Shown here: positions 1 to 64,000 of the stretch, piece by piece
Layout: each line of letters opens with the position of its first letter
How positions within the stretch are numbered: the first letter of the stretch is position 1
From: an uncultured Alphaproteobacteria bacterium
Lineage (GTDB): Bacteria; Pseudomonadota; Alphaproteobacteria; RF32; CAG-239
Direction: 5' to 3'
DNA length: 64,000 bases
Assembly (NCBI GenBank): GCA_944393685.1
Contig: CALYAW010000008.1
Coordinates: forward strand, 1-64,000
Program-made: the position numbers and the translations under genes
Notes under the pieces: generated by a model
The model's input: only the letters and a program-made list of their open reading frames with translations
Told to the model about the DNA's origin: nothing
Database searches by the model: none

Positions 1-117
1 AGCCTAGATTCCTGAGGGAAAGCCCTCCCCCGTGAGGACAAGCTTTGCGCCGTCTGAACGGAAAGCATACAAAAAAAAGACCGCTCTAAAGAACGGTCTT
101 TTATTGGTAGCGAGGGA
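1..117. repeat. Direct repeat copy 1 (tRNA-Met 3' flank)
   Basis: This segment is a near-perfect copy of 204-319; the only difference I see is one extra A in an A-run. It ends with 13 bases (105-117) equal to the 3' end of the tRNA-Met gene including CCA, and then diverges. It therefore carries the tRNA's terminator and downstream flank but only a stub of the tRNA. It may be the scar of a tandem tRNA duplication followed by a deletion, or of an old integration at the tRNA. Confidence 0.85.
71..103 (-). terminator. Orphan copy of the tRNA-Met terminator
   Basis: The hairpin AAGACCG/CGGTCTT has a T-run when read on the minus strand. It is the repeat-1 copy of the terminator at 274-304 and follows only a 13-nt tRNA stub, so it probably has no gene of its own inside this window. 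Confidence 0.6.
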
Positions 118-125
118 TTGCTAAG

Positions 126-155
126 TAATAAATGTCGATGCTCCGACATTTATTA
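126..155. other. 12-bp perfect hairpin between the repeats
   Basis: An inverted repeat (TAATAAATGTCG, 6-nt loop, CGACATTTATTA) lies between the two flank copies. It has no T-run of terminator type and no gene next to it. Role unknown. Confidence 0.5.
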
Positions 156-203
156 TCTGCAAAATCTCAGAAAATCTTGGCGAGCTAAAAACTCAACAAA
201 GCG

Positions 204-319
204 AGCCTAGATTCCTGAGGGAAAGCCCTCCCCCGTGAGGACAAGCTTTGCGCCGTCTGAACGGAAAGCATACAAAAAAAGACCGCTCTAAAGAACGGTC
301 TTTTATTGGTAGCGAGGGA
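204..319. repeat. Direct repeat copy 2 (tRNA-Met 3' flank)
   Basis: This is the second copy of the 1-117 repeat, one base shorter. Here its right end (307-319) is the 3' end of a complete tRNA-Met, so this is the parental copy. Confidence 0.85.
274..304 (-). terminator. tRNA-Met intrinsic terminator
   Basis: Read on the minus strand, the hairpin GACCGTTC...GAGCGGTC is followed by seven T residues directly downstream of the tRNA 3' end. Confidence 0.8.
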
Positions 320-382
320 GGGATTCGAACCCACGACACAAGGATTATGATTCCTCCGCTCTACCGACTGAGCTACCCCGCC
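307..382 (-). tRNA. tRNA-Met (anticodon CAT)
   Basis: A 76-nt cloverleaf with encoded CCA. The D arm (GCTC/GAGC), the anticodon stem GAGGA/TCCTT with loop ATCATAA (anticodon CAT) and the T loop TTCGAAT are all visible. The acceptor stem has two G-U pairs, including G1-U72, and the T stem has one T-T mismatch. The absence of the initiator C1-A72 mismatch argues for an elongator tRNA-Met. A lysidine-modified tRNA-Ile with a CAT anticodon cannot be excluded by reading alone. Confidence 0.93.
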
Positions 383-504
383 ATCAAAATTCTCGTATTT
401 AATAATCTGTCTTACACCGTTTGTCAATAACTTTTTTTCACAATATTGAAAGCTCGTTTTGACTGTTTATATATAAAACGTTTTCAGCATTAAAGGAGAT
501 TATC

Positions 505-870
505 ATGAATAAAATTTTATTTTTTGGTTTGATTGCTGCTGCTTTTTTGGGTGTATATTCAGCCGGTATGGCACAAAATGACAATACAAACAGTAGCGAC
601 AACGAACAATTAACAATTACCACAATCAATCAAATTGGCAATTTTGCGGAAGGAGAGACTGTAACGTTACAAGGTAATTTAACACAAGACCTCGGTAATA
701 ATATGTACATTTTCACAGACGACACAGGAAACATCAATGCCATTATTGAAGCCGGAGACTGGAACAAAACAACATTTAACCCCGACACACTTATTCTAGT
801 TACAGGCCAAATTGATAAGAACGGTGACATAACGCAACTGGATGTAACCGAGATTCAAGAAGCACAATAA
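505..870 (+). CDS. YgiW/YdeI-type periplasmic OB-fold stress protein
   Basis: This 121-residue protein has a Sec signal peptide of about 23 residues ending at an AxA-like site (SAGMAQ). The rest looks like one bacterial OB-fold domain of the YgiW/YdeI family: the stretches GETVTLQGNL, MYIFTDDTGNINAII and ILVTGQIDKNG match the family's strand pattern. Members are small periplasmic proteins linked to stress tolerance; the ligand is generally unclear. The ATG at 505 follows a strong AAAGGAG site. It stands alone, with a terminator downstream, between tRNA-Met and motA. Confidence 0.8.
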   Translation: MNKILFFGLIAAAFLGVYSAGMAQNDNTNSSDNEQLTITTINQIGNFAEGETVTLQGNLTQDLGNNMYIFTDDTGNINAIIEAGDWNKTTFNPDTLILVTGQIDKNGDITQLDVTEIQEAQ

Positions 871-887
871 CATTTTAGTTTTCAGCA

Positions 888-920
888 AGGCTTCCTTCAA
901 AAAGGAAGTCTTATTTTTTT
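888..920 (+). terminator. Intrinsic terminator after the OB-fold gene
   Basis: A GGCTTCCTT...AAGGAAGTC stem is followed by a T-rich tract on the plus strand. Confidence 0.75.
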
Positions 921-999
921 ATATTTTAACCTAAAATTAAAACATCTTTATTTATAATTTAGCAAGATTTAGAATAAATTTTAGTTAGGACAGAGAATT

Positions 1000-1776
1000 A
1001 TGGAAAAGTCTACTTTTATCGGTTTTATTGGTGGTATCGCAGCAGTTGGTGTTGGTATGGCTCTTAAAGGCGCAGACCCACACGCTCTTATTAATCCGGC
1101 AGCATTCTTAATCATCTTTGCAGGAACTGCAGCAGCAATATTTAATGCCTTTCCGATGAAAGAGCTCAAAAAATTTCCAACACTATTAAAAATTATATTT
1201 TTTGGAAAAAATTTTACCTCAAAACAAGAAATTCTTGAATTGTTTGTTAGTGTTGCAAAATCAGCCAAACAAGAAGGTGTTATGGCAATTGAAAAAAGAG
1301 CCAACGAAATTTCTGATCCTTTCATCAGAGCTACCATGACCATGGTCGCTGATGGTTTCAACGGAGAATTTATCAACAGCGTTGTTGATGCGGAAATAAA
1401 ACAAATGGAAGAGCGTCATCGTTCTGGAGCACAAATATTTGCTCAATGCGGTATGTATGCTCCCACTTTGGGTGTTCTTGGAGCTGTTATAGGTTTGATT
1501 GCAGCACTGGGTAGCCTAAGCGATATAGATCAACTTGGTCATTCTATTGCCGCAGCTTTCGTTGCAACGCTTCTGGGTATTTTTACTGGTTATGTATGTT
1601 GGCACCCGTTTGCAAACAAATTAAAACAAATTAACGCCGAAGAAGTAGAAATGCGTAAAATGGTTTTGGAAGGCGCTCTAGCCTTACAAGAAGGAGCATC
1701 ATCTATTGCCATGGAAACAAGATTACAGGCTTTTATCCCGCAATCAGAACGGAAATCCCTAAGAGATAGAGAATAA
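1000..1776 (+). CDS. motA: Flagellar stator protein MotA
   Basis: This 258-residue inner-membrane protein forms, with MotB, the ion channel that powers the flagellar motor. The sequence shows the expected layout: two N-terminal hydrophobic helices (about residues 5-50), a charged cytoplasmic domain with the AKQEGVMAIEKRA stretch, and two C-terminal helices starting near GMYAPTLGVLGAVIGLIAAL. The length is normal for the family. motB follows after 11 nt and terC after a further 2 nt, so the three are probably cotranscribed. No other flagellar gene is in the window, so motility cannot be judged from here. Confidence 0.92.
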   Translation: MEKSTFIGFIGGIAAVGVGMALKGADPHALINPAAFLIIFAGTAAAIFNAFPMKELKKFPTLLKIIFFGKNFTSKQEILELFVSVAKSAKQEGVMAIEKRANEISDPFIRATMTMVADGFNGEFINSVVDAEIKQMEERHRSGAQIFAQCGMYAPTLGVLGAVIGLIAALGSLSDIDQLGHSIAAAFVATLLGIFTGYVCWHPFANKLKQINAEEVEMRKMVLEGALALQEGASSIAMETRLQAFIPQSERKSLRDRE

Positions 1777-1787
1777 GGTAAACACAC

Positions 1788-2465
1788 ATGGGAAAAATGG
1801 TTAAGAAAAAACCCGCACACCCGATGCACGAAGATCATCCTGATGAAACATGGTTAATTCCGTATTCGGATTTATTGACTTTGCTTTTAGCCCTATTTAT
1901 TGTTCTTTTTGCATCTTCAAGTCTTGATAAGAATAAAGCCGCTCAAATACAATATGCCTTAGCAGCAGCTTTCAGCAACACAACAATAGATACCTCAGAC
2001 AGCAGCATCATAAGTTTTCTAAACGATGCTAAAGATTTGCAATTAGAAGAAGACGGCGTTATTATATCATCAGATTCACAAGGTGCCACCTTAGAAATGA
2101 CCTCTATGAATCTGTTTGATAAAGGAAGCGCGAATATCAAGGCCTCGGCAATTCCTGTAATAAAGAAAATATCACGCCTTTTAGATTCGAACAAATACAA
2201 ACGTTTTCGCATTGTTGTAGAAGGTCATACCGACGATACCAGAGAATCTCAGATTGCAGAATTTCCCTCCAACTGGGAACTCTCCGGAGCACGTGCCGGA
2301 GCCGTAGTACGGACAATGCTCTCAAACGGCATGGAAGACAGCCGCTTTAAAGCTGTTGGTTTAGCAGGTATTTCCCCCGCATATCCCAACCTCAACCCAT
2401 ATGGCGAGCCGATTCCTGAAAATCGCATCAAAAACCGTCGCGTTATAATTCGTATTGAGCTGTAA
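1788..2465 (+). CDS. motB: Flagellar stator protein MotB (OmpA-like C-terminus)
   Basis: This 225-residue partner of MotA has a short basic N-terminus and a single transmembrane helix with the channel aspartate (D28 in IPYSDLLTLLLALFIVL). A linker and a peptidoglycan-binding OmpA-like domain follow; VVEGHTDD and NWELSGARAGAVVRTM are typical OmpA/MotB signatures. The linker is short, giving a compact MotB. MotB anchors the stator to the cell wall. Its role follows from family knowledge and the MotA neighbour. Confidence 0.92.
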   Translation: MGKMVKKKPAHPMHEDHPDETWLIPYSDLLTLLLALFIVLFASSSLDKNKAAQIQYALAAAFSNTTIDTSDSSIISFLNDAKDLQLEEDGVIISSDSQGATLEMTSMNLFDKGSANIKASAIPVIKKISRLLDSNKYKRFRIVVEGHTDDTRESQIAEFPSNWELSGARAGAVVRTMLSNGMEDSRFKAVGLAGISPAYPNLNPYGEPIPENRIKNRRVIIRIEL

Positions 2466-2467
2466 TA

Positions 2468-3430
2468 ATGGATCCAATCAACAATTTATTATCTCACCCG
2501 CTAATTGTATCAACACCAATAATGTGGATGATATTTGGATTAATCGTATTTACGATTTTGTTTTTGGATTTATTTGTATTTCATAAAAAATCAGAGGAAC
2601 CTTCTTTCAAAGACTCTTTAACAGCCTGTATTGGCTATATGGTCGTAGCAGCCTTATTTGGTCTTTTTGTCATCTACGAAAAAGGTTTGGATACCGGCAT
2701 GTTATTTTACACCGGATACTTGGTTGAGTTTAGTCTATCCATGGACAATATTTTTGTAATTTCCTTGGTATTTAGCAGCTTATCCATTCCCGGAAAATAT
2801 CAGCACCGAGTACTGTTTTGGGGCATCATCGGAGCAATAATCATGCGAGCTGTAATGATTCTGCTCGGAGAAAGTCTGGTAAGCAATTTCCACTGGGTAC
2901 TATATGTATTTTCTGTTTTTCTTATATACACAGGAACACATATGCTAATTATTCGGGAGCAACAAGAAGACTTAACAGAATCCCCCCTATTTCGTTTTGT
3001 CGAGCAAAGGATTCGTGTAACCAGAAAATTGCATGAAGAGCACTTTTTTGTAAAACTTCGCGGCAAGCATTATATGACGCCATTATTTTTCGCTCTAATT
3101 GTTATTGAACTAATGGATGTTATTTTTGCAGTAGATAGTATTCCAGCTATTTTTCTTATAACACAAGATTTGTTTGTAGTTTATACCAGCAATATTTTTG
3201 CAATTTTAGGTCTTCGTTCTCTTTACTTTTTGCTAGCAGCAGCGGTTAATCGTTTTATATATTTAAAACCGGCCTTGGCAATTATTTTAATATTTATAGG
3301 AAGCAAAATTTTTCTCCCTTATTTAGGAATAAGAATTGAAGCTTGGCACTCGCTACTAATAACATTTACCCTTATTGGCGGCGGAATTATATGCTCATTT
3401 CTCAAAAGCCAAAAAACAGTCCAAAACTAA
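2468..3430 (+). CDS. TerC/Alx-family integral membrane protein
   Basis: This 320-residue protein has about nine hydrophobic segments and the conserved acidic motifs of the TerC family: SLSMDNIFVISLVF in the N-terminal half and ELMDVIFAVDSIPA in the C-terminal half. Family members (TerC, Alx, MeeF/MeeY) are linked to tellurite resistance and to manganese or other metal export, often to load exported enzymes. The start lies 2 nt after the motB stop, suggesting cotranscription, although a functional link to the stator is not obvious. Confidence 0.88.
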   Translation: MDPINNLLSHPLIVSTPIMWMIFGLIVFTILFLDLFVFHKKSEEPSFKDSLTACIGYMVVAALFGLFVIYEKGLDTGMLFYTGYLVEFSLSMDNIFVISLVFSSLSIPGKYQHRVLFWGIIGAIIMRAVMILLGESLVSNFHWVLYVFSVFLIYTGTHMLIIREQQEDLTESPLFRFVEQRIRVTRKLHEEHFFVKLRGKHYMTPLFFALIVIELMDVIFAVDSIPAIFLITQDLFVVYTSNIFAILGLRSLYFLLAAAVNRFIYLKPALAIILIFIGSKIFLPYLGIRIEAWHSLLITFTLIGGGIICSFLKSQKTVQN

Positions 3431-3502
3431 TCAATTTTACTATACATTAAAAAATAAGGAGCTAATATCTAAGTATAGATAAAAAAACAAGAAGGAGCTC
3501 CT

Positions 3503-4657
3503 ATGAATTCTGCGATTTGTTTCCATAATGCTACAATTTTAACCGGTTTAAGCATTATGCGAAATTGCGCTGTCTATATTAAAGAAGGTAAAATTATAGA
3601 CGTTTACAACGAACAAAGATTCAAGAACAAAAAATTCAATCCCCACGTAAACATAATAGATGCCCAAGGAGCTTACATTCTTCCCGGATTTATTGACTCT
3701 CATATTCACGGGATTGGCGGTTTTAGTGTTGATGACTGTTCGGAAAAATCTATTCTGAGGATGTCTGATGTTCTTGCCTCTTATGGCGTTACATCTTTTA
3801 TTCCCACATGCGGAGCAGCTCCGATTGAAATTATGCTCAAAAGAATAAAAGCAATTATCAAAGCAATGGGCAAAGAAAAAGGCGCCAAGATATTAGGAAT
3901 TCATCTTGAAGGCCCCTTTTTATCACCGGAGCGAGCCGGAGGACAAACGACTGACGGCATTTATCCGGTAGACATAGACATGATGAAAAAGCTATGGAAG
4001 ACATCCAAAGGTCGCATTATAAACATGACAGTAGCTCCAGAGCTTAAAGGCATGAGAGAACTAGCCCTTGAATGCAACAAATTAGGCATTATTCTCCAAG
4101 CTGGACACACCAATGCAACCTACAACCAAATGATAGAAGGAATGCAAGCCAACATCATGCATGTCACCCATTTATTCAATGCCATGCGTCCCATGCATCA
4201 TCGAGAGCCAGGGGTTGTCGGCGCCGCTCTTATCCATCCAGAGATCTCATGTGAAATCATAGGAGACGGTATTCACGTTAACCCCAACCTTATCCAACTT
4301 CTCTTAAAGAGCAAACCCTTAAGCCAAATAGTATTAATAACAGATGCTTTCAAACTTGCAAAAACAGATTTATTGGAAGATTCTGAATTTTATCTTGATA
4401 AGTGTTTCTATCGCAAAAGAGATAACGTCATTATCGGCTCAGCCATTTCAATGTTAGACGGTTTTCGCAATCTTATTGACTATGGAGTGTCAATAGAAAA
4501 AGCAGTACGTATGGCATGCACCAACCCAGCTCAAATAATGAAGCAAAAAAACAAAGGATTACTTTTGCCTGGTTATGATGCAGATTTAATCATGTTAGAC
4601 CAAAATTTACAATTACGGCAAACAATTATAGACGGAAAATTTATTAAGGAGAATTAA
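3503..4657 (+). CDS. nagA: N-acetylglucosamine-6-phosphate deacetylase
   Basis: This 384-residue cytoplasmic amidohydrolase converts GlcNAc-6-phosphate to glucosamine-6-phosphate and acetate. Visible motifs are the metal site SHIHGIGG near residue 70, HLEGPFLSPERAGGQ with the metal-ligand Glu, AGHTNATYNQM, and THLFNAMRPMHHREPG followed by the catalytic Asp in LITDA. The ATG has a perfect AAGGAG site. nagB follows with only one base between the genes, so the pair is an operon feeding amino sugars into glycolysis. Confidence 0.95.
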   Translation: MNSAICFHNATILTGLSIMRNCAVYIKEGKIIDVYNEQRFKNKKFNPHVNIIDAQGAYILPGFIDSHIHGIGGFSVDDCSEKSILRMSDVLASYGVTSFIPTCGAAPIEIMLKRIKAIIKAMGKEKGAKILGIHLEGPFLSPERAGGQTTDGIYPVDIDMMKKLWKTSKGRIINMTVAPELKGMRELALECNKLGIILQAGHTNATYNQMIEGMQANIMHVTHLFNAMRPMHHREPGVVGAALIHPEISCEIIGDGIHVNPNLIQLLLKSKPLSQIVLITDAFKLAKTDLLEDSEFYLDKCFYRKRDNVIIGSAISMLDGFRNLIDYGVSIEKAVRMACTNPAQIMKQKNKGLLLPGYDADLIMLDQNLQLRQTIIDGKFIKEN

Positions 4658-4658
4658 A

Positions 4659-5462
4659 ATGCGTCTGATTATCCAAAACAACTACTCCGAATGCTCTAAA
4701 TGGGCTGCCAACTATGTTGCATACAAAATTAAAGCCTTCCGCCCGACGGCAAAAAAACCATTTGTTTTGGGATTAGCAACAGGCTCTTCTCCTTTAGGCA
4801 TGTATGAAGAACTTATTCAGATGTACAAGACAGGAAAGCTCTCATTTGCCAATGTTGTGACATTCAATATGGATGAATACATAGGTCTAGGCCCCAATGA
4901 TGCCCAAAGTTATTATAACTATATGTATCAAAACTTTTTCAATCACATAGATATTCCCAAAGCCAACATTCACCTTCTTAATGGTCTGACCAAAGACTAT
5001 CTCAAAGAATGTGAAAATTATGAAGATACAATTCGCCGCTATGGCAAAATACATCTACAAATCGGCGGAGTAGGATCAGACGGACACATCGCTTTTAATG
5101 AACCAGGTTCATCATTAAGTTCCCGCACACGCGTCAAAACTTTAACAACCGAAACAATTGAGGCCAACTCACGCTTTTTTGGCGGAGACATGAGCAAAGT
5201 TCCGACTACGGTTTTGACCATGGGAATAGGAACCATTATGGATGCCGAAGAAGTTTTGATAATTGCCACCGGCGATAAAAAGGCGCGTGCCATACACCAT
5301 GCGGTTGAAGGAAGCATCAACCATATGTGGCCGATAAGTATCTTGCAAATGCATCAACACGGAATTATAGTTTGCGATGAACCGGCTACAAATGAGCTAA
5401 AAGCGGACACCGTACGCTATTTCAAAGACATAGAAAATCAACTACGTCCAAAAATTAAATAA
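4659..5462 (+). CDS. nagB: Glucosamine-6-phosphate deaminase
   Basis: This 267-residue enzyme isomerises and deaminates glucosamine-6-phosphate to fructose-6-phosphate and ammonia. Diagnostic motifs are GLATGSSPLGMYEELI, the catalytic Asp in FNMDEYIGL, and GVGSDGHIAFNEPGSS carrying the Asp/His/Glu catalytic set. The length equals the usual bacterial NagB. It is cotranscribed with nagA. No nag transporter, NagC or GlmS is visible nearby. Confidence 0.96.
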   Translation: MRLIIQNNYSECSKWAANYVAYKIKAFRPTAKKPFVLGLATGSSPLGMYEELIQMYKTGKLSFANVVTFNMDEYIGLGPNDAQSYYNYMYQNFFNHIDIPKANIHLLNGLTKDYLKECENYEDTIRRYGKIHLQIGGVGSDGHIAFNEPGSSLSSRTRVKTLTTETIEANSRFFGGDMSKVPTTVLTMGIGTIMDAEEVLIIATGDKKARAIHHAVEGSINHMWPISILQMHQHGIIVCDEPATNELKADTVRYFKDIENQLRPKIK

Positions 5463-5467
5463 ATTTT

Positions 5468-5496
5468 TTGACAAACGCCGATTATGGCGCTAGATT
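5468..5496 (+). promoter_or_regulatory. Sigma70-type promoter TTGACA-17-TAGATT
   Basis: A consensus -35 TTGACA (5468-5473) and -10 TAGATT (5491-5496) are separated by 17 bp. The site lies right after the nagB stop and drives the membrane protein gene at 5531. The -35 contains the TTG codon that a longer reading frame would use as a start, which argues for the ATG at 5531. Confidence 0.75.
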
Positions 5497-5530
5497 AATT
5501 ATATCTAACCGAGACAAAAGGATTAAGGCT

Positions 5531-6367
5531 ATGTTTACGTTGATAAAAGATTCTTATAAAATGTACTTAAAGAGCTTCCCTATTATCTTGCTCTTTGCAG
5601 TTCCGTTACTTTTTCTTTCAGGAATTGCCTCATGGATAGAAAACTCCGAAATTTTAAGTAATGGAATGTTGTATTTTTATTATGCAACTTTCATTTTAAT
5701 TCCGATAATAAGTGTCGCGACAGATATTGCCTTATATCGTCGTTTTTTTGGCTTCTCGATAATTAATCCTTTCAGCAGCCTAAAGCCATTCATTATCTAT
5801 CTTGTCACACAATTGGCTCTGGGGCTGGTAGCTTCTGCCCCCATAATCCTTTTTCGCTATATATTTGACATGTTCGGTATGCCCAACCTACCGGCATTCA
5901 TTTTAGCAATCTTTCTCGACTTATTTATTGGTATTTATCTTCTGGCTCGTTTCAGCATTTTATTCCCGTTGATTGTCCAAAATAAAGTACCAAGTTTAAA
6001 AGAATTTTCGCAATACACAGCCAAACCCTATAAAGAATGGATGATGGTAGCCTTTCTTGTTTATATGCCTTACGTTATCTTTAACTATGTTATTTCCTGC
6101 CCGTTTTTAAATATTTTGGTTGTTAATCTGTTTGCTTTCGTATTTATTTGCTTTAACATTAAATATACGGAAAAATTTCGTGTTCCAACCACAAAAGCAG
6201 CAGCATCAGCACTAAAAAAAGCTCCTGTTGCACAAAATGATTCCAACAAAAAAGAAGTAAATATTATTTCTGCCAAAGCATCAACAAGAAAAATATCTTC
6301 AAAAAAGACAGGGATGTCGCGGACCAAAAGCACAACCAGCAAGTCTACGACGAAAAAGCCCAAATAA
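5531..6367 (+). CDS. Multi-pass membrane protein with basic Lys/Ser/Thr tail
   Basis: This 278-residue protein of unknown function has about five to six hydrophobic segments in the first 200 residues. It ends in a roughly 65-residue hydrophilic tail rich in Ala, Lys, Ser and Thr (KKTGMSRTKSTTSKSTTKK), which is low-complexity and probably cytoplasmic. The frame continues upstream to a TTG, but that codon sits in the promoter -35, so I chose the ATG giving MFTLIKDSYK. A strong terminator follows, making it monocistronic. Confidence 0.7.
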   Translation: MFTLIKDSYKMYLKSFPIILLFAVPLLFLSGIASWIENSEILSNGMLYFYYATFILIPIISVATDIALYRRFFGFSIINPFSSLKPFIIYLVTQLALGLVASAPIILFRYIFDMFGMPNLPAFILAIFLDLFIGIYLLARFSILFPLIVQNKVPSLKEFSQYTAKPYKEWMMVAFLVYMPYVIFNYVISCPFLNILVVNLFAFVFICFNIKYTEKFRVPTTKAAASALKKAPVAQNDSNKKEVNIISAKASTRKISSKKTGMSRTKSTTSKSTTKKPK

Positions 6368-6384
6368 CTTTTTTTAATCAAATG

Positions 6385-6420
6385 AGCAGGCTATGACAAA
6401 TTGTCATAGCCTGCTTTTTT
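6385..6420 (+). terminator. Strong intrinsic terminator
   Basis: A near-perfect 15-bp stem (AGCAGGCTATGACAA / TTGTCATAGCCTGCT) is followed by a T-run. Confidence 0.9.
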
Positions 6421-6462
6421 ATAAATAAAATTTATTTTGTCAAAGAGACGCTTGATTTGTTG

Positions 6463-6491
6463 TTGACACATTATGAAAAATGTCCGATAAT
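6463..6491 (+). promoter_or_regulatory. Promoter TTGACA-17-GATAAT
   Basis: The -35 is at 6463-6468 and the -10 at 6486-6491 with a 17-bp spacer, about 40 bp ahead of the start of the Cys-rich collar protein gene. Confidence 0.75.
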
Positions 6492-6531
6492 AAAATAAAT
6501 ATCAATTTAGCTCTTTTGAGGATGTTTCATA

Positions 6532-7320
6532 ATGTCTTATCAATCTTTATCTTATCTCTTTCTATCCTCTGCCGCCGTTTTGTTGGTCACTGCGGCAGAG
6601 ACCTCCGCTCAAACATGCACAACTGCACCTTCTTGCAGCGAGCTCGGATATACAAAATCTGCCTCACAATGTTCCGGCAAACATACTCTTAAGTGTCCTT
6701 TCGATAGTACAAAAGTTTCTTGCGAAGACAATGTTATCATCTCTTGTGATTCTCTTGGCTTTACCGACACCGTCTCCGAATGCCCAGGAGAATACGTCAA
6801 ATGCCCGACTGATGCAACCAAAGGAAAATGTATCATGGAGGCTCGTGCAGGAGATTTAAAATATTCTCTCAAAGGTCAAAATCACAATGGTTGGTTATTA
6901 TGCAACGGCTCCTATTATGACAAAACAAAATACGCGGAATTATATGCAGCCATCAGTACAAAATTTGGCAGTTCCGGAAATAAATTTCGAGTTCCCTACT
7001 ATTCTAATTATTTCTTCAAGGGTGCCGCGAGTAGCTTTACCGGTTCAAATATGCCCTCAAGTTTTACAACATATCAACAGGCTGGCTTGCCCAACATAAC
7101 TGGAACCATCCATGTTGGAAGAAGCGAAAACTCTTGGGCCGGAGCTTTCAGAAAACCTCAACAAAGCGGAGGATATTCTAGTCACCACGATGCACGTGAC
7201 GGAGGATATTACACATTTGACGCTTCTCTTTCTAACTCAATTTATGGACGTTCATCCACTGTCACTCCGCAAAACTATTCCGTTAATGTCTTTATTTATG
7301 CAGGAAAAATAAAACCATAA
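6532..7320 (+). CDS. Secreted Cys-rich protein with phage tail-collar-like domain
   Basis: This 262-residue protein has a Sec signal peptide (about residues 1-26, ending SAQ). Two tandem Cys-rich modules of about 35 residues follow: C-SELGYTKSASQC-SG and C-DSLGFTDTVSEC-PG, each closed by a C-P-x-D-x-T-K-x-x-C segment. A domain like the phage tail collar / microcystin-dependent-protein fold follows from about residue 105 (GDLKYSL, NGWLLCNG, the PYYSNYFFKGA region, then STVTPQNYSVNVFIYAG). It is clearly paralogous to the protein at 20193-21404. It has its own promoter and terminator. An extracellular or surface adhesive role is inference; no phage structural genes surround it. Confidence 0.75.
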   Translation: MSYQSLSYLFLSSAAVLLVTAAETSAQTCTTAPSCSELGYTKSASQCSGKHTLKCPFDSTKVSCEDNVIISCDSLGFTDTVSECPGEYVKCPTDATKGKCIMEARAGDLKYSLKGQNHNGWLLCNGSYYDKTKYAELYAAISTKFGSSGNKFRVPYYSNYFFKGAASSFTGSNMPSSFTTYQQAGLPNITGTIHVGRSENSWAGAFRKPQQSGGYSSHHDARDGGYYTFDASLSNSIYGRSSTVTPQNYSVNVFIYAGKIKP

Positions 7321-7342
7321 ATTAAAATTATATACTCAACTA

Positions 7343-7370
7343 AAAAAAGCCTGTCAAAACAGGCTTTTTT
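7343..7370 (+). terminator. Intrinsic terminator
   Basis: The stem AAAAAAGCCTGT/ACAGGCTTTTTT is symmetrical, so it can work in both directions. It lies 22 bases after the collar protein gene. Confidence 0.85.
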
Positions 7371-7411
7371 TATTCTATAACAGAGATAAAACATAAAATA
7401 TATCCACCTAA

Positions 7412-7449
7412 AAAAGAAATACCACCTGTTTCCAGATGGTATTTCTTTT
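7412..7449 (-). terminator. Terminator of the pheST operon
   Basis: The stem AAAAGAAATACCA/TGGTATTTCTTTT lies just downstream of pheT on the minus strand. Confidence 0.8.
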
Positions 7450-7460
7450 AAGAAAAAAAA

Positions 7461-9851
7461 CTATGCTTGACGCAGCTCTGCTCCGTACTTATTTTTAAGA
7501 GCTTGAGCAACCTTTTGCATCAAAATCTCTATATCTTGATCACTAAAGGTATTCTCCAAAGGCTGAAATGTTACCGACAGAGCCAAAGACTTCTTCCCTT
7601 CCGGCAAATTCTCGCCCTCATAGACATCAAACACCCGAACATCTACAATATGAGAACGATCGGCGTTTCTCGCTGCGGCAATTACATCAGCAGCCTTAAC
7701 ATTCTTATCCATCACAAAAGCCAAATCTTTATCCACCGATTGGAAAGATGAAAGTTCTAGCTTTTTCTTCGCCTTATCGTTGTTCTGGCGAGGCGTCGGT
7801 AAATTGGTCAAAATCACCTCAAAAGCACATACTCTTTGCTTAAGACCAAATTTTTTAATAATCAATGGGTGCAGTTCACCAAAATAAGCAATAACATTTT
7901 TTCCCAAACGTAAAGCGCCGCTTCTTCCGGGATGATAATATTCCGGGGCATCAAGACTAATCTGAGCACTCTCAAAAGGACCATTTGCAGCTGCAATTGA
8001 CGCCAGAGCATCTGCTTTAACATCAAAGACATCAAATCCTCTTTGGTCATTAAGCCAATGTTTCTTAGAGGTCATTCCGGATCTAATTCCCGCAGCAACC
8101 AAGGATTGTTCTCCGGGTTTACGCCCATAAAATTCCGGTCCTACCTCAAACAATGAGACATTGGTATAACCACGAGCAATGTTGTTTTTCAAGCCCAATA
8201 ACAGATTGGGCAATAACGACGGGCGCATTTCATCAAGTTCAGCTGTAATTGGATTACACAATGCGACAGCCTCATTCCCTTTTCGAAAATCTTTAGCCAA
8301 CGCTGAATCGGTAAAACTCCATGTAACCGTTTCTAACAAGCCGCGAGAGGCCAATTCATGTCGAACAGTCACAATACGACGTTGCTCTGCAGATAAGGTT
8401 TGTATCGGAAAATAATCACGAGGCATAGATTCAGCCGGAATATTATCCAATCCTACCATACGCACAACCTCTTCTATCAAATCGTGCTCACCTTCTATAT
8501 CTCCGCGCCAAGTAGGTGTCGTTGCATAAATTTTATCAGCCTCGACCCTCGTCTCAAACCCCAAACGGGTCAAAATCTCAATAATTTTTTCTTTAGAGAC
8601 ATCAATTCCGATAAAGGTTTTAAGTCTCTCTGGACGAATGAAAGTTGTCACCGGTTGATAATTTTCATCACCGGCAATTTCCAATTCCGATACTTCGCCG
8701 CCACAAATATCCGTAATCAATTGAGTAGCATAGTCAGAGCCCAAGACATTTGATTTTGGATCGACCCAACGTTCATAACGATACCTAGAATCTGAATCTA
8801 TTTGAAATTTACGTCCTGTCCGAGCAATACAAACAGGATTAAATAAAGCACACTCCAAAAAGACATTCGTCGTATCAGCTGAACAACCCTTGGCCTCGCC
8901 ACCCATAATACCGCCCAAACATTGTATCCCTTCATCATCACAAATACCAAGAGAGAGATTATCTAGATGATACTCTTTTTCTTCCAAAGATACAAATTTT
9001 TCGCCTTCATGAGCCATGCGAACACAAATATCACCAACCAATTTATCCGCATCAAAAACATGTAAGGGGCGTGCCATATCATAATTAATATAGTTTGTAA
9101 CATCAACCAACGGCGAAATAGAACGCAACCCAATAGCATTCAGACGATCTCTCATCCATTTAGGGGTTTCAACTTTATTATTAACGCCTCTAATATAACG
9201 ACCGACATAAACAGGACAGGCATCAAAATCTTCAACTTTAACTTTAACTGGAGATTTGAATGAGCTGTTTTTTCTTATAATATTCAAGGGCTTAAGTTTT
9301 CCGAGTCCAGCGGCGGCCAAGTCCCTAGCTACACCGCGCACCCCCAAACACTCAGCTCTGTTAGGCGTAATAGAAATATCAAACACCGGATCAAGTGCCA
9401 TAATTTTACTGACAGGAACTCCAATTTCAGTATTCTCCGGCAGAGAAATAATCCCGCTATGGTCTTCACCAATGCCAATCTCTTTTTCCGAGCACATCAT
9501 ACCATAACTCTCAACTCCTCTAATTTTTCCTATCTCTATTTTTTCGCCAAAAGCAGGTATCAACGTCCCCACATGAGCCAAAACACCAACCATACCAAGT
9601 TTAACGTTAGGAGCGCCACAAACGATTTGCAAAATTTGCTTTCCATCATTAACTTTTAATATATGTAAATGATCTGAATCTGGGTGGTCTTGCAAATCTT
9701 CAACTTTTGCTGTAACAAAGTTTTCTAATCCTTTGGCGGGGTTTGTAATTTCCTCTACTTCAAGACCAATTTTTGTCAGTGTCTCGGCAATTTCATCCAC
9801 CTTTGCATCAGTATCCAAATGCTCTTTTAACCAAGATAACGTAAATTTCAT
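7461..9851 (-). CDS. pheT: Phenylalanyl-tRNA synthetase beta subunit
   Basis: The 796-residue beta chain of the alpha2-beta2 PheRS charges tRNA-Phe. In order it shows an N-terminal tRNA-binding domain (GLENFVTAKVEDLQDHPDSD, LQIVCGAPNV), the B3/B4 editing region, B5, the catalytic-like core and a C-terminal anticodon-binding domain (FQSVDKDLAFVMD to the end). The length is typical. It lies 9 bp after pheS in the operon rpmI-rplT-pheS-pheT and is followed by a terminator. Confidence 0.97.
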   Translation of the reverse strand: MKFTLSWLKEHLDTDAKVDEIAETLTKIGLEVEEITNPAKGLENFVTAKVEDLQDHPDSDHLHILKVNDGKQILQIVCGAPNVKLGMVGVLAHVGTLIPAFGEKIEIGKIRGVESYGMMCSEKEIGIGEDHSGIISLPENTEIGVPVSKIMALDPVFDISITPNRAECLGVRGVARDLAAAGLGKLKPLNIIRKNSSFKSPVKVKVEDFDACPVYVGRYIRGVNNKVETPKWMRDRLNAIGLRSISPLVDVTNYINYDMARPLHVFDADKLVGDICVRMAHEGEKFVSLEEKEYHLDNLSLGICDDEGIQCLGGIMGGEAKGCSADTTNVFLECALFNPVCIARTGRKFQIDSDSRYRYERWVDPKSNVLGSDYATQLITDICGGEVSELEIAGDENYQPVTTFIRPERLKTFIGIDVSKEKIIEILTRLGFETRVEADKIYATTPTWRGDIEGEHDLIEEVVRMVGLDNIPAESMPRDYFPIQTLSAEQRRIVTVRHELASRGLLETVTWSFTDSALAKDFRKGNEAVALCNPITAELDEMRPSLLPNLLLGLKNNIARGYTNVSLFEVGPEFYGRKPGEQSLVAAGIRSGMTSKKHWLNDQRGFDVFDVKADALASIAAANGPFESAQISLDAPEYYHPGRSGALRLGKNVIAYFGELHPLIIKKFGLKQRVCAFEVILTNLPTPRQNNDKAKKKLELSSFQSVDKDLAFVMDKNVKAADVIAAARNADRSHIVDVRVFDVYEGENLPEGKKSLALSVTFQPLENTFSDQDIEILMQKVAQALKNKYGAELRQA

Positions 9852-9860
9852 TTTTCTCTC

Positions 9861-10964
9861 CTATCTTGCCAATCCACCGTTATTACTCAAGCCTCCTGTC
9901 ATAGAAGACTCATCCAGCGGCATAAAACCATAATGTTTCAACCAACGAACATCAGATTCAAAAAATGTTCGCAAATCAGGAATACCATATTTAAGCATAG
10001 CCAAACGATCCAAACCAAGACCAAAAGCAAACCCCTGATACTCATCAGGATCAATTCCACATGCTTTCAAAACATTCGGATGTACCATTCCACATCCCAA
10101 AATTTCCAACCAATCATCTCCGGCACCAATTTTGAGCTCAGCCTTTGTTTTTTTACATCCAATATCCATTTCAGCAGACGGCTCCGTAAAAGGAAAATAA
10201 GATGGACGATAACGAACCGGCAATTCATCCAACTCAAAAAACGCTTTTACAAAATCATACAAACACCCTTTCAAATTTGCAAACGTTGTTGTTTTATCAA
10301 CTACCAAACCCTCAACTTGGTGGAACATCGGGGTATGTGTAGCATCATAATCCGAACGATAAGTGCGTCCCGGTGCAATAATGCGAATTGGCGGCTGTTT
10401 CTTTTCCATAGTCCGAATTTGCACGGCAGACGTCTGCGTCCGAACAACGTAACTATCATCAAAATTCTCACTTTCTGGATTTGGAATATAAAAAGTATCT
10501 TGCATCTGACGAGCGGGATGATTAGCTGGTGTATTTAAGGCATTAAAATTGTGAAATTGATCTTCAATATCAGGACCCTCAGCAACCTCAAATCCCATTT
10601 CGCCAAAGATAGCAACAACCTCCTCATAAATTTTAGAAACAGGATGAATCCTGCCCTGAACTTCCGGACGGATAGGCAATGTTACATCTATTTTCTCTTG
10701 AACTAAACGAGCATCTAATTCAGCTTTTTCAAGTTTTTCTTTTTGTTCTTCCAAAGCACGTTCAATCTCTGTTTTCAAAATATTCAATACCTTGCCCGTT
10801 TCTTTTTTTTCTTCCAAAGAAAGTGCTCCGAGATTTTTCATCATTTCCGTAATCCGCCCTTTTTTTCCCAAAGCAGATATACGCACTTCTTCAAGCGCTT
10901 TTATATCTTTAGCGCCAACAATTTCAGATAAAAGCTGAACTTTCAGATTTTCAATATTTTCCAT
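9861..10964 (-). CDS. pheS: Phenylalanyl-tRNA synthetase alpha subunit
   Basis: The 367-residue catalytic chain has class II motifs, including the HPASRQMQ-like stretch HPARQMQDTFYI, the motif 2 region RTYRSDYDATHTPMFHQVEGLVVD, and motif 3 GFAFGLGLDRLAMLKYG near the C-terminus. The N-terminal coiled coil is present. I start at the Met of MENIENLK, with a GGTGG site upstream; the 16 extra in-frame codons upstream look untranslated. Confidence 0.96.
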   Translation of the reverse strand: MENIENLKVQLLSEIVGAKDIKALEEVRISALGKKGRITEMMKNLGALSLEEKKETGKVLNILKTEIERALEEQKEKLEKAELDARLVQEKIDVTLPIRPEVQGRIHPVSKIYEEVVAIFGEMGFEVAEGPDIEDQFHNFNALNTPANHPARQMQDTFYIPNPESENFDDSYVVRTQTSAVQIRTMEKKQPPIRIIAPGRTYRSDYDATHTPMFHQVEGLVVDKTTTFANLKGCLYDFVKAFFELDELPVRYRPSYFPFTEPSAEMDIGCKKTKAELKIGAGDDWLEILGCGMVHPNVLKACGIDPDEYQGFAFGLGLDRLAMLKYGIPDLRTFFESDVRWLKHYGFMPLDESSMTGGLSNNGGLAR

Positions 10965-10989
10965 TTTTCCACCATAATTTAAAATGTAA

Positions 10990-11022
10990 AAGAGTCCAAC
11001 CTGATTTCTCAAGCAGACTCTT
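10990..11022 (-). promoter_or_regulatory. Hairpin in the rplT-pheS gap (possible attenuator)
   Basis: On the minus strand, a 7-bp stem AAGAGTC/GACTCTT with a 19-nt loop is followed by a short T-rich tract, inside the 80-bp gap before pheS. It resembles a weak intrinsic terminator, so partial termination or attenuation of pheST is possible. I see no Phe-rich leader peptide. Confidence 0.4.
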
Positions 11023-11044
11023 CATACATGATTGATTTTGATAA

Positions 11045-11404
11045 TTATTTGCTTAAAGAAGCCTTTGCCTGGTCAACCAGTTTTGCGAAAGTTTCGGGCT
11101 CTTTAACAGCGATATCAGCCAATACTTTACGATCAAGCTCGACACCGGCTAAGGCGAGCCCGTTCATAAATCGGGAGTATGTCATATCATGCAAACGGGT
11201 TGCAGCATTGATACGTTGAATCCACAAAGCGCGGAAATTTCTTTTTTTGGCTCTTCTGTCGCGATAAGCATATTGCAGAGCTTTTTCAACTTTTTCAACA
11301 GCAACTCTAAAAACATTTTTGTTACGTCCTCTGTAGCCTTTAGCCATTGAGAGAACTTTTTTATGACGAGCGTGAGCGGTCATACCTCTTTTCATACGAG
11401 ACAT
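11045..11404 (-). CDS. rplT: 50S ribosomal protein L20
   Basis: The 119-residue basic protein matches L20 along its length ([18 protein letters not shown] at the N-terminus, [13 protein letters not shown] in the middle). It binds 23S rRNA early in 50S assembly. It lies 13 bp after rpmI, in the standard order. infC, often just upstream of rpmI, is not here. Confidence 0.98.
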
Positions 11405-11417
11405 CTTTCACTTCCCC

Positions 11418-11615
11418 TTACAAATATGGTAAAAACTTTTTGATAATTTTGACATCAACGCTAGCCAACAAAGTAGCTCCGCGAGCTTGTCTTTTCATCT
11501 TTTGAGATTTGCAAAAGAGGCAGTGTCTCTTGAAAGCAAAATTTCTTTTTAATTTTCCGGTACCGGTAACGCTAAAACGTTTTTTAACGGCACTTTTAGT
11601 TTTCATTTTAGGCAT
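11418..11615 (-). CDS. rpmI: 50S ribosomal protein L35
   Basis: The 65-residue protein has the L35 pattern ([20 protein letters not shown], the Arg/Lys-rich middle, and the end KKFLPYL). It is the first gene of the rpmI-rplT-pheS-pheT operon, with a GAAAGGG site upstream and a recognisable promoter about 90 bp away. Confidence 0.97.
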
Positions 11616-11704
11616 TTTAATCCCTTTCTAACATCAAAATTAAGTTGGATTTTAGCGATTCGTCAGGCATGCCAATTAGCTCTGAACAAATCGGTTCGGG
11701 GTGT

Positions 11705-11733
11705 CTTATACAACCAAATTCTCTAAATTGCAA
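11705..11733 (-). promoter_or_regulatory. Promoter of the rpmI-rplT-pheST operon
   Basis: On the minus strand, TTGCAA (11728-11733), a 17-bp spacer and TATAAG (11705-11710) leave a leader of about 80 nt before rpmI. The leader contains CGATT...AATCG complementary segments, and rpmI/rplT leaders are often regulated by L20; whether this one is cannot be told from the sequence. Confidence 0.7.
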
Positions 11734-11800
11734 GTATTTTATTCATAAGAAACAAATCAATCAACTCGTTTATTTTTTAATACAATAAAATATTTTACAA

Positions 11801-11832
11801 AGAAGCCGTCATTTCATCAATGACGGCTTCTA
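11801..11832 (-). terminator. Terminator of the Cys-rich secreted protein gene
   Basis: A 13-bp stem AGAAGCCGTCATT/AATGACGGCTTCT lies 19 bases downstream of the gene at 11851-12891. Confidence 0.8.
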
Positions 11833-11850
11833 GAAGCAGAGCTGTTGTTA

Positions 11851-12891
11851 TTAAAAACTACCATCCCAAAAACATTTTACAGCACCGTTACACCAATATG
11901 TTTCAAGGTCTATATAACCGGTGTTACATGTGCCATATTTATAGTAGTTTGTAGTATCACCACATCCCGGCTGACAAGCAGTCCCACAGTTTGCATTGGC
12001 AGGACAAGACGTCTGCGTGTAACCTTCTGCCTTACAATCACGTTTGGTGCAAACAGTACCTTTTTCACACTTGGAAGCGCAATCAGCCCAATATTTATCA
12101 CATCCATACTCTGTTTTATTATCAGAGCGATTACGACAGTTGTCTGGCCAACATTCGGCACATTTTGAAGTACAAATTGTGCTGGACGTCGTTTTACATC
12201 CATATTTACAACTGGAAACCAACGGATGATTATAAAGATGGCAATCATCCGTATAACAAGAGCTGGCAAGACACTTCTGACAGTTAGCATCTACATAGCT
12301 CGGACATCCCCATTTACAAGAAGCATCACCTTTGTCAACAAGATTAGAATATTTCCAGCATGTATCCGCGTAACATTTTTTGTAGTGAACCTTGTTAGCG
12401 GGCTTATCGGAACAAGTCCCTTGCGCCGTATCTGGAAATTTACAAGTTGTTCCATTAATAACGTAAGGAAAGACATCTGTTTTACAGAGGCATTGAGTAC
12501 CACGTTGCATTGTATCGGAACAAAGCGTTCCTCCCAACTTATAGTTTCCATTACAATTGCTGGTATTATAAATAAACTTGCTGGGATCACACTTACAGTT
12601 ACCTACACAGTTCTTATTAATAACGGCATTAGGATAAGGAGTACAAATTTGTCCTGACGGGATTTCACTGGGAGCCAACAAAGGATTACCTGCACTATCT
12701 TTAAATTTGGAACACTCCGTTGCAGGACGCGGCGGGGTTCCGCCACTTTCGTTCACTCTGTTTCGATATGTATTTGGAATTTTTTCCATGTATTCAGGAA
12801 GGAACCATGTTTTTGCCATAGCTTCATGTAAATAGCAAAAAATTCCCAATACAGCGAGGCATACTGACAGCAATCCCAGTCTTTTGCTCAT
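11851..12891 (-). CDS. Secreted very Cys-rich protein of unknown function
   Basis: This 346-residue protein has an N-terminal signal peptide (hydrophobic to about residue 26, HEAMA-K). I count 39 Cys in total, 37 of them after the signal. They occur in short loops such as CQKC, CKYGC, CAEC and CASKC, which suggests many small disulfide-bonded modules. One segment, C-KAEGYTQTSC-P, shares the pattern C-x3-GYT-x3/4-C with the modules in the two collar proteins at 6532 and 20193. It has its own consensus promoter and terminator. A role as an exported surface protein is inference. Confidence 0.65.
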   Translation of the reverse strand: MSKRLGLLSVCLAVLGIFCYLHEAMAKTWFLPEYMEKIPNTYRNRVNESGGTPPRPATECSKFKDSAGNPLLAPSEIPSGQICTPYPNAVINKNCVGNCKCDPSKFIYNTSNCNGNYKLGGTLCSDTMQRGTQCLCKTDVFPYVINGTTCKFPDTAQGTCSDKPANKVHYKKCYADTCWKYSNLVDKGDASCKWGCPSYVDANCQKCLASSCYTDDCHLYNHPLVSSCKYGCKTTSSTICTSKCAECWPDNCRNRSDNKTEYGCDKYWADCASKCEKGTVCTKRDCKAEGYTQTSCPANANCGTACQPGCGDTTNYYKYGTCNTGYIDLETYWCNGAVKCFWDGSF

Positions 12892-12926
12892 GATAATTAC
12901 TCCTCAAAAAGACACTACTTATAAAT

Positions 12927-12955
12927 ATTGTATTACAAAGCTAAATTTGTGTCAA
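12927..12955 (-). promoter_or_regulatory. Promoter TTGACA-17-TACAAT
   Basis: On the minus strand, a perfect -35 (12950-12955), a 17-bp spacer and a TACAAT -10 (12927-12932) lie about 35 bp ahead of the Cys-rich gene. It is among the strongest promoters in the window. Confidence 0.8.
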
Positions 12956-13005
12956 CAACTATACCCTGCCGACAAAAAATTATACACATCACAACGCAGA
13001 CCTGC

Positions 13006-13034
13006 TTGTAATAAAAACGAAACAACACTATAAA
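13006..13034 (+). promoter_or_regulatory. Promoter TTGTAA-17-TATAAA
   Basis: The -35 at 13006-13011 and -10 at 13029-13034 with 17-bp spacing lie 27 bp before lolC. Confidence 0.6.
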
Positions 13035-13061
13035 AATTATAACTGTCATGGAGAAAAACAA

Positions 13062-14309
13062 ATGTTATTTTCTAAATTTGAACGCCTTGTGGCCGGAAGA
13101 TATCTGAGAGCAAAACGTAAGGAAGGATTTATTTCCGTCATTACCGGTTTTGCTTTTACTGGTATTGCGCTTGGTGTTGCCACCCTAATCATTGTAATGT
13201 CTGTCATGAATGGGTTTCGACACGAATTATTATCAAGGATATTAGGCATTAACGGACACATTGGTCTTATGTCTCCACTTGGCTATCCTTTCAACAACTA
13301 TCAACAAGCCATCAAAGAACTATCCGAAATAGAACACGTCAGTCTTGTTATTCCAATGATAGAAAATCAACTTTTGGCAAGTGCAGGAAAATCAGCGGAA
13401 GGAGCCATGGTTCGAGGAATAACAAAAGAAGATTTATTAAAAAAAACGATTCTAAAAAATGGTGTCAAAACGATTGATTTGAACGACTTTCAAAAAGATA
13501 ATGTTATCATGGGTATTCGTTTGGCTCGCAAAATGGGAATAGTCCCCGGAGATAAAGTAACGTTGATATCACCAAACGGGAAAGTAACAGCTTTTGGTAC
13601 AGTCCCAAGAATGAAATCATACCAAGTTATTGGAACTTTTGATCTCGGTATGTATGAATATGATGCCAACTATATTTTTATGCCATTGGACACAGCTCAA
13701 ACATATTTTGGCTTAAAAGGTGCCGTTACCAATATTGATGTCACGCTTGATGATGAAAAAATGCTCTCACCCGTCAAAGAAAGTATTGAGCAAAGTGTTG
13801 GTGCCGGCGCCTATGTCTATGATTGGAAACAATCAAACGCTGCTTTTTTTAATGCCATAGATGTTGAGCGCAACGTGATGTTCCTGATTTTAACATTAAT
13901 AATTTTGGTTGCCGCATTCAACATTATTACAGGATTAATAATGTTGGTAAAAGACAAAGGACGAGACATTGCCGTTTTAAGAACGATGGGAGCGACCAAA
14001 GGGATGATAATGCGTATCTTTTTTATGGATGGGGCTTTAATTGGCGTTGTCGGAACAACTTTAGGACTAATTCTTGGACTTGTCTTTTGCCACAATATTG
14101 AAAGTATACGCCAAGGTCTGCAACATATGCTTGGACGCGATTTATTCTCGGCAGAAATCTATTTTCTGTCACAATTGCCGGCAAAAGTTGACAATTTTGA
14201 GGTAATGATGGTTGTTGGAATCTCTTTACTTTTATCTTTCTTGGCAACCTTATATCCTGCATATAGAGCCGCTAAATTTGATCCGATGGAGGCCTTGCGC
14301 TATGAATAA
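13062..14309 (+). CDS. lolC: Lipoprotein-releasing ABC permease LolC/LolE
   Basis: This 415-residue inner-membrane protein releases outer-membrane lipoproteins to LolA. It has an N-terminal transmembrane helix (FISVITGFAFTGIALGVATLIIVMSVMNGFRHEL, abbreviated: the GxALGVA and SVMNGF signatures), a large periplasmic domain, and three C-terminal helices containing VAAFNIITGLIMLVKDKG and DIAVLRTMGA. As in most alphaproteobacteria there is a single permease rather than a LolC/LolE pair. lolD overlaps its end by 8 bases. Confidence 0.93.
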   Translation: MLFSKFERLVAGRYLRAKRKEGFISVITGFAFTGIALGVATLIIVMSVMNGFRHELLSRILGINGHIGLMSPLGYPFNNYQQAIKELSEIEHVSLVIPMIENQLLASAGKSAEGAMVRGITKEDLLKKTILKNGVKTIDLNDFQKDNVIMGIRLARKMGIVPGDKVTLISPNGKVTAFGTVPRMKSYQVIGTFDLGMYEYDANYIFMPLDTAQTYFGLKGAVTNIDVTLDDEKMLSPVKESIEQSVGAGAYVYDWKQSNAAFFNAIDVERNVMFLILTLIILVAAFNIITGLIMLVKDKGRDIAVLRTMGATKGMIMRIFFMDGALIGVVGTTLGLILGLVFCHNIESIRQGLQHMLGRDLFSAEIYFLSQLPAKVDNFEVMMVVGISLLLSFLATLYPAYRAAKFDPMEALRYE

Positions 14310-15027
14310 ACAAAATGCACCAACCATAGAACTCAAAAACGTCTATCGTTCATTCAAACAAGGAAACCAGACACTGGAAGTTCTAAAAGGAATAAATTTG
14401 GACATTGAGAAAGGAGAAATCATTGCTCTTATCGGTCCATCCGGAGCTGGTAAATCCACTTTATTACAAATTGCCGGCTTGCTAGAAAAACCGACCAAAG
14501 GAGAAATATACATCGAGGGGCAAAAATGCAGCAAATTAAATGATACCATGCGCACAATGTTGCGCCGAGACTATCTCGGATTTGTCTACCAATACCATAA
14601 TCTCTTGCCTGATTTCAACGCAACCGAAAATGTCATGATGCCCCAATTAATTGCCGGTATCAAACCCAAGATTGCACGTGAAAAATCCGAATGGCTGCTT
14701 TCAAAACTTGGTTTATCCAAACGTTTTAAGCATCGACCGGCAGAGCTTTCGGGAGGTGAGCAACAACGAGTGGCCATAGCACGCGCTTTGGCAAATACCC
14801 CTAAGCTGTTATTAGCTGATGAGCCTACCGGAAATCTTGACCCTAAAACATCCGAAACCGTTTTTTCAGAATTGCTCTCAATTGTTAAAGAAACCGGGTT
14901 ATCCGCTCTGATTGCGACACACAACCATGATTTGGCCAACCAGATGGACAGAAAAGTTGAGCTTGAAGACGGAAAACTTCTTGATTTACGAGCCAGCTTA
15001 AGTATTAGCAAAGAAAATTTTTACTAA
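14302..15027 (+). CDS. lolD: Lipoprotein-releasing system ATP-binding protein
   Basis: This 241-residue ABC ATPase powers lipoprotein extraction with LolC. Walker A is GPSGAGKST, the Q-loop is VYQYHNLLPDFNATENV, the signature is LSGGEQQRVAIARALAN, and Walker B is LLLADEPTGNLD with the H-loop ATHNHDLA. The ATG at 14302 overlaps the lolC stop, giving translational coupling. A longer frame starting at a TTG inside lolC is not needed. Confidence 0.95.
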   Translation: MNKQNAPTIELKNVYRSFKQGNQTLEVLKGINLDIEKGEIIALIGPSGAGKSTLLQIAGLLEKPTKGEIYIEGQKCSKLNDTMRTMLRRDYLGFVYQYHNLLPDFNATENVMMPQLIAGIKPKIAREKSEWLLSKLGLSKRFKHRPAELSGGEQQRVAIARALANTPKLLLADEPTGNLDPKTSETVFSELLSIVKETGLSALIATHNHDLANQMDRKVELEDGKLLDLRASLSISKENFY

Positions 15028-15036
15028 AAACCATCT

Positions 15037-15083
15037 ATAACAAAAGACCGGATTCAATAATGTGCATCCGGCCTTTTGTTATA
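15037..15083. terminator. Bidirectional terminator between lolD and ackA
   Basis: The stem ATAACAAAAG(A/G)CCGGAT with its complement at 15067-15083 serves two convergent genes. Confidence 0.85.
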
Positions 15084-15096
15084 ATCTCACAGCAAA

Positions 15097-16290
15097 CTAT
15101 TTATCTGACAAATGAGCTTTTTTAACAGTATCTTGAGCGATAACCAATTCTTCGTTAGTCGGAATAACAAAAGCACGAACTTTTGAGCCGGACTTGGTAA
15201 TTTCAATAGTTTCACCACGCTTATTATTATTCTCTTCATCAAGCTCAATTCCAAGATAGCTCAAGCGTTCCAAAAGCATCTTGCGCAAAATCGGAGAATT
15301 CTCACCGACACCGGCGGTAAAGACTATAGCATCAACACCACCCATTGCAGCAATATAACTACCAATAAAGCGCAAAATAGCATAAGCATAAACATTCATG
15401 GCATCAACAGCGCGAACATCGCCTTTCAAATAGGCGGCCTCCACATCTCTCATATCAGAAAAACCGCACAAACCTTGCATTCCACTTTGTTTATTAAGAA
15501 GTTTATTAACCTCATCAACCGACTTATTCTGATATTTCATAATATGCAAAGGAATATACGGATCTATATCCCCGGAACGAGTTCCCATAACCACACCGGC
15601 CAAAGGCGTAAAGCCCATAGATGTATCAATACATTTGCCATCTTTAACAGCAGAGATTGATGCGCCGTTTCCAATATGGCAAGTAATAATTTTTTTGCCT
15701 TTTCCGATAATTTTTGCAGCCTCTTGTGAAACATACAAATGAGAGGTTCCATGAGCACCATAACGGCGAATTTGGTGAGAAGTATACTGTTCCAAAGGCA
15801 AGCCATATAAGAAAGCCTCCTTAGGCATAGTCTGATGGAAAGCCGTATCAAACACTGTTACCTGAGGCACATTTGGCAAAGCCGCTTTCACAGCTTTTAA
15901 TCCAAGAACAGCCGCAGGATTATGTAAAGGAGCCAAAGTTGACAATTCATCAATTTGATCAATAACCTCGTCTGTCACCAACGTAGATTCCTTGAAGATT
16001 TCACCGCCATGTACAACACGATGTCCTACAGCGGCAATTTCGTCCAAGCTACTAATGGCTCCGTTCAACAATAGAGCAAAGACTTCTCTTAGAGCCTCAT
16101 TATGTGTTGGCAAATCGACATTAACCGTCTTTTTCTCTCCTGTGGCCAAATACTTGATACTGACGCAAGAATCATTAATACCAATACGTTCGGCCAAACC
16201 TTTGGCAATTACCTCATATTTATCGCCGTTAACATCAAACAATTGATACTTAAGAGAAGAAGATCCTGAATTTAATACTAAAATTTTCAT
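15097..16290 (-). CDS. ackA: Acetate kinase
   Basis: This 397-residue enzyme makes ATP and acetate from acetyl phosphate. Family signatures are VLNSGSSSLKYQLF at the N-terminus, the catalytic region HNPAAVLGLK, HGTSHLYVSQEAAK, and PLAGVVMGTRSGDIDP. I start at the ATG (16288-16290), not the TTG codon directly before it. It lies 11 bp after pta, so both are cotranscribed and complete the acetate branch fed by the pyruvate:ferredoxin oxidoreductase at 33446. Confidence 0.97.
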   Translation of the reverse strand: MKILVLNSGSSSLKYQLFDVNGDKYEVIAKGLAERIGINDSCVSIKYLATGEKKTVNVDLPTHNEALREVFALLLNGAISSLDEIAAVGHRVVHGGEIFKESTLVTDEVIDQIDELSTLAPLHNPAAVLGLKAVKAALPNVPQVTVFDTAFHQTMPKEAFLYGLPLEQYTSHQIRRYGAHGTSHLYVSQEAAKIIGKGKKIITCHIGNGASISAVKDGKCIDTSMGFTPLAGVVMGTRSGDIDPYIPLHIMKYQNKSVDEVNKLLNKQSGMQGLCGFSDMRDVEAAYLKGDVRAVDAMNVYAYAILRFIGSYIAAMGGVDAIVFTAGVGENSPILRKMLLERLSYLGIELDEENNNKRGETIEITKSGSKVRAFVIPTNEELVIAQDTVKKAHLSDK

Positions 16291-16301
16291 CAAATTTATC
16301 C

Positions 16302-17309
16302 TTATTTCTGGGTTTGCAAAACGGTAATAGCTATAACACCGACAATATCTTCGGCAAAACAGCCTCGAGATAAATCATTAATCGGAGCGTTCAATCCTTG
16401 CAACAAAGGACCATACATTTCAGCTCCGCCCAAACGTTGCAAAAGTTTATAACCAATATTTCCTGCTTCAATGTTTGGAAAAATCAGTACATTAGCTTGG
16501 CCGGCGACATTCGAACTGGGAGCTTTTTTCTTTGCTACAACAGCATCAAGGGCGGCATCAACTTGCAATTCACCGTCTAAATTGACCTTCAAAGATGCGT
16601 ATTCTTGATTTTTGAGAGCCTCTTTTGCCATAGCGGTAGCTTCTCTGACTTTATCTGCCCCCTCTCCTTTACCGGAACCGTATGTAGAATAAGATAACAT
16701 TGCAATATTAGGTTCATCACCGAATTGAACCACACTTTCGGCGCTGCTCAAAGCAATATCAACCAATTCTTTAACTGTTGGATTAATATTAATGGCACAA
16801 TCAGACAAATAATATGTTTTACCGTTTTGAGCCACCATAATAAACAAAGCGGAAACCACCCGATCTTTATGCGCAGATTTAATAATTTGCAAAGCCGGAC
16901 GAACTGTATCCGCGGTTGAATGATTAGCTCCTGACACCATTCCATCGGCATCACCCGCTTTAATCATCAAAGTTGCAAAATAATTAGGTATCAAAACAGT
17001 TTTGGCAGCTTCTTCTTCAGTCATACCTTTTTCCTTCCGAAGTTCAAAAAGCAGTTTTGCATACTCTTTGAGCTTTGGAGATTGAAGGGGATCTAGAAGT
17101 TCAATGCCCTCAAGAGACCAATTTTGTTTTTCAAAATAAGCCTTAATCTCGTTTGGATTTCCTAAAATAATTAATTTTGCGATTTTACGAACGGCGGCTT
17201 CATGTGCTGCTTGCAAAACACGTTCATCCTCGCCTTCCGGTAATACAATTGTTTTATTGAGTTTTCCGGCTTTTTCTATAAGATTTTCAATATATGGACT
17301 GATTTTCAT
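16302..17309 (-). CDS. pta: Phosphate acetyltransferase
   Basis: This 335-residue short-form Pta converts acetyl-CoA and phosphate to acetyl phosphate. The motifs DGMVSGANHSTADTVRPALQII and MLSYSTYGSGKGEGADKV are characteristic. It lacks the N-terminal DRTGG/AAA extension found in the long enteric form. It is the first gene of the pta-ackA operon. Confidence 0.96.
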   Translation of the reverse strand: MKISPYIENLIEKAGKLNKTIVLPEGEDERVLQAAHEAAVRKIAKLIILGNPNEIKAYFEKQNWSLEGIELLDPLQSPKLKEYAKLLFELRKEKGMTEEEAAKTVLIPNYFATLMIKAGDADGMVSGANHSTADTVRPALQIIKSAHKDRVVSALFIMVAQNGKTYYLSDCAININPTVKELVDIALSSAESVVQFGDEPNIAMLSYSTYGSGKGEGADKVREATAMAKEALKNQEYASLKVNLDGELQVDAALDAVVAKKKAPSSNVAGQANVLIFPNIEAGNIGYKLLQRLGGAEMYGPLLQGLNAPINDLSRGCFAEDIVGVIAITVLQTQK

Positions 17310-17443
17310 AATGACTTCCTTTACCTTTTATTAATTATTTTTTATAAAGGTTTACACTCTTCATCTCGAAAAGTCAAAATATCTTTTGATTCTTTAGACA
17401 AAGTATTATATCTTGAAAAAAAATCACAAATCAGGGAGATTTT

Positions 17444-17863
17444 ATGATGGGAAGAACATTGTCAATTATTAAACCGGATGCGACCACTCGTAATATCACG
17501 GGTAAAGTAAACACCATGATTGAGGATGCCGGTCTTAAGATTATTGCTCAAAAGCTGATTCGTCTTACCCCTTCTCAGGCCGAAGAATTTTACTCAGAGC
17601 ATAAAGACAAAGCCTTTTTCACCAGCTTAATTGACTTTATGACATCAGCTCCGGTTGTTGTACAAGTTCTTGAAGGAGAAGATGCCGTCACCCGCTATCG
17701 CAAGATTATGGGCGCCACCAATCCGGCAGTTGCCGAAGAAGGAACCATTCGAAAAACCTATGCCTTATCAATCGATAAGAACACTGTTCACGGCTCCGAT
17801 TCTCAAGAAAGTGCCAAACGAGAGGTTAGCTTTTTCTTTAGTGAAACAGAAATTTGTGAATAA
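17444..17863 (+). CDS. ndk: Nucleoside diphosphate kinase
   Basis: This 139-residue cytoplasmic enzyme transfers phosphate between nucleoside tri- and diphosphates. The catalytic His is in [16 protein letters not shown] near residue 116, and the N-terminus [18 protein letters not shown] is standard. Two ATG codons are adjacent; an AGGGAG site precedes them. Confidence 0.97.
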
Positions 17864-17874
17864 AGGAAGTATCC

Positions 17875-18930
17875 GTGTCCAAAGTTATTCGTTTTTTTAT
17901 ATATTTATTAGTGTGTTTTCAGTTCATCGGAGCAGCATCTGCCGCAGATGAACGTTTCAGCGTAGATATCAATGTTGATGTTACGGATGTCAACGCCTCA
18001 ACCGCACGAGAAAAAGCCATGTCTGAAGCCAACAAAGCTGCTGTTTTGGCTGTAACGAAACGTATTTCAACAGCAGACGGCGTTGCTCGCATGAGCACTC
18101 TAAATGAAAATCAGTTGGTCAACTTTATCAAAGAAGTATCCGTCATTGACGAAAAAACCTCTCCTATCCGCTACATTGCACATCTACGCATAGTTCTTAA
18201 CGAAGACATACTCAAGCAATACATGAAAGAACGAGAAATTCCTTTATTATTAACCGGCAGCGGAAAGATTATTGTCATTCCCGTTTTTAGAGAATTCAGC
18301 AGTGACAAACCTTTATTGTGGGAAAGCACCAATCTTTGGAAAGCTGCATGGAATAATTCTGAAAACATCTCAGCAATAAGCATTATTCCCATTCAAGATA
18401 ATGCCTTCAATTATGCCACTATCAATGCAGAAAAAGCTCTTGCTCTGGATGGTGAAGCTCTTTCCAAGCTTATCAGAGCCCACAATGCCTCTGACGCCTA
18501 TGTTCTTGATGCCACTTATGACGGAATAGATGGACTGATTATTCATGCCGTTTCATACGGAGGGGATAGTAGAACAATCAGAGTTCCAGGTTCTCGCAGT
18601 TCCGGAGAAATTTTATTTTCCAATGCTGTAAATGCCGTAAAAAAACAACTTGAAAATCATGTTTCCGCTCAAACGATTAGTGAAAACTCTCTTGAAAATT
18701 CTATAACTGTACTTTATAGTTTTTCACGATTATCCGAATGGGTTGCGGCAGAAAAAGCCTTATCTGACACTCCCATCATAAACGAAGTCACGCTTCAGGC
18801 TTTTGCCAACAATCGCGCCCAAATAAAATTAACTTATGTAGGAACGGAAAACAAATTGATAAAATTGCTTAATTCTCAAGGTTATACCCTCACCAATCAA
18901 GGTGCATACTACACACTCGAAAAATATTAA
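17875..18930 (+). CDS. DUF2066-family secreted protein
   Basis: This 351-residue protein starts with GTG after an AAAGGAAG site and has a signal peptide cleaved near ASA-AD. The body (TDVNASTAREKAMSEANKAAVLAVTKRI near the N-terminus, LLTGSGKIIVIPVF in the middle) fits the poorly characterised DUF2066 family, often found next to a PerM/AI-2E-type permease as here. It is probably periplasmic or lipid-associated. Function unknown. Confidence 0.75.
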   Translation: MSKVIRFFIYLLVCFQFIGAASAADERFSVDINVDVTDVNASTAREKAMSEANKAAVLAVTKRISTADGVARMSTLNENQLVNFIKEVSVIDEKTSPIRYIAHLRIVLNEDILKQYMKEREIPLLLTGSGKIIVIPVFREFSSDKPLLWESTNLWKAAWNNSENISAISIIPIQDNAFNYATINAEKALALDGEALSKLIRAHNASDAYVLDATYDGIDGLIIHAVSYGGDSRTIRVPGSRSSGEILFSNAVNAVKKQLENHVSAQTISENSLENSITVLYSFSRLSEWVAAEKALSDTPIINEVTLQAFANNRAQIKLTYVGTENKLIKLLNSQGYTLTNQGAYYTLEKY

Positions 18931-18942
18931 AAAGGAATACCC

Positions 18943-20007
18943 ATGCTTTCACATCGCCTTACCAACCGCAACATGATTATTTGGCTCATAATATTTTGTA
19001 TTTTTTGTGCGGCCGTTTATACACTGCGTTCCGTTTTACTTCCATTTGTAGCAGGTATTATCATAGGTTATTTACTAGATCCATGGGCGAGTAAGATTGA
19101 AAAATGGGGAATTAATAGAACTTTAGCCTCTGTTCTTGTTATGATAATTCTGATTCTAATTCTTATTCCGTCATTAATTGCATTATTTAGCGTCATAGAT
19201 AGTCAGGTAGGACACTTTATCAGCGTTGTTCCGCAGTATCTATCATCTTTTGCCAAAAAAATTGAACCTATTTTTATCAGTTTGCAAGATCGTTTTCCCG
19301 CTCTTGAGCCAGAAAAAATTCGTGAATATCTCAATAGCAATATAAGCAACACGCTTAAACTTACCGGCAAATTAGCTCGTCGTCTTATCACCGGAGGCTT
19401 CGCGCTGGTTAACATTTTATCTTTATTACTGATAACGCCAATCGTTGCTTTTTATATGTTGCGTGACTGGGATAAATTCATTGCACAGGTTGATAGTCTC
19501 TTGCCAAAGAAATCAAAGAAATCCATAGAAAAACAAGCAAAAGAAATAGACAATATTCTCTCCTCATTCATTCGCGGACAATTTTCGGTTTGTGTATTAC
19601 TTGGTAGCTTTTATGCCATAGGGCTATATATTGTAGGACTTGATCTTGGAGTTTTAGTTGGTTTTTTAGCCGGTATCATCTCATTTATCCCGTATGTTGG
19701 CAGCATTACCGGCTTTTTAATCAGCATATTAATCGCCTTTGCGCAATTCGATTCTCTCATGCCAATTTTGCAAGTAGTTGGTGTTTTTGCAGTTGGACAA
19801 TTTATAGAAGGCAACTTTTTAACACCCAATTTAGTTGGGGATTCTGTCGGCTTACATCCGGTATGGATAATGTTTGCTTTACTTACGGGAGGTGTTTTAC
19901 TAGGATTTTTAGGTTTAATGATAGCTGTTCCCGTAGCCGCCATCATTGGTGTTTTGACACGCCATGCCATAGAAAACTACAAAGAAAGCTCTCTCTACAA
20001 AGATTAG
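18943..20007 (+). CDS. AI-2E/PerM-family membrane transporter
   Basis: This 354-residue integral membrane protein has about seven to eight hydrophobic segments in the family's layout: two N-terminal helices, a soluble middle region with RFPALEPEKIREYL, and a C-terminal block with GFLAGIISFIPYVGSITG and LVGDSVGLHPVWIMFALLTGG. The substrate is not predictable from sequence; members include Na+/H+ antiporters and putative AI-2 exporters. It starts 12 bp after the DUF2066 gene, so they form an operon. Confidence 0.88.
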   Translation: MLSHRLTNRNMIIWLIIFCIFCAAVYTLRSVLLPFVAGIIIGYLLDPWASKIEKWGINRTLASVLVMIILILILIPSLIALFSVIDSQVGHFISVVPQYLSSFAKKIEPIFISLQDRFPALEPEKIREYLNSNISNTLKLTGKLARRLITGGFALVNILSLLLITPIVAFYMLRDWDKFIAQVDSLLPKKSKKSIEKQAKEIDNILSSFIRGQFSVCVLLGSFYAIGLYIVGLDLGVLVGFLAGIISFIPYVGSITGFLISILIAFAQFDSLMPILQVVGVFAVGQFIEGNFLTPNLVGDSVGLHPVWIMFALLTGGVLLGFLGLMIAVPVAAIIGVLTRHAIENYKESSLYKD

Positions 20008-20015
20008 AATTCTGC

Positions 20016-20044
20016 TTGCCATATTTTCAAAAAAATATTATGAT
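20016..20044 (+). promoter_or_regulatory. Promoter TTGCCA-17-TATGAT
   Basis: The -35 at 20016-20021 and -10 at 20039-20044 place transcription start near 20051, about 140 nt ahead of the coding start, leaving a long structured leader. Confidence 0.65.
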
Positions 20045-20050
20045 ATAAGA

Positions 20051-20192
20051 AGATGGTGTGAGGCCATCCGAGGTTTCGAAAGCCTTATAACTGTAGTCAT
20101 GCAAAAAGACTTAAATATTTTTGCAAGGTTTTTTGTGTGAAAGCACGTATTTTTAACAGTTATATTGCTTAGACCAACTAAGGATGACCAAC
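20051..20192 (+). ncRNA. Structured 5' leader RNA (unclassified)
   Basis: Complementary segments suggest an ordered fold. A hairpin GATGG/CCATC (20052-20068) is followed by a hairpin AGGTTT/AAAGCCT-type stem (20071-20085). An 8-bp closing stem ATAACTGT (20087-20094) / ACAGTTAT (20156-20163) then encloses a hairpin TGCAAAAA/TTTTTGCA (20100-20125) and a small GTG/CAC hairpin (20135-20146), which makes a three-way junction. I do not recognise a known riboswitch consensus. It could be a riboswitch, a protein-binding leader or a stable UTR for the secreted protein gene downstream. Confidence 0.45.
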
Positions 20193-21404
20193 ATGACCAA
20201 CACATTATATACACGCAATATTTGCGCCTATTCTCTATTTACATTTACATTTCTGGCAAGCGTTGCAGCGCAGGCTCAGACATGTGCCAAAGCCCCCTCA
20301 TGCAGCGAGCTTGGCTATACCAAATCAGCATCACAATGTTCTGGCAAAACAATGCTTTATTGCCCGTTTGATAAGACAAAAGTTTTTTGTGTAGACGAAA
20401 TAACTTGTGCTTCTCTAGGCTTTACCGACACAATTTCAGAATGTCCGGGCGAATATACCCTCTGCCCGTCGGATTCAAGCAAAGGTAAATGTATCTTTGA
20501 GGCTTCTCCCGGTGATTTGAAATACTCTCTACGCACATCAGATCATAACGGTTGGCTTTTGTGTAACGGAAGAACTTACTCCTCCTCTCAATATCCAGAA
20601 CTTTATACCGCAATTAGTGGTTCTTTTGGCGACAGGTTACCTAATTACTCCGGTTACTTCTTAAAAGGCGCCGCCACCACATCTGCCTCAACGTTTAAAA
20701 CCTATCAACAGGCAGGTCTGCCTAATATTTATGCAACATTTGCAATCGTTGGTAAAAATGCTAATAATACAGGAATCTCTGATTATACTGGCGCCATCAA
20801 ATTTGATAATTGGGGAAGTGCTGGATATGATTCGGGAAAATATAATTTATGGCAAGGACGAGCTATTTTGGATGCCTCAACTTACAACTCCATTTATGGT
20901 CGTTCATCAACCGTTACTCCGCAAAACTACTCGGCGAATATCTTTATTTATGCCGGAAGGAAAAAAAGTTCTGCTCCTTCCTCTTGTTCTGCAGGAAATT
21001 TCTTTTACAGCGATGGCTCTTGTTCTTCGACATACACTTCGTCAAAAACTCTACTTGGTATGGTAAACACTGTATATAACTATTCTGACTATATGACAAT
21101 AACATACGTATGGGGAGGAAACAAAACTGCTGCTAATCGCACCGCTGCAGATGCTGCGTGCCAAAGTCAAGGAGGAAGTTCAGCCTATACAGCTTGTGAC
21201 CAACATGTTAAAAATTTTACATCTGTAAGCATTCCGTCTAATTCGGTCGTTGTTTCTCCCAACAGCTCCACCAAAAAATATGTTCTCTGCTTTAATGAAA
21301 ACAGTTACTTTACTTGTAATTCAAGTGGATGCACTCGTGGTGGAAGCAATTATACAGGAACAAAATATTATTTCTGCTACAAAAGTGTTAACCTTTATAA
21401 ATAA
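20193..21404 (+). CDS. Secreted Cys-rich protein with tail-collar-like domain (long paralogue)
   Basis: This 403-residue paralogue of the 6532-7320 protein has the same plan: signal peptide (to about AAQAQ), two Cys-rich modules (C-SELGYTKSASQC-SG and C-ASLGFTDTISEC-PG), then the collar-like domain with GDLKYSL, NGWLLCNG and STVTPQNYSANIFIYAG. It adds a C-terminal region of about 130 residues with further Cys pairs (SSCSAGNFFYSDGSC, FTCNSSGCTRGG) not found in the short copy. I start at the ATG at 20193, 8 nt after AAGGA; the in-frame ATG at 20184 overlaps that site. Extracellular function is inferred only. Confidence 0.75.
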   Translation: MTNTLYTRNICAYSLFTFTFLASVAAQAQTCAKAPSCSELGYTKSASQCSGKTMLYCPFDKTKVFCVDEITCASLGFTDTISECPGEYTLCPSDSSKGKCIFEASPGDLKYSLRTSDHNGWLLCNGRTYSSSQYPELYTAISGSFGDRLPNYSGYFLKGAATTSASTFKTYQQAGLPNIYATFAIVGKNANNTGISDYTGAIKFDNWGSAGYDSGKYNLWQGRAILDASTYNSIYGRSSTVTPQNYSANIFIYAGRKKSSAPSSCSAGNFFYSDGSCSSTYTSSKTLLGMVNTVYNYSDYMTITYVWGGNKTAANRTAADAACQSQGGSSAYTACDQHVKNFTSVSIPSNSVVVSPNSSTKKYVLCFNENSYFTCNSSGCTRGGSNYTGTKYYFCYKSVNLYK

Positions 21405-21411
21405 ACAAGAC

Positions 21412-21439
21412 TTAACCCCGGAAGCAATTCCGGGGTTAA
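21412..21439. terminator. Bidirectional terminator
   Basis: A perfect 12-bp stem TTAACCCCGGAA/TTCCGGGGTTAA with a 4-nt loop lies between convergent genes. Confidence 0.88.
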
Positions 21440-21443
21440 TATT

Positions 21444-22355
21444 TTAGGCATTAAAGTTAAGATTCCAAGTATCGTATCTTGCCGCGTCTTCCTGCCAATT
21501 CTCGCGTACTTTCACAAATAAGAACAGGTGGATGCGCTCTTCCAACAATTCTTCAAGTTCTTTACGCGCCGCCTGACCAATACGTTTAATCATTGTCCCT
21601 CCTTTGCCAAGAACAATAATTTTTTGGCTATCTCGAGCAACATAAATTGTTATTTCGGCTCGAACAGAGCCATCTTCGCGACGCTCCCACAATTCGGGCT
21701 CAACCGTCAACTCATAAGGAAGCTCTTGATGTAAAAACATAAACAACTTTTCTCTTACAATCTCGGCGCTCAGAAGTTTCAACGGCATATCAGAAATTTG
21801 ATCTTCCGGATAATACCAAGGACTTTGAGGCAAATTATCAGCCAAATAATGATAAAAATCTTCTGTATTTTGTCCGGTCTGTGCCGAAATAAAAAAAGTC
21901 TCCTTAAACTCAAATTCCGCATTCAAAGCAGCACTCAAACCAAGTAGCTTCTCTTTTTGAACCAAATCAACCTTATTTAATACCAAAACAGCTTCTAATT
22001 TTCTTTTTTTCAACCGTGCGATAATACTTCTGGTTTCATCATCAAATCCTCTCTTGGCATCCACCACCAACACAATAATATCAGCATCACCGACACCATC
22101 CCAAGCAGAACCGACCATTGCACGATCAAGACGCCTTTTAGGCTTAAATATCCCTGGGGTATCAATAAAAATAATTTGGGTATTTCCTTCTATTCCTATT
22201 CCCTTAACCAAAGTACGTGTTGTTTGCACTTTGGGAGACACAATGGAAACCTTTGATCCCACAAAATTATTGGTAATGGTTGACTTCCCGGCGTTAGGCG
22301 CTCCTATCAAAGCTACAAAACCACAACGCGTCATATTTGGTTGCTGTTCAGTCAC
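21444..22355 (-). CDS. era: GTPase Era
   Basis: This 303-residue GTPase acts in 16S rRNA maturation and 30S assembly. G1 is GAPNAGKST, G3 is DTPG (FIDTPGIFKPKRRL), G4 is NKVD, and the C-terminal KH domain contains VLGKGGTMIKRIGQAARKELEELL. It overlaps rnc by 4 bases in the conserved acpS-lepB-rnc-era cluster. Confidence 0.97.
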   Translation of the reverse strand: MTEQQPNMTRCGFVALIGAPNAGKSTITNNFVGSKVSIVSPKVQTTRTLVKGIGIEGNTQIIFIDTPGIFKPKRRLDRAMVGSAWDGVGDADIIVLVVDAKRGFDDETRSIIARLKKRKLEAVLVLNKVDLVQKEKLLGLSAALNAEFEFKETFFISAQTGQNTEDFYHYLADNLPQSPWYYPEDQISDMPLKLLSAEIVREKLFMFLHQELPYELTVEPELWERREDGSVRAEITIYVARDSQKIIVLGKGGTMIKRIGQAARKELEELLEERIHLFLFVKVRENWQEDAARYDTWNLNFNA

Positions 22356-23008
22356 AAAATTTGCTCCAACATTTTGGACGCAGCATCAAATTCTGCTGCT
22401 TTTTTATTACGCCCAAACCCGACAACTTCATACTTATCACCAAGGTTGACAACAATCTCAAAAATCGGTTCATGCTCCGATCCGGAACGTTTTTTGAGCC
22501 GATACACCGGCTGTTCCAAATTTTTAACATGCGCAATTTCTTGCAACCGTGTTTTAGAATCTTTGGGCGGAGCAACATTTCGATCAATTAATTCACGCCA
22601 ATGATTATTCACAAAATTTATGGCCTCTTCAACGCCGGCGTCAATATATATCGCGCCGATAACAGCTTCACAAACATCGCACAAAACATTTTCATTCTTG
22701 CGTATATCCTCATTGGCAACAAACATAAATTTACCTAAATTCAGCATACGACCAACTTGAGCTACTGTTTCTTTACAAACCAAACCGGTAAATCGCTGAG
22801 ACAAGTTCCCCTCAGGCTCGTGTGGAAAAAGCCGATACAATAAAGACGCAATAGAGACACCCAACACGCGATCTCCAAGAAACTCCAATCTTTCATAATT
22901 ATGATCAGCATGAGGATTAACGGAACTATGTGTCAATGCTTTATGCAGAAGCTCTTTGTTACGAAAATTATATTTTAAAATATTTTCCAAATCTTCTGAA
23001 TTTTTCAT
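22352..23008 (-). CDS. rnc: Ribonuclease III
   Basis: This 218-residue endonuclease cleaves double-stranded RNA in rRNA and mRNA processing. The catalytic signature is ERLEFLGDRVLGVSIA with the second acidic cluster CDVCEAVIGAIYIDAG; the dsRNA-binding domain follows (SKTRLQEIAH to NKKAAEFDAASKML). Size and domain order are standard. Confidence 0.97.
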   Translation of the reverse strand: MKNSEDLENILKYNFRNKELLHKALTHSSVNPHADHNYERLEFLGDRVLGVSIASLLYRLFPHEPEGNLSQRFTGLVCKETVAQVGRMLNLGKFMFVANEDIRKNENVLCDVCEAVIGAIYIDAGVEEAINFVNNHWRELIDRNVAPPKDSKTRLQEIAHVKNLEQPVYRLKKRSGSEHEPIFEIVVNLGDKYEVVGFGRNKKAAEFDAASKMLEQIL

Positions 23009-23014
23009 ATCAAA

Positions 23015-23743
23015 TTAACCTATACTTGAAAATAAGCGTGACCAACGTATCTTTTTGGGCCAAGTCCAAGGTAAATACCAAGCATCTTCATCATTATGCG
23101 AAAAGAACAAAAATCGAGCTTTTCCTTCTAAATTTTCTGCCGGCACAAAACCAACGTTCACACGACTATCATCTGAACGATCTCTATTGTCTCCCATCAT
23201 AAAATAGGTTCCTTGAGGCACTTCCAACTCAGCAAAATCATCATTCGGCTCGCTGTCTGATATTTCCAATATATTATGCTTAACCCCGTTTGGCAAGGTC
23301 TCCTCATATTGACGATACCTTTCTGCACTTCCGTTTGCCGTACGAATAATAAAATCATCTAATCTTTTACGTTCAACAATTTTACCGTTAATATACAACC
23401 GTCCGTTCACCAATTTAATTTTATCTCCGGGTAAACCGATAACTCTTTTAATAAAATCAGTTTTGTTATCTTGCGGATACTTAAATACCACAACATCACC
23501 ACGCTCTGGTTCAGAGGCCCAAATTCTTCCCTCGAACAAAGGCAAGCTCCACGGTAACGAGTGTTTTGAATAACCATAAGTATATTTAGAGACAAACAAA
23601 TAATCTCCCACATACAAAGTAGGATACATTGAACCAGAAGGGATTTTAAAAGGTTCAAACCAAACCGTACGAATTAAAATTGCAATTAATATCGCATAAA
23701 AAACCGTTTTTAGGGTATCGCCCAGACTTTCTTCTTTATCCAT
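23015..23743 (-). CDS. lepB: Signal peptidase I
   Basis: This 242-residue membrane protease removes signal peptides. One N-terminal transmembrane helix (FYAILIAILIRTVWFEPF) is followed by box B with the catalytic Ser (IPSGSMYPTLYVGDYLFV), box D with the catalytic Lys (DFIKRVIGLPGDKI) and box E (MMGDNRDRSDDSR). The ATG at 23743 with an AGAGAAG site is preferred over a TTG that abuts the acpS stop. Confidence 0.95.
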   Translation of the reverse strand: MDKEESLGDTLKTVFYAILIAILIRTVWFEPFKIPSGSMYPTLYVGDYLFVSKYTYGYSKHSLPWSLPLFEGRIWASEPERGDVVVFKYPQDNKTDFIKRVIGLPGDKIKLVNGRLYINGKIVERKRLDDFIIRTANGSAERYRQYEETLPNGVKHNILEISDSEPNDDFAELEVPQGTYFMMGDNRDRSDDSRVNVGFVPAENLEGKARFLFFSHNDEDAWYLPWTWPKKIRWSRLFSSIG

Positions 23744-23809
23744 CAAACTTCTCTTTTCAATTTTGCTTATATAATGGTTGCATAATAACTGTTTTTTTTC
23801 AGATGACAA

Positions 23810-24211
23810 CTAAATTTTTTCAATAATAACAACCGCTTGCGCAAAGGGATAATCATCGCTCAAACTCAACAAGACTCTTGGCTCAGAACCCTTACACAAT
23901 TTTTGTGCTCGCTCTAAAGATTTGCCATTTAAACTTACTTTAGGAGCCCCAAAAGAATCATGAAAGACAACAATGTCTTTCCACTCCACCCCGTCACGAA
24001 AACCTGTCCCCAAAGCCTTCGCCGCAGCTTCTTTGGCTGCAAAATATTTAGCAGCTTTAGATGCTCTTAATCGTTCTGTTTTTGCGGCACTTTCAATATC
24101 TTTTTGCTCTGAGACGGCAAAAAATCTTTCCACAAAATGCGCTCCGAAACGAGTCAATATTTTTTCAACTCTGGCAATATTAACAATATCTGCACCCAAC
24201 CCGACAATCAT
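23810..24211 (-). CDS. acpS: Holo-[acyl-carrier-protein] synthase
   Basis: This 133-residue enzyme transfers 4'-phosphopantetheine from CoA to acyl carrier protein. The N-terminal GLGADIVNIARVEKIL holds the metal-binding Asp and KYFAAKEAAAKALGTGF is the second signature. It overlaps the DUF2062 gene by 4 bases. Confidence 0.96.
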   Translation of the reverse strand: MIVGLGADIVNIARVEKILTRFGAHFVERFFAVSEQKDIESAAKTERLRASKAAKYFAAKEAAAKALGTGFRDGVEWKDIVVFHDSFGAPKVSLNGKSLERAQKLCKGSEPRVLLSLSDDYPFAQAVVIIEKI

Positions 24212-24795
24212 AATTTTTTTTCCTTTCTGCGACGAGCTATTCTTTCCAAAGCTATTTTAAAAAGATAATAACTCACCCCCCAAGAAATTATATAAAAAGG
24301 AATGCATCCCACCATCATCGGCCATAAGATAGGCCATATATCATGAAAGAACATCGTAAAATCAAAAGTCATTAACGCATGCATTCCTTTTTCAAAGACC
24401 GACAAAAAATCTACTTTTGTTGAAGGCACATCTCCCGTTCCCAAGACATAACGCCCCGTATACAAAACAGAAAGCCAAATGAAGGGAAATGTCCACGGAT
24501 TACCGGCTGCTGTACCCAAAGCGCTGGCCAAAATATTTCCCCTCACCAACCAAGCCGTAATTGCCGCCAAAACAAAATGAAATCCAACAAATGGTGTAAA
24601 TGAAATCGCAACTCCGCAAGCAACTCCGGCCGCAATTTCCTGAGGAGTTCCTTTTAATCGATTAAGACGCATCAAAATATATTGACCATAGCGTTTCCAC
24701 CCGCCTTCCGGCCAAATCATATTCCGCAAACGAGTAGTCAAGCTTGGTTTATTCCGACGTCGAAACAAGATTTCATCCCCCCATTTACACACCAA
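24208..24795 (-). CDS. DUF2062-family membrane protein
   Basis: This 195-residue protein of unknown function carries the DUF2062 pattern: the basic RxNRLKGTPQEIAAGVACG stretch, SFTPFVGFHFVLAA, and GTAAGNPWTFPFIW, plus a C-terminal hydrophobic segment. It occupies the place between relA and acpS where other alphaproteobacteria often carry pdxJ. The start is uncertain, TTG at 24795 or GTG three bases downstream. Confidence 0.8.
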   Translation of the reverse strand: MVCKWGDEILFRRRNKPSLTTRLRNMIWPEGGWKRYGQYILMRLNRLKGTPQEIAAGVACGVAISFTPFVGFHFVLAAITAWLVRGNILASALGTAAGNPWTFPFIWLSVLYTGRYVLGTGDVPSTKVDFLSVFEKGMHALMTFDFTMFFHDIWPILWPMMVGCIPFYIISWGVSYYLFKIALERIARRRKEKKL

Positions 24796-24804
24796 CCGCT
24801 ATCA

Positions 24805-26943
24805 TCAACCGGCTCTTGAAACATAAGAAACAACTTTTGATCCGCGCAGTGCCGCGATAATATCAGTCAAATGTTTAAGATCCTTAACCTCCACATCGAC
24901 CAACAACTCAAAATAACTCACCGTCCGATTAACAATATTTAAATTACATATATTACCGTTATTGCGCGCAATCAAGTTAGACAAATCACCAAGTGACCCA
25001 GGCTCATTGGCCAGCATCAATTTCAAGCGTCCGATATGAGGTGCATCATCCACCGCGTCTCCCCATGAAATGTCTAGCCAGCGTTCAGGCTCATCAGCAA
25101 ATTTTTCCAATAGCTTACAATCAATTGTATGAATAGCCACACCTTTTCCGGTTGTCACAATTCCCACAATTCTATCGCCCGGCAACGGATGACAACATCC
25201 TGCATAATGCACCGCCATTCCAGGAATCAAGCCTTTAATTTTCAGAGGTTCTGCTTTGGATTTGTCTTTTTTTGGCGTTCTGCTGAATGTTAATGATTTT
25301 ACAACCTTGCCGAGCTTAGATTGTTTATACGCCGGATATACAGCTTTCATAACATCCCATGCGGTTACCAGTCCTTCGCCGACTTTTGCATAAATATCAT
25401 CTATTGATTCCGCCTCAAAATTAGGCAAAACATTTACCAATCCTTTTTCATTAAACTCCAAATTTTCATTTTTGAATGTCCGTTCCAGCAATTGCTGCCC
25501 AAGCGTAATAAACTGATCCCGCTTATGAGCTCGCACATAACGACGAATTGCCGCTTTTGCCTTGCCTGTTACAACAAAACGATCCCATTCTGTTGAAGGA
25601 TGTTGCGCTTTTGATGTCAATATTTCAACCTGATCACCATTTTGCAACACAGTACGCAAAGGTCTTATTTCTCCGTTGATTTTAGCACCAACACATGTAT
25701 CACCGACAGAAGAATGAACGGCATATGCAAAATCAACAGGCGTTGAATTAACAGGCAAACCTATTAAATCTCCTTTTGGAGTAAAACAAAACACCTGATC
25801 ATTATACATTTCCAATTTGGTATTTTCTAAAAACTCTTCCGGATTAGAAGCTTGCTCCAAAATCTCAAGCAATTCCCTAATCCATCTAAAGTTTTTACCG
25901 ACGACACGTTCACCTTGTTTATAAGCCCAATGCGCCGCAACACCTTTTTCATTGACTTCGTGCATCTCATATGTGCGAATTTGAATTTCAATACGAGTAT
26001 TTTCAGGCCCGATAACGCCGGTATGAATAGATTTATACCCATTGGGTTTAGGAGTAGATATATAATCCTTAAAGCGTCTTGGCACCATATGATACTTACT
26101 ATGCACCACCCCAAGAGCCTGATAACAAGATCCGACATCATCAACAATAATGCGAAAAGCCATAATATCAGACAATTGCTCAAAAGAAGCGTTTTTCTGT
26201 TGCATTTTGCGCCAAATAGAATAAGGCGATTTTTCTCTTCCCGAAACGCTAGCTTTAATGCCATTGTCTTTCATGTCTTTTTCAAGCTGAGCAATAATCT
26301 TTGGCACTAAATCGCTGTCTTGCTCACGTAAGAAGTTTAAACGAGCTTGTATAGACTCATAAGCCTCTTTATGCAACTCCGCAAAAGCTATTCCCTCTAA
26401 TTCGGTTTTTACTTCCTGCATACCAATACGTTCTGCCAAAGGAGCATAAATATCTAAGGTTTCTTTTGCAATACGAGCGCGCTTCTCGGGAGCGCAATAA
26501 TGTAAAGTACGCATATTATGTAATCTATCAGCAAGTTTTATCAATAAAACTCTGATATCTTCAGACATAGCCAACAACAACTTACGAAAATTTTCAGCTT
26601 GTTTATTATTGGCGGATTTTTGCTCAATCATTGCCAACTTTGTCAAACCATCAACAATCTGAGCCACCTGATCACCAAATAATTTACGGATTTCCTCTAC
26701 TGTTGTATCCGTATCTTCAACCGTATCATGCAACAATCCGGCGATAATTGATGTTGAATCAAGTTTAAACTTGGTCAAAATACCGGCAACCTCGACAGGA
26801 TGAGAGTAATACGGATCACCTGAGGTTCTAAGCTGTGCGCCATGCTTTTTCATTGCAAATACATAAGCACGGTTTAACGCGTCCTCGTCTGCATCAGGAT
26901 CATAAGATTTAACCAAATCAACTAATTCATACTGTCTTAACAT
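24805..26943 (-). CDS. rsh: Bifunctional (p)ppGpp synthetase/hydrolase (RelA/SpoT)
   Basis: This 712-residue stringent-response enzyme has an HD hydrolase domain (motif GLLHDTVEDTDTT, with the full HDxxED), a synthetase domain (KPNGYKSIHTGVIG, EIQIRTYEMHEVNEKGVAAHW), a TGS domain (VFCFTPKGDLIGLPVNSTPVDFAYAVHSSVGD), and a zinc-finger/ACT end with AGCCHPLPGDRIVGI. The intact HD motif argues for both activities, as expected for the single Rsh of alphaproteobacteria. Confidence 0.96.
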   Translation of the reverse strand: MLRQYELVDLVKSYDPDADEDALNRAYVFAMKKHGAQLRTSGDPYYSHPVEVAGILTKFKLDSTSIIAGLLHDTVEDTDTTVEEIRKLFGDQVAQIVDGLTKLAMIEQKSANNKQAENFRKLLLAMSEDIRVLLIKLADRLHNMRTLHYCAPEKRARIAKETLDIYAPLAERIGMQEVKTELEGIAFAELHKEAYESIQARLNFLREQDSDLVPKIIAQLEKDMKDNGIKASVSGREKSPYSIWRKMQQKNASFEQLSDIMAFRIIVDDVGSCYQALGVVHSKYHMVPRRFKDYISTPKPNGYKSIHTGVIGPENTRIEIQIRTYEMHEVNEKGVAAHWAYKQGERVVGKNFRWIRELLEILEQASNPEEFLENTKLEMYNDQVFCFTPKGDLIGLPVNSTPVDFAYAVHSSVGDTCVGAKINGEIRPLRTVLQNGDQVEILTSKAQHPSTEWDRFVVTGKAKAAIRRYVRAHKRDQFITLGQQLLERTFKNENLEFNEKGLVNVLPNFEAESIDDIYAKVGEGLVTAWDVMKAVYPAYKQSKLGKVVKSLTFSRTPKKDKSKAEPLKIKGLIPGMAVHYAGCCHPLPGDRIVGIVTTGKGVAIHTIDCKLLEKFADEPERWLDISWGDAVDDAPHIGRLKLMLANEPGSLGDLSNLIARNNGNICNLNIVNRTVSYFELLVDVEVKDLKHLTDIIAALRGSKVVSYVSRAG

Positions 26944-26963
26944 AAGGCCTCGCCTGCATATTA

Positions 26964-27033
26964 CAAAAAAAGAGTTCCAGTTATTTTAGACCTAACACAT
27001 TTTTATTAAATAAGTCTAAACTTTAGGAACTCT
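26964..27033 (-). terminator. Long terminator-like hairpin between rpoZ and relA
   Basis: The nested stems AGAGTTCC/GGAACTCT and TTTAGAC/GTCTAAA are followed by a T-run on the minus strand, directly after rpoZ. It should end or attenuate rpoZ transcription ahead of relA. Confidence 0.7.
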
Positions 27034-27054
27034 ACTTGCAATCAAACAAAAGAA

Positions 27055-27528
27055 TTATTCTTCAAAATCATCGCCGGCATCAAAATCATCACCGCCGATT
27101 TCATTATCAAAACCTTCTCCCAAACTACCATCTAAATCAACATCATCAGCATCCAAATCAAGCGCATCATCACCGCCATGAATCTGCATATTATCATCCA
27201 GCTCAGCATCCGGCAATAATCCTGTAAATTGCTCATCCAATTCAGCTAATTCTTTTTCGGCTGCCATAATTTCGAGTTCTTCCTCTTCAGGCTCCTCAAC
27301 TTCAACAAACTTCTGCAATCCCATAACCAAAGATTTTTGAAGTTCTTCAATACTGACAGTTTCTTCGGCAATTTCACGCAAAGCCACAACTGAATTTTTG
27401 TCGTTATCACGCAAAACAGTCAACGGAGCTCCGGCTGATATATCTTTCGCTCTTTGAGCAGCCACCATCAACAATTCATAACGATTAGGGATTTTATCAA
27501 TACAATCTTCTACTGTAACGCGAGCCAT
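27055..27528 (-). CDS. rpoZ: RNA polymerase omega subunit with acidic tail
   Basis: The N-terminal 60 residues are a normal omega subunit ([29 protein letters not shown], then [15 protein letters not shown]). The rest, roughly residues 80-157, is a strongly acidic Asp/Glu-rich tail ([31 protein letters not shown]) that most omega proteins lack. The start at 27528 gives the canonical MARVTVEDC; the in-frame extension upstream is AT-rich and lacks a good site. Omega binds beta' and helps assembly and ppGpp response, and relA is next to it. Confidence 0.92.
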
Positions 27529-27627
27529 TTTATTCACCTTGAAAAAGTTAAAAATATATTCTGAGCATGTATACAATATTTTTTTTTGCAAATGCAAGAA
27601 AAAAATTAAAAAAACATTATATATCAA

Positions 27628-28875
27628 TTAGTTATTTCTAGCCAAAGGAGTCTCTGCCAACTGAAAATTATATTTTTTCCACTTTTCTTCCAACAGACTC
27701 CGATTCTTGCGCACTTCTTGCAAATCAATCAGCGGAACCTTATACATCTCTACAAGAGCTTGCATGGTAGAATATCGTATTGCCCTATATTTGGGACTAA
27801 GTTTATTAATTTCATCATCATAAGTACCGTTTCGATAGTTTTTCAAAGCCTGAAGCATATACCTGTTCATCAAAGAAACTCGATAAGCCTTAACAACCTT
27901 ATCGCAAGTATAAGCCCATTCATGCAAAGTAAAACCTTCTTTAGCCACTCTAAAAGCCAGCTCTCTTTCTCGTCCGAGAATTTTAGCTTTAACAACTAAC
28001 CTTGCACAAGGATTAACCAAATCACGTATCCCCGGGGCAATTGTTGGATCTTCAGCTGCTTCCTTTGCCATTAGCATTGATGCCACCTGAGATATCTTAT
28101 AGCGATTATCACCACTTCGATACCAATCCTCTACCGCATCAATAGTATTAGCAAAAGCTCGAACATCGGCAGAGGTCAGGACAGTATTTCTATCCGGACT
28201 AATTGTGCGCATATCACTACGTGTCACCTGTTTTTTAGCCTCTCCGCCCAACATATATTTTTCTGGACGCACGATCGATTTTATCTTTTTATAAAAATTT
28301 TCATCATAAACAACTTTCGGGTGATAAGGTGTCATCTGTGGGATTTCTATATTTTTACGATTTTCCGGCCACATCTCCGGCTTCAGAATATAATATAAAA
28401 ACGGTGACAAAAATTCTATATTTTCGACATCTTTCAACTGAGGAGCAATTCTTTCGGGAAACTTATTTTTTGTCTCTTTAATTTTAGGAAGATTTAAGAT
28501 TTTATCAGACATATTGGGAATAAGGAACAACATTGGGCCAATATAAGGATACATATCTTCCGGCATAGAATTGATAATGGCAAGAATATCCTCTTCTTCT
28601 TCCCATTTTAAGCGTTTTTCGTTAATACCATAAGTTGCTATACGAGCATAAAAATCTTTATCAAACTCCCCCAACAGCTCCCAAACACTATGATATCGCG
28701 GATCATATAATTTATTTTCTTCATTAAAAAGTTTTTCCAATTCCGAAAAACTTGGAAAATTATCTTGCTCCAAATCTATTATAAAAGATTTTTGATAATC
28801 AGCCATTGATACGGCTCCGGCCGTTTTCACGTCCAGAGCAATCAATATAATTAATATAAATACAAATTTCCGCAT
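27628..28875 (-). CDS. Secreted protein of unknown function
   Basis: This 415-residue protein has an N-terminal signal peptide (VFILIILIALDVKTAGA) and no domain I recognise. The mature part is mostly helical-looking and charged, with ALVEMYKVPLIDLQEVRK near the end. Its ATG shares the A of the upstream gene's TGA stop (TGATG), so the two are translationally coupled. It may work with the DUF4139-like protein encoded before it. Confidence 0.6.
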   Translation of the reverse strand: MRKFVFILIILIALDVKTAGAVSMADYQKSFIIDLEQDNFPSFSELEKLFNEENKLYDPRYHSVWELLGEFDKDFYARIATYGINEKRLKWEEEEDILAIINSMPEDMYPYIGPMLFLIPNMSDKILNLPKIKETKNKFPERIAPQLKDVENIEFLSPFLYYILKPEMWPENRKNIEIPQMTPYHPKVVYDENFYKKIKSIVRPEKYMLGGEAKKQVTRSDMRTISPDRNTVLTSADVRAFANTIDAVEDWYRSGDNRYKISQVASMLMAKEAAEDPTIAPGIRDLVNPCARLVVKAKILGRERELAFRVAKEGFTLHEWAYTCDKVVKAYRVSLMNRYMLQALKNYRNGTYDDEINKLSPKYRAIRYSTMQALVEMYKVPLIDLQEVRKNRSLLEEKWKKYNFQLAETPLARNN

Positions 28876-30299
28876 CAGTTTCTTGTCTGTCTGAGTTTAT
28901 AAGTTAATGTATTCTTTCCTCCTGCAGCAACATTGATTTTCCATCTTAATTTTCCGGCTGAAACACTCTCACTATCTAAACTCTCTTTTAATACGGTTGT
29001 GTCATTAGGAATTTTTTGCTCCCAAACAACATAAACATCAGATTTTCCGGCATTATAAAGCTGAATTTCATACTCGACTTCCGTCACATTTTCTGCAATT
29101 TGATTCAAATTGATAATTTTTCCGTCAGCATAAACATCATAGCTTTTTCCAATTATCAAATCTGCACTTTCGTCGACAGCTAACCTAGGCATTTGAGCAG
29201 CACCCATAAAAGAAAGCGTCCCATTTTTTTCTTTTTCATAAAAACGCACAATTCCCTCGGGCATCGGACGACCAAGTTTTTGCTTTGTATTATTAACAAT
29301 TCTGTAAATGACATTGGCATGCAAACGTTCAAATATTTTTGAATAATTATTCAAAGGAGAAAGAAATTTATACTGTTTTTCATAACCGACACCTTGTTCA
29401 TACCATAAACTTATCTGCTTGCTTTGTTTAGCCAACAAATCCACTTTTCCGGGAATCTCATAGCTATAATAATCTCCCATGGATTGGGCTGCAATTTCCT
29501 CTGACACAGCCTCTGTTTCAGTCATATTAACAGTATCGGCTTGTCGCAGTGCAGCCATCATCAGCGGCCGTGGAGAAGCATCTGAGGAGATATTATTTAT
29601 ATCACCAGATACCAAAGAAATATTAGCCATCGTAAAATCAGTTGCAGATTTATTATCAATCTCTACCCAAGACTGCAGATTCATTTTATTTTTATCCGTA
29701 ATTTCTGCAACATAATTTCCTGTCCAACTCAGTCCACCACTCAAATAACTAAGAGAAATATCTTTACTATCATTCCCTTTGCTTGCCATTTTTGCAATTA
29801 AAGTCGGCTGAAGGCGAAGGTTTTTAGGAACATCAGGAAAGACAATTCTTCCCGGAAAATGCGGATCAATACCATAATCAAACTGTAACATCGGATAACC
29901 AAAATCATTATTCAGCAACACAGCTTTATCAAAAAGATTTTTACTTGTCTCATGATCAATAGTTACCGCCTTAACTTCTTTCCCAACATACGCATCCAAA
30001 AGATTTTCACGATTTAGCAAATTATAAACATAATTTTTCTCTAAAACAGTTACATTTTTTCCATCGATTAAAGTCGTTTGCGGCTGTATTTTATCAGAAA
30101 CACCTTCGAATGCGACAGAAGAAATACCATCTGGCAATTTAATTTTGTATTGAGATTGAACTAAAGCCATATTTTGTTGATACACATTTAAGAACAGCCC
30201 TGCTCTATCATCAAAAGAAACCTTTATTTCCTCGGCTTGAAGAGGAGCAACAAAGACACTTAAAAGCCCAGGCAAAGTAGCAACGATATACCTATTCAT
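28875..30299 (-). CDS. DUF4139-like secreted protein
   Basis: This 474-residue protein has a signal peptide (about residues 1-22, ending LQA-EE). The body has the beta-rich pattern of DUF4139 proteins: DISLSYLSGGLSWTGNYVAEI in the middle and the C-terminal hydrophobic/aromatic strands VEYEIQLYNAGKSDVYVVWEQ. The function of the family is unknown. I start at 30299 (MNRYIVATL, AAAGGAG site); the frame is open 26 codons further but reads as a Phe-rich artefact. Confidence 0.65.
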   Translation of the reverse strand: MNRYIVATLPGLLSVFVAPLQAEEIKVSFDDRAGLFLNVYQQNMALVQSQYKIKLPDGISSVAFEGVSDKIQPQTTLIDGKNVTVLEKNYVYNLLNRENLLDAYVGKEVKAVTIDHETSKNLFDKAVLLNNDFGYPMLQFDYGIDPHFPGRIVFPDVPKNLRLQPTLIAKMASKGNDSKDISLSYLSGGLSWTGNYVAEITDKNKMNLQSWVEIDNKSATDFTMANISLVSGDINNISSDASPRPLMMAALRQADTVNMTETEAVSEEIAAQSMGDYYSYEIPGKVDLLAKQSKQISLWYEQGVGYEKQYKFLSPLNNYSKIFERLHANVIYRIVNNTKQKLGRPMPEGIVRFYEKEKNGTLSFMGAAQMPRLAVDESADLIIGKSYDVYADGKIINLNQIAENVTEVEYEIQLYNAGKSDVYVVWEQKIPNDTTVLKESLDSESVSAGKLRWKINVAAGGKNTLTYKLRQTRN

Positions 30300-30385
30300 A
30301 TATTTCTCCTTTGGTATTTTCCGATATCTTTTAGAGAATATAATCCAAAAAAATATAAAAAAGAAGAAATAAATCAAAATTAATC

Positions 30386-30414
30386 TAGACTCGGTAAAAA
30401 TATTGCCCTAATAT
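30386..30414 (+). promoter_or_regulatory. gcrA promoter with overlapping GANTC site
   Basis: TAGACT (30386-30391), a 17-bp spacer and TAATAT (30409-30414). The -35 overlaps a GACTC (30388-30392), a match to the CcrM methylation sequence GANTC that GcrA recognises in relatives. Confidence 0.5.
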
Positions 30415-30453
30415 AAGCCTAGTTAAGGATTTTACATTAAGAGGAGAAAGCAT

Positions 30454-30987
30454 ATGGCATGGACGGATGAAATGGTCGAAGATCTCAAAAGGATGTGGAA
30501 AGAAGGTCTTACCACCGGAGAAATCGGCAAAAGATTAAACGTATCTAAAAACTCTATTGTTGGCAAAGTGCATCGTTTAGGACTTTCTGGTCGTCCATCT
30601 CCAATTAAGAAAAAGGATGAAACGACCAAAGAAACTAAAGTCACCAAAACGAAACCGACGAAAGCAGCCTCATCCGAACCTCAATCCATAGAAAAAAAAG
30701 CTCCAATTGTTGAAAAAGAAACAAAACCTTCTAATGTACCCGCTCCTGAGAGCAAAAAAGATAAAAAAGAAATGCCGTTTCATGCAACTCCTGTCAAAAT
30801 GCCAACACAAACAAGCAACCGTCCTCACAATCTGTCACTTACAGAATTAGACAATCACACCTGTCGCTGGCCAATAGGAGACCCGAAAGACGCAAATTTT
30901 CATTTTTGCGGAAAAAAAGTACGCTTAGGGCAAACTTACTGTGAAGAACATTCTGCCATTGCTTATGTTAAACCGGGAAAAAAATAA
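30454..30987 (+). CDS. gcrA: Cell-cycle regulator GcrA
   Basis: This 177-residue regulator has the GcrA N-terminal helix-turn-helix (AWTDEMVEDLKRMWKEGLTT, then GEIGKRLNVSKNSIVGKVHRLGL). A Lys/Thr/Pro-rich linker of about 85 residues follows, then the C-terminal domain with conserved Cys/His (CRWPIG, FCGKKV, YCEEHSAIAY) that contacts RNA polymerase sigma70 in Caulobacter. GcrA binds m6A-methylated GANTC promoters. This gene is the strongest evidence that the organism is an alphaproteobacterium. Confidence 0.96.
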   Translation: MAWTDEMVEDLKRMWKEGLTTGEIGKRLNVSKNSIVGKVHRLGLSGRPSPIKKKDETTKETKVTKTKPTKAASSEPQSIEKKAPIVEKETKPSNVPAPESKKDKKEMPFHATPVKMPTQTSNRPHNLSLTELDNHTCRWPIGDPKDANFHFCGKKVRLGQTYCEEHSAIAYVKPGKK

Positions 30988-30999
30988 TCTTTCTTAATA

Positions 31000-31038
31000 A
31001 AAAAGCTGTTTGCAAGATAGAGCAAACAGCTTTTTTTT
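31000..31038. terminator. gcrA terminator
   Basis: The stem AAAAAGCTGTTTGC/GCAAACAGCTTTTT is bidirectional, between convergent genes. Confidence 0.88.
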
Positions 31039-31052
31039 GCAAATACATAACT

Positions 31053-31556
31053 TCAATCAACAAGGCAAAGCCCGATAAATCGTATATACCCCACATACTC
31101 ACGAATATATTTACGATTAAAGCGTTCTTGTTCTTCAGAGGAACAAACGCATAAAGATTTCGGAACGAAACCAAGATGTTGCAGTCTTTCCAGCAGGACA
31201 AGCCCTTCGTCACAAAAGTTTTTGCGACAGGCAAACTCTCGAATCAAAGTATTAACAATGTCCTGAAAGCACGCTTCTTTTCGGATAAGTTCATCTCCAT
31301 GAATTCCGACAAAACGTAGCAACAACGCCTGCGTTTTTGAACAAAGTCCGTATTTACTGATGTAAAATAATAAAGTTTGATACTCAAGAGTATTATAATC
31401 TCTATTTGATCTACGAGAGACAAATTCTAATACCCTTTGAATAAAACATATTTCACTTTTTGGCTGAAGCCTGTGATCGTAAAGATATTCGACCACATGA
31501 AAGATGTTTGCATTTTTTACAAAATCTCTCTCTTGAGAATATTGTACTTGTTTCAT
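31053..31556 (-). CDS. Hypothetical protein
   Basis: This 167-residue protein has no recognised domain. It is rich in aromatic, Arg and Cys residues (SLCVCSSEEQERFNRKYIREYVGYIRF at the C-terminus), predicted mostly helical, with no signal peptide. The ATG at 31556 is chosen over a TTG eight codons upstream; neither has a clear ribosome-binding site. It has a terminator downstream and no operon partner. Confidence 0.5.
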   Translation of the reverse strand: MKQVQYSQERDFVKNANIFHVVEYLYDHRLQPKSEICFIQRVLEFVSRRSNRDYNTLEYQTLLFYISKYGLCSKTQALLLRFVGIHGDELIRKEACFQDIVNTLIREFACRKNFCDEGLVLLERLQHLGFVPKSLCVCSSEEQERFNRKYIREYVGYIRFIGLCLVD

Positions 31557-31721
31557 AAAATAATATTTTGAAGTTAACAAATAAATTCAATTTTTTGTTT
31601 CAAAGTAAATCTTAAAAATACATAAGTGATGCGGAATATATTCAACAAACAAAACTTTGTCAACAGAAAGAAAAAAAGATAAACAAATTAGCAATACTCT
31701 CTGATACTCCGTCCGTGATAC

Positions 31722-31749
31722 AAAAAACACCCTAAAAAGGGTGTTTTGA
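31722..31749 (-). terminator. tRNA-Gly terminator
   Basis: On the minus strand AAAACACCC/GGGTGTTTT with a T-run starts 3 nt after the tRNA. Confidence 0.85.
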
Positions 31750-31751
31750 AG

Positions 31752-31825
31752 TGGAGCGGATAACGGGAATCGAACCCGCATCCTAAGCTTGGGAAGCTCA
31801 CGTTCTACCATTGAACTATATCCGC
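31752..31825 (-). tRNA. tRNA-Gly (anticodon CCC)
   Basis: A 74-nt tRNA with encoded CCA. The acceptor stem starts GCGGATA; the anticodon stem TGAGC/GCTTA carries loop TTCCCAA (anticodon CCC), and the T loop is TTCGATT. A spurious ORF of the usual tRNA-derived type overlaps it. Confidence 0.95.
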
Positions 31826-31879
31826 AACGCACATAGAAATAATACAAAAAAAACCGCTTGGCAAGACCTAAATTACATA

Positions 31880-32773
31880 TCAGTCAACAACCAAAACAAC
31901 ACCCAGTATAATTAATACGAAACAAAAAAGTTTCTTCATCAACACCTGAGTTGATATCTTTTCATTCAACGGAATATTGTAGTATTTAAGCATATAATAG
32001 CAAAATCCCAACAAGAAAATCGGCTCTGTAGCACCAATGGAAGAGCTGACAACAGGAGATAAACCTGACATTCCGTATACCTGAGCCACCACCTCCAAAA
32101 AACAAACAAATTCATTAATTGCAAATATTTTAAACTTATCCAAATAAGGCGGAAAATTTTTGATAATATCACGTCGCCATTTTTGCCTGAATAAGAATAC
32201 AAAAGGCATCAATCCTGAAATTAAATTTGGATAAACCACCATATTAACCCAGTTTACATCTTCAATCAGAACATATTTTTCAACGATTGCATAGACAGCT
32301 CGTAATAAAGAAGCAAGTACCATATAGTAAAAAGCACGACTTAATTTGGGAATGCGCGTTCCTTTAATGCTCAAGGCAACGGAAGCCATAATAATAACCA
32401 TAAACCCAATATATTGCGTCAAGCTCAAAACTTCTCCCAAAAACAAAAAAGACATCAAAGGGATAGTAATTTGTCCAAGAGAAAACAACGCTGCAACTAT
32501 TGAACTATCAATAACTTTCAAAGCCGTATAAAACGGATACAAATACAAAACATCAATCAAAGCCAAGACGACGTAACACAACATCGCATGCCAAGTTGGA
32601 ATAGAAGGCATTCCGAACAAAAGCACTAAAGGCAAAAAGACGCAATTCATCATTGAGATATAAAAAATCATTGTTGTCTGACGTTTAAACGTACAATTAG
32701 ACAAACGGCTTTCTATTATGCAGGCGGTAGCTCCGAAAGCAGGAGCAAGAAAAGCTATCAAAACATAGAGCAT
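31880..32773 (-). CDS. DMT-superfamily (EamA-like) permease
   Basis: This 297-residue protein has about ten hydrophobic helices in two five-helix halves, typical of EamA-type drug/metabolite transporters. The first half ends near VALSIKGTRIPK and the second has SPVVSSSIGATEPIFLLGFCYYML. The substrate cannot be predicted. The ATG at 32773 has a GGAG-type site; a TTG nine codons earlier is less likely. Confidence 0.8.
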   Translation of the reverse strand: MLYVLIAFLAPAFGATACIIESRLSNCTFKRQTTMIFYISMMNCVFLPLVLLFGMPSIPTWHAMLCYVVLALIDVLYLYPFYTALKVIDSSIVAALFSLGQITIPLMSFLFLGEVLSLTQYIGFMVIIMASVALSIKGTRIPKLSRAFYYMVLASLLRAVYAIVEKYVLIEDVNWVNMVVYPNLISGLMPFVFLFRQKWRRDIIKNFPPYLDKFKIFAINEFVCFLEVVAQVYGMSGLSPVVSSSIGATEPIFLLGFCYYMLKYYNIPLNEKISTQVLMKKLFCFVLIILGVVLVVD

Positions 32774-32846
32774 TAGGGATCCGTTCTCCGAATATCTCAA
32801 TCAAATAGATAGGTACGTAATAACAAATTACGGTTAATCTTTCTTT

Positions 32847-32880
32847 AAAAAAGCCTCTGATTTAAAATCAGAGGCTAAAA
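32847..32880 (-). terminator. Intrinsic terminator
   Basis: The stem TTTTTAGCCTCTGATTT/AAATCAGAGGCTTTTTT (minus strand) follows the coiled-coil protein gene and is nearly symmetrical. Confidence 0.85.
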
Positions 32881-32892
32881 AGAGTTTTGGAG

Positions 32893-33222
32893 CTATTCAG
32901 CTAACGCCTTAATCTTGGCATTCAAGCGTTCGATACTTGCTCTGGCATTTGCAATTTTTTCTTGGGTTTCCGAATTTTGTAGTTCTTCAGAAGACTGCCA
33001 TTTTTCAATTTTTGCTTTTAAATTGGCAATTTTGTCTTCTAACTGAGCCTTGTATTCTTCAGTGCTTTCAATATTTTTCAGTTTTGCCTTATCAATTTTA
33101 GCACTTGTTTTATCAGCGACTTTCTGCACAGCATCTGCGGCTGTAGCAACTTCCCAAGCAGCAACATTTCCCGCATAAGCCAACATCAAAATAGCAGCAA
33201 CAATTCCACATACTTTGTACAT
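32893..33222 (-). CDS. Small secreted coiled-coil protein
   Basis: This 109-residue protein has a signal peptide (to about AYAGNVAAW). The mature part is one long Lys/Glu/Ala-rich coiled coil with heptad-like spacing (EYKAQLEDKIANLKAKIEKW, then IANARASIERLNAKIKALAE). The ATG at 33222 has a perfect AAAGGAG site. It may be a periplasmic scaffold or chaperone-like protein; there is no family call. Confidence 0.6.
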   Translation of the reverse strand: MYKVCGIVAAILMLAYAGNVAAWEVATAADAVQKVADKTSAKIDKAKLKNIESTEEYKAQLEDKIANLKAKIEKWQSSEELQNSETQEKIANARASIERLNAKIKALAE

Positions 33223-33379
33223 TTCAATCTCCTTTAACAAATTACGCAGGAATTATAAAAAAAGCATAACAGAGCTTCAACAAAAAACATCAACAAATTC
33301 AACATTTTTTTCTAGTCTTTAAAAAAAGAGTATGATATAAAACGCGCAGAAAGATTCTATTTAAATAACCGAAGGCCGG

Positions 33380-33418
33380 CAGATCAGGCATTAAACCGTC
33401 TAATCTGGGGTCTTTTTT
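33380..33418 (+). promoter_or_regulatory. Terminator-like hairpin in the nifJ leader
   Basis: A ten-bp stem with one mismatch (CAGATCAGGC / GTCTAATCTG, 33380-33407) is followed by GGGTC and six T residues, 28 bases before the nifJ start. It could attenuate nifJ or terminate a short upstream transcript. A TATGATATAA box at 33331-33340 is a possible -10 for that transcript, with a poor -35. Confidence 0.45.
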
Positions 33419-33445
33419 ATGCTAACATTAACTTAAGGATATGCT

Positions 33446-36400
33446 ATGTCAGAAGTTAAAATGAAAATGATGGACGGTAACGAGGCAGCTGCTTCCGTTG
33501 CCCACCGCATGAATGAAGTTTGCGTCATCTACCCGATTACGCCGTCCTCCCCGATGGGTGAATGGGCTGACGCATGGTCTGCAGCCAAACAAAAGAATAT
33601 CTGGGGTATTGTTCCTGAGGTTCAGGAAATGCAATCGGAAGCTGGTGCCGCCGGTGCGTGCCACGGCTCGATACAAGCAGGTGCTTTAACCACAACATTC
33701 ACCGCCTCTCAAGGCCTCTTGTTAATGATTCCAAACATGTACAAAATTGCTGGTGAACTCTCACCATTTGTTATGCATGTTGCAGCTCGTTCTTTGGCAT
33801 ACCACGCCTTGTCCATTTTTGGAGATCATACCGACGTAATGGGTTGTCGCCAAACTGGTTTTGCAATGTTAGCTTCTAATTCCGTTCAAGAAGCCCATGA
33901 TATGGCAGCCATTGCACAAACATCTACATTGCGTTCACGTGTTCCGTTTATGCATTTCTTTGACGGTTTCCGTACTTCACATGAAATCAAAAAAATTAAA
34001 CTTCTCTCTGATGATGATTTAAGAGCGATGCTTGAAGGTGTTGACTATACATTCAATGCTAAGAATGCTCTTCGTCCGGAAGCTCCTGTAATTCGTGGTA
34101 CGGCCCAAAACCCGGATGTCTTTTTCCAAGGACGTGAGGCTTCAAATCCGTACTACAAACAGGTTGAAGGCATCGTTCAAGAAGAAATGGACAAGTTTGC
34201 AAGAATATCCGGTCGTCAATATCACGTTGTTGACTATTATGGAGCTCAAGACGCAGATCAAGTTATCGTTATCATGGGTTCTGGCGGCGAAACAGTTGAA
34301 GAAGCAATTGATTATCTCAACGCCAATGGTCAGAAATTGGGCGTCATGAAAGTACACCTCTATCGTCCTTTCCCTGAGAAATCCTTCTTAAAAGCCCTAC
34401 CCTCGACGGTTAAAACAGTTTCTGTTCTGGATCGTACCAAAGAATCAGGATCAACCGGTGAGCCACTATATCTTGATGTTGTAGCCACCTTAAGTCAGGC
34501 TTTTGCCCGCGGCGAACTCAAATCGATGCCTAAAATTGTCGGTGGTCGTTATGGACTATCTTCAAAAGAATTCACTCCCGGAATGGTAAAAGCCGTATAT
34601 GACAATGGCGCATCATCTAACTCTATTAATGGTTTTTCAGTAGGTATTACGGATGATGTCAACAACACATCTTTACCTTTTGACGATTCTATTGATACAG
34701 AACCTAAAGACGTTGTCCGCGCTGTCTTTTTTGGCTTAGGCGCAGACGGCACTGTTGGAGCAAATAAAAACTCAATTAAAATCATTGCGGAAGATGCCGG
34801 CAAATATGGGCAAGGTTATTTTGTATATGATTCTCGCAAGTCCGGCTCAATGACAACATCTCACTTACGTTTTTCGGACAATCCGATTAAATCGGCTTAT
34901 TTGGTAAACAAAGCAGATTTCGTTGCTTGCCACCAATTCCCGTTCATGCGTAAGGTTGATATTCTAAAAATTGCAAAACCGGGCGCAACATTTTTACTTA
35001 ATGCTCCCTATGAAGGCAACGAAGTATGGAATCATTTACCCAAAGAAGTTCAACAAACCATCATTGACAAGAAACTCAATTTCTACGTCATTAATGCTGT
35101 TGATGTTGCTCGCAAGACAGGTATGGGTCAACGCATTAACACCGTTATGCAAACATGCTTCTTTGCGATTTCCAACATTCTTCCCAAAGATGAAGCAATT
35201 GCTCAAATTAAAAATGCCATCAAAAAAACATACAGTAAAAAAGGCGATGCCATTGTTCAAAAGAACTTTGAAGCAGTTGATGCCTCTTTGGAACACCTTC
35301 ACAAAGTTGACGTTCCAGCGCAAGCCACTTCAGAACTGACAATGTCAGCTCCTGTTCCGGCGGATGCACCTGAATTTGTCAAGAAATTGACAGCAGAAAT
35401 TATTGCCGACCGAGGCAATGAATTACCGGTGTCCGCATTTAAGGATGTTGTCGACGGAACTTGGCCGACAGGAACTACACAATATGAAAAACGTTGCATT
35501 GCAACAGAAATTCCTGTATGGGATGCTGACACATGTATTCAATGCGGCAAATGCTCTCTGGTATGTCCACATGGTGTTATCCGTATGAAAGTAGCATCTG
35601 CCGAAGAACTCAAAAATGCACCATCCACATTAAAGCATGCTGCATATAAAGGTAAAGAATTTGCAGGTAAAGAATTCATTTTGCAAATTTCTCCTGAAGA
35701 CTGCACAGGCTGTGGTATTTGTACTTCAGCTTGTCCGGCAAAGAACAAATCCAATCCGGAACTCAAAGCCATCAACATGGATCATATCGAGAACCATCTT
35801 GACGCAGAAGTTGCAAACTGGAAATTCTTTGAGACGCTTCCTTATGTAAAGAGAACAGAAGTAACAAAGAATTTGCCCAAAACCACGCAAATGATTCAAC
35901 CTCTGTTTGAATTTTCCGGTGCATGTGCTGGCTGTGGTGAAACCCCTTATGTCAAATTATTGACTCAACTCTTTGGTGATCGCATGGTTGTTGCAAATGC
36001 GACAGGTTGTTCTTCCATTTACTCAGGCAACTTACCAACCACGCCGTATGCCAAAGATGAAAAAGGTCATGGTCCGGCATGGGCAAACTCCTTGTTTGAA
36101 GACAATGCAGAATTTGGCTTAGGCATGAGATTCTCAATTGATCAACAAACAGGTTTTGCAAAAACCTTATTGGAAGGCTTAAAAGACAAGATTGGTGCAG
36201 AATTGGTTGAAAAGATTTTAAGCAACCCGCAATCAACCGATATTGAGATTGATGATCAACGTGCTTTGGTTAAGCAATTACGAGACAAGTTGGTCAGCCT
36301 CGACACAGCGGAAGCCAAACATCTTGATAAACTCGCCGACTATCTGATTAAGAAATCCGTATGGATTTTAGGTGGTGACGGCTGGGCTTATGATATTGGC

Positions 36401-37006
36401 TTTGGCGGTCTTGACCATGCTATTGCCTCAGGCAAAAACATAAATATTTTGGTTATGGACACAGGCGTATACTCCAATACCGGTGGTCAACAATCCAAAG
36501 CAACCCCGATGGGTGCATCTGCTAAATTTGCAACCGCAGGAAAGGCTCTGCCGAAAAAGGACTTAGCAATGATTGCAATGTCTTATGGCAATGTATATGT
36601 TGCTCAAGTAGCCTTTGGAGCCAATGATTCTCAAGTCATTAAAGCCATGAACGAGGCAGAAGCATATGATGGTCCATCCATCATCATAGCATACTCTCAT
36701 TGTATTGCCCAAGGCTTTAATCTGGCAAATGGTTTGGAACACCAAAAAGCAGCTGTTGAGACTGGTTCTTGGCCATTGTTCCGCTACAATCCGGAAAACA
36801 TAGCTCAAGGTAAAGCTCCGTTGATGCTTGATTCCAAAGCTCCAAGCAAACCACTTGCCGAATACATGGCAAACGAGACTCGTTTCCAGATTGTCAACAA
36901 AGCCAATCCTGAGCGTTATGAAACTCTATTAAATAAGGCTCAAGAACTGGCCAATGAAAAACGTTCACTTCTGGAACATATGGCTGAATTTAAAACTGCC
37001 GAATAA
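33446..37006 (+). CDS. nifJ: Pyruvate:ferredoxin (flavodoxin) oxidoreductase
   Basis: This 1186-residue single-chain enzyme oxidises pyruvate to acetyl-CoA and CO2, passing electrons to ferredoxin or flavodoxin. Domains in order: the pyruvate-binding domain (CVIYPITPSSPMGEWADAW near residue 30), the CoA and gamma domains, two 4Fe-4S motifs (CIQCGKCSLVCP and CTGCGICTSACP, about residues 695-770), then the thiamine-diphosphate domain with CAGCGETPY and GDGWAYDIGFGGLDHA, and the cofactor Asn/Gly run SNTGGQQSKATP. Length is normal. Oxygen sensitivity of the family implies anaerobic metabolism; pta-ackA would use its acetyl-CoA. It is monocistronic. Confidence 0.97.
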   Translation: MSEVKMKMMDGNEAAASVAHRMNEVCVIYPITPSSPMGEWADAWSAAKQKNIWGIVPEVQEMQSEAGAAGACHGSIQAGALTTTFTASQGLLLMIPNMYKIAGELSPFVMHVAARSLAYHALSIFGDHTDVMGCRQTGFAMLASNSVQEAHDMAAIAQTSTLRSRVPFMHFFDGFRTSHEIKKIKLLSDDDLRAMLEGVDYTFNAKNALRPEAPVIRGTAQNPDVFFQGREASNPYYKQVEGIVQEEMDKFARISGRQYHVVDYYGAQDADQVIVIMGSGGETVEEAIDYLNANGQKLGVMKVHLYRPFPEKSFLKALPSTVKTVSVLDRTKESGSTGEPLYLDVVATLSQAFARGELKSMPKIVGGRYGLSSKEFTPGMVKAVYDNGASSNSINGFSVGITDDVNNTSLPFDDSIDTEPKDVVRAVFFGLGADGTVGANKNSIKIIAEDAGKYGQGYFVYDSRKSGSMTTSHLRFSDNPIKSAYLVNKADFVACHQFPFMRKVDILKIAKPGATFLLNAPYEGNEVWNHLPKEVQQTIIDKKLNFYVINAVDVARKTGMGQRINTVMQTCFFAISNILPKDEAIAQIKNAIKKTYSKKGDAIVQKNFEAVDASLEHLHKVDVPAQATSELTMSAPVPADAPEFVKKLTAEIIADRGNELPVSAFKDVVDGTWPTGTTQYEKRCIATEIPVWDADTCIQCGKCSLVCPHGVIRMKVASAEELKNAPSTLKHAAYKGKEFAGKEFILQISPEDCTGCGICTSACPAKNKSNPELKAINMDHIENHLDAEVANWKFFETLPYVKRTEVTKNLPKTTQMIQPLFEFSGACAGCGETPYVKLLTQLFGDRMVVANATGCSSIYSGNLPTTPYAKDEKGHGPAWANSLFEDNAEFGLGMRFSIDQQTGFAKTLLEGLKDKIGAELVEKILSNPQSTDIEIDDQRALVKQLRDKLVSLDTAEAKHLDKLADYLIKKSVWILGGDGWAYDIGFGGLDHAIASGKNINILVMDTGVYSNTGGQQSKATPMGASAKFATAGKALPKKDLAMIAMSYGNVYVAQVAFGANDSQVIKAMNEAEAYDGPSIIIAYSHCIAQGFNLANGLEHQKAAVETGSWPLFRYNPENIAQGKAPLMLDSKAPSKPLAEYMANETRFQIVNKANPERYETLLNKAQELANEKRSLLEHMAEFKTAE

Positions 37007-37021
37007 GTAGTTTTACAGCCC

Positions 37022-37055
37022 AAACACCCTGCCCTCAAAGCAGGGTGTTTTTTTT
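37022..37055 (+). terminator. nifJ terminator
   Basis: A perfect stem AAACACCCTGC/GCAGGGTGTTT is followed by a long T-run. Confidence 0.92.
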
Positions 37056-37140
37056 GTGTATTAATCAAGAATCCACTCGCCAAGTAACCACTGGTTTATC
37101 ATAATAAAGCATACGTAATATTTTAACGGAGTCTTAGATA

Positions 37141-37566
37141 ATGAACGATCAAAATCAATCCTATAAACTTACTCCAGAACATATCTCTAACTTATATAAC
37201 CAAGAATACTTACGAGATGCTATAAAATGTGAAAAATTCAAGAGTTTGGACGGAGCCCTACAACGAGCCGTTATTGAAGAAGCTTTAATTGAAACAGAAG
37301 CGATGAAGCTGTCGACAACTTATGGTGAAGAAGCACGCCAAAAAGAAGCTTTTTATTTTAGCAAATATACCGAATACTACTCTTACCAAGCAGCAGCAGA
37401 TCCTAAAAGATTTAGAGATAAGGATTCTCGCTTTCTATCAACCAACGTCATGAAAAGAGAACGGGATTCGGCTCGAGCCCTTGCAATTACGGAACGAGCT
37501 AAGACTATAGATATGCCGCACAATATAGTCAGAATGAAAGTAATAGAAGCATCTCGCCAAAAATAA
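37141..37566 (+). CDS. Hypothetical protein
   Basis: This 141-residue soluble, charged, mainly helical protein has no signal peptide or recognised domain (KSLDGALQRAVIEEALIETEAMKL near the N-terminus). A GGAG site precedes the ATG. It stands alone. Confidence 0.6.
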   Translation: MNDQNQSYKLTPEHISNLYNQEYLRDAIKCEKFKSLDGALQRAVIEEALIETEAMKLSTTYGEEARQKEAFYFSKYTEYYSYQAAADPKRFRDKDSRFLSTNVMKRERDSARALAITERAKTIDMPHNIVRMKVIEASRQK

Positions 37567-37589
37567 ATACTATTTAAGAACTTTAGTTC

Positions 37590-37619
37590 TTGACAAAAAT
37601 AGTCTAAAAATTTTACACT
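37590..37619 (+). promoter_or_regulatory. Promoter TTGACA-18-TACACT
   Basis: The -35 at 37590-37595 and -10 at 37614-37619 precede the gene at 37663. Confidence 0.6.
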
Positions 37620-37662
37620 ATGTCCATAACAACATATTATGAACAAATTAAAATTTTGAGAC

Positions 37663-38367
37663 ATGAAAAGACTATCTGTCCCCGCCGAAGAATGTCGATA
37701 TTACGACTTTTCAATGGCTGCGGCTTTTTTCAAGGAAATTGGCTGCGTTAATACTCCACAATTAGGAGTACTACAATACACATCAGGAAGCGAGAGCATA
37801 ATAACCATTGGCTGGTGTAGTGAAGAAGATGACAAGTATCAAGATATTCCAATCTTCAAATCATTTGAAGACAAAGAAGAATATGACACTGTTCAATTCA
37901 TGCCCATGGGCGAACGAGAAGTATTCACCGTTGACGGCCGTTTATATATCACGGTTTCAGTAGATGGCGGTTTAGGAATACGCCGAATTAATCTTCTTTA
38001 CGATGAAAGCATTGTTCGAGCGCTAAACCTCATAAGAGGTATGCCGGATATGAATTATGAATTATGCCGAATATACACTATCGGTACAAAACGCTCTCTG
38101 ATTGGCTATTATTGGGTTGGCAAATGGGAACCGAAAGATTTTTCAGAAAATCCTATTATGACAATTGCTCCGGTATTTGGAGGAGAAGATAATATTTTTT
38201 CTCACTATGATATTTCTGATTTAGATATCGTAGCACTCCCCAAAGGAGAATCTTTCCTCAAAAACGGAACGCTTTGGCAAGTATCTGAAGATAAAGAGTA
38301 TGGAACTTCCATTTTTGCCATAATGGAAGTATACGGCAACTTTACAGACAATCAACTTCTTAACTAG
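37663..38367 (+). CDS. Hypothetical protein
   Basis: This 234-residue soluble acidic protein has no recognised domain. It looks beta-rich (FTVDGRLYITVSVDGGLGI, LIGYYWVGKWEPKDF) with no signal peptide. It has its own promoter and a terminator shared with pepA. Confidence 0.6.
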   Translation: MKRLSVPAEECRYYDFSMAAAFFKEIGCVNTPQLGVLQYTSGSESIITIGWCSEEDDKYQDIPIFKSFEDKEEYDTVQFMPMGEREVFTVDGRLYITVSVDGGLGIRRINLLYDESIVRALNLIRGMPDMNYELCRIYTIGTKRSLIGYYWVGKWEPKDFSENPIMTIAPVFGGEDNIFSHYDISDLDIVALPKGESFLKNGTLWQVSEDKEYGTSIFAIMEVYGNFTDNQLLN

Positions 38368-38373
38368 AAAAAC

Positions 38374-38405
38374 ATAAAAGCCTCCGTTTATACCGAGGCT
38401 TTTAT
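38374..38405. terminator. Bidirectional terminator
   Basis: The stem ATAAAAGCCTC/GAGGCTTTTAT lies between convergent genes. Confidence 0.85.
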
Positions 38406-38418
38406 ATTTTTGTAAAAA

Positions 38419-39882
38419 TTACAATTTAACATTCAAAAACTTATTTAATAAGCGGATACCAAAAGCTGTTGCTCCTTTCGGACAAAGCTCGGTTGACTTT
38501 TCTACCCGATCCACGCCTGCAATATCAAGATGAGCCCATTTAACACCTTCAGCAACAAAACGCTGCAAGAAACAGGCAGCAGTACTTCCTCCTGCATTGG
38601 CTCCACCAATATTTTTCATATCGGCAACGGAAGAATCAACCATTTTATCATAGGCCTTATTAATTGGTAAATGCCACAAATTTTCACCGCTTTTTTCTCC
38701 GGCATCAATCAAGTCGGCAATTAATTTACTATCATTACCAAAAATACCGGCATATTCACTTCCCAGAGCTCGCATTGTAGCACCCGTCAATGTTGCAATA
38801 TCAATAATTTTCTTCACTTTATATGTATCTTGAACATAGGTCAAACAATCTCCCAAGACCAACCGACCTTCAGCATCTGTATTTAATACCTCGACTGTCT
38901 GTCCTGATAATGAAGTTAAGATATCACCGGGTCTGATAGCGCTTCCGGAAGGCATATTTTCAACCAATCCGACAATTCCTACAACATTAACCGGAGCAGC
39001 TTGTAAAGCCAGAGCTTTCAAACTTGCCACGACCACGGCAGCTCCCGTCATATCACCTTTCATATCTCCCATACCGGCACCGGGTTTTAGAGAAATTCCA
39101 CCGGAATCAAAGGTTACACCTTTTCCGACCAAAGCGACATCAAATTCTTCTTTATCAGGTTTTCCTTTCCATTTCAGAATAGCAACTTTGGGCTCATTAA
39201 CAGAACCTTGAGCCACCCCCAATAACAGTCCGAACCCTTTTTCTTGCAATATTTTTTTATCTAAGATTTCAACATCCAGTCCCAAATATTTCAATCTATC
39301 AATATCATCGGCAAAAACTTGCGGTGTCAAATAATTGGCAGGCTCATTGCACAAATCCCGTCCATATCGGACAGCATTGGCCAAAGCAGCATATTTCTTA
39401 AATGCTTCTGCAGCTTCATCCGCTTCTTTAAGTTTGAATATAATCTGCTCCAAAGCAGGATATTCATTTTGTTGTTTTTTAGTAAAATATTTATCAAACC
39501 GATAGCTTCCGAGCATTAAACCAAAAGCCACATTATAAGAAATTTCTATTTTTGAAAGTTTACACCCTTTAATTTCATTTACAATATAACAAGCAACACT
39601 ATCTTTAAACAATTTTTTTGCAAGACTTCCGCCTAATTTCTGCCATTCAATTTCTCCCGGATTTTTTCCAATTCCGGCTAAAATGATTTTACTTTTTCCA
39701 CCCAGCACTTCAACGAACTGACCATTTTTCCCTTCAAATTTTGACTGTCGACAAGCTTTCAAAACAGCCTCTTTTTCATTTTGATTCAAAACATCCAATT
39801 CAAGCCGAGATTTTTCTCCGCAAACAAAAATCCTAACAGCCTCTACACCGATTCTTCCTTTTGTAAAAACAACTTCTAACAT
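38419..39882 (-). CDS. pepA: Leucyl aminopeptidase (M17, PepA)
   Basis: This 487-residue cytoplasmic metallo-aminopeptidase has the M17 signature NTDAEGRLVLGD plus the metal and substrate motifs GKGVTFDSGGISLKPG and MKGDMTGAA. The N-terminal macro-like domain is present. Length and motifs are standard. It is monocistronic with an AGGAG site. Confidence 0.95.
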   Translation of the reverse strand: MLEVVFTKGRIGVEAVRIFVCGEKSRLELDVLNQNEKEAVLKACRQSKFEGKNGQFVEVLGGKSKIILAGIGKNPGEIEWQKLGGSLAKKLFKDSVACYIVNEIKGCKLSKIEISYNVAFGLMLGSYRFDKYFTKKQQNEYPALEQIIFKLKEADEAAEAFKKYAALANAVRYGRDLCNEPANYLTPQVFADDIDRLKYLGLDVEILDKKILQEKGFGLLLGVAQGSVNEPKVAILKWKGKPDKEEFDVALVGKGVTFDSGGISLKPGAGMGDMKGDMTGAAVVVASLKALALQAAPVNVVGIVGLVENMPSGSAIRPGDILTSLSGQTVEVLNTDAEGRLVLGDCLTYVQDTYKVKKIIDIATLTGATMRALGSEYAGIFGNDSKLIADLIDAGEKSGENLWHLPINKAYDKMVDSSVADMKNIGGANAGGSTAACFLQRFVAEGVKWAHLDIAGVDRVEKSTELCPKGATAFGIRLLNKFLNVKL

Positions 39883-39970
39883 AGCTTACTCCTAACACAT
39901 TATTTTTTTATATTTTAAACAAAAATAATAAATATTTTGCTAAATTTTCTCCACATAATTTCTTTTATTC

Positions 39971-39999
39971 TGGACACATCATAATATTCCTCTTATAAT
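39971..39999 (+). promoter_or_regulatory. Promoter TGGACA-17-TATAAT
   Basis: A perfect -10 (39994-39999) and a five-of-six -35 with 17-bp spacing precede the HNH-like gene by 27 bp. Confidence 0.7.
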
Positions 40000-40026
40000 A
40001 AATTATAGACAAAAAAGAGCAAAAAC

Positions 40027-41061
40027 ATGAGCAAAGCCCAAAATGATAAAAGACTAGCCATAGAAAGAAAGCTCGTTGCCGCCATTCGAGACAAGATGAC
40101 AGCCCTAGCGAACGCTCAATTTTGCAAATCGCGTTCAGATTCTAACTCAAATCGAGATCGTGGCAATTATAAACATATGTCTCGCGCTGAAAGACAGCGC
40201 ATGCGAAGACTCAAAATTCAGTGGCTTAAGAATGAAATACATATGCTTTTATATGCAAACGGTCTGAAACCACACATTCGGGACCCACAAATTCCAAGAG
40301 CCACTCCAGAAGAAAGTCTCGCTATTCGTTTTGATTTTGATGGCATTTTACATCGTCCGGACAATAGTCTTCTATCAATATCTTATCTTTCAGCCAAGCA
40401 AGAATACATGGAATCTTTGAGTAATCAAGATGTTTCTCCTCCCCCCAAATATGACTATACCAATTACGCTCTTGATACTTCCCCTGTTTGGCAATGGCTG
40501 AAAAACTTTGATAATTTTCGTCAACTACGCAAAAGAATTACACACCAACTTGCTAAAAATCATATTCCGCCCACAGCAGTCCAAACAATGAATTATTATG
40601 ATTTTGTTGACACCATCACAGATTATTGCAAACAAACAAATACTCGTCCTTTTGAAGGAAAACGCGCCCAAAATCTAAAAATGTTTGCGCATTGCTATCA
40701 CGAAGAGTTTAGTCAGGTTATGCTTTCTCTCCATTACAAACCACGAGATGTCCAATCTATGCTCCAACAAATGCAAAAAGGCTATTGCCCTAATATATTT
40801 GACCTCCACCACAAAACTAACGTAACCAATTTTCGAGAACTTGAAGAACACAAACAAATAAATGATTTTTCCAATATGCTTTTAGCATTTATCCATCCAC
40901 ACCATCGTTCATTGCATTTTGATAAAGGCTATGATATAAACAAAGACATTGTTTTCTTTGGAGGATTTGACCCTGCTTACCAAATTCGCCGAAATCCGGA
41001 AAGAGAACGTCAATACCTAATCAGTAAAGGACGATTGCCTAAAGATGCAAAAACTCGTTAA
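40027..41061 (+). CDS. Candidate HNH/beta-beta-alpha-metal nuclease
   Basis: This 344-residue protein has no recognised N-terminal domain; residues 1-80 are very basic. Near residues 254-297 it shows an HNH-like set: FDLHHK (H261/H262), an Asn in FSNMLL (N283), and HPHHRSLH (H290-H297). No Cys zinc pairs are seen. The order H-H, N, H matches HNH nucleases. The next gene overlaps by 17 bases and looks SUKH-like, the arrangement of nuclease toxins with immunity genes. I see no secretion or toxin-delivery domain, so a non-toxin housekeeping role remains possible. Confidence 0.5.
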   Translation: MSKAQNDKRLAIERKLVAAIRDKMTALANAQFCKSRSDSNSNRDRGNYKHMSRAERQRMRRLKIQWLKNEIHMLLYANGLKPHIRDPQIPRATPEESLAIRFDFDGILHRPDNSLLSISYLSAKQEYMESLSNQDVSPPPKYDYTNYALDTSPVWQWLKNFDNFRQLRKRITHQLAKNHIPPTAVQTMNYYDFVDTITDYCKQTNTRPFEGKRAQNLKMFAHCYHEEFSQVMLSLHYKPRDVQSMLQQMQKGYCPNIFDLHHKTNVTNFRELEEHKQINDFSNMLLAFIHPHHRSLHFDKGYDINKDIVFFGGFDPAYQIRRNPERERQYLISKGRLPKDAKTR

Positions 41062-41476
41062 ACAGCTTAAAGTTTTATCCGATGCCAATGCCGGTACTCC
41101 CGTTGATAGAACACAAATAATTCTTTACCAAAAACAATTACAAGAAAATGATTTTACGACACTACCAAATGAATACGTAGAACTCTTGCATCATTTTAAT
41201 GCATTTGCATGGAATGGTAGTTTTTTATACGGAATAAAACCTTTCAAAGACTTTTTTCTAGATATCCTAAGCGAGAATGTTCTGTCTTTTCATCCCCTAC
41301 CATCCATAAACCTAATTTTGGGCAACAATGAATATGACTACCTCGTATGGAATTGCGCCGACATGCGCTATCAAATAATTGACAAAGAGACTTTCATGGT
41401 GCTAAATACATACTCAACTTTAGCAGATGGTATCAGACATATTTTGAAGATTGAAAATGATTTCAGTGATTTATAA
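41045..41476 (+). CDS. SMI1/KNR4 (SUKH)-like protein, possible immunity protein
   Basis: This 143-residue protein has the SUKH-type core: LPNEYVELLHHFNAFAWNGSFLYGIKP resembles the family motif 'LPxxYxxFLxxxNG...GxxxYG', and DYLVWNCADMRYQIID fits the later strands. SUKH proteins are frequent immunity partners of nuclease toxins. It overlaps the HNH-like gene upstream and tsaC downstream by 20 bases, so all three are coexpressed. Confidence 0.55.
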   Translation: MQKLVKQLKVLSDANAGTPVDRTQIILYQKQLQENDFTTLPNEYVELLHHFNAFAWNGSFLYGIKPFKDFFLDILSENVLSFHPLPSINLILGNNEYDYLVWNCADMRYQIIDKETFMVLNTYSTLADGIRHILKIENDFSDL

Positions 41477-42413
41477 CAATAGCCCTGCAAATATACAACA
41501 AGCGGCCAAAATCATTAAAGACGGAGGCTTGGTTGCCTTTCCAACAGATACGGTTTATGGACTTGGAGCCAATGTTTATAATCCTAAAGCAGTTGCTGCA
41601 ATTTTTGAAGCCAAAGGTCGTCCGACCTTTGATCCCCTGATATCGCACATTGCCGAAGTTGATTTTCTTTCAGAATACGCATGCACGGATGAACGCGTTC
41701 TGGAACTGGCCAAACACTTTTGGCCGGGACCTCTTACTTTTGTTCTCAAACGCAAAGATAACAACCCTTCCCTTGATTTGGTTTGTTCCGGATTGCCCCA
41801 CATAGCCGTGCGTATGCCCAACCATCCTTTGGCGCTTAATCTTATAAAATCCGCCGGTGTTCCGATAGCCGCCCCTTCTGCCAACAAATTCAAATGCATA
41901 TCTCCGACAACAGCTCAGCATGTAGCAGACAGCCTTGGAGATAAGGTTGATATGATTCTTGATGGCGGCCCATGCAAAATTGGCGTTGAGACAACCATTA
42001 TAGATCTCACCACGCCAGAAATTGTAATGTTGCGAGCAGGCGGACTTAGCAAAGAAGATATTGAATCTTTTACCGGAGAAAAAGTTATTATCTCACACGG
42101 CGATCCCAACAAGCCAAGTGCTCCTGGACAATTACTCAAACATTATGCTCCAAGGATGCCCATGCGTATTAATGTATTAGAAGAAGATGTCCGCCCAGAC
42201 GAATTTTTTATTGGTTTTGGTCAAACCCCAAAAGCTCAATTAAATTTAAGCCCCTCCGGCAATCTTAGCGAAGCAGCCAGTAATTTATTTGCTTATATGC
42301 GAATAGCGGAAACCCATACAGAATATAGCGGAATAGCCATGTCTCCCATTCCTGAAGACGGACTTGGTTTGGCGATTAATGATCGTATCCGGCGAGCCTC
42401 TTATGACAAGTAG
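41457..42413 (+). CDS. tsaC: L-threonylcarbamoyladenylate synthase (Sua5 type)
   Basis: This 318-residue enzyme makes threonylcarbamoyl-AMP for the t6A37 modification of tRNA. The N-terminal TsaC/YrdC domain has GGLVAFPTDTVYGLGANV and the K-R-P type motif KGRPTFDPLISHI; SAPSANKFK-like residues are seen as IAAPSANKFKCISPT. A C-terminal Sua5 domain follows (SAPGQLLKHYAPRMP). The ATG at 41457 is preferred over the TTG two codons upstream. Confidence 0.93.
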   Translation: MISVIYNNSPANIQQAAKIIKDGGLVAFPTDTVYGLGANVYNPKAVAAIFEAKGRPTFDPLISHIAEVDFLSEYACTDERVLELAKHFWPGPLTFVLKRKDNNPSLDLVCSGLPHIAVRMPNHPLALNLIKSAGVPIAAPSANKFKCISPTTAQHVADSLGDKVDMILDGGPCKIGVETTIIDLTTPEIVMLRAGGLSKEDIESFTGEKVIISHGDPNKPSAPGQLLKHYAPRMPMRINVLEEDVRPDEFFIGFGQTPKAQLNLSPSGNLSEAASNLFAYMRIAETHTEYSGIAMSPIPEDGLGLAINDRIRRASYDK

Positions 42414-42463
42414 GCATTTTTAATACCCATAAAAAAACTTTTAAATTTTTGCCAACCATTTTA

Positions 42464-42492
42464 TTGACAAAAATTTCGCAAAGTTATACTCT
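42464..42492 (+). promoter_or_regulatory. Promoter TTGACA-17-TACTCT
   Basis: The -35 at 42464-42469 and -10 at 42487-42492 lie 29 bp before a 46-codon ORF. Confidence 0.6.
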
Positions 42493-42521
42493 ATAGCTCT
42501 AATTCTTAAAACTTACAAATT

Positions 42522-42662
42522 ATGAAAACTCTGATTATTTTTTTAGCAGTAATAGTCGTATTTTTAGGCTTCATCGGCTTAATGTTGTGTGGTATATTCT
42601 CCTTGTTGCACGACCTCAAATCCCTGCTCAAAAGAGAAAATCCCGAAGATGAAGAAATATAA
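42522..42662 (+). CDS. Small single-pass membrane protein (46 aa)
   Basis: A short ORF encodes 46 residues: a hydrophobic helix (LIIFLAVIVVFLGFIGLML) followed by a charged C-terminus ending KRENPEDEEI. A consensus promoter precedes it and a terminator follows, with nothing else in the 394-bp gap, which supports a real small gene. A ribosome-binding site is not obvious. No family recognised. Confidence 0.5.
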   Translation: MKTLIIFLAVIVVFLGFIGLMLCGIFSLLHDLKSLLKRENPEDEEI

Positions 42663-42756
42663 AGGTTATGCTGATAATAACTTTTCTTCTAATTATTTGT
42701 ATGCTATCAGGCTCATACAAATTCCGCCACAGACTATTACGTATTGTTGTAAAATT

Positions 42757-42797
42757 AAAAAAGCTCTGGCCTTTTTAGGTTTCCAGAGCTTTTTTTC
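42757..42797. terminator. Bidirectional terminator
   Basis: The stem AAAAAGCTCTGG/CCAGAGCTTTTT lies just before the glyS stop on the other strand. Confidence 0.88.
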
Positions 42798-42807
42798 TAA
42801 AAAACAC

Positions 42808-44172
42808 TTATTTATTAAAATAATCCAATAAATAAGCTCGCAAATCAGCAGTATTAACCCTTATTTGCTCCATCGTATCACGATCGCGAATAGTCACAGA
42901 CTCAGGTTGATTTTCAATAGTCTCAAAATCGACAGTCAAACACAAGGGTGTACCGACCTCGTCATGACGACGATAAGCCTTACCAATATTTCCAGTATTT
43001 TCCAAAGCCACGCGGCCAATACCGAGCTTAAGCAAACTCTGCTTAATTTCATGACATTTCGCCATAATTTTTTCATTATTTTTTTTCAAAGGGATAACAG
43101 CAACCTTAATCGGAGCCAAATGTTTTTTGAGTTTCAAAACAATACGGCTATTTCCACCGCCCAAATCCTCTTCTGTATAAGCCTCAGTCATCACGGCCAA
43201 CACACCTCGATCAACCCCCATAGAAGGTTCAATTACGAAAGGAACCACCCATTTATTATTATCATCCATAATACATAATTTTTGGGTTGAATCAGTATTT
43301 GGATGACAATGAGAAGTCAAGTTCATTTCATCCTGAGCTTTAGTATGATTTCCCAAATCATAATCCGTACGATTGGCAATTCCCTCCAATTCTTCCATTC
43401 CATGAGGAAACTGATATTCAATATCATAACAGGCTTTGGCATAATGAGCCAAATCGTCTTTAGGCGTGGTGTAGATATTTATATTTTCTCTTTTCAGCCC
43501 CTGTTCTTCCCACCATTTAATTCTTTCATTTTTCCATATTTCATGCCATTTTTCATCTTCTCCTGGCATAACAAAATATTCCAGCTCTGCTTGTTCAAAT
43601 TCCCTGACACGAAAGATAAAATTACGCGGTGTAATTTCATTTCGAAAAGACTTACCGATCTGAGCAATACCGAAAGGCAATTTACGAGAAGTAGCATCCA
43701 CTACATTTTTAAACTGAGTAAAGATAGCCTGAGCAGTTTCTGGACGCAAGTAACCAAAAGAAGAACCATCATCAACAGGCCCAATAGCGGTCTTAAACAT
43801 CAAGTTAAAAGGTCTTGGCTCTGTCAAATCCGTTGAACCGCAATTCGGACACTTTCCATCTTTAATATGGTCAGCCCGAAAACGACCTTTACATTTACGA
43901 CAATCAGTCATCGGATCAGAAAAAGTATCTTCATGCCCGGAATAATGCAAAACTTTTTGATTAGTAAGGATAGCCGCATCCAATCCTTCAATATCATCGC
44001 GCTCATACACCATTGCGCGCCACCAAGCAGCTTTAAGGTTGTTTTTGAGTTCGACACCCAGCGGACCATAATCGTATACTCCTTGCAGACCGCCGTATAT
44101 ATCTGAATTTTGGAAAATAAACCCACGCCGTTTGCATAAAGAAACCAATTGATCCATAGATGTTGCAACCAT
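42808..44172 (-). CDS. glyS: Glycyl-tRNA synthetase, dimeric (alpha2) type
   Basis: This 454-residue single-chain class II enzyme has the alpha2 GlyRS signatures: [19 protein letters not shown] near the N-terminus, [46 protein letters not shown], and the C-terminal anticodon domain. Most alphaproteobacteria use the unrelated GlyQ/GlyS heterotetramer, so this is a notable variant. The ATG at 44172 with a GAGGA site is chosen; the 24-codon upstream extension looks spurious. Confidence 0.95.
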
Positions 44173-44259
44173 TTTACAATCCTCACTGACTATGTAGTAA
44201 AAAATTAACTTATTCTTTGTATAATAACTAATTCCAAAAAGCAAGCGGAGATACTTTAA

Positions 44260-45129
44260 ATGAGCAAAAAAACAACCAAAGTAGCTATGATATACGATTT
44301 TGACGAGACTTTAAGCGTTACCTACATGCAAGATTACATATTGATACCGTCTTTGGGCATGAAACCCGGCACATTTTGGAAAAAAGCCAATCAATGGTCC
44401 AAAGATAATTGTGCCGACCAAGTAACCGGTAGCATGTACTATTTTTTCAAAACCGCCAAAGAAAAAGGTATTAAGCTCACAAGAGAATATTTTAAGAATG
44501 CAGCCAAAAGCATCACCTACTTTGAAGGAGTTGAAGAATGGTTTGATAGAATAAACGAATACGGAAAAGAAAGAGATTTACAAATAGAACATTATATAGT
44601 TTCATCAGGCTACGAAGAAATTATAGCAGGATCAAGCATTCGCAAACATTTCAAGGATGTTTTTGGTTGCTCATATGCTTTTGGAGAAGATGGGACACCT
44701 GTTTGGCCAGCCAGAGTAGTCAATTATTCCACTAAAACACAATACTTATCAAAAATAAATAAAGGTCTGGGCAAGACGGAAGATCGAGCTGTAAATGAAT
44801 TTATGCCAGATGAAGAGCGCCCTATACCTTTTCGACGTATGATTTATTTTGGAGACGGAATGACAGACATTCCATCTATGAAACTGACTAAGATACGCGG
44901 AGGAAACGCCATTGCGGTATACCAACCCAAAAGCAAACATAAAAAGAATGCCATAAAACTGCTCAGCGATAATCGAGTAAACTTTGCGCTTCCGGCAGAC
45001 TATAGAGCAGGTAAGCAACTAGATATTGTTGTCAAAACCATCTTAGACAAATTAGCAACCGAAAGAGATTTGGAAGAACTCCAAGCCAAAGAAGAAAAGA
45101 AAAAAATAAGCTCACTAATAAAACGATAA
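44260..45129 (+). CDS. HAD-family phosphatase
   Basis: This 289-residue soluble protein has HAD motif I ([12 protein letters not shown], with nucleophile and acid Asp), motif II ([12 protein letters not shown], Ser/Thr), a Lys before the last motif, and motif IV ([14 protein letters not shown]). A helical cap lies between motifs I and II. The C-terminus is a Lys-rich helix. The substrate is unknown. Its terminator appears to lie inside the 3' end of the convergent gene. Confidence 0.85.
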
Positions 45130-45153
45130 TCAATACATTAACGATAGCGATCA

Positions 45154-46029
45154 CTAAAACAATTTAACAATTTCTGTAAAAGCAGCTGCCACTCCAAACA
45201 TAAGATTGGAGGCAGCTTTTTTATGTTCACGATCCTCTGCCCTGAAATAAGATATATAAGGTTCAAGAAAGAATTTATTTCGCATCATAACATTCAACTT
45301 TGCGATGGTAAAAAATTCATATCTAAAATCAGTTGATTCATAGCGAGAATAGCTAAGATAATCCCGATAATAACACTCCAACTCAAAGCGATATTTTTGC
45401 GCAAAAGGATGTTTATAAGTAAAACCTATTTGCCAAGCTGTTTTTGTATCTTCATTTGCATAGGTAAAATCAAGTTCTTCCAGAGCAAGCAAATGAAAAT
45501 CAGTCAATCCTTCAGTTCCATTTATCATCTTTAAACCCTGCATAGATTGTACAACTTTTCTCCTGTTAACATCCGTGTCAGAAGTAAATTCCGTTAGATA
45601 AGAAATATTGACTAAAGGTCCTAAAACAGCTGAATTATCAAAATGCCAAATTTTATAGATATATTCACTAGTCAACCGCAGCTCATCTGCATTTTCCGTA
45701 TATTTCTTTTTACCAGGATTTCCATAAATACGGCTTTTACCATATTCGGCATAAATCATATTATCAAACCGATATTTTGGTTTCTCATACTCAAAAGCAA
45801 AATCAAACACACCTTTTAATACCCCTTGAGTATTCCTATTTATTTCCGAATAAGGAGAGTTTTCATATTCTTGATAATTACTAACTTTAGTAGTTGCCAG
45901 ATCAAACCCAACGCGCTTAAAATTAGCATACAACCCCTCAATCTCATATGCATGCGCAGCAGAAACATAAAGTCCGATCCAAGCAACAATAATCCCCCGC
46001 TCAAACGACACAAGAAAATTTCTCAACAT
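45154..46029 (-). CDS. Outer-membrane beta-barrel-like protein
   Basis: This 291-residue protein has a signal peptide (cleavage near SAAHA-Y), many alternating amphipathic strands with aromatic girdles (RFELECYYRDYLSYSRYES, KFFLEPYISYFRA) and a terminal Phe (EIVKLF), which fits an outer-membrane beta-barrel. The specific family is not recognised. An AGGAGAGG site precedes the ATG. Confidence 0.65.
   Translation of the reverse strand: MLRNFLVSFERGIIVAWIGLYVSAAHAYEIEGLYANFKRVGFDLATTKVSNYQEYENSPYSEINRNTQGVLKGVFDFAFEYEKPKYRFDNMIYAEYGKSRIYGNPGKKKYTENADELRLTSEYIYKIWHFDNSAVLGPLVNISYLTEFTSDTDVNRRKVVQSMQGLKMINGTEGLTDFHLLALEELDFTYANEDTKTAWQIGFTYKHPFAQKYRFELECYYRDYLSYSRYESTDFRYEFFTIAKLNVMMRNKFFLEPYISYFRAEDREHKKAASNLMFGVAAAFTEIVKLF
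45182..45223 (+). terminator. Plus-strand terminator inside the convergent gene
   Basis: The stem GCAGCTGCC...CCAA / TTGG...GGCAGC is followed by a six-T run on the plus strand, about 50 bases after the HAD gene. It is encoded within the last codons of the minus-strand barrel gene. Confidence 0.65.
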
Positions 46030-46248
46030 CTACCTCTCCTTGATTTAGACATTATTTAAGAATTACAATTATTTATTCAAGGGAATTAATAAAAGAAGGT
46101 ATTAATATATTATCAAAAGACTTAAACAGGAAGGAATACAAGCAGTAAAGAATAAAGAGTAATGAGATAAAGATAAACGCCCCAACTGGAAGTAAAGGCG
46201 ATAATAACATTTCAAATAGAAAAAAATATAAAAACAGAAAAAAAAGAC

Positions 46249-46277
46249 TTGCGTTTATATTTTTTTTATTCTACATA
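46249..46277 (+). promoter_or_regulatory. tRNA-Gln promoter TTGCGT-17-TACATA
   Basis: The -35 at 46249-46254 and -10 at 46272-46277 lie 16 bp before the tRNA. The rest of the 46030-46293 gap is AT-rich and I see nothing else in it. Confidence 0.55.
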
Positions 46278-46293
46278 TATCAGAGCAAAAGAA

Positions 46294-46368
46294 TGGGGTG
46301 TCGCCAAGTGGTAAGGCAACGGTTTTTGGTATCGTCATTCGTTGGTTCGAATCCAGCCACCCCAGCCA
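46294..46368 (+). tRNA. tRNA-Gln (anticodon TTG), island insertion site
   Basis: A 75-nt tRNA with encoded CCA. The acceptor is TGGGGTG/CACCCCA, the anticodon stem ACGGT/ATCGT has loop TTTTGGT (anticodon TTG), and the T loop is TTCGAAT. It is intact. An integrase gene begins 108 bp downstream, so its 3' end is the probable attachment core. Confidence 0.95.
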
Positions 46369-46379
46369 AGCAAAATGAG

Positions 46380-46410
46380 AAGCCATTGATTTTCAATGGC
46401 TTTTTTCTTT
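46380..46410 (+). terminator. tRNA-Gln terminator
   Basis: The hairpin AAGCCATTGA/TCAATGGCTT is followed by T-rich sequence, 12 bases after the tRNA. Confidence 0.8.
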
Positions 46411-46476
46411 AGAAAAAGCCTTCAAATGTCGGGAAATGCCCTTTTGTAACATCTGAGACAGTTGGGTGAGACAGTC

Positions 46477-48297
46477 ATGGCCTTAAAACAAAATCATTTG
46501 GAACGCAGAAATCACACCTATTATTTCCGCTATTGGATACCCAAATCACTCCAACCTTTCTTCAAAAAAACGCACGTTAGGTATTCTTTAAACACTAATG
46601 ATTACAATATAGCCATCCTGCTATTGAAGCGAGAAACTTTTAAGTTTGATACGTTAATCAATGATTTGGAACGGCTGCTGATGGAAATAAAAAACAACAA
46701 ACTCATTCTTTCCGATGACGATATCGAAAATATCGTTGCCAGCCGCATTAAAGAGATTCAAAACAAGTTAGACGATTCTTATTTTCAAATTAAAAATAAT
46801 CAGCTCTCGGTACATGAGCTTGATATCACTATGCTCAGCCGCTCGGATTATGAACATTCCGATAGTTATGGTTCTTATGAAGATTTTAAGGATGAGCAAG
46901 TTGTCAGCTTTGTAAAGAAATATATCACTTCGCTCAAACAAAACAAACGTATTCCCCCTTCGGTATTTGATTTCTTAAAACGAACCGTTAAAAAGAACGC
47001 GGTTGAACCTGAGCCCAATCAAAGACCGGAATGGCTGGATAAGCTGGAAAATCATTTGGCTCTGGCCGATGATTATGCTCTGAACAGAGCCAATGCCATT
47101 CAAACCGACAACCGCAATTTCTACATTCCGGCAGTCATTGAGCGTTGCTTAAGTTATATAGAAGAAGAAAGAACCGCCAATACCGTTCGTTCGCCGCAAA
47201 TTAAAACACATTGGAAGACTCTGTTTGAAAAATTCAGAGAATATAAGAAAAATGTCAAAGGAACCGGCGATAACACTTTATATCAAGATGAAACCTGTCT
47301 GGATGTGGTGTTCAGTTTGGTTAATAAGAAATATGTTGAAAATTTAACCGCTAAAGACTGTGATACGATTTCAACCAAAATCTATTATGTGCCACGCGGT
47401 TGGAAGAAGATGAGTGCTTCCAAACACAAAAAGCTAACCGATATGCTTTTGCCCGAGATTGGTGATAAGACCATGTCCACCACCACGGTCAAACGCTACT
47501 TACGCGTATTCAAAGAATTTTTAACCTACGCCCAGAGAAAAGGTTATGTCAGTGCGGACTTAAACGTTCAGATAGAAATTCCGGTCAAAGATAGCCGCCA
47601 AAGCTATGACCGCTTTACCAAAGCCAAGTTATTGAAGATATTTAATCCTGAATATTATCCCTATCCGGAAGATGAAAACTTTGCCTATCGCTACTTTATT
47701 CCGCTAATGGCCTTATACAGCGGTGCTCGTCTGAACGAATTATGCCAACTTTATTGCGATGACATCAAAAAAGAAAACAATATTTATTATATGATTTTTA
47801 CAGATGAACGTCCCGACCAACATTTGAAAAATAAGGTTTCTAAAAGAATTGTGCCGATTCATCCCAAAATTATTGAAATGGGCTTTTTAGATTATTTGCT
47901 TTCGGTGAAATCCAAACGCAAACAACGCGTATTTTATCAGCTTACTTACGCTCAATATAATCACTATGCCGATAAAATGTCCAAATGGTTTGGCAGATAT
48001 TTAGAAAGCATAGGTATCAGCGGCAAGAGAAAAGTCTTTCACAGCTTTCGCCATACGGTAAAACCGGAACTCCGCGATGCCAATGTCGGCAGAGAATATC
48101 AAAACGCTATTTGCGGATGGGAAGGTATTGATACCGGTGAAAGAGTATATGGCAGCAATTTCCCGATTGAAATCCTTTATAACGAAATCTGCAAATTGCA
48201 ATATCCGTATTTGGATGAAAACTTAAAGAAAATCAAAGCCCGCGTCCCCTCACCCCGCCAAAGACTAAGAATGCGTCTTTATGGTGATAAAGCGTAG
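46477..48297 (+). CDS. int: Tyrosine site-specific integrase
   Basis: This 606-residue phage/island integrase has an N-terminal DUF6538-like segment (LERRNHTYYFRYWIPKSL), a SAM-like core-binding region, and the catalytic domain from about residue 380. Active-site residues are visible: Arg in YSGARLNELCQL, Lys in KNKVSKRIVPIH, H-x-x-R in FHSFRHTVKPEL, Trp in CGWEG (in place of the second His) and the nucleophile Tyr in ERVYGSNF. It sits at the left end of the island. The ATG at 46477 is chosen over the GTG five codons earlier. Confidence 0.92.
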   Translation: MALKQNHLERRNHTYYFRYWIPKSLQPFFKKTHVRYSLNTNDYNIAILLLKRETFKFDTLINDLERLLMEIKNNKLILSDDDIENIVASRIKEIQNKLDDSYFQIKNNQLSVHELDITMLSRSDYEHSDSYGSYEDFKDEQVVSFVKKYITSLKQNKRIPPSVFDFLKRTVKKNAVEPEPNQRPEWLDKLENHLALADDYALNRANAIQTDNRNFYIPAVIERCLSYIEEERTANTVRSPQIKTHWKTLFEKFREYKKNVKGTGDNTLYQDETCLDVVFSLVNKKYVENLTAKDCDTISTKIYYVPRGWKKMSASKHKKLTDMLLPEIGDKTMSTTTVKRYLRVFKEFLTYAQRKGYVSADLNVQIEIPVKDSRQSYDRFTKAKLLKIFNPEYYPYPEDENFAYRYFIPLMALYSGARLNELCQLYCDDIKKENNIYYMIFTDERPDQHLKNKVSKRIVPIHPKIIEMGFLDYLLSVKSKRKQRVFYQLTYAQYNHYADKMSKWFGRYLESIGISGKRKVFHSFRHTVKPELRDANVGREYQNAICGWEGIDTGERVYGSNFPIEILYNEICKLQYPYLDENLKKIKARVPSPRQRLRMRLYGDKA

Positions 48298-48312
48298 AAA
48301 GAAAGTAGTTCA

Positions 48313-49098
48313 ATGCAAAAGCATAAAGAAGAAGAAAAAGAAATTTTAAATTATTTTCTATCAACTCCAATGGGAAAAAGATGGTATAACAAACTCAATG
48401 TAAAAGAAACTATAGAAACAGAAAGCCCTGATTTTATTTTTCTTACTCAAACAGGAAAAAAAATTGGCTTAGAAGTAACAAAATTTCTTGTTAAAAGCAA
48501 ACATCGGCGTGCTCTGCAAGCATTGAAAAATACAGGAAATAAAATCTGTAATTATTCCCTAAAACATCATAATTTACCATTATCAATAATTATTGATAAA
48601 TTTGATAAAAGGATTCACCAAGGAAGAACAAAGAAAGACCTTCTTGATGCCGTATATAATCCTGGATTTATTGATATATTCAACGAAAAAGAAATAAAGG
48701 CTCAAATTGAACCATTTATTGATGATAACGTAGAAAAATTAAAAAAATTTCCTAGATTAGTAAAAAAGTGGGTCAAAGTTAATGATGAATTTTTATGTTT
48801 TACAATTTCAGGTTTCCCCAATATTGATGGGCAGTACGACTGCTTCGTTAACAACGAATGCTTTAGTTTAGAAGACCCTTTTGAACAATTACAACAAACA
48901 ATAGATAACAAAAATGAAAAATACAATACTTTTATAAAGAAATGTGACGAGTGCAATTTGTTAGTTTTCAATCCGAGTGTATCTGAAGGGAATTACTGTC
49001 ATTTTACCAATAAAATAAAGCAACATAAATTTATATCAAAATATAAACAGACTTTTTTCTGTGGAGCTTATACTCCGTCTTGTATCAACCTAAAATAA
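48313..49098 (+). CDS. Unknown protein with PD-(D/E)xK-like motif
   Basis: This 261-residue soluble protein shows near residues 37-55 the pattern PDF-I-F ... GKKIGLEVTKF, resembling the PD-(D/E)xK nuclease core (Asp, then E-x-T-K). The rest is Lys-rich and unrecognised, with several Cys near the C-terminus (CDEC). It starts 15 bp after the integrase and is probably cotranscribed. A nuclease role in element transfer or defence is inference from a weak motif. Confidence 0.45.
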   Translation: MQKHKEEEKEILNYFLSTPMGKRWYNKLNVKETIETESPDFIFLTQTGKKIGLEVTKFLVKSKHRRALQALKNTGNKICNYSLKHHNLPLSIIIDKFDKRIHQGRTKKDLLDAVYNPGFIDIFNEKEIKAQIEPFIDDNVEKLKKFPRLVKKWVKVNDEFLCFTISGFPNIDGQYDCFVNNECFSLEDPFEQLQQTIDNKNEKYNTFIKKCDECNLLVFNPSVSEGNYCHFTNKIKQHKFISKYKQTFFCGAYTPSCINLK

Positions 49099-49146
49099 TT
49101 CACCCCTTAAATTGTTCCCTAAAAATAACAACAAAACAGGAAAATA

Positions 49147-50451
49147 CTATTTCTTAGTCAAAGCATCTTCTTTGTACTTTTTAATTATATCATTCTTATT
49201 CTTCTGATCGATAATATCCATAGATCTTTTAATCCCCAATCTCTGTCTGCATTCCGCCGCCGATGAATTTTTAATTTTTTCTTGATATTTATTAAAGAAC
49301 GCGAACATTTCTTTATCTATCTCTGCATCTAAAGCATTAAATTCATTTTTAGCGTGACAAAATGAGTAATGATGAGACCAGCCTGTTATTTTTCCATTTA
49401 CAGTATTTAGCGTTTCAAAAAAACTTTTCCTTTTTATTGCTTTATCATTCAAAGCATCTGTTAGCAAATTACGTATTTCTGTTTTTATTTTGTTAAAAGC
49501 TTTTTGAGTAGGTTTTATCCGACATTTTGAAATATCAACACCTAAATATTCGATACAATTTTTTGCAAGATTAACACAATCTTTTGTTGTTTTATTTACA
49601 GAAATACCCAGCCCCAAAGCTTCCAAATCAGGCACTAATTGTTCTAAAAAAGCCTTTTCAACATCTTCTTTCGTTTTACCTAAGATAATAACATCATCTA
49701 TATATCTAAGATAGGTAATATTTGAATTTGAAAGCATTTTCAAATCTAAATCATACAAATAAATATTACCAAACAACGGTGATAAACAACTTCCTTGAGG
49801 AACTCCTTCTTCCGTATAAATATACTGGTAATACAAGTCTTCTCTATCTTTGATTGTATCTAAATTAGAAACCTCTAACTGAATAGCATTTTTTAACAAT
49901 TTCATAAAATCATCATCATGACAAAATTCAGCAATCCTATTTAAAACGCTATCACTCTTAATTTTAGTAAAAAATGATTTAATATCAGTTGCTTTTGCAA
50001 AAATATGCCCTTTATCTCTAAGAGAACAATATATTGTCTTTACTGCCATAGCCACATTTTTCTTTCTAAGGCCACCATAGCTCGCATCACAATTAAAATA
50101 TTTTTGCATTTTAGCATGATTTTGTAAGATATCTAACAAACACTTTTGTACAATTCTACCTTCAACCGTATTTAGGTTAACAACAGGCCTTTCACTTTTT
50201 TTGTCTTTCTTTTTAATTGGTGTTGCTTCTGAACTGAATTGAAAAGTATGTTGCCGCAATTGTTCTCTGAGATTTGCCAGACTTTGTTCTATATTTTTCT
50301 GAAAATGTTCGGCCTTGCCTTTCATCTTTTCATTTTTTGATGCAGATATGCGTGCCTGAACATGCCCCCACGCACTACGCAAATTATCCAACTTGCATAG
50401 CTCATTATAAAATTTTGTTCTTATTCGACTACATTTTTTCACTTTGGGCAC
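49147..50451 (-). CDS. Reverse transcriptase, group II-like, YIDD active site
   Basis: This 434-residue RNA-dependent DNA polymerase has RT motif A with D156 (FAKATDIKSFF), motif B GVPQGSCLSPLFGNIYL (residues 216-232), and motif C RYIDDVIIL with YIDD at 250-253. A thumb/X-like region, ITGWSHHYSFCH, lies near residue 355. Motif B and the X-like region resemble group II intron RTs, but I see no endonuclease domain and no intron domain V after the gene. It lacks the SQ motif of diversity-generating RTs. It starts with GTG 18 bp after a 91-residue ORF. Retron or defence RT functions cannot be excluded. Confidence 0.88.
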   Translation of the reverse strand: MPKVKKCSRIRTKFYNELCKLDNLRSAWGHVQARISASKNEKMKGKAEHFQKNIEQSLANLREQLRQHTFQFSSEATPIKKKDKKSERPVVNLNTVEGRIVQKCLLDILQNHAKMQKYFNCDASYGGLRKKNVAMAVKTIYCSLRDKGHIFAKATDIKSFFTKIKSDSVLNRIAEFCHDDDFMKLLKNAIQLEVSNLDTIKDREDLYYQYIYTEEGVPQGSCLSPLFGNIYLYDLDLKMLSNSNITYLRYIDDVIILGKTKEDVEKAFLEQLVPDLEALGLGISVNKTTKDCVNLAKNCIEYLGVDISKCRIKPTQKAFNKIKTEIRNLLTDALNDKAIKRKSFFETLNTVNGKITGWSHHYSFCHAKNEFNALDAEIDKEMFAFFNKYQEKIKNSSAAECRQRLGIKRSMDIIDQKNKNDIIKKYKEDALTKK

Positions 50452-50468
50452 TCAGCAGCTCTCTCAAA

Positions 50469-50477
50469 CCTATTCAT
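50469..50477. repeat. 9-bp inverted repeat, left arm
   Basis: CCTATTCAT is the reverse complement of ATGAATAGG at 50900-50908. Each arm sits a few bases from the start of one 143-bp direct repeat. In a minus-strand transcript the arms could pair and close a loop of about 420 nt containing the 91-residue ORF. Confidence 0.5.
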
Positions 50478-50745
50478 GAAGGGGGACTGTAGCTTCAATT
50501 GGTGTAGTAGATATTATCTCTAGACCTATGTCAAGTTCTTGGACTTGTGTCCTTGTTCTTGACTTCTCGGATGTATTGACGGCTTGGGATATTTGGCTTC
50601 CTTCTGCTGTCTCTTTCCTTATTGAAACAGTCAAACTCTTTGCAAAGCGTTTCTTCTTTCGAAGTTGTGCTTTCAACTCTAAGATTCCGGAAATCTTTAT
50701 TAGACAAAATTTCCAAAACAATTCTTTTGTTTGCTTTAATTTCAT
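50470..50745 (-). CDS. 91-residue protein upstream of the reverse transcriptase
   Basis: This small basic, soluble ORF has a strong ribosome-binding site (GGAGG, 7 nt before ATG). The first 40 residues are Lys-rich helix (LKAQLRKKKRFAK). Residues about 40-86 are encoded by repeat copy A (IRKETAEGSQISQAVNTSEK and on). No family recognised. Position suggests an RT accessory protein, or that the RNA rather than the protein matters. Confidence 0.55.
   Translation of the reverse strand: MKLKQTKELFWKFCLIKISGILELKAQLRKKKRFAKSLTVSIRKETAEGSQISQAVNTSEKSRTRTQVQELDIGLEIISTTPIEATVPLHE
50485..50627. repeat. 143-bp direct repeat, copy A
   Basis: Base by base I find no difference from 50911-51053. Copy A forms the 3' part of the 91-residue ORF. 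Confidence 0.92.
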
Positions 50746-50899
50746 TTCTTTACCTCCAACTTGAGTTTAACACTTTTTGTTTTTAGTCAAGAACAAAATT
50801 TCAAGCTTCATTTCTCGCCAGCTTATCTCCAACTTCAAAGAAAATCTAGCAACCGCCTGCTGAGTTCCACTTCTGGATTGAGATACGGTTCTCTTCTTT

Positions 50900-50908
50900 A
50901 TGAATAGG
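50900..50908. repeat. 9-bp inverted repeat, right arm
   Basis: ATGAATAGG lies 2 bp before repeat copy B; it pairs with 50469-50477. Confidence 0.5.
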
Positions 50909-50910
50909 CT

Positions 50911-51053
50911 GACTGTAGCTTCAATTGGTGTAGTAGATATTATCTCTAGACCTATGTCAAGTTCTTGGACTTGTGTCCTTGTTCTTGACTTCTCGGATGT
51001 ATTGACGGCTTGGGATATTTGGCTTCCTTCTGCTGTCTCTTTCCTTATTGAAA
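50911..51053. repeat. 143-bp direct repeat, copy B
   Basis: A perfect copy of 50485-50627. The frame used in copy A is blocked here by a TAG just before the repeat (minus strand), so copy B is non-coding. The region 50746-51391 otherwise holds four copies of a 10-bp motif (51097-51233) and a terminator (51339-51372); I see no gene in it. Confidence 0.92.
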
Positions 51054-51096
51054 ACTACTGGCTTTAATTATGCATAAAAAATTTGGATATTCAATA

Positions 51097-51233
51097 AAAA
51101 ATGTTAAAGAACATACCTTTTTTAACATTTTCTTTGAAATGCTTGGAATTGCTAGGGATTTTATTTAAGCCTCTAGGGTGGCAAGGTAAAAATGTTAAAC
51201 TTTGTTAGTTTTAATAACTTTTCTTAACATTTT
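51097..51233. repeat. Four alternating copies of TTAACATTTT
   Basis: AAAATGTTAA at 51097-51106 and 51189-51198, and its complement TTAACATTTT at 51122-51131 and 51224-51233, form two inverted pairs about 92 bp apart with nearly equal internal spacing. They lie between repeat copy B and the second recombinase. They may be operators or recombinase sites. Confidence 0.5.
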
Positions 51234-51338
51234 GCCCTTTTATTTGATTTGGTATCAGTTCATTCAAGAAGCTTATTCTTCCCTAATACCCCTAGTTTTA
51301 ATTTTTGAAATTTTGATTTTTTTAATTTTACTCAAAAG

Positions 51339-51372
51339 AAAAAGCCTTACAAAAAAATGTAAGGCTTTTTTT
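51339..51372. terminator. Terminator after the second recombinase
   Basis: The stem AAAAAGCCTTAC/GTAAGGCTTTTT is symmetrical. Confidence 0.82.
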
Positions 51373-51391
51373 ACTTGGAGTTGATTTGATA

Positions 51392-52021
51392 TCACACTCT
51401 TGCATTTTCAACCGCATTTGCGAGCATATGTTCATTATAATTAAAATATCTTTGCGTGGTTGAGATGTTTTTATGATTAGCCAGCTTTTGCACCAAACAG
51501 ATATTCACGCCGGAATTTACCAATTTTGATACAAACAAATGTCGGCCGAGGTGGCTGGCTCCTTTTATGCTGAATTTGCGATAAACGGAACTAAACAAAC
51601 GGCTGATACTCACGCGATTGTAGGGTTTGTTTTGCTTTTGCGATGTAAATAAATAGCTCTCTTGGTTCAAATTGCTTCGTGTTTGTTGCAGATACTTCAA
51701 ATATTCGGCAAATTCCTTCTTAATCTGCGAGTTCAAATAGTAGGAACATTTATTTTTGCCTTTGTTCTTGTCATAATCTAGGCAAATGGCGTCTTTGACT
51801 TTCAGGGTTTCGGTATAAACATCCTTAACCTGAAGATAACAAAAATTGATAGAACGCATACCGTTCAGCGAGCATAAAAACATCATCCGGATTTGTTCGG
51901 CGTGTTTCATTCCGCTGATATAGGTCAAAATATCTTTAATTTTCTTATCATCTACAAAAACGTCATTTACCATTGATTTTACTCTTTTTAACTTATTTAT
52001 ACTCATTTTGAAAGGAGACAT
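51392..52021 (-). CDS. Short tyrosine recombinase (catalytic domain only)
   Basis: This 209-residue protein covers only the catalytic domain of the lambda-integrase family: Arg in LNGMRSINFCYLQ, Lys in the KGKNKCSYYL hairpin, H-x-x-R in SHLGRHLFV, His in LANHKNISTTQ and the nucleophile Tyr in QRYFNYNEH. The N-terminal core-binding domain is missing. All catalytic residues are present, so it may act on nearby repeats as an invertase/resolvase, or it may be an N-terminally truncated integrase. Confidence 0.8.
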   Translation of the reverse strand: MSPFKMSINKLKRVKSMVNDVFVDDKKIKDILTYISGMKHAEQIRMMFLCSLNGMRSINFCYLQVKDVYTETLKVKDAICLDYDKNKGKNKCSYYLNSQIKKEFAEYLKYLQQTRSNLNQESYLFTSQKQNKPYNRVSISRLFSSVYRKFSIKGASHLGRHLFVSKLVNSGVNICLVQKLANHKNISTTQRYFNYNEHMLANAVENARV

Positions 52022-52041
52022 AATAATATTGAAAGGAAATC

Positions 52042-52197
52042 CTAGTTTTTAATGATGGCTTGATAAAACACTTTATAACTTAAACCTTGGGTCAAAATCC
52101 CCACACCGCCTTGGCATTGCCACCCGTTTTGAAGTGCCGCATTCACATATTCAATCAGATTATCCAAACTTTCCGAACATAAAATATCATATTTCAT
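52042..52197 (-). CDS. DUF1737-like small protein (51 aa)
   Basis: A 51-residue ORF reads SLDNLIEYVNAALQNGWQCQ, then GGVGI, matching the DUF1737 pattern 'LIxxVNxxLxxGWxxxGG'. An AGGAG site overlaps the stop of the DUF3768 gene, indicating cotranscription. Role unknown; such proteins are common cargo on mobile elements. Confidence 0.7.
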   Translation of the reverse strand: MKYDILCSESLDNLIEYVNAALQNGWQCQGGVGILTQGLSYKVFYQAIIKN

Positions 52198-52209
52198 TTT
52201 AAATAACTC

Positions 52210-52536
52210 CTAGTATTCATAAGCATACATCACGGTTAAAACACGGTTCGTCTGACTAGGGTCAGCTGCATTCGGCGAAGCAAATTCAAAATTGCGGTCA
52301 TAATAATCAATCTTCCAAAAAATCTTTTCACCCTTGAAACTAAACGCTCCGAAATCTTTTTCGCCGTAGGGATTGTTTTCTTCACTGAAATCCTTAAAAT
52401 GACGAACCTTGTTCAAAATGACTTCAATATCATCAAAACTATTGGCTCTAATTCCGGGCGTTAAAACAAAAGTTCCCAGAGATGGATTAGCTCTGAAATC
52501 ATCATTAAGCTTGGCGATTGCGGCGATATTATTCAT
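52210..52536 (-). CDS. DUF3768 protein
   Basis: This 108-residue protein has the DUF3768 features: IAKLNDDFRANP, a TPGI segment, NPYGEKDFGAF, KIFWKIDYYDR and the end NRVLTVMYAYEY. The family is common on alphaproteobacterial plasmids and islands; function unknown. It overlaps the ankyrin gene by 8 bases. Confidence 0.85.
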   Translation of the reverse strand: MNNIAAIAKLNDDFRANPSLGTFVLTPGIRANSFDDIEVILNKVRHFKDFSEENNPYGEKDFGAFSFKGEKIFWKIDYYDRNFEFASPNAADPSQTNRVLTVMYAYEY

Positions 52537-53056
52537 GCTCGCTTTCCTCTAACAATCTGATACAAAGATATTCGGTCATACCTTCTTGTTCGGCGGCATA
52601 ATCCCAAACCGAAAGACCACGATTGTTCTTTATCTCAGCATTAGCTCCGTTATCAATCATAAAGTCCAAAATCCGAATTCGCATTAAGGCTTGGGGATGA
52701 CGAACCACATATATAAAAGAAGTATTGCCGAACTTATCGCGAGCGTTAATATCTGCTCCGGCTTCAAGCAAAACCGCCAGAGTTTGCGGCGAACTGCGTT
52801 TAACTGCGGCAATCATAAAAGGTGTTTCTCCGTTGCGATTGCGAGATTTAACATCCCCGCCGGCTTGAATAAATGCTTTTATCACATCTGGCTCATAAAA
52901 TTCTTTACAAACCCACATAAAAGGTGTCCAACCGTGTTTGTTATAGGGCTCATTAACATCAAAACCTTGCTTTAAGATAGATTTGATACGTTCAAAATCC
53001 ATATCATAAAGTGCTTTCATCAGTATATTTTCTTCATTAACCATCTGTTTTTCCAT
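52529..53056 (-). CDS. Ankyrin-repeat protein
   Basis: This 175-residue protein has about four ankyrin repeats, for example GETPFMIAAVKRSSPQTLAV with LLEAGADINARDKFG, and ILDFMIDNGANAEIKNNRG. Ankyrin repeats mediate protein binding; no enzymatic domain is present. The start is set at 53056; a TTG further up overlaps a palindrome at 53086-53103. Confidence 0.8.
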   Translation of the reverse strand: MEKQMVNEENILMKALYDMDFERIKSILKQGFDVNEPYNKHGWTPFMWVCKEFYEPDVIKAFIQAGGDVKSRNRNGETPFMIAAVKRSSPQTLAVLLEAGADINARDKFGNTSFIYVVRHPQALMRIRILDFMIDNGANAEIKNNRGLSVWDYAAEQEGMTEYLCIRLLEESEHE

Positions 53057-53085
53057 GAATTGTTTTAAAAAGATGGTCCCCGGGG

Positions 53086-53103
53086 TAGCATTCAAAAATG
53101 CTA
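53086..53103. promoter_or_regulatory. Palindrome TAGCATT-4-AATGCTA
   Basis: A perfect 7-bp inverted repeat with a 4-bp centre lies 30 bp before the ankyrin gene, adjacent to a TTGACT (minus strand, 53105-53110) that could be a -35. Possible operator. Confidence 0.45.
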
Positions 53104-53227
53104 AAGTCAAGCACTTTTTATAACATTTTTCGTGTTATGTTATTGATTCTGAATGATTTTATTTTAAATTCAAAGGGTTGCAGGGAAAATATTTTTTTGT
53201 TGTTGAAAGTGAATCTATGCCAAAGGT

Positions 53228-53710
53228 TTAGATTTGTTTTAATTCTTCAATCAGTTCAAAGATTGTCATATCTGAGGCTTGAAGCTTGGGAACAGAAACC
53301 GGTGTCGGTTTATGTTCATCATAAATCGGACTACCAGTGCGGCGAACAAATATCGCCGAGCTGATTTGCTTTCCGAAAGTCGGCGTATATTTGTTAGCAA
53401 GGCCTTGTTCTTTGTTCCAATATCTTGATGTATTGCTGCCCGAAAGAGGACTTCCTGTTATACAATAAAAATAGGTATCTTCTTGTTTCCATGGCGAGTG
53501 TTGCCACAAAAGCAACAATTCCCCCAAACATAAAGAGAAAGTAGGAATACATAAGGCAAAAACACCGCTGCCTTGAATATGAATGTTGTAATATTTGGGA
53601 TTGGATAAGATTAAATCTTGATGTTGTTGCAATAAGTCTAAGTTATCAAACAATGCTTGCAACACTTCTTTATCAGGCGTGGCCGCCTGAACATAAAATC
53701 TGGCTGTCAT
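53228..53710 (-). CDS. Hypothetical protein
   Basis: This 160-residue soluble protein has no recognised domain; the C-terminus TIFELIEELKQI is helical. A GGAG site precedes the ATG and a consensus promoter with an overlapping palindrome lies upstream. Confidence 0.6.
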   Translation of the reverse strand: MTARFYVQAATPDKEVLQALFDNLDLLQQHQDLILSNPKYYNIHIQGSGVFALCIPTFSLCLGELLLLWQHSPWKQEDTYFYCITGSPLSGSNTSRYWNKEQGLANKYTPTFGKQISSAIFVRRTGSPIYDEHKPTPVSVPKLQASDMTIFELIEELKQI

Positions 53711-53773
53711 TATATTTCTCCTGTTTAGTCCGTTTGGTTAAAGTGGGACAAGTTGGCATAAATTCACTTTTAA

Positions 53774-53806
53774 GGGGATTATGTTAAATAATCCCCCGAA
53801 TGTCAA
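53774..53806 (-). promoter_or_regulatory. Promoter with overlapping palindromic operator
   Basis: On the minus strand, TTGACA (53801-53806), 17 bp, and CATAAT (53778-53783). A perfect 9-bp inverted repeat GGGGATTAT/ATAATCCCC (53774-53796) covers the -10 and most of the spacer, so a bound repressor would block the promoter of the gene at 53228-53710. Confidence 0.65.
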
Positions 53807-53812
53807 GTCTTC

Positions 53813-54355
53813 TCAATTTTTGTAAAGCACCGCTCCGTTATCAAGCAATAGGTTAGCAATATCCAGTTCTATTCGCTCCAAGGCCAAGGTTAAGGCTGTT
53901 TCACCTTGGATATTGAGCCAATTCACATCAACACCTTTGTTTATCAACATTTGGATAGTTTGTAATTTGATATCATCTTCCATATTTTCATTCAATATTA
54001 CCGACATAATAGCGTTATATCCGAATATATCGGTTCTATTGACTTCGCTTCCCTCGGCAATAAGAAAATCAAGCGGCTCTTTTTCCATACAGAAATAACA
54101 AGCCACCAAAAATAAACTGGCTCTGCGGCGATTGATTGATGAATTTAAGTTAAAATTGTTGCTTCTAATCAATTTTTTCAACTCGCTGACCGAATTGATA
54201 TCAATATTACCTTCGCTCTCAAAATTATACGGCGGATTAACCGGCGTATTCTTTAATCTCTCTTCTATTTGCTTGATTTTTTCTTGGACTTCAGCCATTT
54301 CTTCGATGGTAATAAATTTGGAATAAGTTTTATCTTCGGGATTATACATTAACAT
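53813..54355 (-). CDS. Ankyrin-type repeat protein
   Basis: This 180-residue protein has an N-terminal coiled-coil stretch (MAEVQEKIKQIEERLKN) followed by ankyrin-like repeats (LDFLIAEGSEVNRTDIFGYN, INKGVDVNWLNIQGETALTLA, LLLDNGAVLYKN). The ATG at 54355 is chosen with GGAG upstream. The gene before it ends 2 bp away. Confidence 0.7.
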   Translation of the reverse strand: MLMYNPEDKTYSKFITIEEMAEVQEKIKQIEERLKNTPVNPPYNFESEGNIDINSVSELKKLIRSNNFNLNSSINRRRASLFLVACYFCMEKEPLDFLIAEGSEVNRTDIFGYNAIMSVILNENMEDDIKLQTIQMLINKGVDVNWLNIQGETALTLALERIELDIANLLLDNGAVLYKN

Positions 54356-54357
54356 TT

Positions 54358-54519
54358 TCACTCCTTATCTGGTTTCTCATAAGGATATTTATCGGAAATA
54401 AAACCTATTTTGTGATTTGGCAAAAAACAAACTTTGGCTAGATAAATACCTGTGTAGCTGATGGCTATGTTTCGATTATAAACACGAATTGTCTGGGTTG
54501 AGGTGTGATGTGCGAGCAT
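54358..54519 (-). CDS. Short hypothetical protein (53 aa)
   Basis: This small ORF ends 2 bp before the ankyrin gene and has a GAGG site (AGAGGTGTC-ATG). The sequence TIRVYNRNIAISYTGIYLAK reads like a piece of a folded domain, so it may be a complete small protein or a remnant. No family recognised. Confidence 0.4.
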   Translation of the reverse strand: MLAHHTSTQTIRVYNRNIAISYTGIYLAKVCFLPNHKIGFISDKYPYEKPDKE

Positions 54520-54660
54520 GACACCTCTTTTTGTTGGGCAGCACACGGCGGACGGCTTTCTGATTTCTTTTTAATTTCCGGATGATTAAATCACCCCCAG
54601 AGGTTTGTTTTGTTTATTTGAGAGCTATTTTAAGCTAAGAAAAAAGAAAGCTATTTTAAT

Positions 54661-54720
54661 TCCGGTTCTATTATAATAGTTCTTTTTTATATCTATTATA
54701 ATACTATTATAGAGGGTAAA
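54661..54720. other. AT-rich block with CTATTATA repeats
   Basis: This 60-bp, strongly AT-rich segment contains the perfect palindrome CTATTATAATAG (54668-54679) and a second partial copy (54693-54712). It lies about 50 bp from the iteron array, as DNA-unwinding elements do in iteron origins. Confidence 0.5.
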
Positions 54721-54767
54721 TTTTGCTCTAAAATCCTTGTCTGATAAGGAATTGAGCAATTTAATGA

Positions 54768-54911
54768 GGAAATATAGCTTTCCGATGGCGGAAATAACGG
54801 TTTCCGGAACTGGAAATATAGACTTCCCCAAGTGGAAATATAGATTTCCGTTTTTGAATTTCCGGAAATAACCGTTTCCGCAAGCTTTATAAGTGGAAAT
54901 AACGATTTCCG
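54768..54911. repeat. Six 17-bp palindromic iterons
   Basis: Copies of the consensus GGAAATAWMGNTTTCCG start at 54768, 54790, 54812, 54834, 54864 and 54895. The first four are spaced exactly 22 bp apart, the last two 30-31 bp, so they mostly lie on one face of the helix. Each is itself an imperfect inverted repeat. Iteron arrays with 22-bp pitch mark plasmid-type replication origins or regulatory clusters. A winged-helix gene starts 80 bp downstream. Confidence 0.85.
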
Positions 54912-54990
54912 CCTCTGATTTTGTTCAATTTAAAATCTCGCATTCTCCGCAAATAAATATTTTCAGGACAAAAGTTTATAAGGAGAAAAC

Positions 54991-55401
54991 ATGAGCAAAA
55001 GTAAAGCTACATTATCTATTACCGAACGTCTGTTATTGGACTTCGTCAAATACAAAACAAATAACAATCATAAATTTTTTATGGGGAATGATAAAATCGC
55101 CATGGCTTTAGGATTAACGGTAAATTCCGCCAAAGTGATGATAAACGGACTTATCCGTGAAGGGTATCTTATCAAATCAATGGATACCCACGGCCGCAGA
55201 ATATTAGAATTATCCGACAAACCATACTTAACCATCGCTTGTGTTGATTTAAGCAACGTTGATAAACGCATTATATTGCAAGAAGCCCTGAACTTTCAAC
55301 GAGACGCCGAATACTACCAAAAACAATACGAATTTGAAAAAGCACGAGCCGACAGACTTCTGTCCGAACTCACACAGTTGAAGCTAAGCAGAATAGGCTA
55401 A
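54991..55401 (+). CDS. Winged-helix DNA-binding protein beside the iterons
   Basis: This 136-residue protein has an N-terminal helix-turn-helix/winged-helix region (LSITERLLLDFVKYKTNNN, then NDKIAMALGLTVNSAKVMINGLIREGYL), a short linker and a C-terminal coiled coil (YYQKQYEFEKARADRLLSEL) suited to dimerisation. The palindromic iterons upstream are natural targets, so it may be a replication initiator fragment, copy-number regulator or autorepressor. AGGAG precedes the ATG. Its end overlaps the convergent hsdR stop by 4 bases. Confidence 0.7.
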   Translation: MSKSKATLSITERLLLDFVKYKTNNNHKFFMGNDKIAMALGLTVNSAKVMINGLIREGYLIKSMDTHGRRILELSDKPYLTIACVDLSNVDKRIILQEALNFQRDAEYYQKQYEFEKARADRLLSELTQLKLSRIG

Positions 55402-58400
55402 ACTCTTTTAGCTTCTTTATTTGGATTTTGTTTCAAATCATTGTATAAAGCAGCAAACAAAGCTTTTTTCATAAAATCCATCTTTTCACTATCTTGGAAC
55501 AAATCCTTAAAGAACTGGTCATTTTGTTCGTATCTACTAACCATTGTTTCAGTAAAGTTTTCGTTATAAAGCCCCTTGAATAGAGTTTTATTTCTTTCTT
55601 TTCCAGCCTCAACCAAACGTTCATCCTGTTTTAAGTCTTCCATCACTTGGCTTAAAACTTTATCTTGTCCTGAAAAATTAGTTCCAAATCTTTCATTAAA
55701 CTTTTCAATAATGGTTGAAAGAGGGGATTTCTCTTTTTTACTACTACCTGAACCACCCTTAGGGGCTGAAGTTGTTCCTACCTTATCTTCTAGAATAATT
55801 CTACCTTCAAAGGTCTTTTCGTTCTTATAATATTCAAGCAAAAGCTTATCATCAACGTTAATTGGAGAACCTTTTTCTCTCCTAATACATTTGATTAAAA
55901 ATTTAGCAAAAACATAAAACTTTTCTAATTCAGCATCAAACATTCTAATAACTTGAGTTACAAAAGAATACATTTTCAAATAATTGTTTAAAGATGTTCT
56001 AAATTGCTCTTGTTCTACTTCTTTCATAACCTTAAAACGGTCTATTGCTGGTTGTAAAATGCTTGATAATTTTCCTAAATCATCCATATTGGCGGCAGAA
56101 GCATAATAAATATCCGCAAATCTTTCTACTTCTTGATTTTGATAAATTTGCATATCATCTAAAATTGATTTAAGTTTATATAACTCATTGGGGTCAATTT
56201 CTTTATCTAAAATTGTAGCTTGGTAATATTGCTGAAAAGATTGTTTAATATCTTCTGCTTCATTAACAAAGTCCAAAACAAAGGTATCTGTTTTTCCTTG
56301 TGTTGTTCTGTTGAGGCGAGAAAGGGTTTGAACAGCTTTCACATCATTGAGCTTTTTATCAACAAACATTGTATGCAATAAAGGTTCATCAAATCCTGTC
56401 TGATATTTTTCTGCCACAATCAGAATATTAAAATCATTGTGAAAATATTCTGGTAACTGTGTCTCTTTTATATGCTCTCCATCGGCTGTAACATTTAATT
56501 TTGTTTCAGAATAAGTAATACCATTATCTGTTAAGTCTCCAGAAAAGGCAACTAAGACATTTATATCTTTATAATCATGGTCTGCAATATATTTTCTAAA
56601 TTCTTGTAAATAGCGAACAGCATGTAATCTAGACGGAGTTACCACCATTGCTTTAGCTTTTCCGCCAATTTTATTTTTGGTAATTTCGTTAAAATGCTCA
56701 ACCATAATGGCTGTCTTTTGGGCAATATTATGAGGATGCAATGTTTCAAAGCGAGAAATTGCTTTTGCTCCTTTAGATGTTTCCAGTTCAGGATCATCAG
56801 CTACTTTTTTGATTAGTTTGTAATAAGTCTTATATGTCGTATAATTTTGTAAGACATCTAAAATAAATCCCTCTTCAATAGCCTGTTGCATTGAATAGAT
56901 ATGAAAAGGTTTAAATGTTCCGTCTGGTTGTCTTTCTCCAAATCTATTCAAAGTTTTTGCTTTAGGAGTTGCCGTAAAAGCAAAAAAGGATAAATTTTTA
57001 TGATTTCCTTGTGCAGCCAATGTTTTAATCAGTAAATCTTCACTATCTTCTTTAGAAAGCTCTTTTTTACCTTCAATATCGGCATATTCTTTTAAAGTTT
57101 CTTCTAAATTTGCTAAGCCTTTAATTACTGTTCCGGCATCTTTGCCTGATTGTGAAGAATGGGCTTCATCAACAATAATGGCAAAGTTTTTATTATCTGA
57201 AGTAATATCTTTGTATATCAACGGAAACTTTTGCAATGTAGAAATAATGATTTTTGTATCACTATTGATAGCTTCCAAGAGCTCTTTTGAACCATTTTTC
57301 ACTTTTTTAACCACACCTGCTACATGGTCAAATTGATAGATTGTATCTTGTAACTGAGCATCTAAAACTCTTCTGTCGGTTAAAACAATAATAGAATTAA
57401 AGATATTTTCATCATGGTTGTCGTGAAGTCCGGCCAATTGATGAGCTAGCCAAGCAATAGAGTTAGATTTTCCTGAACCAGCCGAGTGTTGAATTAAATA
57501 ATTTTTTCCTACTCCGTTTGTCTTTACATCAGCTAATAGTTTGGTAACAACATCTAATTGATGATATCTTGGAAAAATCATAATTTCTTTGGTTTTGACA
57601 CCTTTTTTATCTTTTATAATTTGCAAATGCAGATATTTTTGCACAATTTCCATAAAACTATCTTTAGCAAGAACTTTCTCCCAAAGGTAAGATGTTGCAA
57701 AACCATTCGGATTAACAGGATTTCCTTTACCTCCAACATTTCCGGCTCCATTTGAACCTTGGTTAAAAGGTAGAAAATAAGTGCTGTCTCCTTGTAATTT
57801 GGTTGTCATATAAACATTATACAAATCCACGGCAAAATGAACCAATACTCTATTCTTAAATTCAAAAATGGCATCTTTTCCGGCTCTGTCAAATTTATAT
57901 TGAGAAATTGCATTGCTATAATCTTGTCCGGTAAATTGATTTTTTAATTCCATAGAAACTAACGGAATACCATTTAAAAACAAAACAATATCTATACTAT
58001 TTTCATTAGATAACGAATAGTGCAATTGGCGAGTGCAGTGTAGAATATTTTGATTATATAAATCAACGGCCTCTTGGTTGATATGGCTTTCTGGCTTAAA
58101 ATAACATAGATAAAACTTTACACCGCGGTCTTGGAAAGGTTTTCTCAAACATTTGAGCAAACCGTTATCCTTTATTGCCTTGCATAAGTTAGAAATAAAA
58201 CATTCTTCCGGATTAACAGGATAATGAGTTTGATAACGTTTCCAAGCCTTAGGCTGAGTTGTTTTAATAAAATTAAGCAAAGTTTCAGTATCAAGAGCCA
58301 ATTTTCGGTCAAAATTGGCTGGATTACCTTTTTGGTATCCTCCTTGGGTAATAAGAGAATGCTCAATTGCTTCTTCTAAATTTATTTCTTTTAAGTTATC

Positions 58401-58409
58401 TTCAGCCAT
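55398..58409 (-). CDS. hsdR: Type I restriction enzyme, R subunit
   Basis: This 1003-residue motor/nuclease subunit translocates and cuts unmethylated DNA. An N-terminal PD-(D/E)xK nuclease region (NSIDIVLFLNGIPLVSMELKN) is followed by the SF2 helicase: Walker A IQHSAGSGKSNSIAWL, DEAH box IIVDEAHSSQSG, motif III FFAFTATPKAK and motif VI-like VQTLSRLNRTTQGK. The C-terminal HsdR helical region is present. It is the last gene of the operon, behind two membrane proteins. Confidence 0.95.
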   Translation of the reverse strand: MAEDNLKEINLEEAIEHSLITQGGYQKGNPANFDRKLALDTETLLNFIKTTQPKAWKRYQTHYPVNPEECFISNLCKAIKDNGLLKCLRKPFQDRGVKFYLCYFKPESHINQEAVDLYNQNILHCTRQLHYSLSNENSIDIVLFLNGIPLVSMELKNQFTGQDYSNAISQYKFDRAGKDAIFEFKNRVLVHFAVDLYNVYMTTKLQGDSTYFLPFNQGSNGAGNVGGKGNPVNPNGFATSYLWEKVLAKDSFMEIVQKYLHLQIIKDKKGVKTKEIMIFPRYHQLDVVTKLLADVKTNGVGKNYLIQHSAGSGKSNSIAWLAHQLAGLHDNHDENIFNSIIVLTDRRVLDAQLQDTIYQFDHVAGVVKKVKNGSKELLEAINSDTKIIISTLQKFPLIYKDITSDNKNFAIIVDEAHSSQSGKDAGTVIKGLANLEETLKEYADIEGKKELSKEDSEDLLIKTLAAQGNHKNLSFFAFTATPKAKTLNRFGERQPDGTFKPFHIYSMQQAIEEGFILDVLQNYTTYKTYYKLIKKVADDPELETSKGAKAISRFETLHPHNIAQKTAIMVEHFNEITKNKIGGKAKAMVVTPSRLHAVRYLQEFRKYIADHDYKDINVLVAFSGDLTDNGITYSETKLNVTADGEHIKETQLPEYFHNDFNILIVAEKYQTGFDEPLLHTMFVDKKLNDVKAVQTLSRLNRTTQGKTDTFVLDFVNEAEDIKQSFQQYYQATILDKEIDPNELYKLKSILDDMQIYQNQEVERFADIYYASAANMDDLGKLSSILQPAIDRFKVMKEVEQEQFRTSLNNYLKMYSFVTQVIRMFDAELEKFYVFAKFLIKCIRREKGSPINVDDKLLLEYYKNEKTFEGRIILEDKVGTTSAPKGGSGSSKKEKSPLSTIIEKFNERFGTNFSGQDKVLSQVMEDLKQDERLVEAGKERNKTLFKGLYNENFTETMVSRYEQNDQFFKDLFQDSEKMDFMKKALFAALYNDLKQNPNKEAKRV

Positions 58410-58419
58410 TGGCGTTCTC

Positions 58420-58839
58420 CTAATCTTTTATGCTCAACTCTTTACGAATATAATCCTTAAATATCTCTAGTCTTGCCTGTGCTTTATCTGGCTCATCAAG
58501 CAGAGATTGTTGAATTTCATAAAATTTATTACAAATATTTTTTGAACCATAAATTTGCAAACTCATATTCAGATTATTTAGATTATCTAGCTCTTCTGGG
58601 CTGCAAATATTATCACATTTGACCCTTATTACTATATTTGCACATATTTGTAAAATTTTCGTATAAGTTTCTTCTCTCTTCCTTTTTAAGTGTAGCTTTT
58701 CTTCTCTTTTAGCTCTTAAATATTCTATAAAGAACGTAAAACCCGATGTTAAAATAGCTCCGACAATAACACCTACCAGAGAGAAAAATCCTCCCAAAAA
58801 AATATCCAAGTTTTCTTTTATAAACACACTCCAATCCAT
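58420..58839 (-). CDS. Membrane-anchored coiled-coil protein, paralogue 1
   Basis: This 139-residue protein has an N-terminal transmembrane helix (LGGFFSLVGVIVGAILTSGF), then the basic motif FIEYLRAKREEKLHLKRKREE and a helical cytoplasmic part ending KDYIRKELSIKD. It is a tandem paralogue of the next gene (58843-59238) and sits between hsdS and hsdR. Function unknown. Confidence 0.65.
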   Translation of the reverse strand: MDWSVFIKENLDIFLGGFFSLVGVIVGAILTSGFTFFIEYLRAKREEKLHLKRKREETYTKILQICANIVIRVKCDNICSPEELDNLNNLNMSLQIYGSKNICNKFYEIQQSLLDEPDKAQARLEIFKDYIRKELSIKD

Positions 58840-58842
58840 AAC

Positions 58843-59238
58843 TTAATCCTTTATACCGAGTTCTTTACGAATTTCTTTTGCTAAGCTATTAACTTGACCT
58901 TCTGTAATTCCGTAAAATGCCTCTTTTAGAGATTCTGAAAACCATTCTTCTATATGTTGAGATGCATATACTTTTACTTCTGGGCGTAATTTTTTATGTT
59001 TTTCCCAAAAGTCCTTTATTTCAATATCACTAGGAGTCTTGTTGTCTCTATGGAGTTCCGTATATTCACTTAATAAATCTAATAATTTAAGATATACTTC
59101 TTCTCTTTTTCTTTTTAGATATAATTTTTCTTCTCTTTTAGCTCTTAAATATTCTATAAACCAAGTAAATCCTGCTGTTAAAACAGCTCCGATAATAACA
59201 CCAAAGGTTTGAGATGAAAAGAAATCAGACCATGTCAT
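58843..59238 (-). CDS. Membrane-anchored coiled-coil protein, paralogue 2
   Basis: This 131-residue protein has the same plan as its neighbour: one transmembrane helix (FGVIIGAVLTAGFTWF), FIEYLRAKREEKLYLKRKREE, and a helical tail ending LAKEIRKELGIKD. A DNA stretch of about 33 bp encoding the shared motif is identical in the two genes, indicating a fairly recent duplication. It starts 1 bp after hsdS. Confidence 0.65.
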   Translation of the reverse strand: MTWSDFFSSQTFGVIIGAVLTAGFTWFIEYLRAKREEKLYLKRKREEVYLKLLDLLSEYTELHRDNKTPSDIEIKDFWEKHKKLRPEVKVYASQHIEEWFSESLKEAFYGITEGQVNSLAKEIRKELGIKD

Positions 59239-59239
59239 A

Positions 59240-60523
59240 CTAAGCCACCTCTTTTTTGCCGGTTACACATTCAAAGATTAAGGATTTTTTATATTCTTCC
59301 AATTTGCTAATAGTTTCTTCTTTTTGTTTAATTGCTTCATCTATTTGGTTGCATTTTTTATCTAAATACTCAGCAATTTCTTTCTGCTCAGAAAGAGGAG
59401 GAAAAGTATAAGGGATATTTTTAAAGTCATCGTATCCTAAATCCCATTGTCCTATCCGAATTCCTTCCGACAATCTACGATATTCCGGTATATAGGCTTT
59501 ATTTCTAAGTAAATAATGTATATAACGAGAAAAAACTTTTATTGTAAATTCACATACATAATAAGCTGGACTAACGATACCTTGATAATTTGATACAGCT
59601 ATTGAGCCTTGCCATGTTTTCATTTTATTGATAACGACGTCATTTTCTTCAACAAATTTATAATTTTCGGTATTCTCTGATGTTACGTTGAAATTATCTT
59701 CACGAGATGATTTGATGACCACCCCTAAATCTCTGTATAATGAAAGAACCTCTTCGTTTGGCTTGTTTTTAATGCCTTTTTGACGCAGAAAATGTTTTGC
59801 TTTTCTGATGTTCCAATGTTCGGGGATTGAGCCAATCCATTCAATTCCACTATCTTTCAATTTTACATTTGGGTTCAGACCTTTGGTTACGGTTTCTGTA
59901 ATCAAAGATTGTTTATATTCTTTGAGCTTTTCTATGATTTGCTTCTGATTATCTATAGCAGTATCAATCTTCTCACATCTTTTATCCAAATAATCCGCTA
60001 TTTTTTTCTGCTCAGAAAGAGGAGGTATGGGAATAAATATATTCTTGATTTGTTTTGTTGAAACTCCTCCTATTAAGCCACTCATACTCAAAAAGAAATC
60101 AGTCAAAAACGAACTACTTTGCAAAGAATAATACATATATTTAGATAAACACTTTCTTAATGACTTGAAACAACATAATTTATTAACAAAACAAACATCT
60201 CTCTCAGTAAAACCAATTTTTTTTCCAGCACTTCCACCTTCTATACATAACAAAGATGAATTTTTAGGAGCTATTTTAAAATTTTTATCCATACAAGAAA
60301 TAAACATTCCTGTATCATATGTAATGCTATTTGTACTTACATCAATGTCTTTTGTAGAAATATAAGGAACAGAATTATCTTGATATTGATAATTATCTTT
60401 TTCATTATCACTAATGCTATTCCCTGTGTATATTAGGCTATTATATTTTATTTTTGTTAATATCCAATTTTCAGGAATTTGACCAATCCATTCAATCCCG
60501 CTATCTTTCATCGCCCTAGTCAT
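59240..60523 (-). CDS. hsdS: Type I restriction enzyme, specificity subunit
   Basis: This 427-residue subunit has two target-recognition domains. Each begins with KDSGIEWIG-x-IPE-x-W (about residues 6 and 225) and each is followed by a conserved coiled-coil repeat (PPLSEQKKIADYLDKRCEKI and PPLSEQKEIAEYLDKKCNQI). It determines the bipartite DNA sequence recognised by the HsdM/HsdR complex. It starts at an ATG with GGAG, directly after the SIR2-like gene. Confidence 0.95.
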   Translation of the reverse strand: MTRAMKDSGIEWIGQIPENWILTKIKYNSLIYTGNSISDNEKDNYQYQDNSVPYISTKDIDVSTNSITYDTGMFISCMDKNFKIAPKNSSLLCIEGGSAGKKIGFTERDVCFVNKLCCFKSLRKCLSKYMYYSLQSSSFLTDFFLSMSGLIGGVSTKQIKNIFIPIPPLSEQKKIADYLDKRCEKIDTAIDNQKQIIEKLKEYKQSLITETVTKGLNPNVKLKDSGIEWIGSIPEHWNIRKAKHFLRQKGIKNKPNEEVLSLYRDLGVVIKSSREDNFNVTSENTENYKFVEENDVVINKMKTWQGSIAVSNYQGIVSPAYYVCEFTIKVFSRYIHYLLRNKAYIPEYRRLSEGIRIGQWDLGYDDFKNIPYTFPPLSEQKEIAEYLDKKCNQIDEAIKQKEETISKLEEYKKSLIFECVTGKKEVA

Positions 60524-61519
60524 TTATAATTCTCCAATTTTTGAAGAAAGAACTTTTTCCATAATAAATCGCTCTGTAACCTTATAATCTTTTTTATCCT
60601 TTCCTGTGTATTCATAACTTACATTATCATTATCTTCTCCAAAAACTTTATCATAATTTTTACGAAGTTCCATCTCTGTACCAGGATTTACAATAAAGAT
60701 TTTGGCATTACTTTCACGAAGTGCTGACTGAAACAAGAACCTTACCGATGTATCTGTTACAGGAAAAGAAAAACCTATTATATAAATTTCTTCAGCATTT
60801 TTTAACAGCTGTTCAGCTTCTTGCCATAGAAACCTTATGGCAACATGGTTATAAAAAGCATTTTTATCCATTACCGGTGGAATAATATATGGCTTCAATC
60901 CTGCTTTTGAAACCTCGTTTTCGTTCCCCGTTGAATAGTATATAGTATCACCGGCTGATATTCCTGCCCAAAACCAATTTGCTGATCCATGCAATTTCAA
61001 TATTGCAGGTGCATCTTCTATTTTATTTCTTCCCCACAGAGGCCCTTCTCTACTAGCAACAGAAAGCATCGGATATTTATAGAAATCCTCATATTTTGAG
61101 CCTTCAATTTTATCTTTTAGCAAATTCTCCAACAAAAGATCATAATTTAGAGTAATAAAATCATATTCTGTTCTATGCTCTGCTATATGCTTAGAAAAAC
61201 ATTCAAATTCTTCTGATATTGCCACAGTCTGTGAGCTTAGCTTTATAAACTTGTCTGATATAATTTTGCTTATTGCTGCATATAATGCTTGATTTGCATA
61301 TTTAGTTGTATCTGACTTCCATGGAAAATCGGTGGAAAGATATGTTAATAAAGCTTCAACATCCTTTTTAATTTCTGGTGCTATTTCTTCATAGTGCTTT
61401 GCTACAGACCCTTTTTCTAATTGCAAATTAACATTTTCTGTTAAATCTTTTAGCAATGGATAATTTGGATTGATAGCCTTTGAGAAACCGGCACCTAAAA
61501 AAAACACTTTCTTACCCAT
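60524..61519 (-). CDS. SIR2-like protein embedded in the hsd operon
   Basis: This 331-residue protein has SIR2-type Rossmann motifs: VFFLGAGFSKA at the N-terminus, DFITLNYDLLLENLL, ILKLHGSANWFW and IYIIGFSFPVTDTSVRFLF. SIR2-like proteins in defence systems usually cleave NAD+ once triggered, causing abortive infection. The zinc-finger of true sirtuin deacetylases is absent. It overlaps the preceding gene by 8 bases. The start at 61519 (AGGAG) is preferred over a longer frame. Confidence 0.85.
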   Translation of the reverse strand: MGKKVFFLGAGFSKAINPNYPLLKDLTENVNLQLEKGSVAKHYEEIAPEIKKDVEALLTYLSTDFPWKSDTTKYANQALYAAISKIISDKFIKLSSQTVAISEEFECFSKHIAEHRTEYDFITLNYDLLLENLLKDKIEGSKYEDFYKYPMLSVASREGPLWGRNKIEDAPAILKLHGSANWFWAGISAGDTIYYSTGNENEVSKAGLKPYIIPPVMDKNAFYNHVAIRFLWQEAEQLLKNAEEIYIIGFSFPVTDTSVRFLFQSALRESNAKIFIVNPGTEMELRKNYDKVFGEDNDNVSYEYTGKDKKDYKVTERFIMEKVLSSKIGEL

Positions 61520-62198
61520 TGTTTTTCTCCTGTTCTGCAATGAATTGAAGAAATTCTTGTCCTAATTGCGTGGTTATAGGAGCAGATAATCGTCCCCAGT
61601 TTAAAATAACTTTATCAATATGGTTGGTTGGATATATCAGTAATTCTTCTGTTAATTCTTTAATAATTATATGCTCAATTTCTCTCTGTTCATACGTGAC
61701 ATTTTTTGCTTCTTGGGAAAATCTTTCCCCTGATATGTGATATAGTATTGCTCCATGAATATTATGTTTTTTTATAAACGAAAAATACTTTGCAGGATTA
61801 TTAAAATACATTAGTGTTTCAATATGTGCCAATGTATATCTTCTCAGCATATTCAAAAATATATGGGTTTTCATATTATCAATATTTTCATTTTTGATAG
61901 CATTGATGACAGCATTAATGTACAAACCCACTTTATCTTCTTCTATATCTTCCAATGCACCCCTTTGTGCCGTTGCTAATATATTGGCAAAATTAGACAT
62001 ATCCCTTATTTTTTGTTCCATATCTTGGTCTAATTTAGATAATCTTTTTATCGTTTCCTCTTTCCACAGCTCTATACGTTTTTGCCAATTGGAATTTACA
62101 TAATCTTCAAAAAATTTTGAAAATGCAGAAACGACTGGCATCTGGCTTAACAGAGCCAAAGCTCCCATTTTACCAATTTCTTTTACTTCCTTACTCAT
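61512..62198 (-). CDS. Helical protein of unknown function paired with SIR2
   Basis: This 228-residue, mainly helical protein has an N-terminal hydrophobic stretch (GALALLSQMPVVSAF) and a patterned core (SNFANILATAQRGALEDIEE, AVINAIKNENID, LRRYTLAHIETLMYFNNP). That resembles an uncharacterised helical family I recall near defence genes; the family is not named here because I cannot verify it. It starts 1 bp after hsdM and overlaps the SIR2 gene, so it is likely its sensor or partner. Confidence 0.6.
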   Translation of the reverse strand: MSKEVKEIGKMGALALLSQMPVVSAFSKFFEDYVNSNWQKRIELWKEETIKRLSKLDQDMEQKIRDMSNFANILATAQRGALEDIEEDKVGLYINAVINAIKNENIDNMKTHIFLNMLRRYTLAHIETLMYFNNPAKYFSFIKKHNIHGAILYHISGERFSQEAKNVTYEQREIEHIIIKELTEELLIYPTNHIDKVILNWGRLSAPITTQLGQEFLQFIAEQEKNNG

Positions 62199-62199
62199 C

Positions 62200-63909
62200 T
62201 TAAAACAATCCCTTTAAGGTTTGTTCCAAATCTTTTTGTAAAGTCATAATTTCTGATAATACCTCATCAGATGAGCGAGGTGGAACATATTTGTAAAAAT
62301 ATCTTGTAAATGGAATTTCATAGCCAATTTTAGTTTTGCTTTCATCTATCCAAGCATCCGGAGCAAAAGGAATCACTTCTCGCTGAAAATATTCATGAAT
62401 ATCTTCTGTTAAAGGCACATTTTCTGTATCTCTTAATTCAGAATCCGCTACAGGCTTACCTTTTTTCAAGATAATTTCGCCATTTTCATCCCTTTGCGGA
62501 CGTTCAACTACAATCTTTGCATAGCCAAAGTCTTCGTTATTAAAAATCTTACTGATTTCATTTTCTTTGAAATCTCCGTAAATTTGTGTGATTTTATCTA
62601 TATACTTTTGCGGAATGTCGTTTCTCTTATTTCCTAATGATTTACGGCGTTTTTCATATAGTCCATTAGCATTTATAAGTTGAACCTTGCCTTTTCTTTC
62701 TACAGGCTTTTTGTTGTTAAATACCCAAATATAGGTTGCAATGCCGGTATTATAAAACAAATCATTAGGTAGAGCTACGATAGCTTCTAACAAATCATTT
62801 TCTAATATATATTTGCGTATTTCTGATTGTCCGCTTCCGGCATCACCACTAAATAAAGGAGAACCATTTTGAATAATAGCAACTTTTGAACCTTCCGGTC
62901 TCATTTTGTGGATTGCTGTTTGCAAAAAGAGCATTTGCCCATCACTAATAGGCGGTAATCCAGCACCAAAACGCCCTGCAAAACCCAATTTTGCTTCTTT
63001 TTCCACGGCGTTTTTATCATTTTTCCATTCCCTACCAAAAGGCGGATTAGATAATATATAATCAAACTTATCATCTGCAAATTGGTCATCAGATAATGTA
63101 TTGCCGCATTTAATATTGTTTGCATCATTTCCTTTAATGAGCATATCTCCTTTACAAATAGCAAAGGTTTGGTCATTTATCTCTTGTCCATAACAAATAA
63201 GCTTTGCGTTTTTGTTTAGCCTTGAAAGATATTCTTCTGCAACAGAAAGCATTCCACCCGTTCCTACGGTTGGGTCATATAGTGTTTTTGCAACATTTCC
63301 GGTCAATATACTATTATCATTATTGAAAAGTATATTAACCATGAGTTCTATGACTTCTCTTGGGGTATAGTGTTGTCCAGCATCTTCGTTATGAGCTTCT
63401 GAAAAGCGGCGAATAATTTCTTCAAAAATATATCCCATTTCCAAGTTGCTAACTTTTGAAGGATGTAAGTCAGCATCTGGTGTATTAAACTTTTTTATAA
63501 CCATATAAAGTAAGTCATGTGAAGCTAATCTTTCAATATGGCGTTCAAATTCAAAATGCTCTAAAATATCTTTTACATTATCGGAAAAATCATTCAAATA
63601 TGAACGGAAATTTATTTCAATACTGTCAGGAGCGTCTAATAATCGTTTGAAATTAAATTTACTTGTATTGTAAAACGGATGTCCGCTTGCCTTTTTTAAA
63701 AAGATATCTTTCATCGGCAAATTGCTAACTTCAGGCAATTTTTTTAATACAGCTTCCTTGGTATCTTCCAAAATACAATCAAAACGCTTAATAACCATCA
63801 TTGGCAAAATAACTTCGCCATATTCATGAGGTTTATATGTTCCGGTCAAAACATCGGCTATTGACCAGATTAAATTTGCTTTTTGATTGATATTTCCGTT
63901 TATAGACAT
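62200..63909 (-). CDS. hsdM: Type I restriction enzyme, methyltransferase subunit
   Basis: This 569-residue N6-adenine methyltransferase has the HsdM N-terminal domain, the SAM-binding motif DPTVGTGGM (residues 212-220) and the catalytic NPPF (288-291). QHYTPREVIELM is the usual HsdM signature before the SAM motif. It protects host DNA and is needed for restriction. It is the first gene of the operon, with AGAGGAATT upstream of the ATG. Confidence 0.97.
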   Translation of the reverse strand: MSINGNINQKANLIWSIADVLTGTYKPHEYGEVILPMMVIKRFDCILEDTKEAVLKKLPEVSNLPMKDIFLKKASGHPFYNTSKFNFKRLLDAPDSIEINFRSYLNDFSDNVKDILEHFEFERHIERLASHDLLYMVIKKFNTPDADLHPSKVSNLEMGYIFEEIIRRFSEAHNEDAGQHYTPREVIELMVNILFNNDNSILTGNVAKTLYDPTVGTGGMLSVAEEYLSRLNKNAKLICYGQEINDQTFAICKGDMLIKGNDANNIKCGNTLSDDQFADDKFDYILSNPPFGREWKNDKNAVEKEAKLGFAGRFGAGLPPISDGQMLFLQTAIHKMRPEGSKVAIIQNGSPLFSGDAGSGQSEIRKYILENDLLEAIVALPNDLFYNTGIATYIWVFNNKKPVERKGKVQLINANGLYEKRRKSLGNKRNDIPQKYIDKITQIYGDFKENEISKIFNNEDFGYAKIVVERPQRDENGEIILKKGKPVADSELRDTENVPLTEDIHEYFQREVIPFAPDAWIDESKTKIGYEIPFTRYFYKYVPPRSSDEVLSEIMTLQKDLEQTLKGLF

Positions 63910-63953
63910 TCCAAATTCCTCTAGACTTTATTGGTATATTTCTAATGCCTCAA

Positions 63954-63982
63954 AGCCTAAAGTAAAAAGGTTTATTTTTCAA
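63954..63982 (-). promoter_or_regulatory. Possible promoter of the hsd operon
   Basis: On the minus strand TTGAAA (63977-63982), 17 bp, TAGGCT (63954-63959), about 45 bp before hsdM. The -10 is poor, so this is tentative. Confidence 0.35.
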
Positions 63983-64000
63983 TAAGAATATCTGTTTAAT

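What the first reader, a model, noticed from the sequence alone, without database searches (positions are those of the whole stretch)
49147..51060. Reverse transcriptase locus with a perfect 143-bp repeat, one copy inside a small upstream ORF
Upstream of an RT (minus strand) lie two 143-bp repeats that I find identical base by base. Copy A (50485-50627) forms the 3' part of a 91-residue ORF with a strong ribosome-binding site; copy B (50911-51053) is non-coding. Inverted 9-mers (CCTATTCAT / ATGAATAGG) sit next to each copy and could close a large RNA loop. The layout (template-like copy outside, variable-like copy at a gene 3' end, RT next door) recalls diversity-generating retroelements. However, the copies do not differ at adenines and the RT lacks the family's SQ motif, so a different copying system is possible.
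Basis: partly seen in the sequence, partly recalled or inferred. Interest (0 to 1): 0.85.

Follow-up and report, generated by a model that had tools for sequence, protein, structure and literature searches.

The report
Repeat-flanked permuted gene beside G2L4 RT
The duplicated 143-bp sequence beside this reverse transcriptase is not a quirk of one genome: the same layout (two identical ~130-bp repeats bracketing a scrambled small gene) turned up next to relatives of this enzyme in unrelated bacteria, which suggests that the enzyme copies the RNA and joins the repeats to make a gene that the chromosome holds only in pieces.

Summary
In detail: copy A 50485-50627 and copy B 50911-51053 are identical over 143 bp and lie upstream of an RT (49147-50451, minus strand). 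The RT belongs to the G2L4 clade (YIDD; E 6e-50 to the G2L4 crystal structures). G2L4 is known so far as a DNA-repair RT.

The duplication is a recurrent trait of G2L4 loci. Of 14 such loci with their upstream sequence, 12 (7 unrelated unit lineages) carry two 113-143 bp repeats with 0-4 mismatches at a near-constant place; the other two hold one repeat. Fourteen other RT loci have none. The copies evolve in concert (17 of 17 substitutions shared in one pair of loci). A short stem pairs the sequence just after B with that just after A.

Joining repeat to repeat gives one continuous ORF with its own Shine-Dalgarno (134 aa here); in the chromosome it is split and in permuted order. I propose that the RT switches template between the repeats and makes circular or concatemeric cDNA that restores the gene, as DRT2 does for neo. 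The architecture is solid. The RT mechanism is inference (about 0.6), and expression of the joined protein less certain (about 0.45). A DGR is rejected. I found no description of these repeats in the papers searched.

The parts
49147..50451 (-). G2L4-clade reverse transcriptase (434 aa, GTG start, YIDD)
50485..50627 (-). Direct repeat copy A (R, RT-proximal), 143 bp
50911..51053 (-). Direct repeat copy B (R, RT-distal), 143 bp, identical to A
50628..50910 (-). 283-bp spacer. Read on the minus strand: C-half of the permuted ORF, stop, Shine-Dalgarno, ATG, N-half. B plus spacer is the 426-bp unit
50767..50910 (-). C-half: continuation of the repeat's reading frame from copy B to a TAA stop (SLFIKKRTVS...KNKKC*)
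50628..50745 (-). N-half: ATG 50745, Shine-Dalgarno GGAGGT about 50757-50752; runs into copy A
50470..50745 (-). 91-aa ORF as it stands in the chromosome (N-half plus copy A, stop 12 nt past the repeat)
50900..50908 (-). Stem arm S5' (CCTATTCAT), directly 3' of copy B
50469..50477 (-). Stem arm S3' (ATGAATAGG), directly 3' of copy A
48313..49098 (+). 261-aa ORF of unknown function, inside the module that is almost identical in three genera; possible partner
   Evidence: single-sequence fold uninformative
48298..51111 (.). Module with 0-2 mismatches between genera, against about 2-8% differences outside it: recently transferred unit holding repeats, RT and the 261-aa ORF
   Evidence: end points approximate

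Best explanation
The locus is an RT-linked retro-unit that stores a small gene in permuted form. The chromosomal order, read along the minus strand, is R(B) - C-half - stop/Shine-Dalgarno/ATG - N-half - R(A) - RT. Shown: the two R copies are kept near-identical, a stem pairs the sequence right after B with that right after A, and the layout is a conserved feature of G2L4 RT loci. Inferred: RNA from the unit is the template of the G2L4 RT. When the RT reaches the 5' R (B), the cDNA end transfers to the 3' R (A) by homology, as in retroviral strand transfer or the A-B-A' realignment of DRT10 and telomerase, and copying continues. The product is a circular or concatemeric cDNA in which N-half, R and C-half are continuous. 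Inferred, less certain: the restored ORF (134 aa here, 108-134 aa in most loci) is then expressed, probably as an anti-phage effector, as neo is in DRT2. Writing such cDNA back into the chromosome would also explain why the copies stay identical.
For: (1) 12 of 14 G2L4 loci with upstream sequence, in 7 unrelated unit lineages of alpha- and gammaproteobacteria, have repeats of 113-143 bp with copy A 158-210 nt and copy B 507-602 nt upstream of the RT match start; 14 non-G2L4 RT loci have none longer than 28 nt. (2) Concerted evolution: between L090 and L091 all 17 substitutions in R are present in both copies. (3) Stem between post-B and post-A sequence: 7 bp or more in 11 of 12 loci, against 16% of mispaired controls, with different sequences in different lineages. 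(4) In all 12 loci the frame of R is open at least 132 nt past R through copy B; through copy A it usually stops soon (Wilcoxon p 0.016; C-half openness per lineage, Fisher p 0.015). The window's circular ORF has p 0.007 against shuffles; antisense shows no signal. (5) In the alpha family R has dN/dS 0.43 in the assembled frame, 0.97 and 1.30 in the other sense frames. (6) The L018 RT is fused to an RNase HI domain (PF00075, E 3.5e-22), as expected for copying RNA into double-stranded DNA. (7) Published G2L4 biochemistry: strand annealing, snap-back synthesis and joining of homologous ends (PMC12337344). (8) Defence setting: Type I RM with a SIR2-like gene at 55-64 kb in the window, a TIR gene near the Pseudomonas copy, phage genes beside L090 and L093.
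Against: No RNA or cDNA data. Protein evidence is uneven: alpha-family dN/dS is only 0.71-0.75 in the N- and C-halves; most differences between L020 and L089 in the spacer look non-synonymous; L090 and L091 have a stop just upstream of the N-half and need a downstream GTG; R peptides are unrelated between lineages (mean z -0.1). Promoters at the expected place before B are not better than shuffles. The Shine-Dalgarno-ATG also serves the truncated chromosomal ORF. G026 and L019 keep an intact RT with only one R.
Confidence: 0.55

Rival explanations
1. DNA-level recombination switch: the repeats recombine as DNA (RecA, single-strand annealing, perhaps helped by the annealing activity of G2L4), excising a 426-bp circle that carries the complete gene and leaving one R. 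The RT acts as a DNA-repair polymerase, not as a reverse transcriptase of this RNA.
For: One-R loci occur twice in separate lineages (G026; L019), exactly what R x R recombination leaves. G2L4 is reported to act in microhomology end joining (PMC12337344, PMC13015716). The G128 assembly breaks at the edge of R.
Against: A circle without an origin would be lost. It does not explain the stem after B and A, the RNase H fusion, or a fixed distance to the RT. Ordinary direct repeats would tend to be lost, yet the pair is kept in 12 of 14 loci.
Confidence: 0.2
2. Retro-unit whose cDNA itself, not a protein, is the product (as the tandem-repeat DNA of DRT10 or the homopolymer of DRT9). R and the stem serve template switching; the open frames are a by-product.
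For: R peptides are unrelated between lineages. Spacer motifs are conserved at nucleotide level (TGCAAAAACGTGCCA in L016, L018, L020/L089 and L085). Protein constraint on the N- and C-halves is weak.
Against: dN/dS 0.43 for R in one frame of the alpha family; open assembled frame in 12 of 12 loci; Shine-Dalgarno and start placed right after the C-half stop.
Confidence: 0.17
3. Diversity-generating retroelement: B is a template repeat, A a variable repeat at the 3' end of the 91-aa ORF.
For: Layout of an outer copy and a copy at an ORF 3' end beside an RT.
Against: Identical copies in the window and 0-4 mixed differences elsewhere, without adenine bias; no SQ motif; RT of the G2L4 clade.
Confidence: 0.02
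4. Recent duplication or assembly artefact without function.
For: The copies are identical and a one-R allele exists in G026.
Against: The same layout with unrelated sequence in 7 lineages, including complete records, and none in 14 control RT loci.
Confidence: 0.01

Closest known systems
G2L4 (group II intron-like 4) RTs, e.g. the P. aeruginosa enzyme of PDB 9D5X/9D4S
   Same: RT clade, YIDD, no intron RNA; P0002 of L020 is 48.6% and the window RT 29.9% identical to 9D5X
   Different: Published work treats the RT alone as a DNA double-strand-break repair enzyme. I found no mention of an upstream repeat unit. The window RT lacks the RR pair of the RT3a plug and most of the RT0 serine cluster
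DRT2 (neo gene assembly), PMC12039810 and PMC11100668
   Same: RT next to an upstream RNA unit; cDNA concatemers would restore an ORF that the genome holds permuted
   Different: DRT2 jumps on short motifs; its ORF is on the cDNA strand, stop-free, in units divisible by three. Here the repeats are ~130 bp, the ORF is on the sense strand with its own start and stop, and 11 of 12 units are not divisible by three. The RT family differs
DRT10 (UG17)
   Same: A-B-A' template logic; second-best PADLOC match (131 bits); a tyrosine recombinase often nearby
   Different: DRT10 makes ~9-nt tandem repeats and needs a SLATT protein (PMC12632851). No SLATT gene was recognised beside the window RT; repeats are over ten times longer
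Retroviral/LTR strand transfer through terminal R repeats
   Same: A repeat at both ends of the copied RNA; solo-repeat alleles; RNase H fused to one RT
   Different: No gag, no retroviral integrase; the RT gene lies outside the unit; mechanism here is inferred
Diversity-generating retroelements
   Same: Two repeats near an RT, one at an ORF 3' end
   Different: No adenine mutagenesis, different RT, copies kept identical

Membership tests
G2L4 RT | YIDD (not YADD) at the active site | tested here: met
   LRYIDDV in the window RT
G2L4 RT | Closest solved relatives are G2L4 and it groups apart from other RTs | tested here: met
   E 6e-50 to 9d5x, next relative 2e-13. All repeat-bearing RTs and 9d5x separate from controls, support 0.954; the exact place of the window RT inside is unresolved
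G2L4 RT | No group II intron RNA | tested here: met
   No Rfam intron match in the window
G2L4 RT | RT3a plug with R190/R191 and RT0 serine cluster S28-S30 | tested here: not met
   Window has KD and SKN at these places; several other loci also lack them, so these mark the Pseudomonas subgroup rather than the clade
G2L4 RT | Microhomology end-joining activity | not testable with these tools
   Biochemical
DGR | Template and variable repeats differing at adenines | tested here: not met
DGR | DGR-type RT with SQ motif | tested here: not met
   EGVPQGSCLSP in the window RT; G2L4 affinity
DRT2 | Stop-free ORF on the cDNA strand, unit divisible by 3 | tested here: not met
   Only the window unit is divisible by 3; no antisense signal
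DRT2 | RT-made concatemeric cDNA restoring promoter and ORF | not testable with these tools
   Needs cDNA sequencing; ORF restoration is predicted
DRT10 (UG17) | Adjacent SLATT-domain protein | tested here: not met
   No SLATT match among neighbouring ORFs scanned
Retron | RT above the retron model cut-off | tested here: not met
   51 bits against cut-off 235 for the St85 model; msr/msd structure not searched
Group II intron | Intron RNA and RT/maturase above cut-off | tested here: not met
   158 bits against cut-off 300; no intron RNA

The most novel reading that the evidence does not exclude
G2L4 RTs are not primarily DNA-repair enzymes. Each comes with its own RNA whose ~130-nt terminal repeats allow a retrovirus-like strand transfer in bacteria, building an episomal cDNA gene whose protein exists in no continuous chromosomal reading frame.
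Probability: 0.4. Interest if true: 0.97.

Novelty: new variant of a known kind. Interest (0 to 1): 0.9.

Why it matters
G2L4 RTs have crystal structures and a published repair role, but in the papers I could search no RNA partner. A long, homogenised repeat pair at nearly every G2L4 locus gives a specific hypothesis about natural substrate and product, and would add a further RT family to those that build genes from RNA. It would also show homology-driven strand transfer, familiar from retroviruses, as a bacterial way to hide a gene until an RT assembles it. The test is simple: sequence the DNA for repeat-repeat junctions with and without an active RT.

Tried and rejected
Rfam: only tRNAs in the window. 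The repeat DNA has no relative in plasmids or phages and none in 152 family genomes beyond G026 and G128. Assembled proteins: no significant Pfam or PHROGs match; no continuous (unpermuted) homologue in plasmids. The spacer-motif 15-mer scanned over IMG/VR gave 38 stretches, of which only the known Pseudomonas locus has repeats and an RT. The locus of the crystallised G2L4 protein was not found in IMG/VR. Promoter scan before copy B not above shuffles; the TTGACA-like box before the Shine-Dalgarno in alpha loci could just be the RT operon promoter. Never-ending antisense ORF as in DRT2: not found. Cross-lineage homology of the R peptide: none. Single-sequence model of the 261-aa ORF: pLDDT 38, not used.

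Full report
Observation. The two 143-bp repeats are real and identical. Copy A (50485-50627) forms the 3' part of a 91-aa ORF with a strong Shine-Dalgarno; copy B (50911-51053) lies 426 bp upstream. The 9-mers CCTATTCAT and ATGAATAGG lie directly after copy B and copy A in transcription order and pair perfectly. The RT is on the minus strand, 49147-50451.

The RT. It is full length and carries YIDD. Its closest solved relatives are the G2L4 RT structures 9d5x/9d4s (E 6e-50; next relative 2e-13). Group II and retron models match far below their cut-offs. PADLOC's best specific match is UG17 (131 bits), but a Pseudomonas RT that is 48.6% identical to 9d5x also matches UG17 at 121 bits, so this reflects the lack of a G2L4 model. 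In a tree, all repeat-bearing RTs and 9d5x separate from 11 other RTs (0.954), though the position of the window RT within the clade is not resolved. YIDD as the mark of G2L4 is from PMC4244168.

Close relatives. Two other genera of the same family carry a 100% identical RT. G026 holds only one R, joined to B's left flank and A's right flank, with no spacer. In G128 the contig starts exactly 127 nt before the right edge of R in an assembly whose contig is named k127, as a second R with another right flank would cause. From about 51.1 kb to 48.3 kb the sequences have 0-2 differences, against about 2-8% outside: the repeats, the RT and a 261-aa ORF moved together recently.

The repeats are a feature of G2L4 loci. 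The first distant relative examined, on a Pseudomonas plasmid (L020), has an exact 132-bp repeat pair of unrelated sequence with the same layout, down to a small ORF ending in copy A. A wider search gave 12 intact loci: window, L016, L018, L020, L083, L084, L085, L088, L089, L090, L091, L093. Repeat blocks are 113-143 bp with 0-4 mismatches and units 346-426 bp. L019 has one repeat-like segment followed by the same right flank as copy A. L017, L092, L094 and L106 are cut by contig ends. Fourteen RT loci of other groups have no direct repeat above 28 nt there; L086 and L087 have YADD and no repeat. Relatedness leaves seven independent unit lineages.

Concerted evolution. L090 and L091 differ at 17 of 133 positions of R, and each of the 17 differences is present in both copies. 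L020 and L089 have identical R, 97% identical spacers and only 53% identity left of B. The copies are therefore homogenised, or replaced together.

Stem. The sequence just 3' of B pairs with that just 3' of A with 7 bp or more in 11 of 12 loci, against 16% for mispaired loci. L018, the exception by exact pairing, can form 9 bp with one G-U (ACCTCTGGA/TCCAGGGGT; read). Lineages use different sequences, so the pairing rather than the sequence is kept. The window and Pseudomonas RNAs fold more stably than shuffles (z -3.4 and -3.3).

The permuted ORF. Joining R to R gives a continuous sense ORF in every unit: 134 aa in the window, 121 aa in L020, 114 aa in L018. In the chromosome it is split: the C-half follows copy B, then stop, Shine-Dalgarno and start, then the N-half running into copy A. 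In all 12 loci the frame of R is open 132 nt or more past R via B, while via A it usually ends within 100 nt (Wilcoxon p 0.016). Openness alone is only moderately significant per lineage (Fisher p 0.015) because many genomes are GC-rich; the AT-rich window gives p 0.007 for its circular ORF. In the alpha family R has dN/dS 0.43 in this frame against 0.97 and 1.30 in the other sense frames, but N- and C-halves only 0.75 and 0.71. R peptides are unrelated between lineages. So a coding R is well supported in one family; the whole assembled protein is plausible, not shown.

Mechanism. Shown: conserved paired repeats, their homogenisation, the stem, the RT linkage, and the split ORF. Inferred: transcription through the unit, reverse transcription by the G2L4 RT, and transfer of the cDNA end from B to A, giving circles or concatemers. 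Support for RT involvement is indirect: the tight linkage, an RNase HI domain fused to the L018 RT, published annealing and snap-back activities of G2L4 (PMC12337344), and precedent from DRT2, whose gene is hidden as a permuted template (PMC12039810), and DRT10, which realigns cDNA on an A-B-A' template (PMC12632851). The one-R alleles fit loss by R x R recombination. The main rival is that recombination of DNA, not reverse transcription, joins the repeats. A defence role is suggested by context: Type I RM and a SIR2-like gene at 55-64 kb in the window, a TIR-domain gene near the Pseudomonas copy, and phage structural or terminase-like ORFs next to L090 and L093.

Comparison with known systems. 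It is not a DGR (no adenine bias, wrong RT), not DRT10 (no SLATT gene recognised, long repeats), and not DRT2 in the strict sense (sense-strand ORF with a stop, unit length not a multiple of three in 11 of 12, other RT family), although it may work like DRT2. Searches of the held literature found eight papers that mention G2L4; the two G2L4 enzyme papers I searched for repeats mention none at their loci, and further searches found no such system. Absence from that library does not prove that it is undescribed; the 2022 paper that first reported G2L4 repair activity was not available to me.

Limits. About 1,780 genome look-ups and one viral collection were sampled; loci were found by RT similarity, so counts are not prevalence estimates. 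No expression data exist here.

Noticed in passing
46294-52021: Genomic island: tRNA 46294-46365, integrase 46462-48297 and a 209-aa tyrosine recombinase 51392-52021 flank the RT module. The recombinase is 99-100% identical in several genera and is found in 34 of 152 family genomes, so the island backbone spreads with different cargo.
   Followed up: partly
L010 (G128:C4 70058-70475): G128 holds a second homologue of the region upstream of the repeats (51519-51100) that diverges at 51100, close to the edge of the transferred module and to an imperfect inverted repeat (51089-51111/51118-51140): a possible cargo-exchange site.
   Followed up: no
48313-49098: 261-aa ORF of unknown function on the other strand, inside the module shared almost unchanged by three genera; its start region (SPDF...GLEVT) could suggest a nuclease-like fold. 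No database match.
   Followed up: partly
55398-63909: Type I restriction-modification operon (HsdR, HsdS, HsdM) with a SIR2-like protein (60524-61540) and three unassigned ORFs embedded in it.
   Followed up: partly
L018:1507-3210: G2L4-clade RT fused to a C-terminal RNase HI domain (PF00075, E 3.5e-22).
   Followed up: yes
L016, L018, L020, L085, L089 spacers: A 15-nt motif TGCAAAAACGTGCCA is invariant across very distant loci at the start of the N-half, even where the start codon is TTG: it looks like a nucleic-acid signal (priming or RT binding?) rather than a protein motif.
   Followed up: partly
L090 and L091 spacers: In two alpha loci the Shine-Dalgarno leads to an 11-codon ORF (MRELAPKNRLS*, MCDLTRKNRLA*) overlapping the N-half in another frame; possible leader peptide or reinitiation.
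   Followed up: no
G000:C11:300-905 (L079): A partial second copy (98% identity over 202 aa) of the island integrase lies near the start of another contig of the same genome.
   Followed up: no

Follow-up and report, generated by a model that had tools for sequence, protein, structure and literature searches.

The type I restriction operon of an uncultured alphaproteobacterium holds, between hsdS and hsdR, two small genes in tandem, here called A and B, whose products are paralogues of one another and are each predicted to consist of a single N-terminal membrane helix followed by a cytosolic helical bundle. Our leading interpretation, to which we give an even chance, is that A and B form an accessory defence module that is built into the type I operon and acts at the membrane.

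The operon lies on the minus strand of the window (the whole 64,000-nucleotide stretch that was analyzed). Its genes follow one another almost without gaps in the order hsdM (62200..63909; methylase subunit, 569 aa), a gene for a 228-aa accessory protein of no assigned function (61512..62198), a SIR2-like accessory gene (60524..61540; 338 aa; Pfam SIR2_2, 9.6e-7), hsdS (59240..60523; specificity subunit, 427 aa), A (58843..59238; 131 aa), B (58420..58839; 139 aa), and hsdR (55398..58409; restriction subunit, 1003 aa); the three hsd assignments are supported by Pfam. As the sequence-only reading had it, A and B are tandem open reading frames in the hsdS-hsdR interval. Of the two, A lies nearer to hsdS and begins 1 nt past it, and the gaps between hsdS and A, A and B, and B and hsdR, all codirectional, are 1, 3, and 10 nt.

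The 228-aa protein (61512-62198) has relatives in the same place in genomes G020, G021, and G076. It belongs to an unnamed family of some 214-231 aa (L010 7285-8647, L011 10819-11514, and L052 8175-8819, besides the window) that is encoded directly behind hsdM in one or two copies, with 39-69% identity across loci and a next gene that varies from locus to locus. In three other loci (L091 7080-7556, L092 4363-5154, and L093 5810-6745) the open reading frames that follow hsdM have nearly the same first 23 residues (LSSPTTCK...) and then continue as different genes, which looks like an exchange of accessory genes downstream of a constant leader. We also note a phage-type integrase (Pfam match) near the hsd operon at 51392-52021, a sign that the operon may be part of a mobile island; a frame at L011 160-789 shares its start with this integrase, and an integrase-like frame is found at L014 15239-15826. 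At 49147-50451 and 50528-51067, a reverse transcriptase (RVT_1, with a group II maturase domain) is adjoined by two near-identical short frames (MSSSWTCVLVLDFSD...), which are perhaps repeated element ends.

How closely are A and B related? Protein alignment gave 41% identity over 128 positions (E 8e-26); here, and in the Pfam, NCBIfam, and PADLOC searches, B was entered without its first Met (138 aa). The two are thus true paralogues, as had been proposed from the sequence, but their likeness is uneven: helix and linker are 69% identical, the cytosolic domains only 24%, so that B combines an A-like helix and linker with a different cytosolic domain. A shared membrane module with differing heads is the pattern that would be expected of partners in one complex, and it leads to a specific and testable idea of how the tandem pair might work together. 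At the DNA level, the previously noticed identity of about 33 bp proved to be an exact shared run whose length is 35 bp. Eleven codons (FIEYLRAKREE) are the same in both genes; given the same residues, the chance of this, computed from the codon usage of 41 long open reading frames of the window, is about 1e-4, which disfavours independent codon choice. A recent conversion inside this locus does not follow from this, because over that region B is about equally like the A gene of G021 and G076 (29-bp run; 83% over 111 bp). Selection on the DNA might also account for the run.

Each protein has one hydrophobic stretch, near its N-terminus, with a Kyte-Doolittle maximum of 1.60 in A, which is borderline, and of 2.35 in B. 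In both, positive charge lies on the C-terminal side of this stretch, which suggests an N-out/C-in orientation. AlphaFold2 models, built from shallow alignments of seven and eight sequences, are helical for both proteins (mean pLDDT 74.3 and pTM 0.63 for A, 75.9 and 0.54 for B). In each, a long helix comes first and is followed by three shorter ones, and confidence is lowest in the N-terminal membrane part. The predictions thus bear out the single transmembrane helix (with borderline hydropathy in A) and the helical tails of the sequence-only reading, the tails being probably on the cytosolic side. Foldseek searches of two structural libraries yielded no match at E < 0.001 for A or B. The VIA-align lists consist mostly of generic helical bundles, and we dismissed their GPCR and chemoreceptor rows as matches of that kind.

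Searches of Pfam, NCBIfam, and PADLOC likewise gave nothing beyond weak noise for A and B, and no enzymatic or pore domain was recognized in them by domain and profile searches that included Pfam, PADLOC, and PHROG. Among the known defence proteins of PADLOC-DB 2.0.0, no model matches B, and a match of A to Cas2b (E 0.02, over 23 residues only) was taken as chance. Weak and mutually inconsistent PHROG and Pfam profile matches of the family were left unused, and weak matches at E 0.003 to 0.05, mostly pieces of other frames or frames bearing stops, were not counted as relatives. No family member was found in plasmids (tblastn with A and the G041 and G108 proteins), in phages (A, B, and the G634 protein), or in IMG/VR (A, A1, the G634 protein, and the Calothrix protein); phage matches to the G041 protein were chance only.

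Close homologues were found in the same bacterial family. A search with A matched 6 of the 152 genomes, the window's own included, at E<=0.001, and an eight-sequence profile recovered the same six among 153 genomes at the order level. In five of the six, again counting the window, a membrane gene sits between hsdS and hsdR. The reading that A and B are linked to hsd genes was to be given up if homologues proved to be scattered at random with no association with hsd or defence genes; such scatter does not occur. Because the cassettes of G021 and G076 are nearly identical to each other and close to that of the window, these cases amount to about three independent type I loci. In G021 and G076 the order is hsdM, accessory genes, hsdS, A, a second membrane gene (151 aa), and hsdR; in G041 it is hsdM, a 302-aa gene, hsdS, a gene for a PIN protein, the membrane gene, and hsdR; and in G108 it is hsdM, a SIR2-like gene, hsdS, the membrane gene, a GmrSD protein gene, and hsdR. 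The sixth homologue, that of G101, stands alone: its contig, 3.8 kb long, bears no hsd genes. (Downstream of hsdR in G041, at L012 4251-6198, are patatin-like and nucleotidyltransferase-like frames that by eye resemble a CBASS pair.)

The membrane gene thus remains linked to the hsd genes, whereas the accessories around it vary: SIR2 in both the window and G108, PIN in G041, GmrSD in G108. This bears on the idea that A and B are a regulator or immunity pair that restrains a further accessory product encoded in the operon, for example the SIR2-like protein. SIR2 and a membrane gene do occur together in both the window and G108, where the SIR2-like proteins are 59% identical, but the membrane genes of G021, G076, and G041 are in operons that by eye contain no SIR2-like gene (three genes there gave no SIR2 match), and we consider a restraining role very unlikely.

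Comparison of the window with G021 and G076 revealed that the hsdM-hsdR region is a mosaic with exchange. At the DNA level, hsdR together with the last 42 nt of B is about 98% identical, those 42 nt being identical or about 98% identical to the end of the second membrane gene; A and the hsdS tail are 89.5% identical, and the hsdM end of the operon is 91-93% identical. The genomes differ in the recognition domains of hsdS and over most of the hsdM-hsdS interval, and B can be aligned only at its end and over a 111-bp stretch that is 83% identical to A of those genomes. At the protein level, B and the second membrane gene product of G076 are 42% identical in helix and linker and 33% in the cytosolic domain; the nearest relative of the G076 protein is that of G108 (53% in the cytosolic domain).

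Between A and its 82%-identical relative in G076, dN is 0.097 and dS 0.326 (dN/dS about 0.30), as compared with dN 0.003 and dS 0.070 for hsdR (about 0.04) and dN 0.004 and dS 0.170 for hsdM (about 0.02). A is therefore coding and under purifying selection, although less strictly so than the enzyme subunits. For the hsdS tail the values are dN 0.020 and dS 0.357; the match in synonymous divergence looks as if A and the hsdS tail had been exchanged together.

We next consider how often the hsdS-hsdR slot is filled. PF04313 is present in 39 of the 152 family genomes, at 46 places, of which 45 were surveyed (a place at a contig end, G021:C16, was left out). Fourteen of the 45 had no hsdS on the stretch and two had no recognized hsdR; these were dropped, leaving 29 loci in which hsdS is followed by hsdR on one strand, and a slot was scored as filled if at least one open reading frame of at least 80 aa lay between. 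The slot is filled in 18 of the 29 loci and is occupied by the A/B family in five. In 11, counting those five, some slot gene exceeds the hydrophobicity threshold; these counts are rough, and the 11 probably include false entries such as the 317-aa protein of L090. A membrane gene inside a restriction operon had been called unusual, which holds for the A/B family and not for insertion itself. The gaps flanking hsdS include genes whose products, judged by eye, resemble HEPN/MNT pairs and Fic, RhuM, and TIR-like proteins. Thus most type I loci of the family with a clear hsdS-hsdR order hold extra genes and are a useful hunting ground for defence genes. Because A and B are encoded in a slot into which accessory anti-virus genes often insert, they are probably a defence add-on.

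On plasmids, 758 records with a related HsdR were found and ten loci were opened; judged by annotation, none of the ten contains a member of the A/B family. Six have a slot without other genes. In Selenomonas the slot encodes a RhuM protein, in Ketogulonicigenium an ATPase and an HNH protein, and in Salipiger two proteins that look soluble together with an annotated restriction endonuclease; in an E. faecalis locus no annotated hsdS adjoins hsdR.

These surveys bear on a second possible role, that of a membrane tether, in which A and B would bind HsdMSR and keep the complex at the inner membrane, the point of phage DNA entry. A single predicted helix with a cytosolic domain would suit a tether, as would the association of the genes with a single HsdR subfamily: of the 152 genomes, 7 have HsdR homologues at E<=1e-30, and a membrane gene accompanies five of the seven. 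Membrane association of classical type I enzymes also counts in favour of a tether, although our literature search found no report of it. But related enzymes manage without A and B: in the remaining two genomes the slot is empty (G020) or encodes another protein, of 223 aa (G015), and the ten plasmid loci, by annotation, add none of the family. Moreover, HsdR of G108 is 71% identical to that of the window, yet its membrane protein is only 29% identical to A. Because related systems lack these genes and because A evolves far faster than hsdM and hsdR, as judged by the dN/dS values above, we regard a tether as quite improbable; a membrane effector fits better.

Further afield, the 398 genomes of the phylum yielded one convincing distant relative, in G634 (E 1.6e-8 in a profile search; 2e-9 with Z 5000); matches in G608 and G416 (a short N-terminal stretch) and at a second place in G634 (E 0.0085) were not counted as relatives. 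Among 48 genomes of the class of G634, only G634 itself was recovered. The profile similarity spans the cytosolic domain of the A/B family, and the superfamily is marked by a transmembrane helix followed by KxxxxY-like, [YW][AG]S, and RK[DE]LG motifs. The G634 gene is at a contig edge, where no adjoining restriction gene was recognized by eye. A protein encoded on a Calothrix plasmid is 30.5% identical to that of G634 (E 5e-13). In the operon at L084 4072-11716, its gene comes after an Eco57I/TaqI_C methylase and a 130-aa open reading frame and before an SNF2/PLD helicase, which makes a second restriction-like setting; this copy is interrupted by an in-frame stop, and the profile match that ties it directly to the window's family is weak (E 0.0024). 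Outside the bacterial family, the association with restriction thus rests on one case in favour (Calothrix) and one that is mute (G634).

Might the family, then, be a mere passenger, mobile or decaying, that lands in the slot and has no role in restriction? The orphan copy in G101, the broken distant copy in Calothrix, and the character of the slot as a recombination hotspot speak for such a passenger. Against this, A is under purifying selection (dN/dS about 0.30), the reading frames are open in all nine close family genes, and the family is rare elsewhere, a class sample of 385 genomes having returned the window's own genes only. We judge a passenger unlikely.

We return to a defence module that acts at the membrane. 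The shared helix and linker would let A and B assemble into one membrane complex, and the differing cytosolic heads would respond to a signal from a phage or to the condition of the restriction enzyme. Once triggered, the complex might damage or depolarize the membrane, so that growth would stop when restriction has been evaded. Membrane damage by A and B is the analogical part of this scheme. In its most specific form, a two-headed A-B complex, joined by the shared helix and linker and triggered by inhibition or engagement of the type I enzyme, would permeabilize the membrane as a Csx28-like effector coupled to DNA restriction rather than to CRISPR; this version we put forward as a long shot. 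Arguing against a defence module at the membrane is that no enzymatic or pore domain was recognized and that no structure matched below E 0.001. The G101 copy, on a short contig free of hsd genes, the stop and weak link of the Calothrix copy, and the number of independent type I cases, only about three, also count against it.

Csx28, a small membrane-anchored accessory protein of the type VI-B CRISPR system, serves in nucleic-acid-targeting defence (PMC11014256, PMC13153721). Like A and B as predicted, it has an N-terminal membrane helix and a cytosolic helical domain; its hallmark is an octameric pore that depolarizes the membrane. PbuCsx28 (8gi1_A) does appear in the structural list for A (Z 6.9, rmsd 4.8, 112 aligned), at the noise level of helical bundles and tied with unrelated ones; it is missing from the list for B, and no sequence match of Csx28 to A or B was found. 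HEPN domains, whose fold that of Csx28 resembles, have a conserved R-x4-6-H motif. The invariant columns of seven members of the A/B family contain no histidine that could belong to it, and we treat the resemblance of A to Csx28 as an analogy only.

Closer in genetic position is PrrC, whose gene occupies the hsdS-hsdR slot of the EcoprrI type I operon (PMC3874165) and for which a guard logic has been proposed (PMC3874165, PMC12707154). The prrC gene resembles A and B as an accessory gene inside a type I operon. PrrC, however, is an anticodon nuclease, whereas in A and B, which are predicted to be membrane proteins, no nuclease or ATPase domain was recognized; indeed, the hallmark NTPase and anticodon nuclease domains of PrrC and RloC are absent from both (131 and 139 aa). 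The layout of A and B may be guard-like, as with prrC, with the membrane rather than tRNA as the likely target.

Two-gene inserts are also known. TgvAB, two genes that act together inside the type I operon of V. cholerae VPI-2, have been compared in position to RloF between hsdR and hsdS (PMC11411939); they are a GmrSD-like type IV restriction system, and A and B show no domain of that kind. DarTG2, in the RRDM island of EPEC, is a two-gene module between hsdS and hsdR, a site described as a potential recombination hotspot (PMC12255303); it is a toxin-antitoxin pair, whereas A and B are predicted membrane proteins without a recognized toxin domain. A review treats accessory genes coupled to restriction systems more generally (PMC12707154). 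In the literature cited here, the type I add-ons are soluble enzymes or toxins, and a word-matching search of open-licence papers turned up no type I operon described as encoding a membrane-anchored pair. A membrane-anchored add-on, if true, would tie DNA restriction to a membrane response and would offer a small two-gene test system. That defence genes make use of the hsdS-hsdR slot is already known from these sources; what is new, as far as we searched, is the A/B family, its membrane anchoring, and its tandem, two-headed arrangement.
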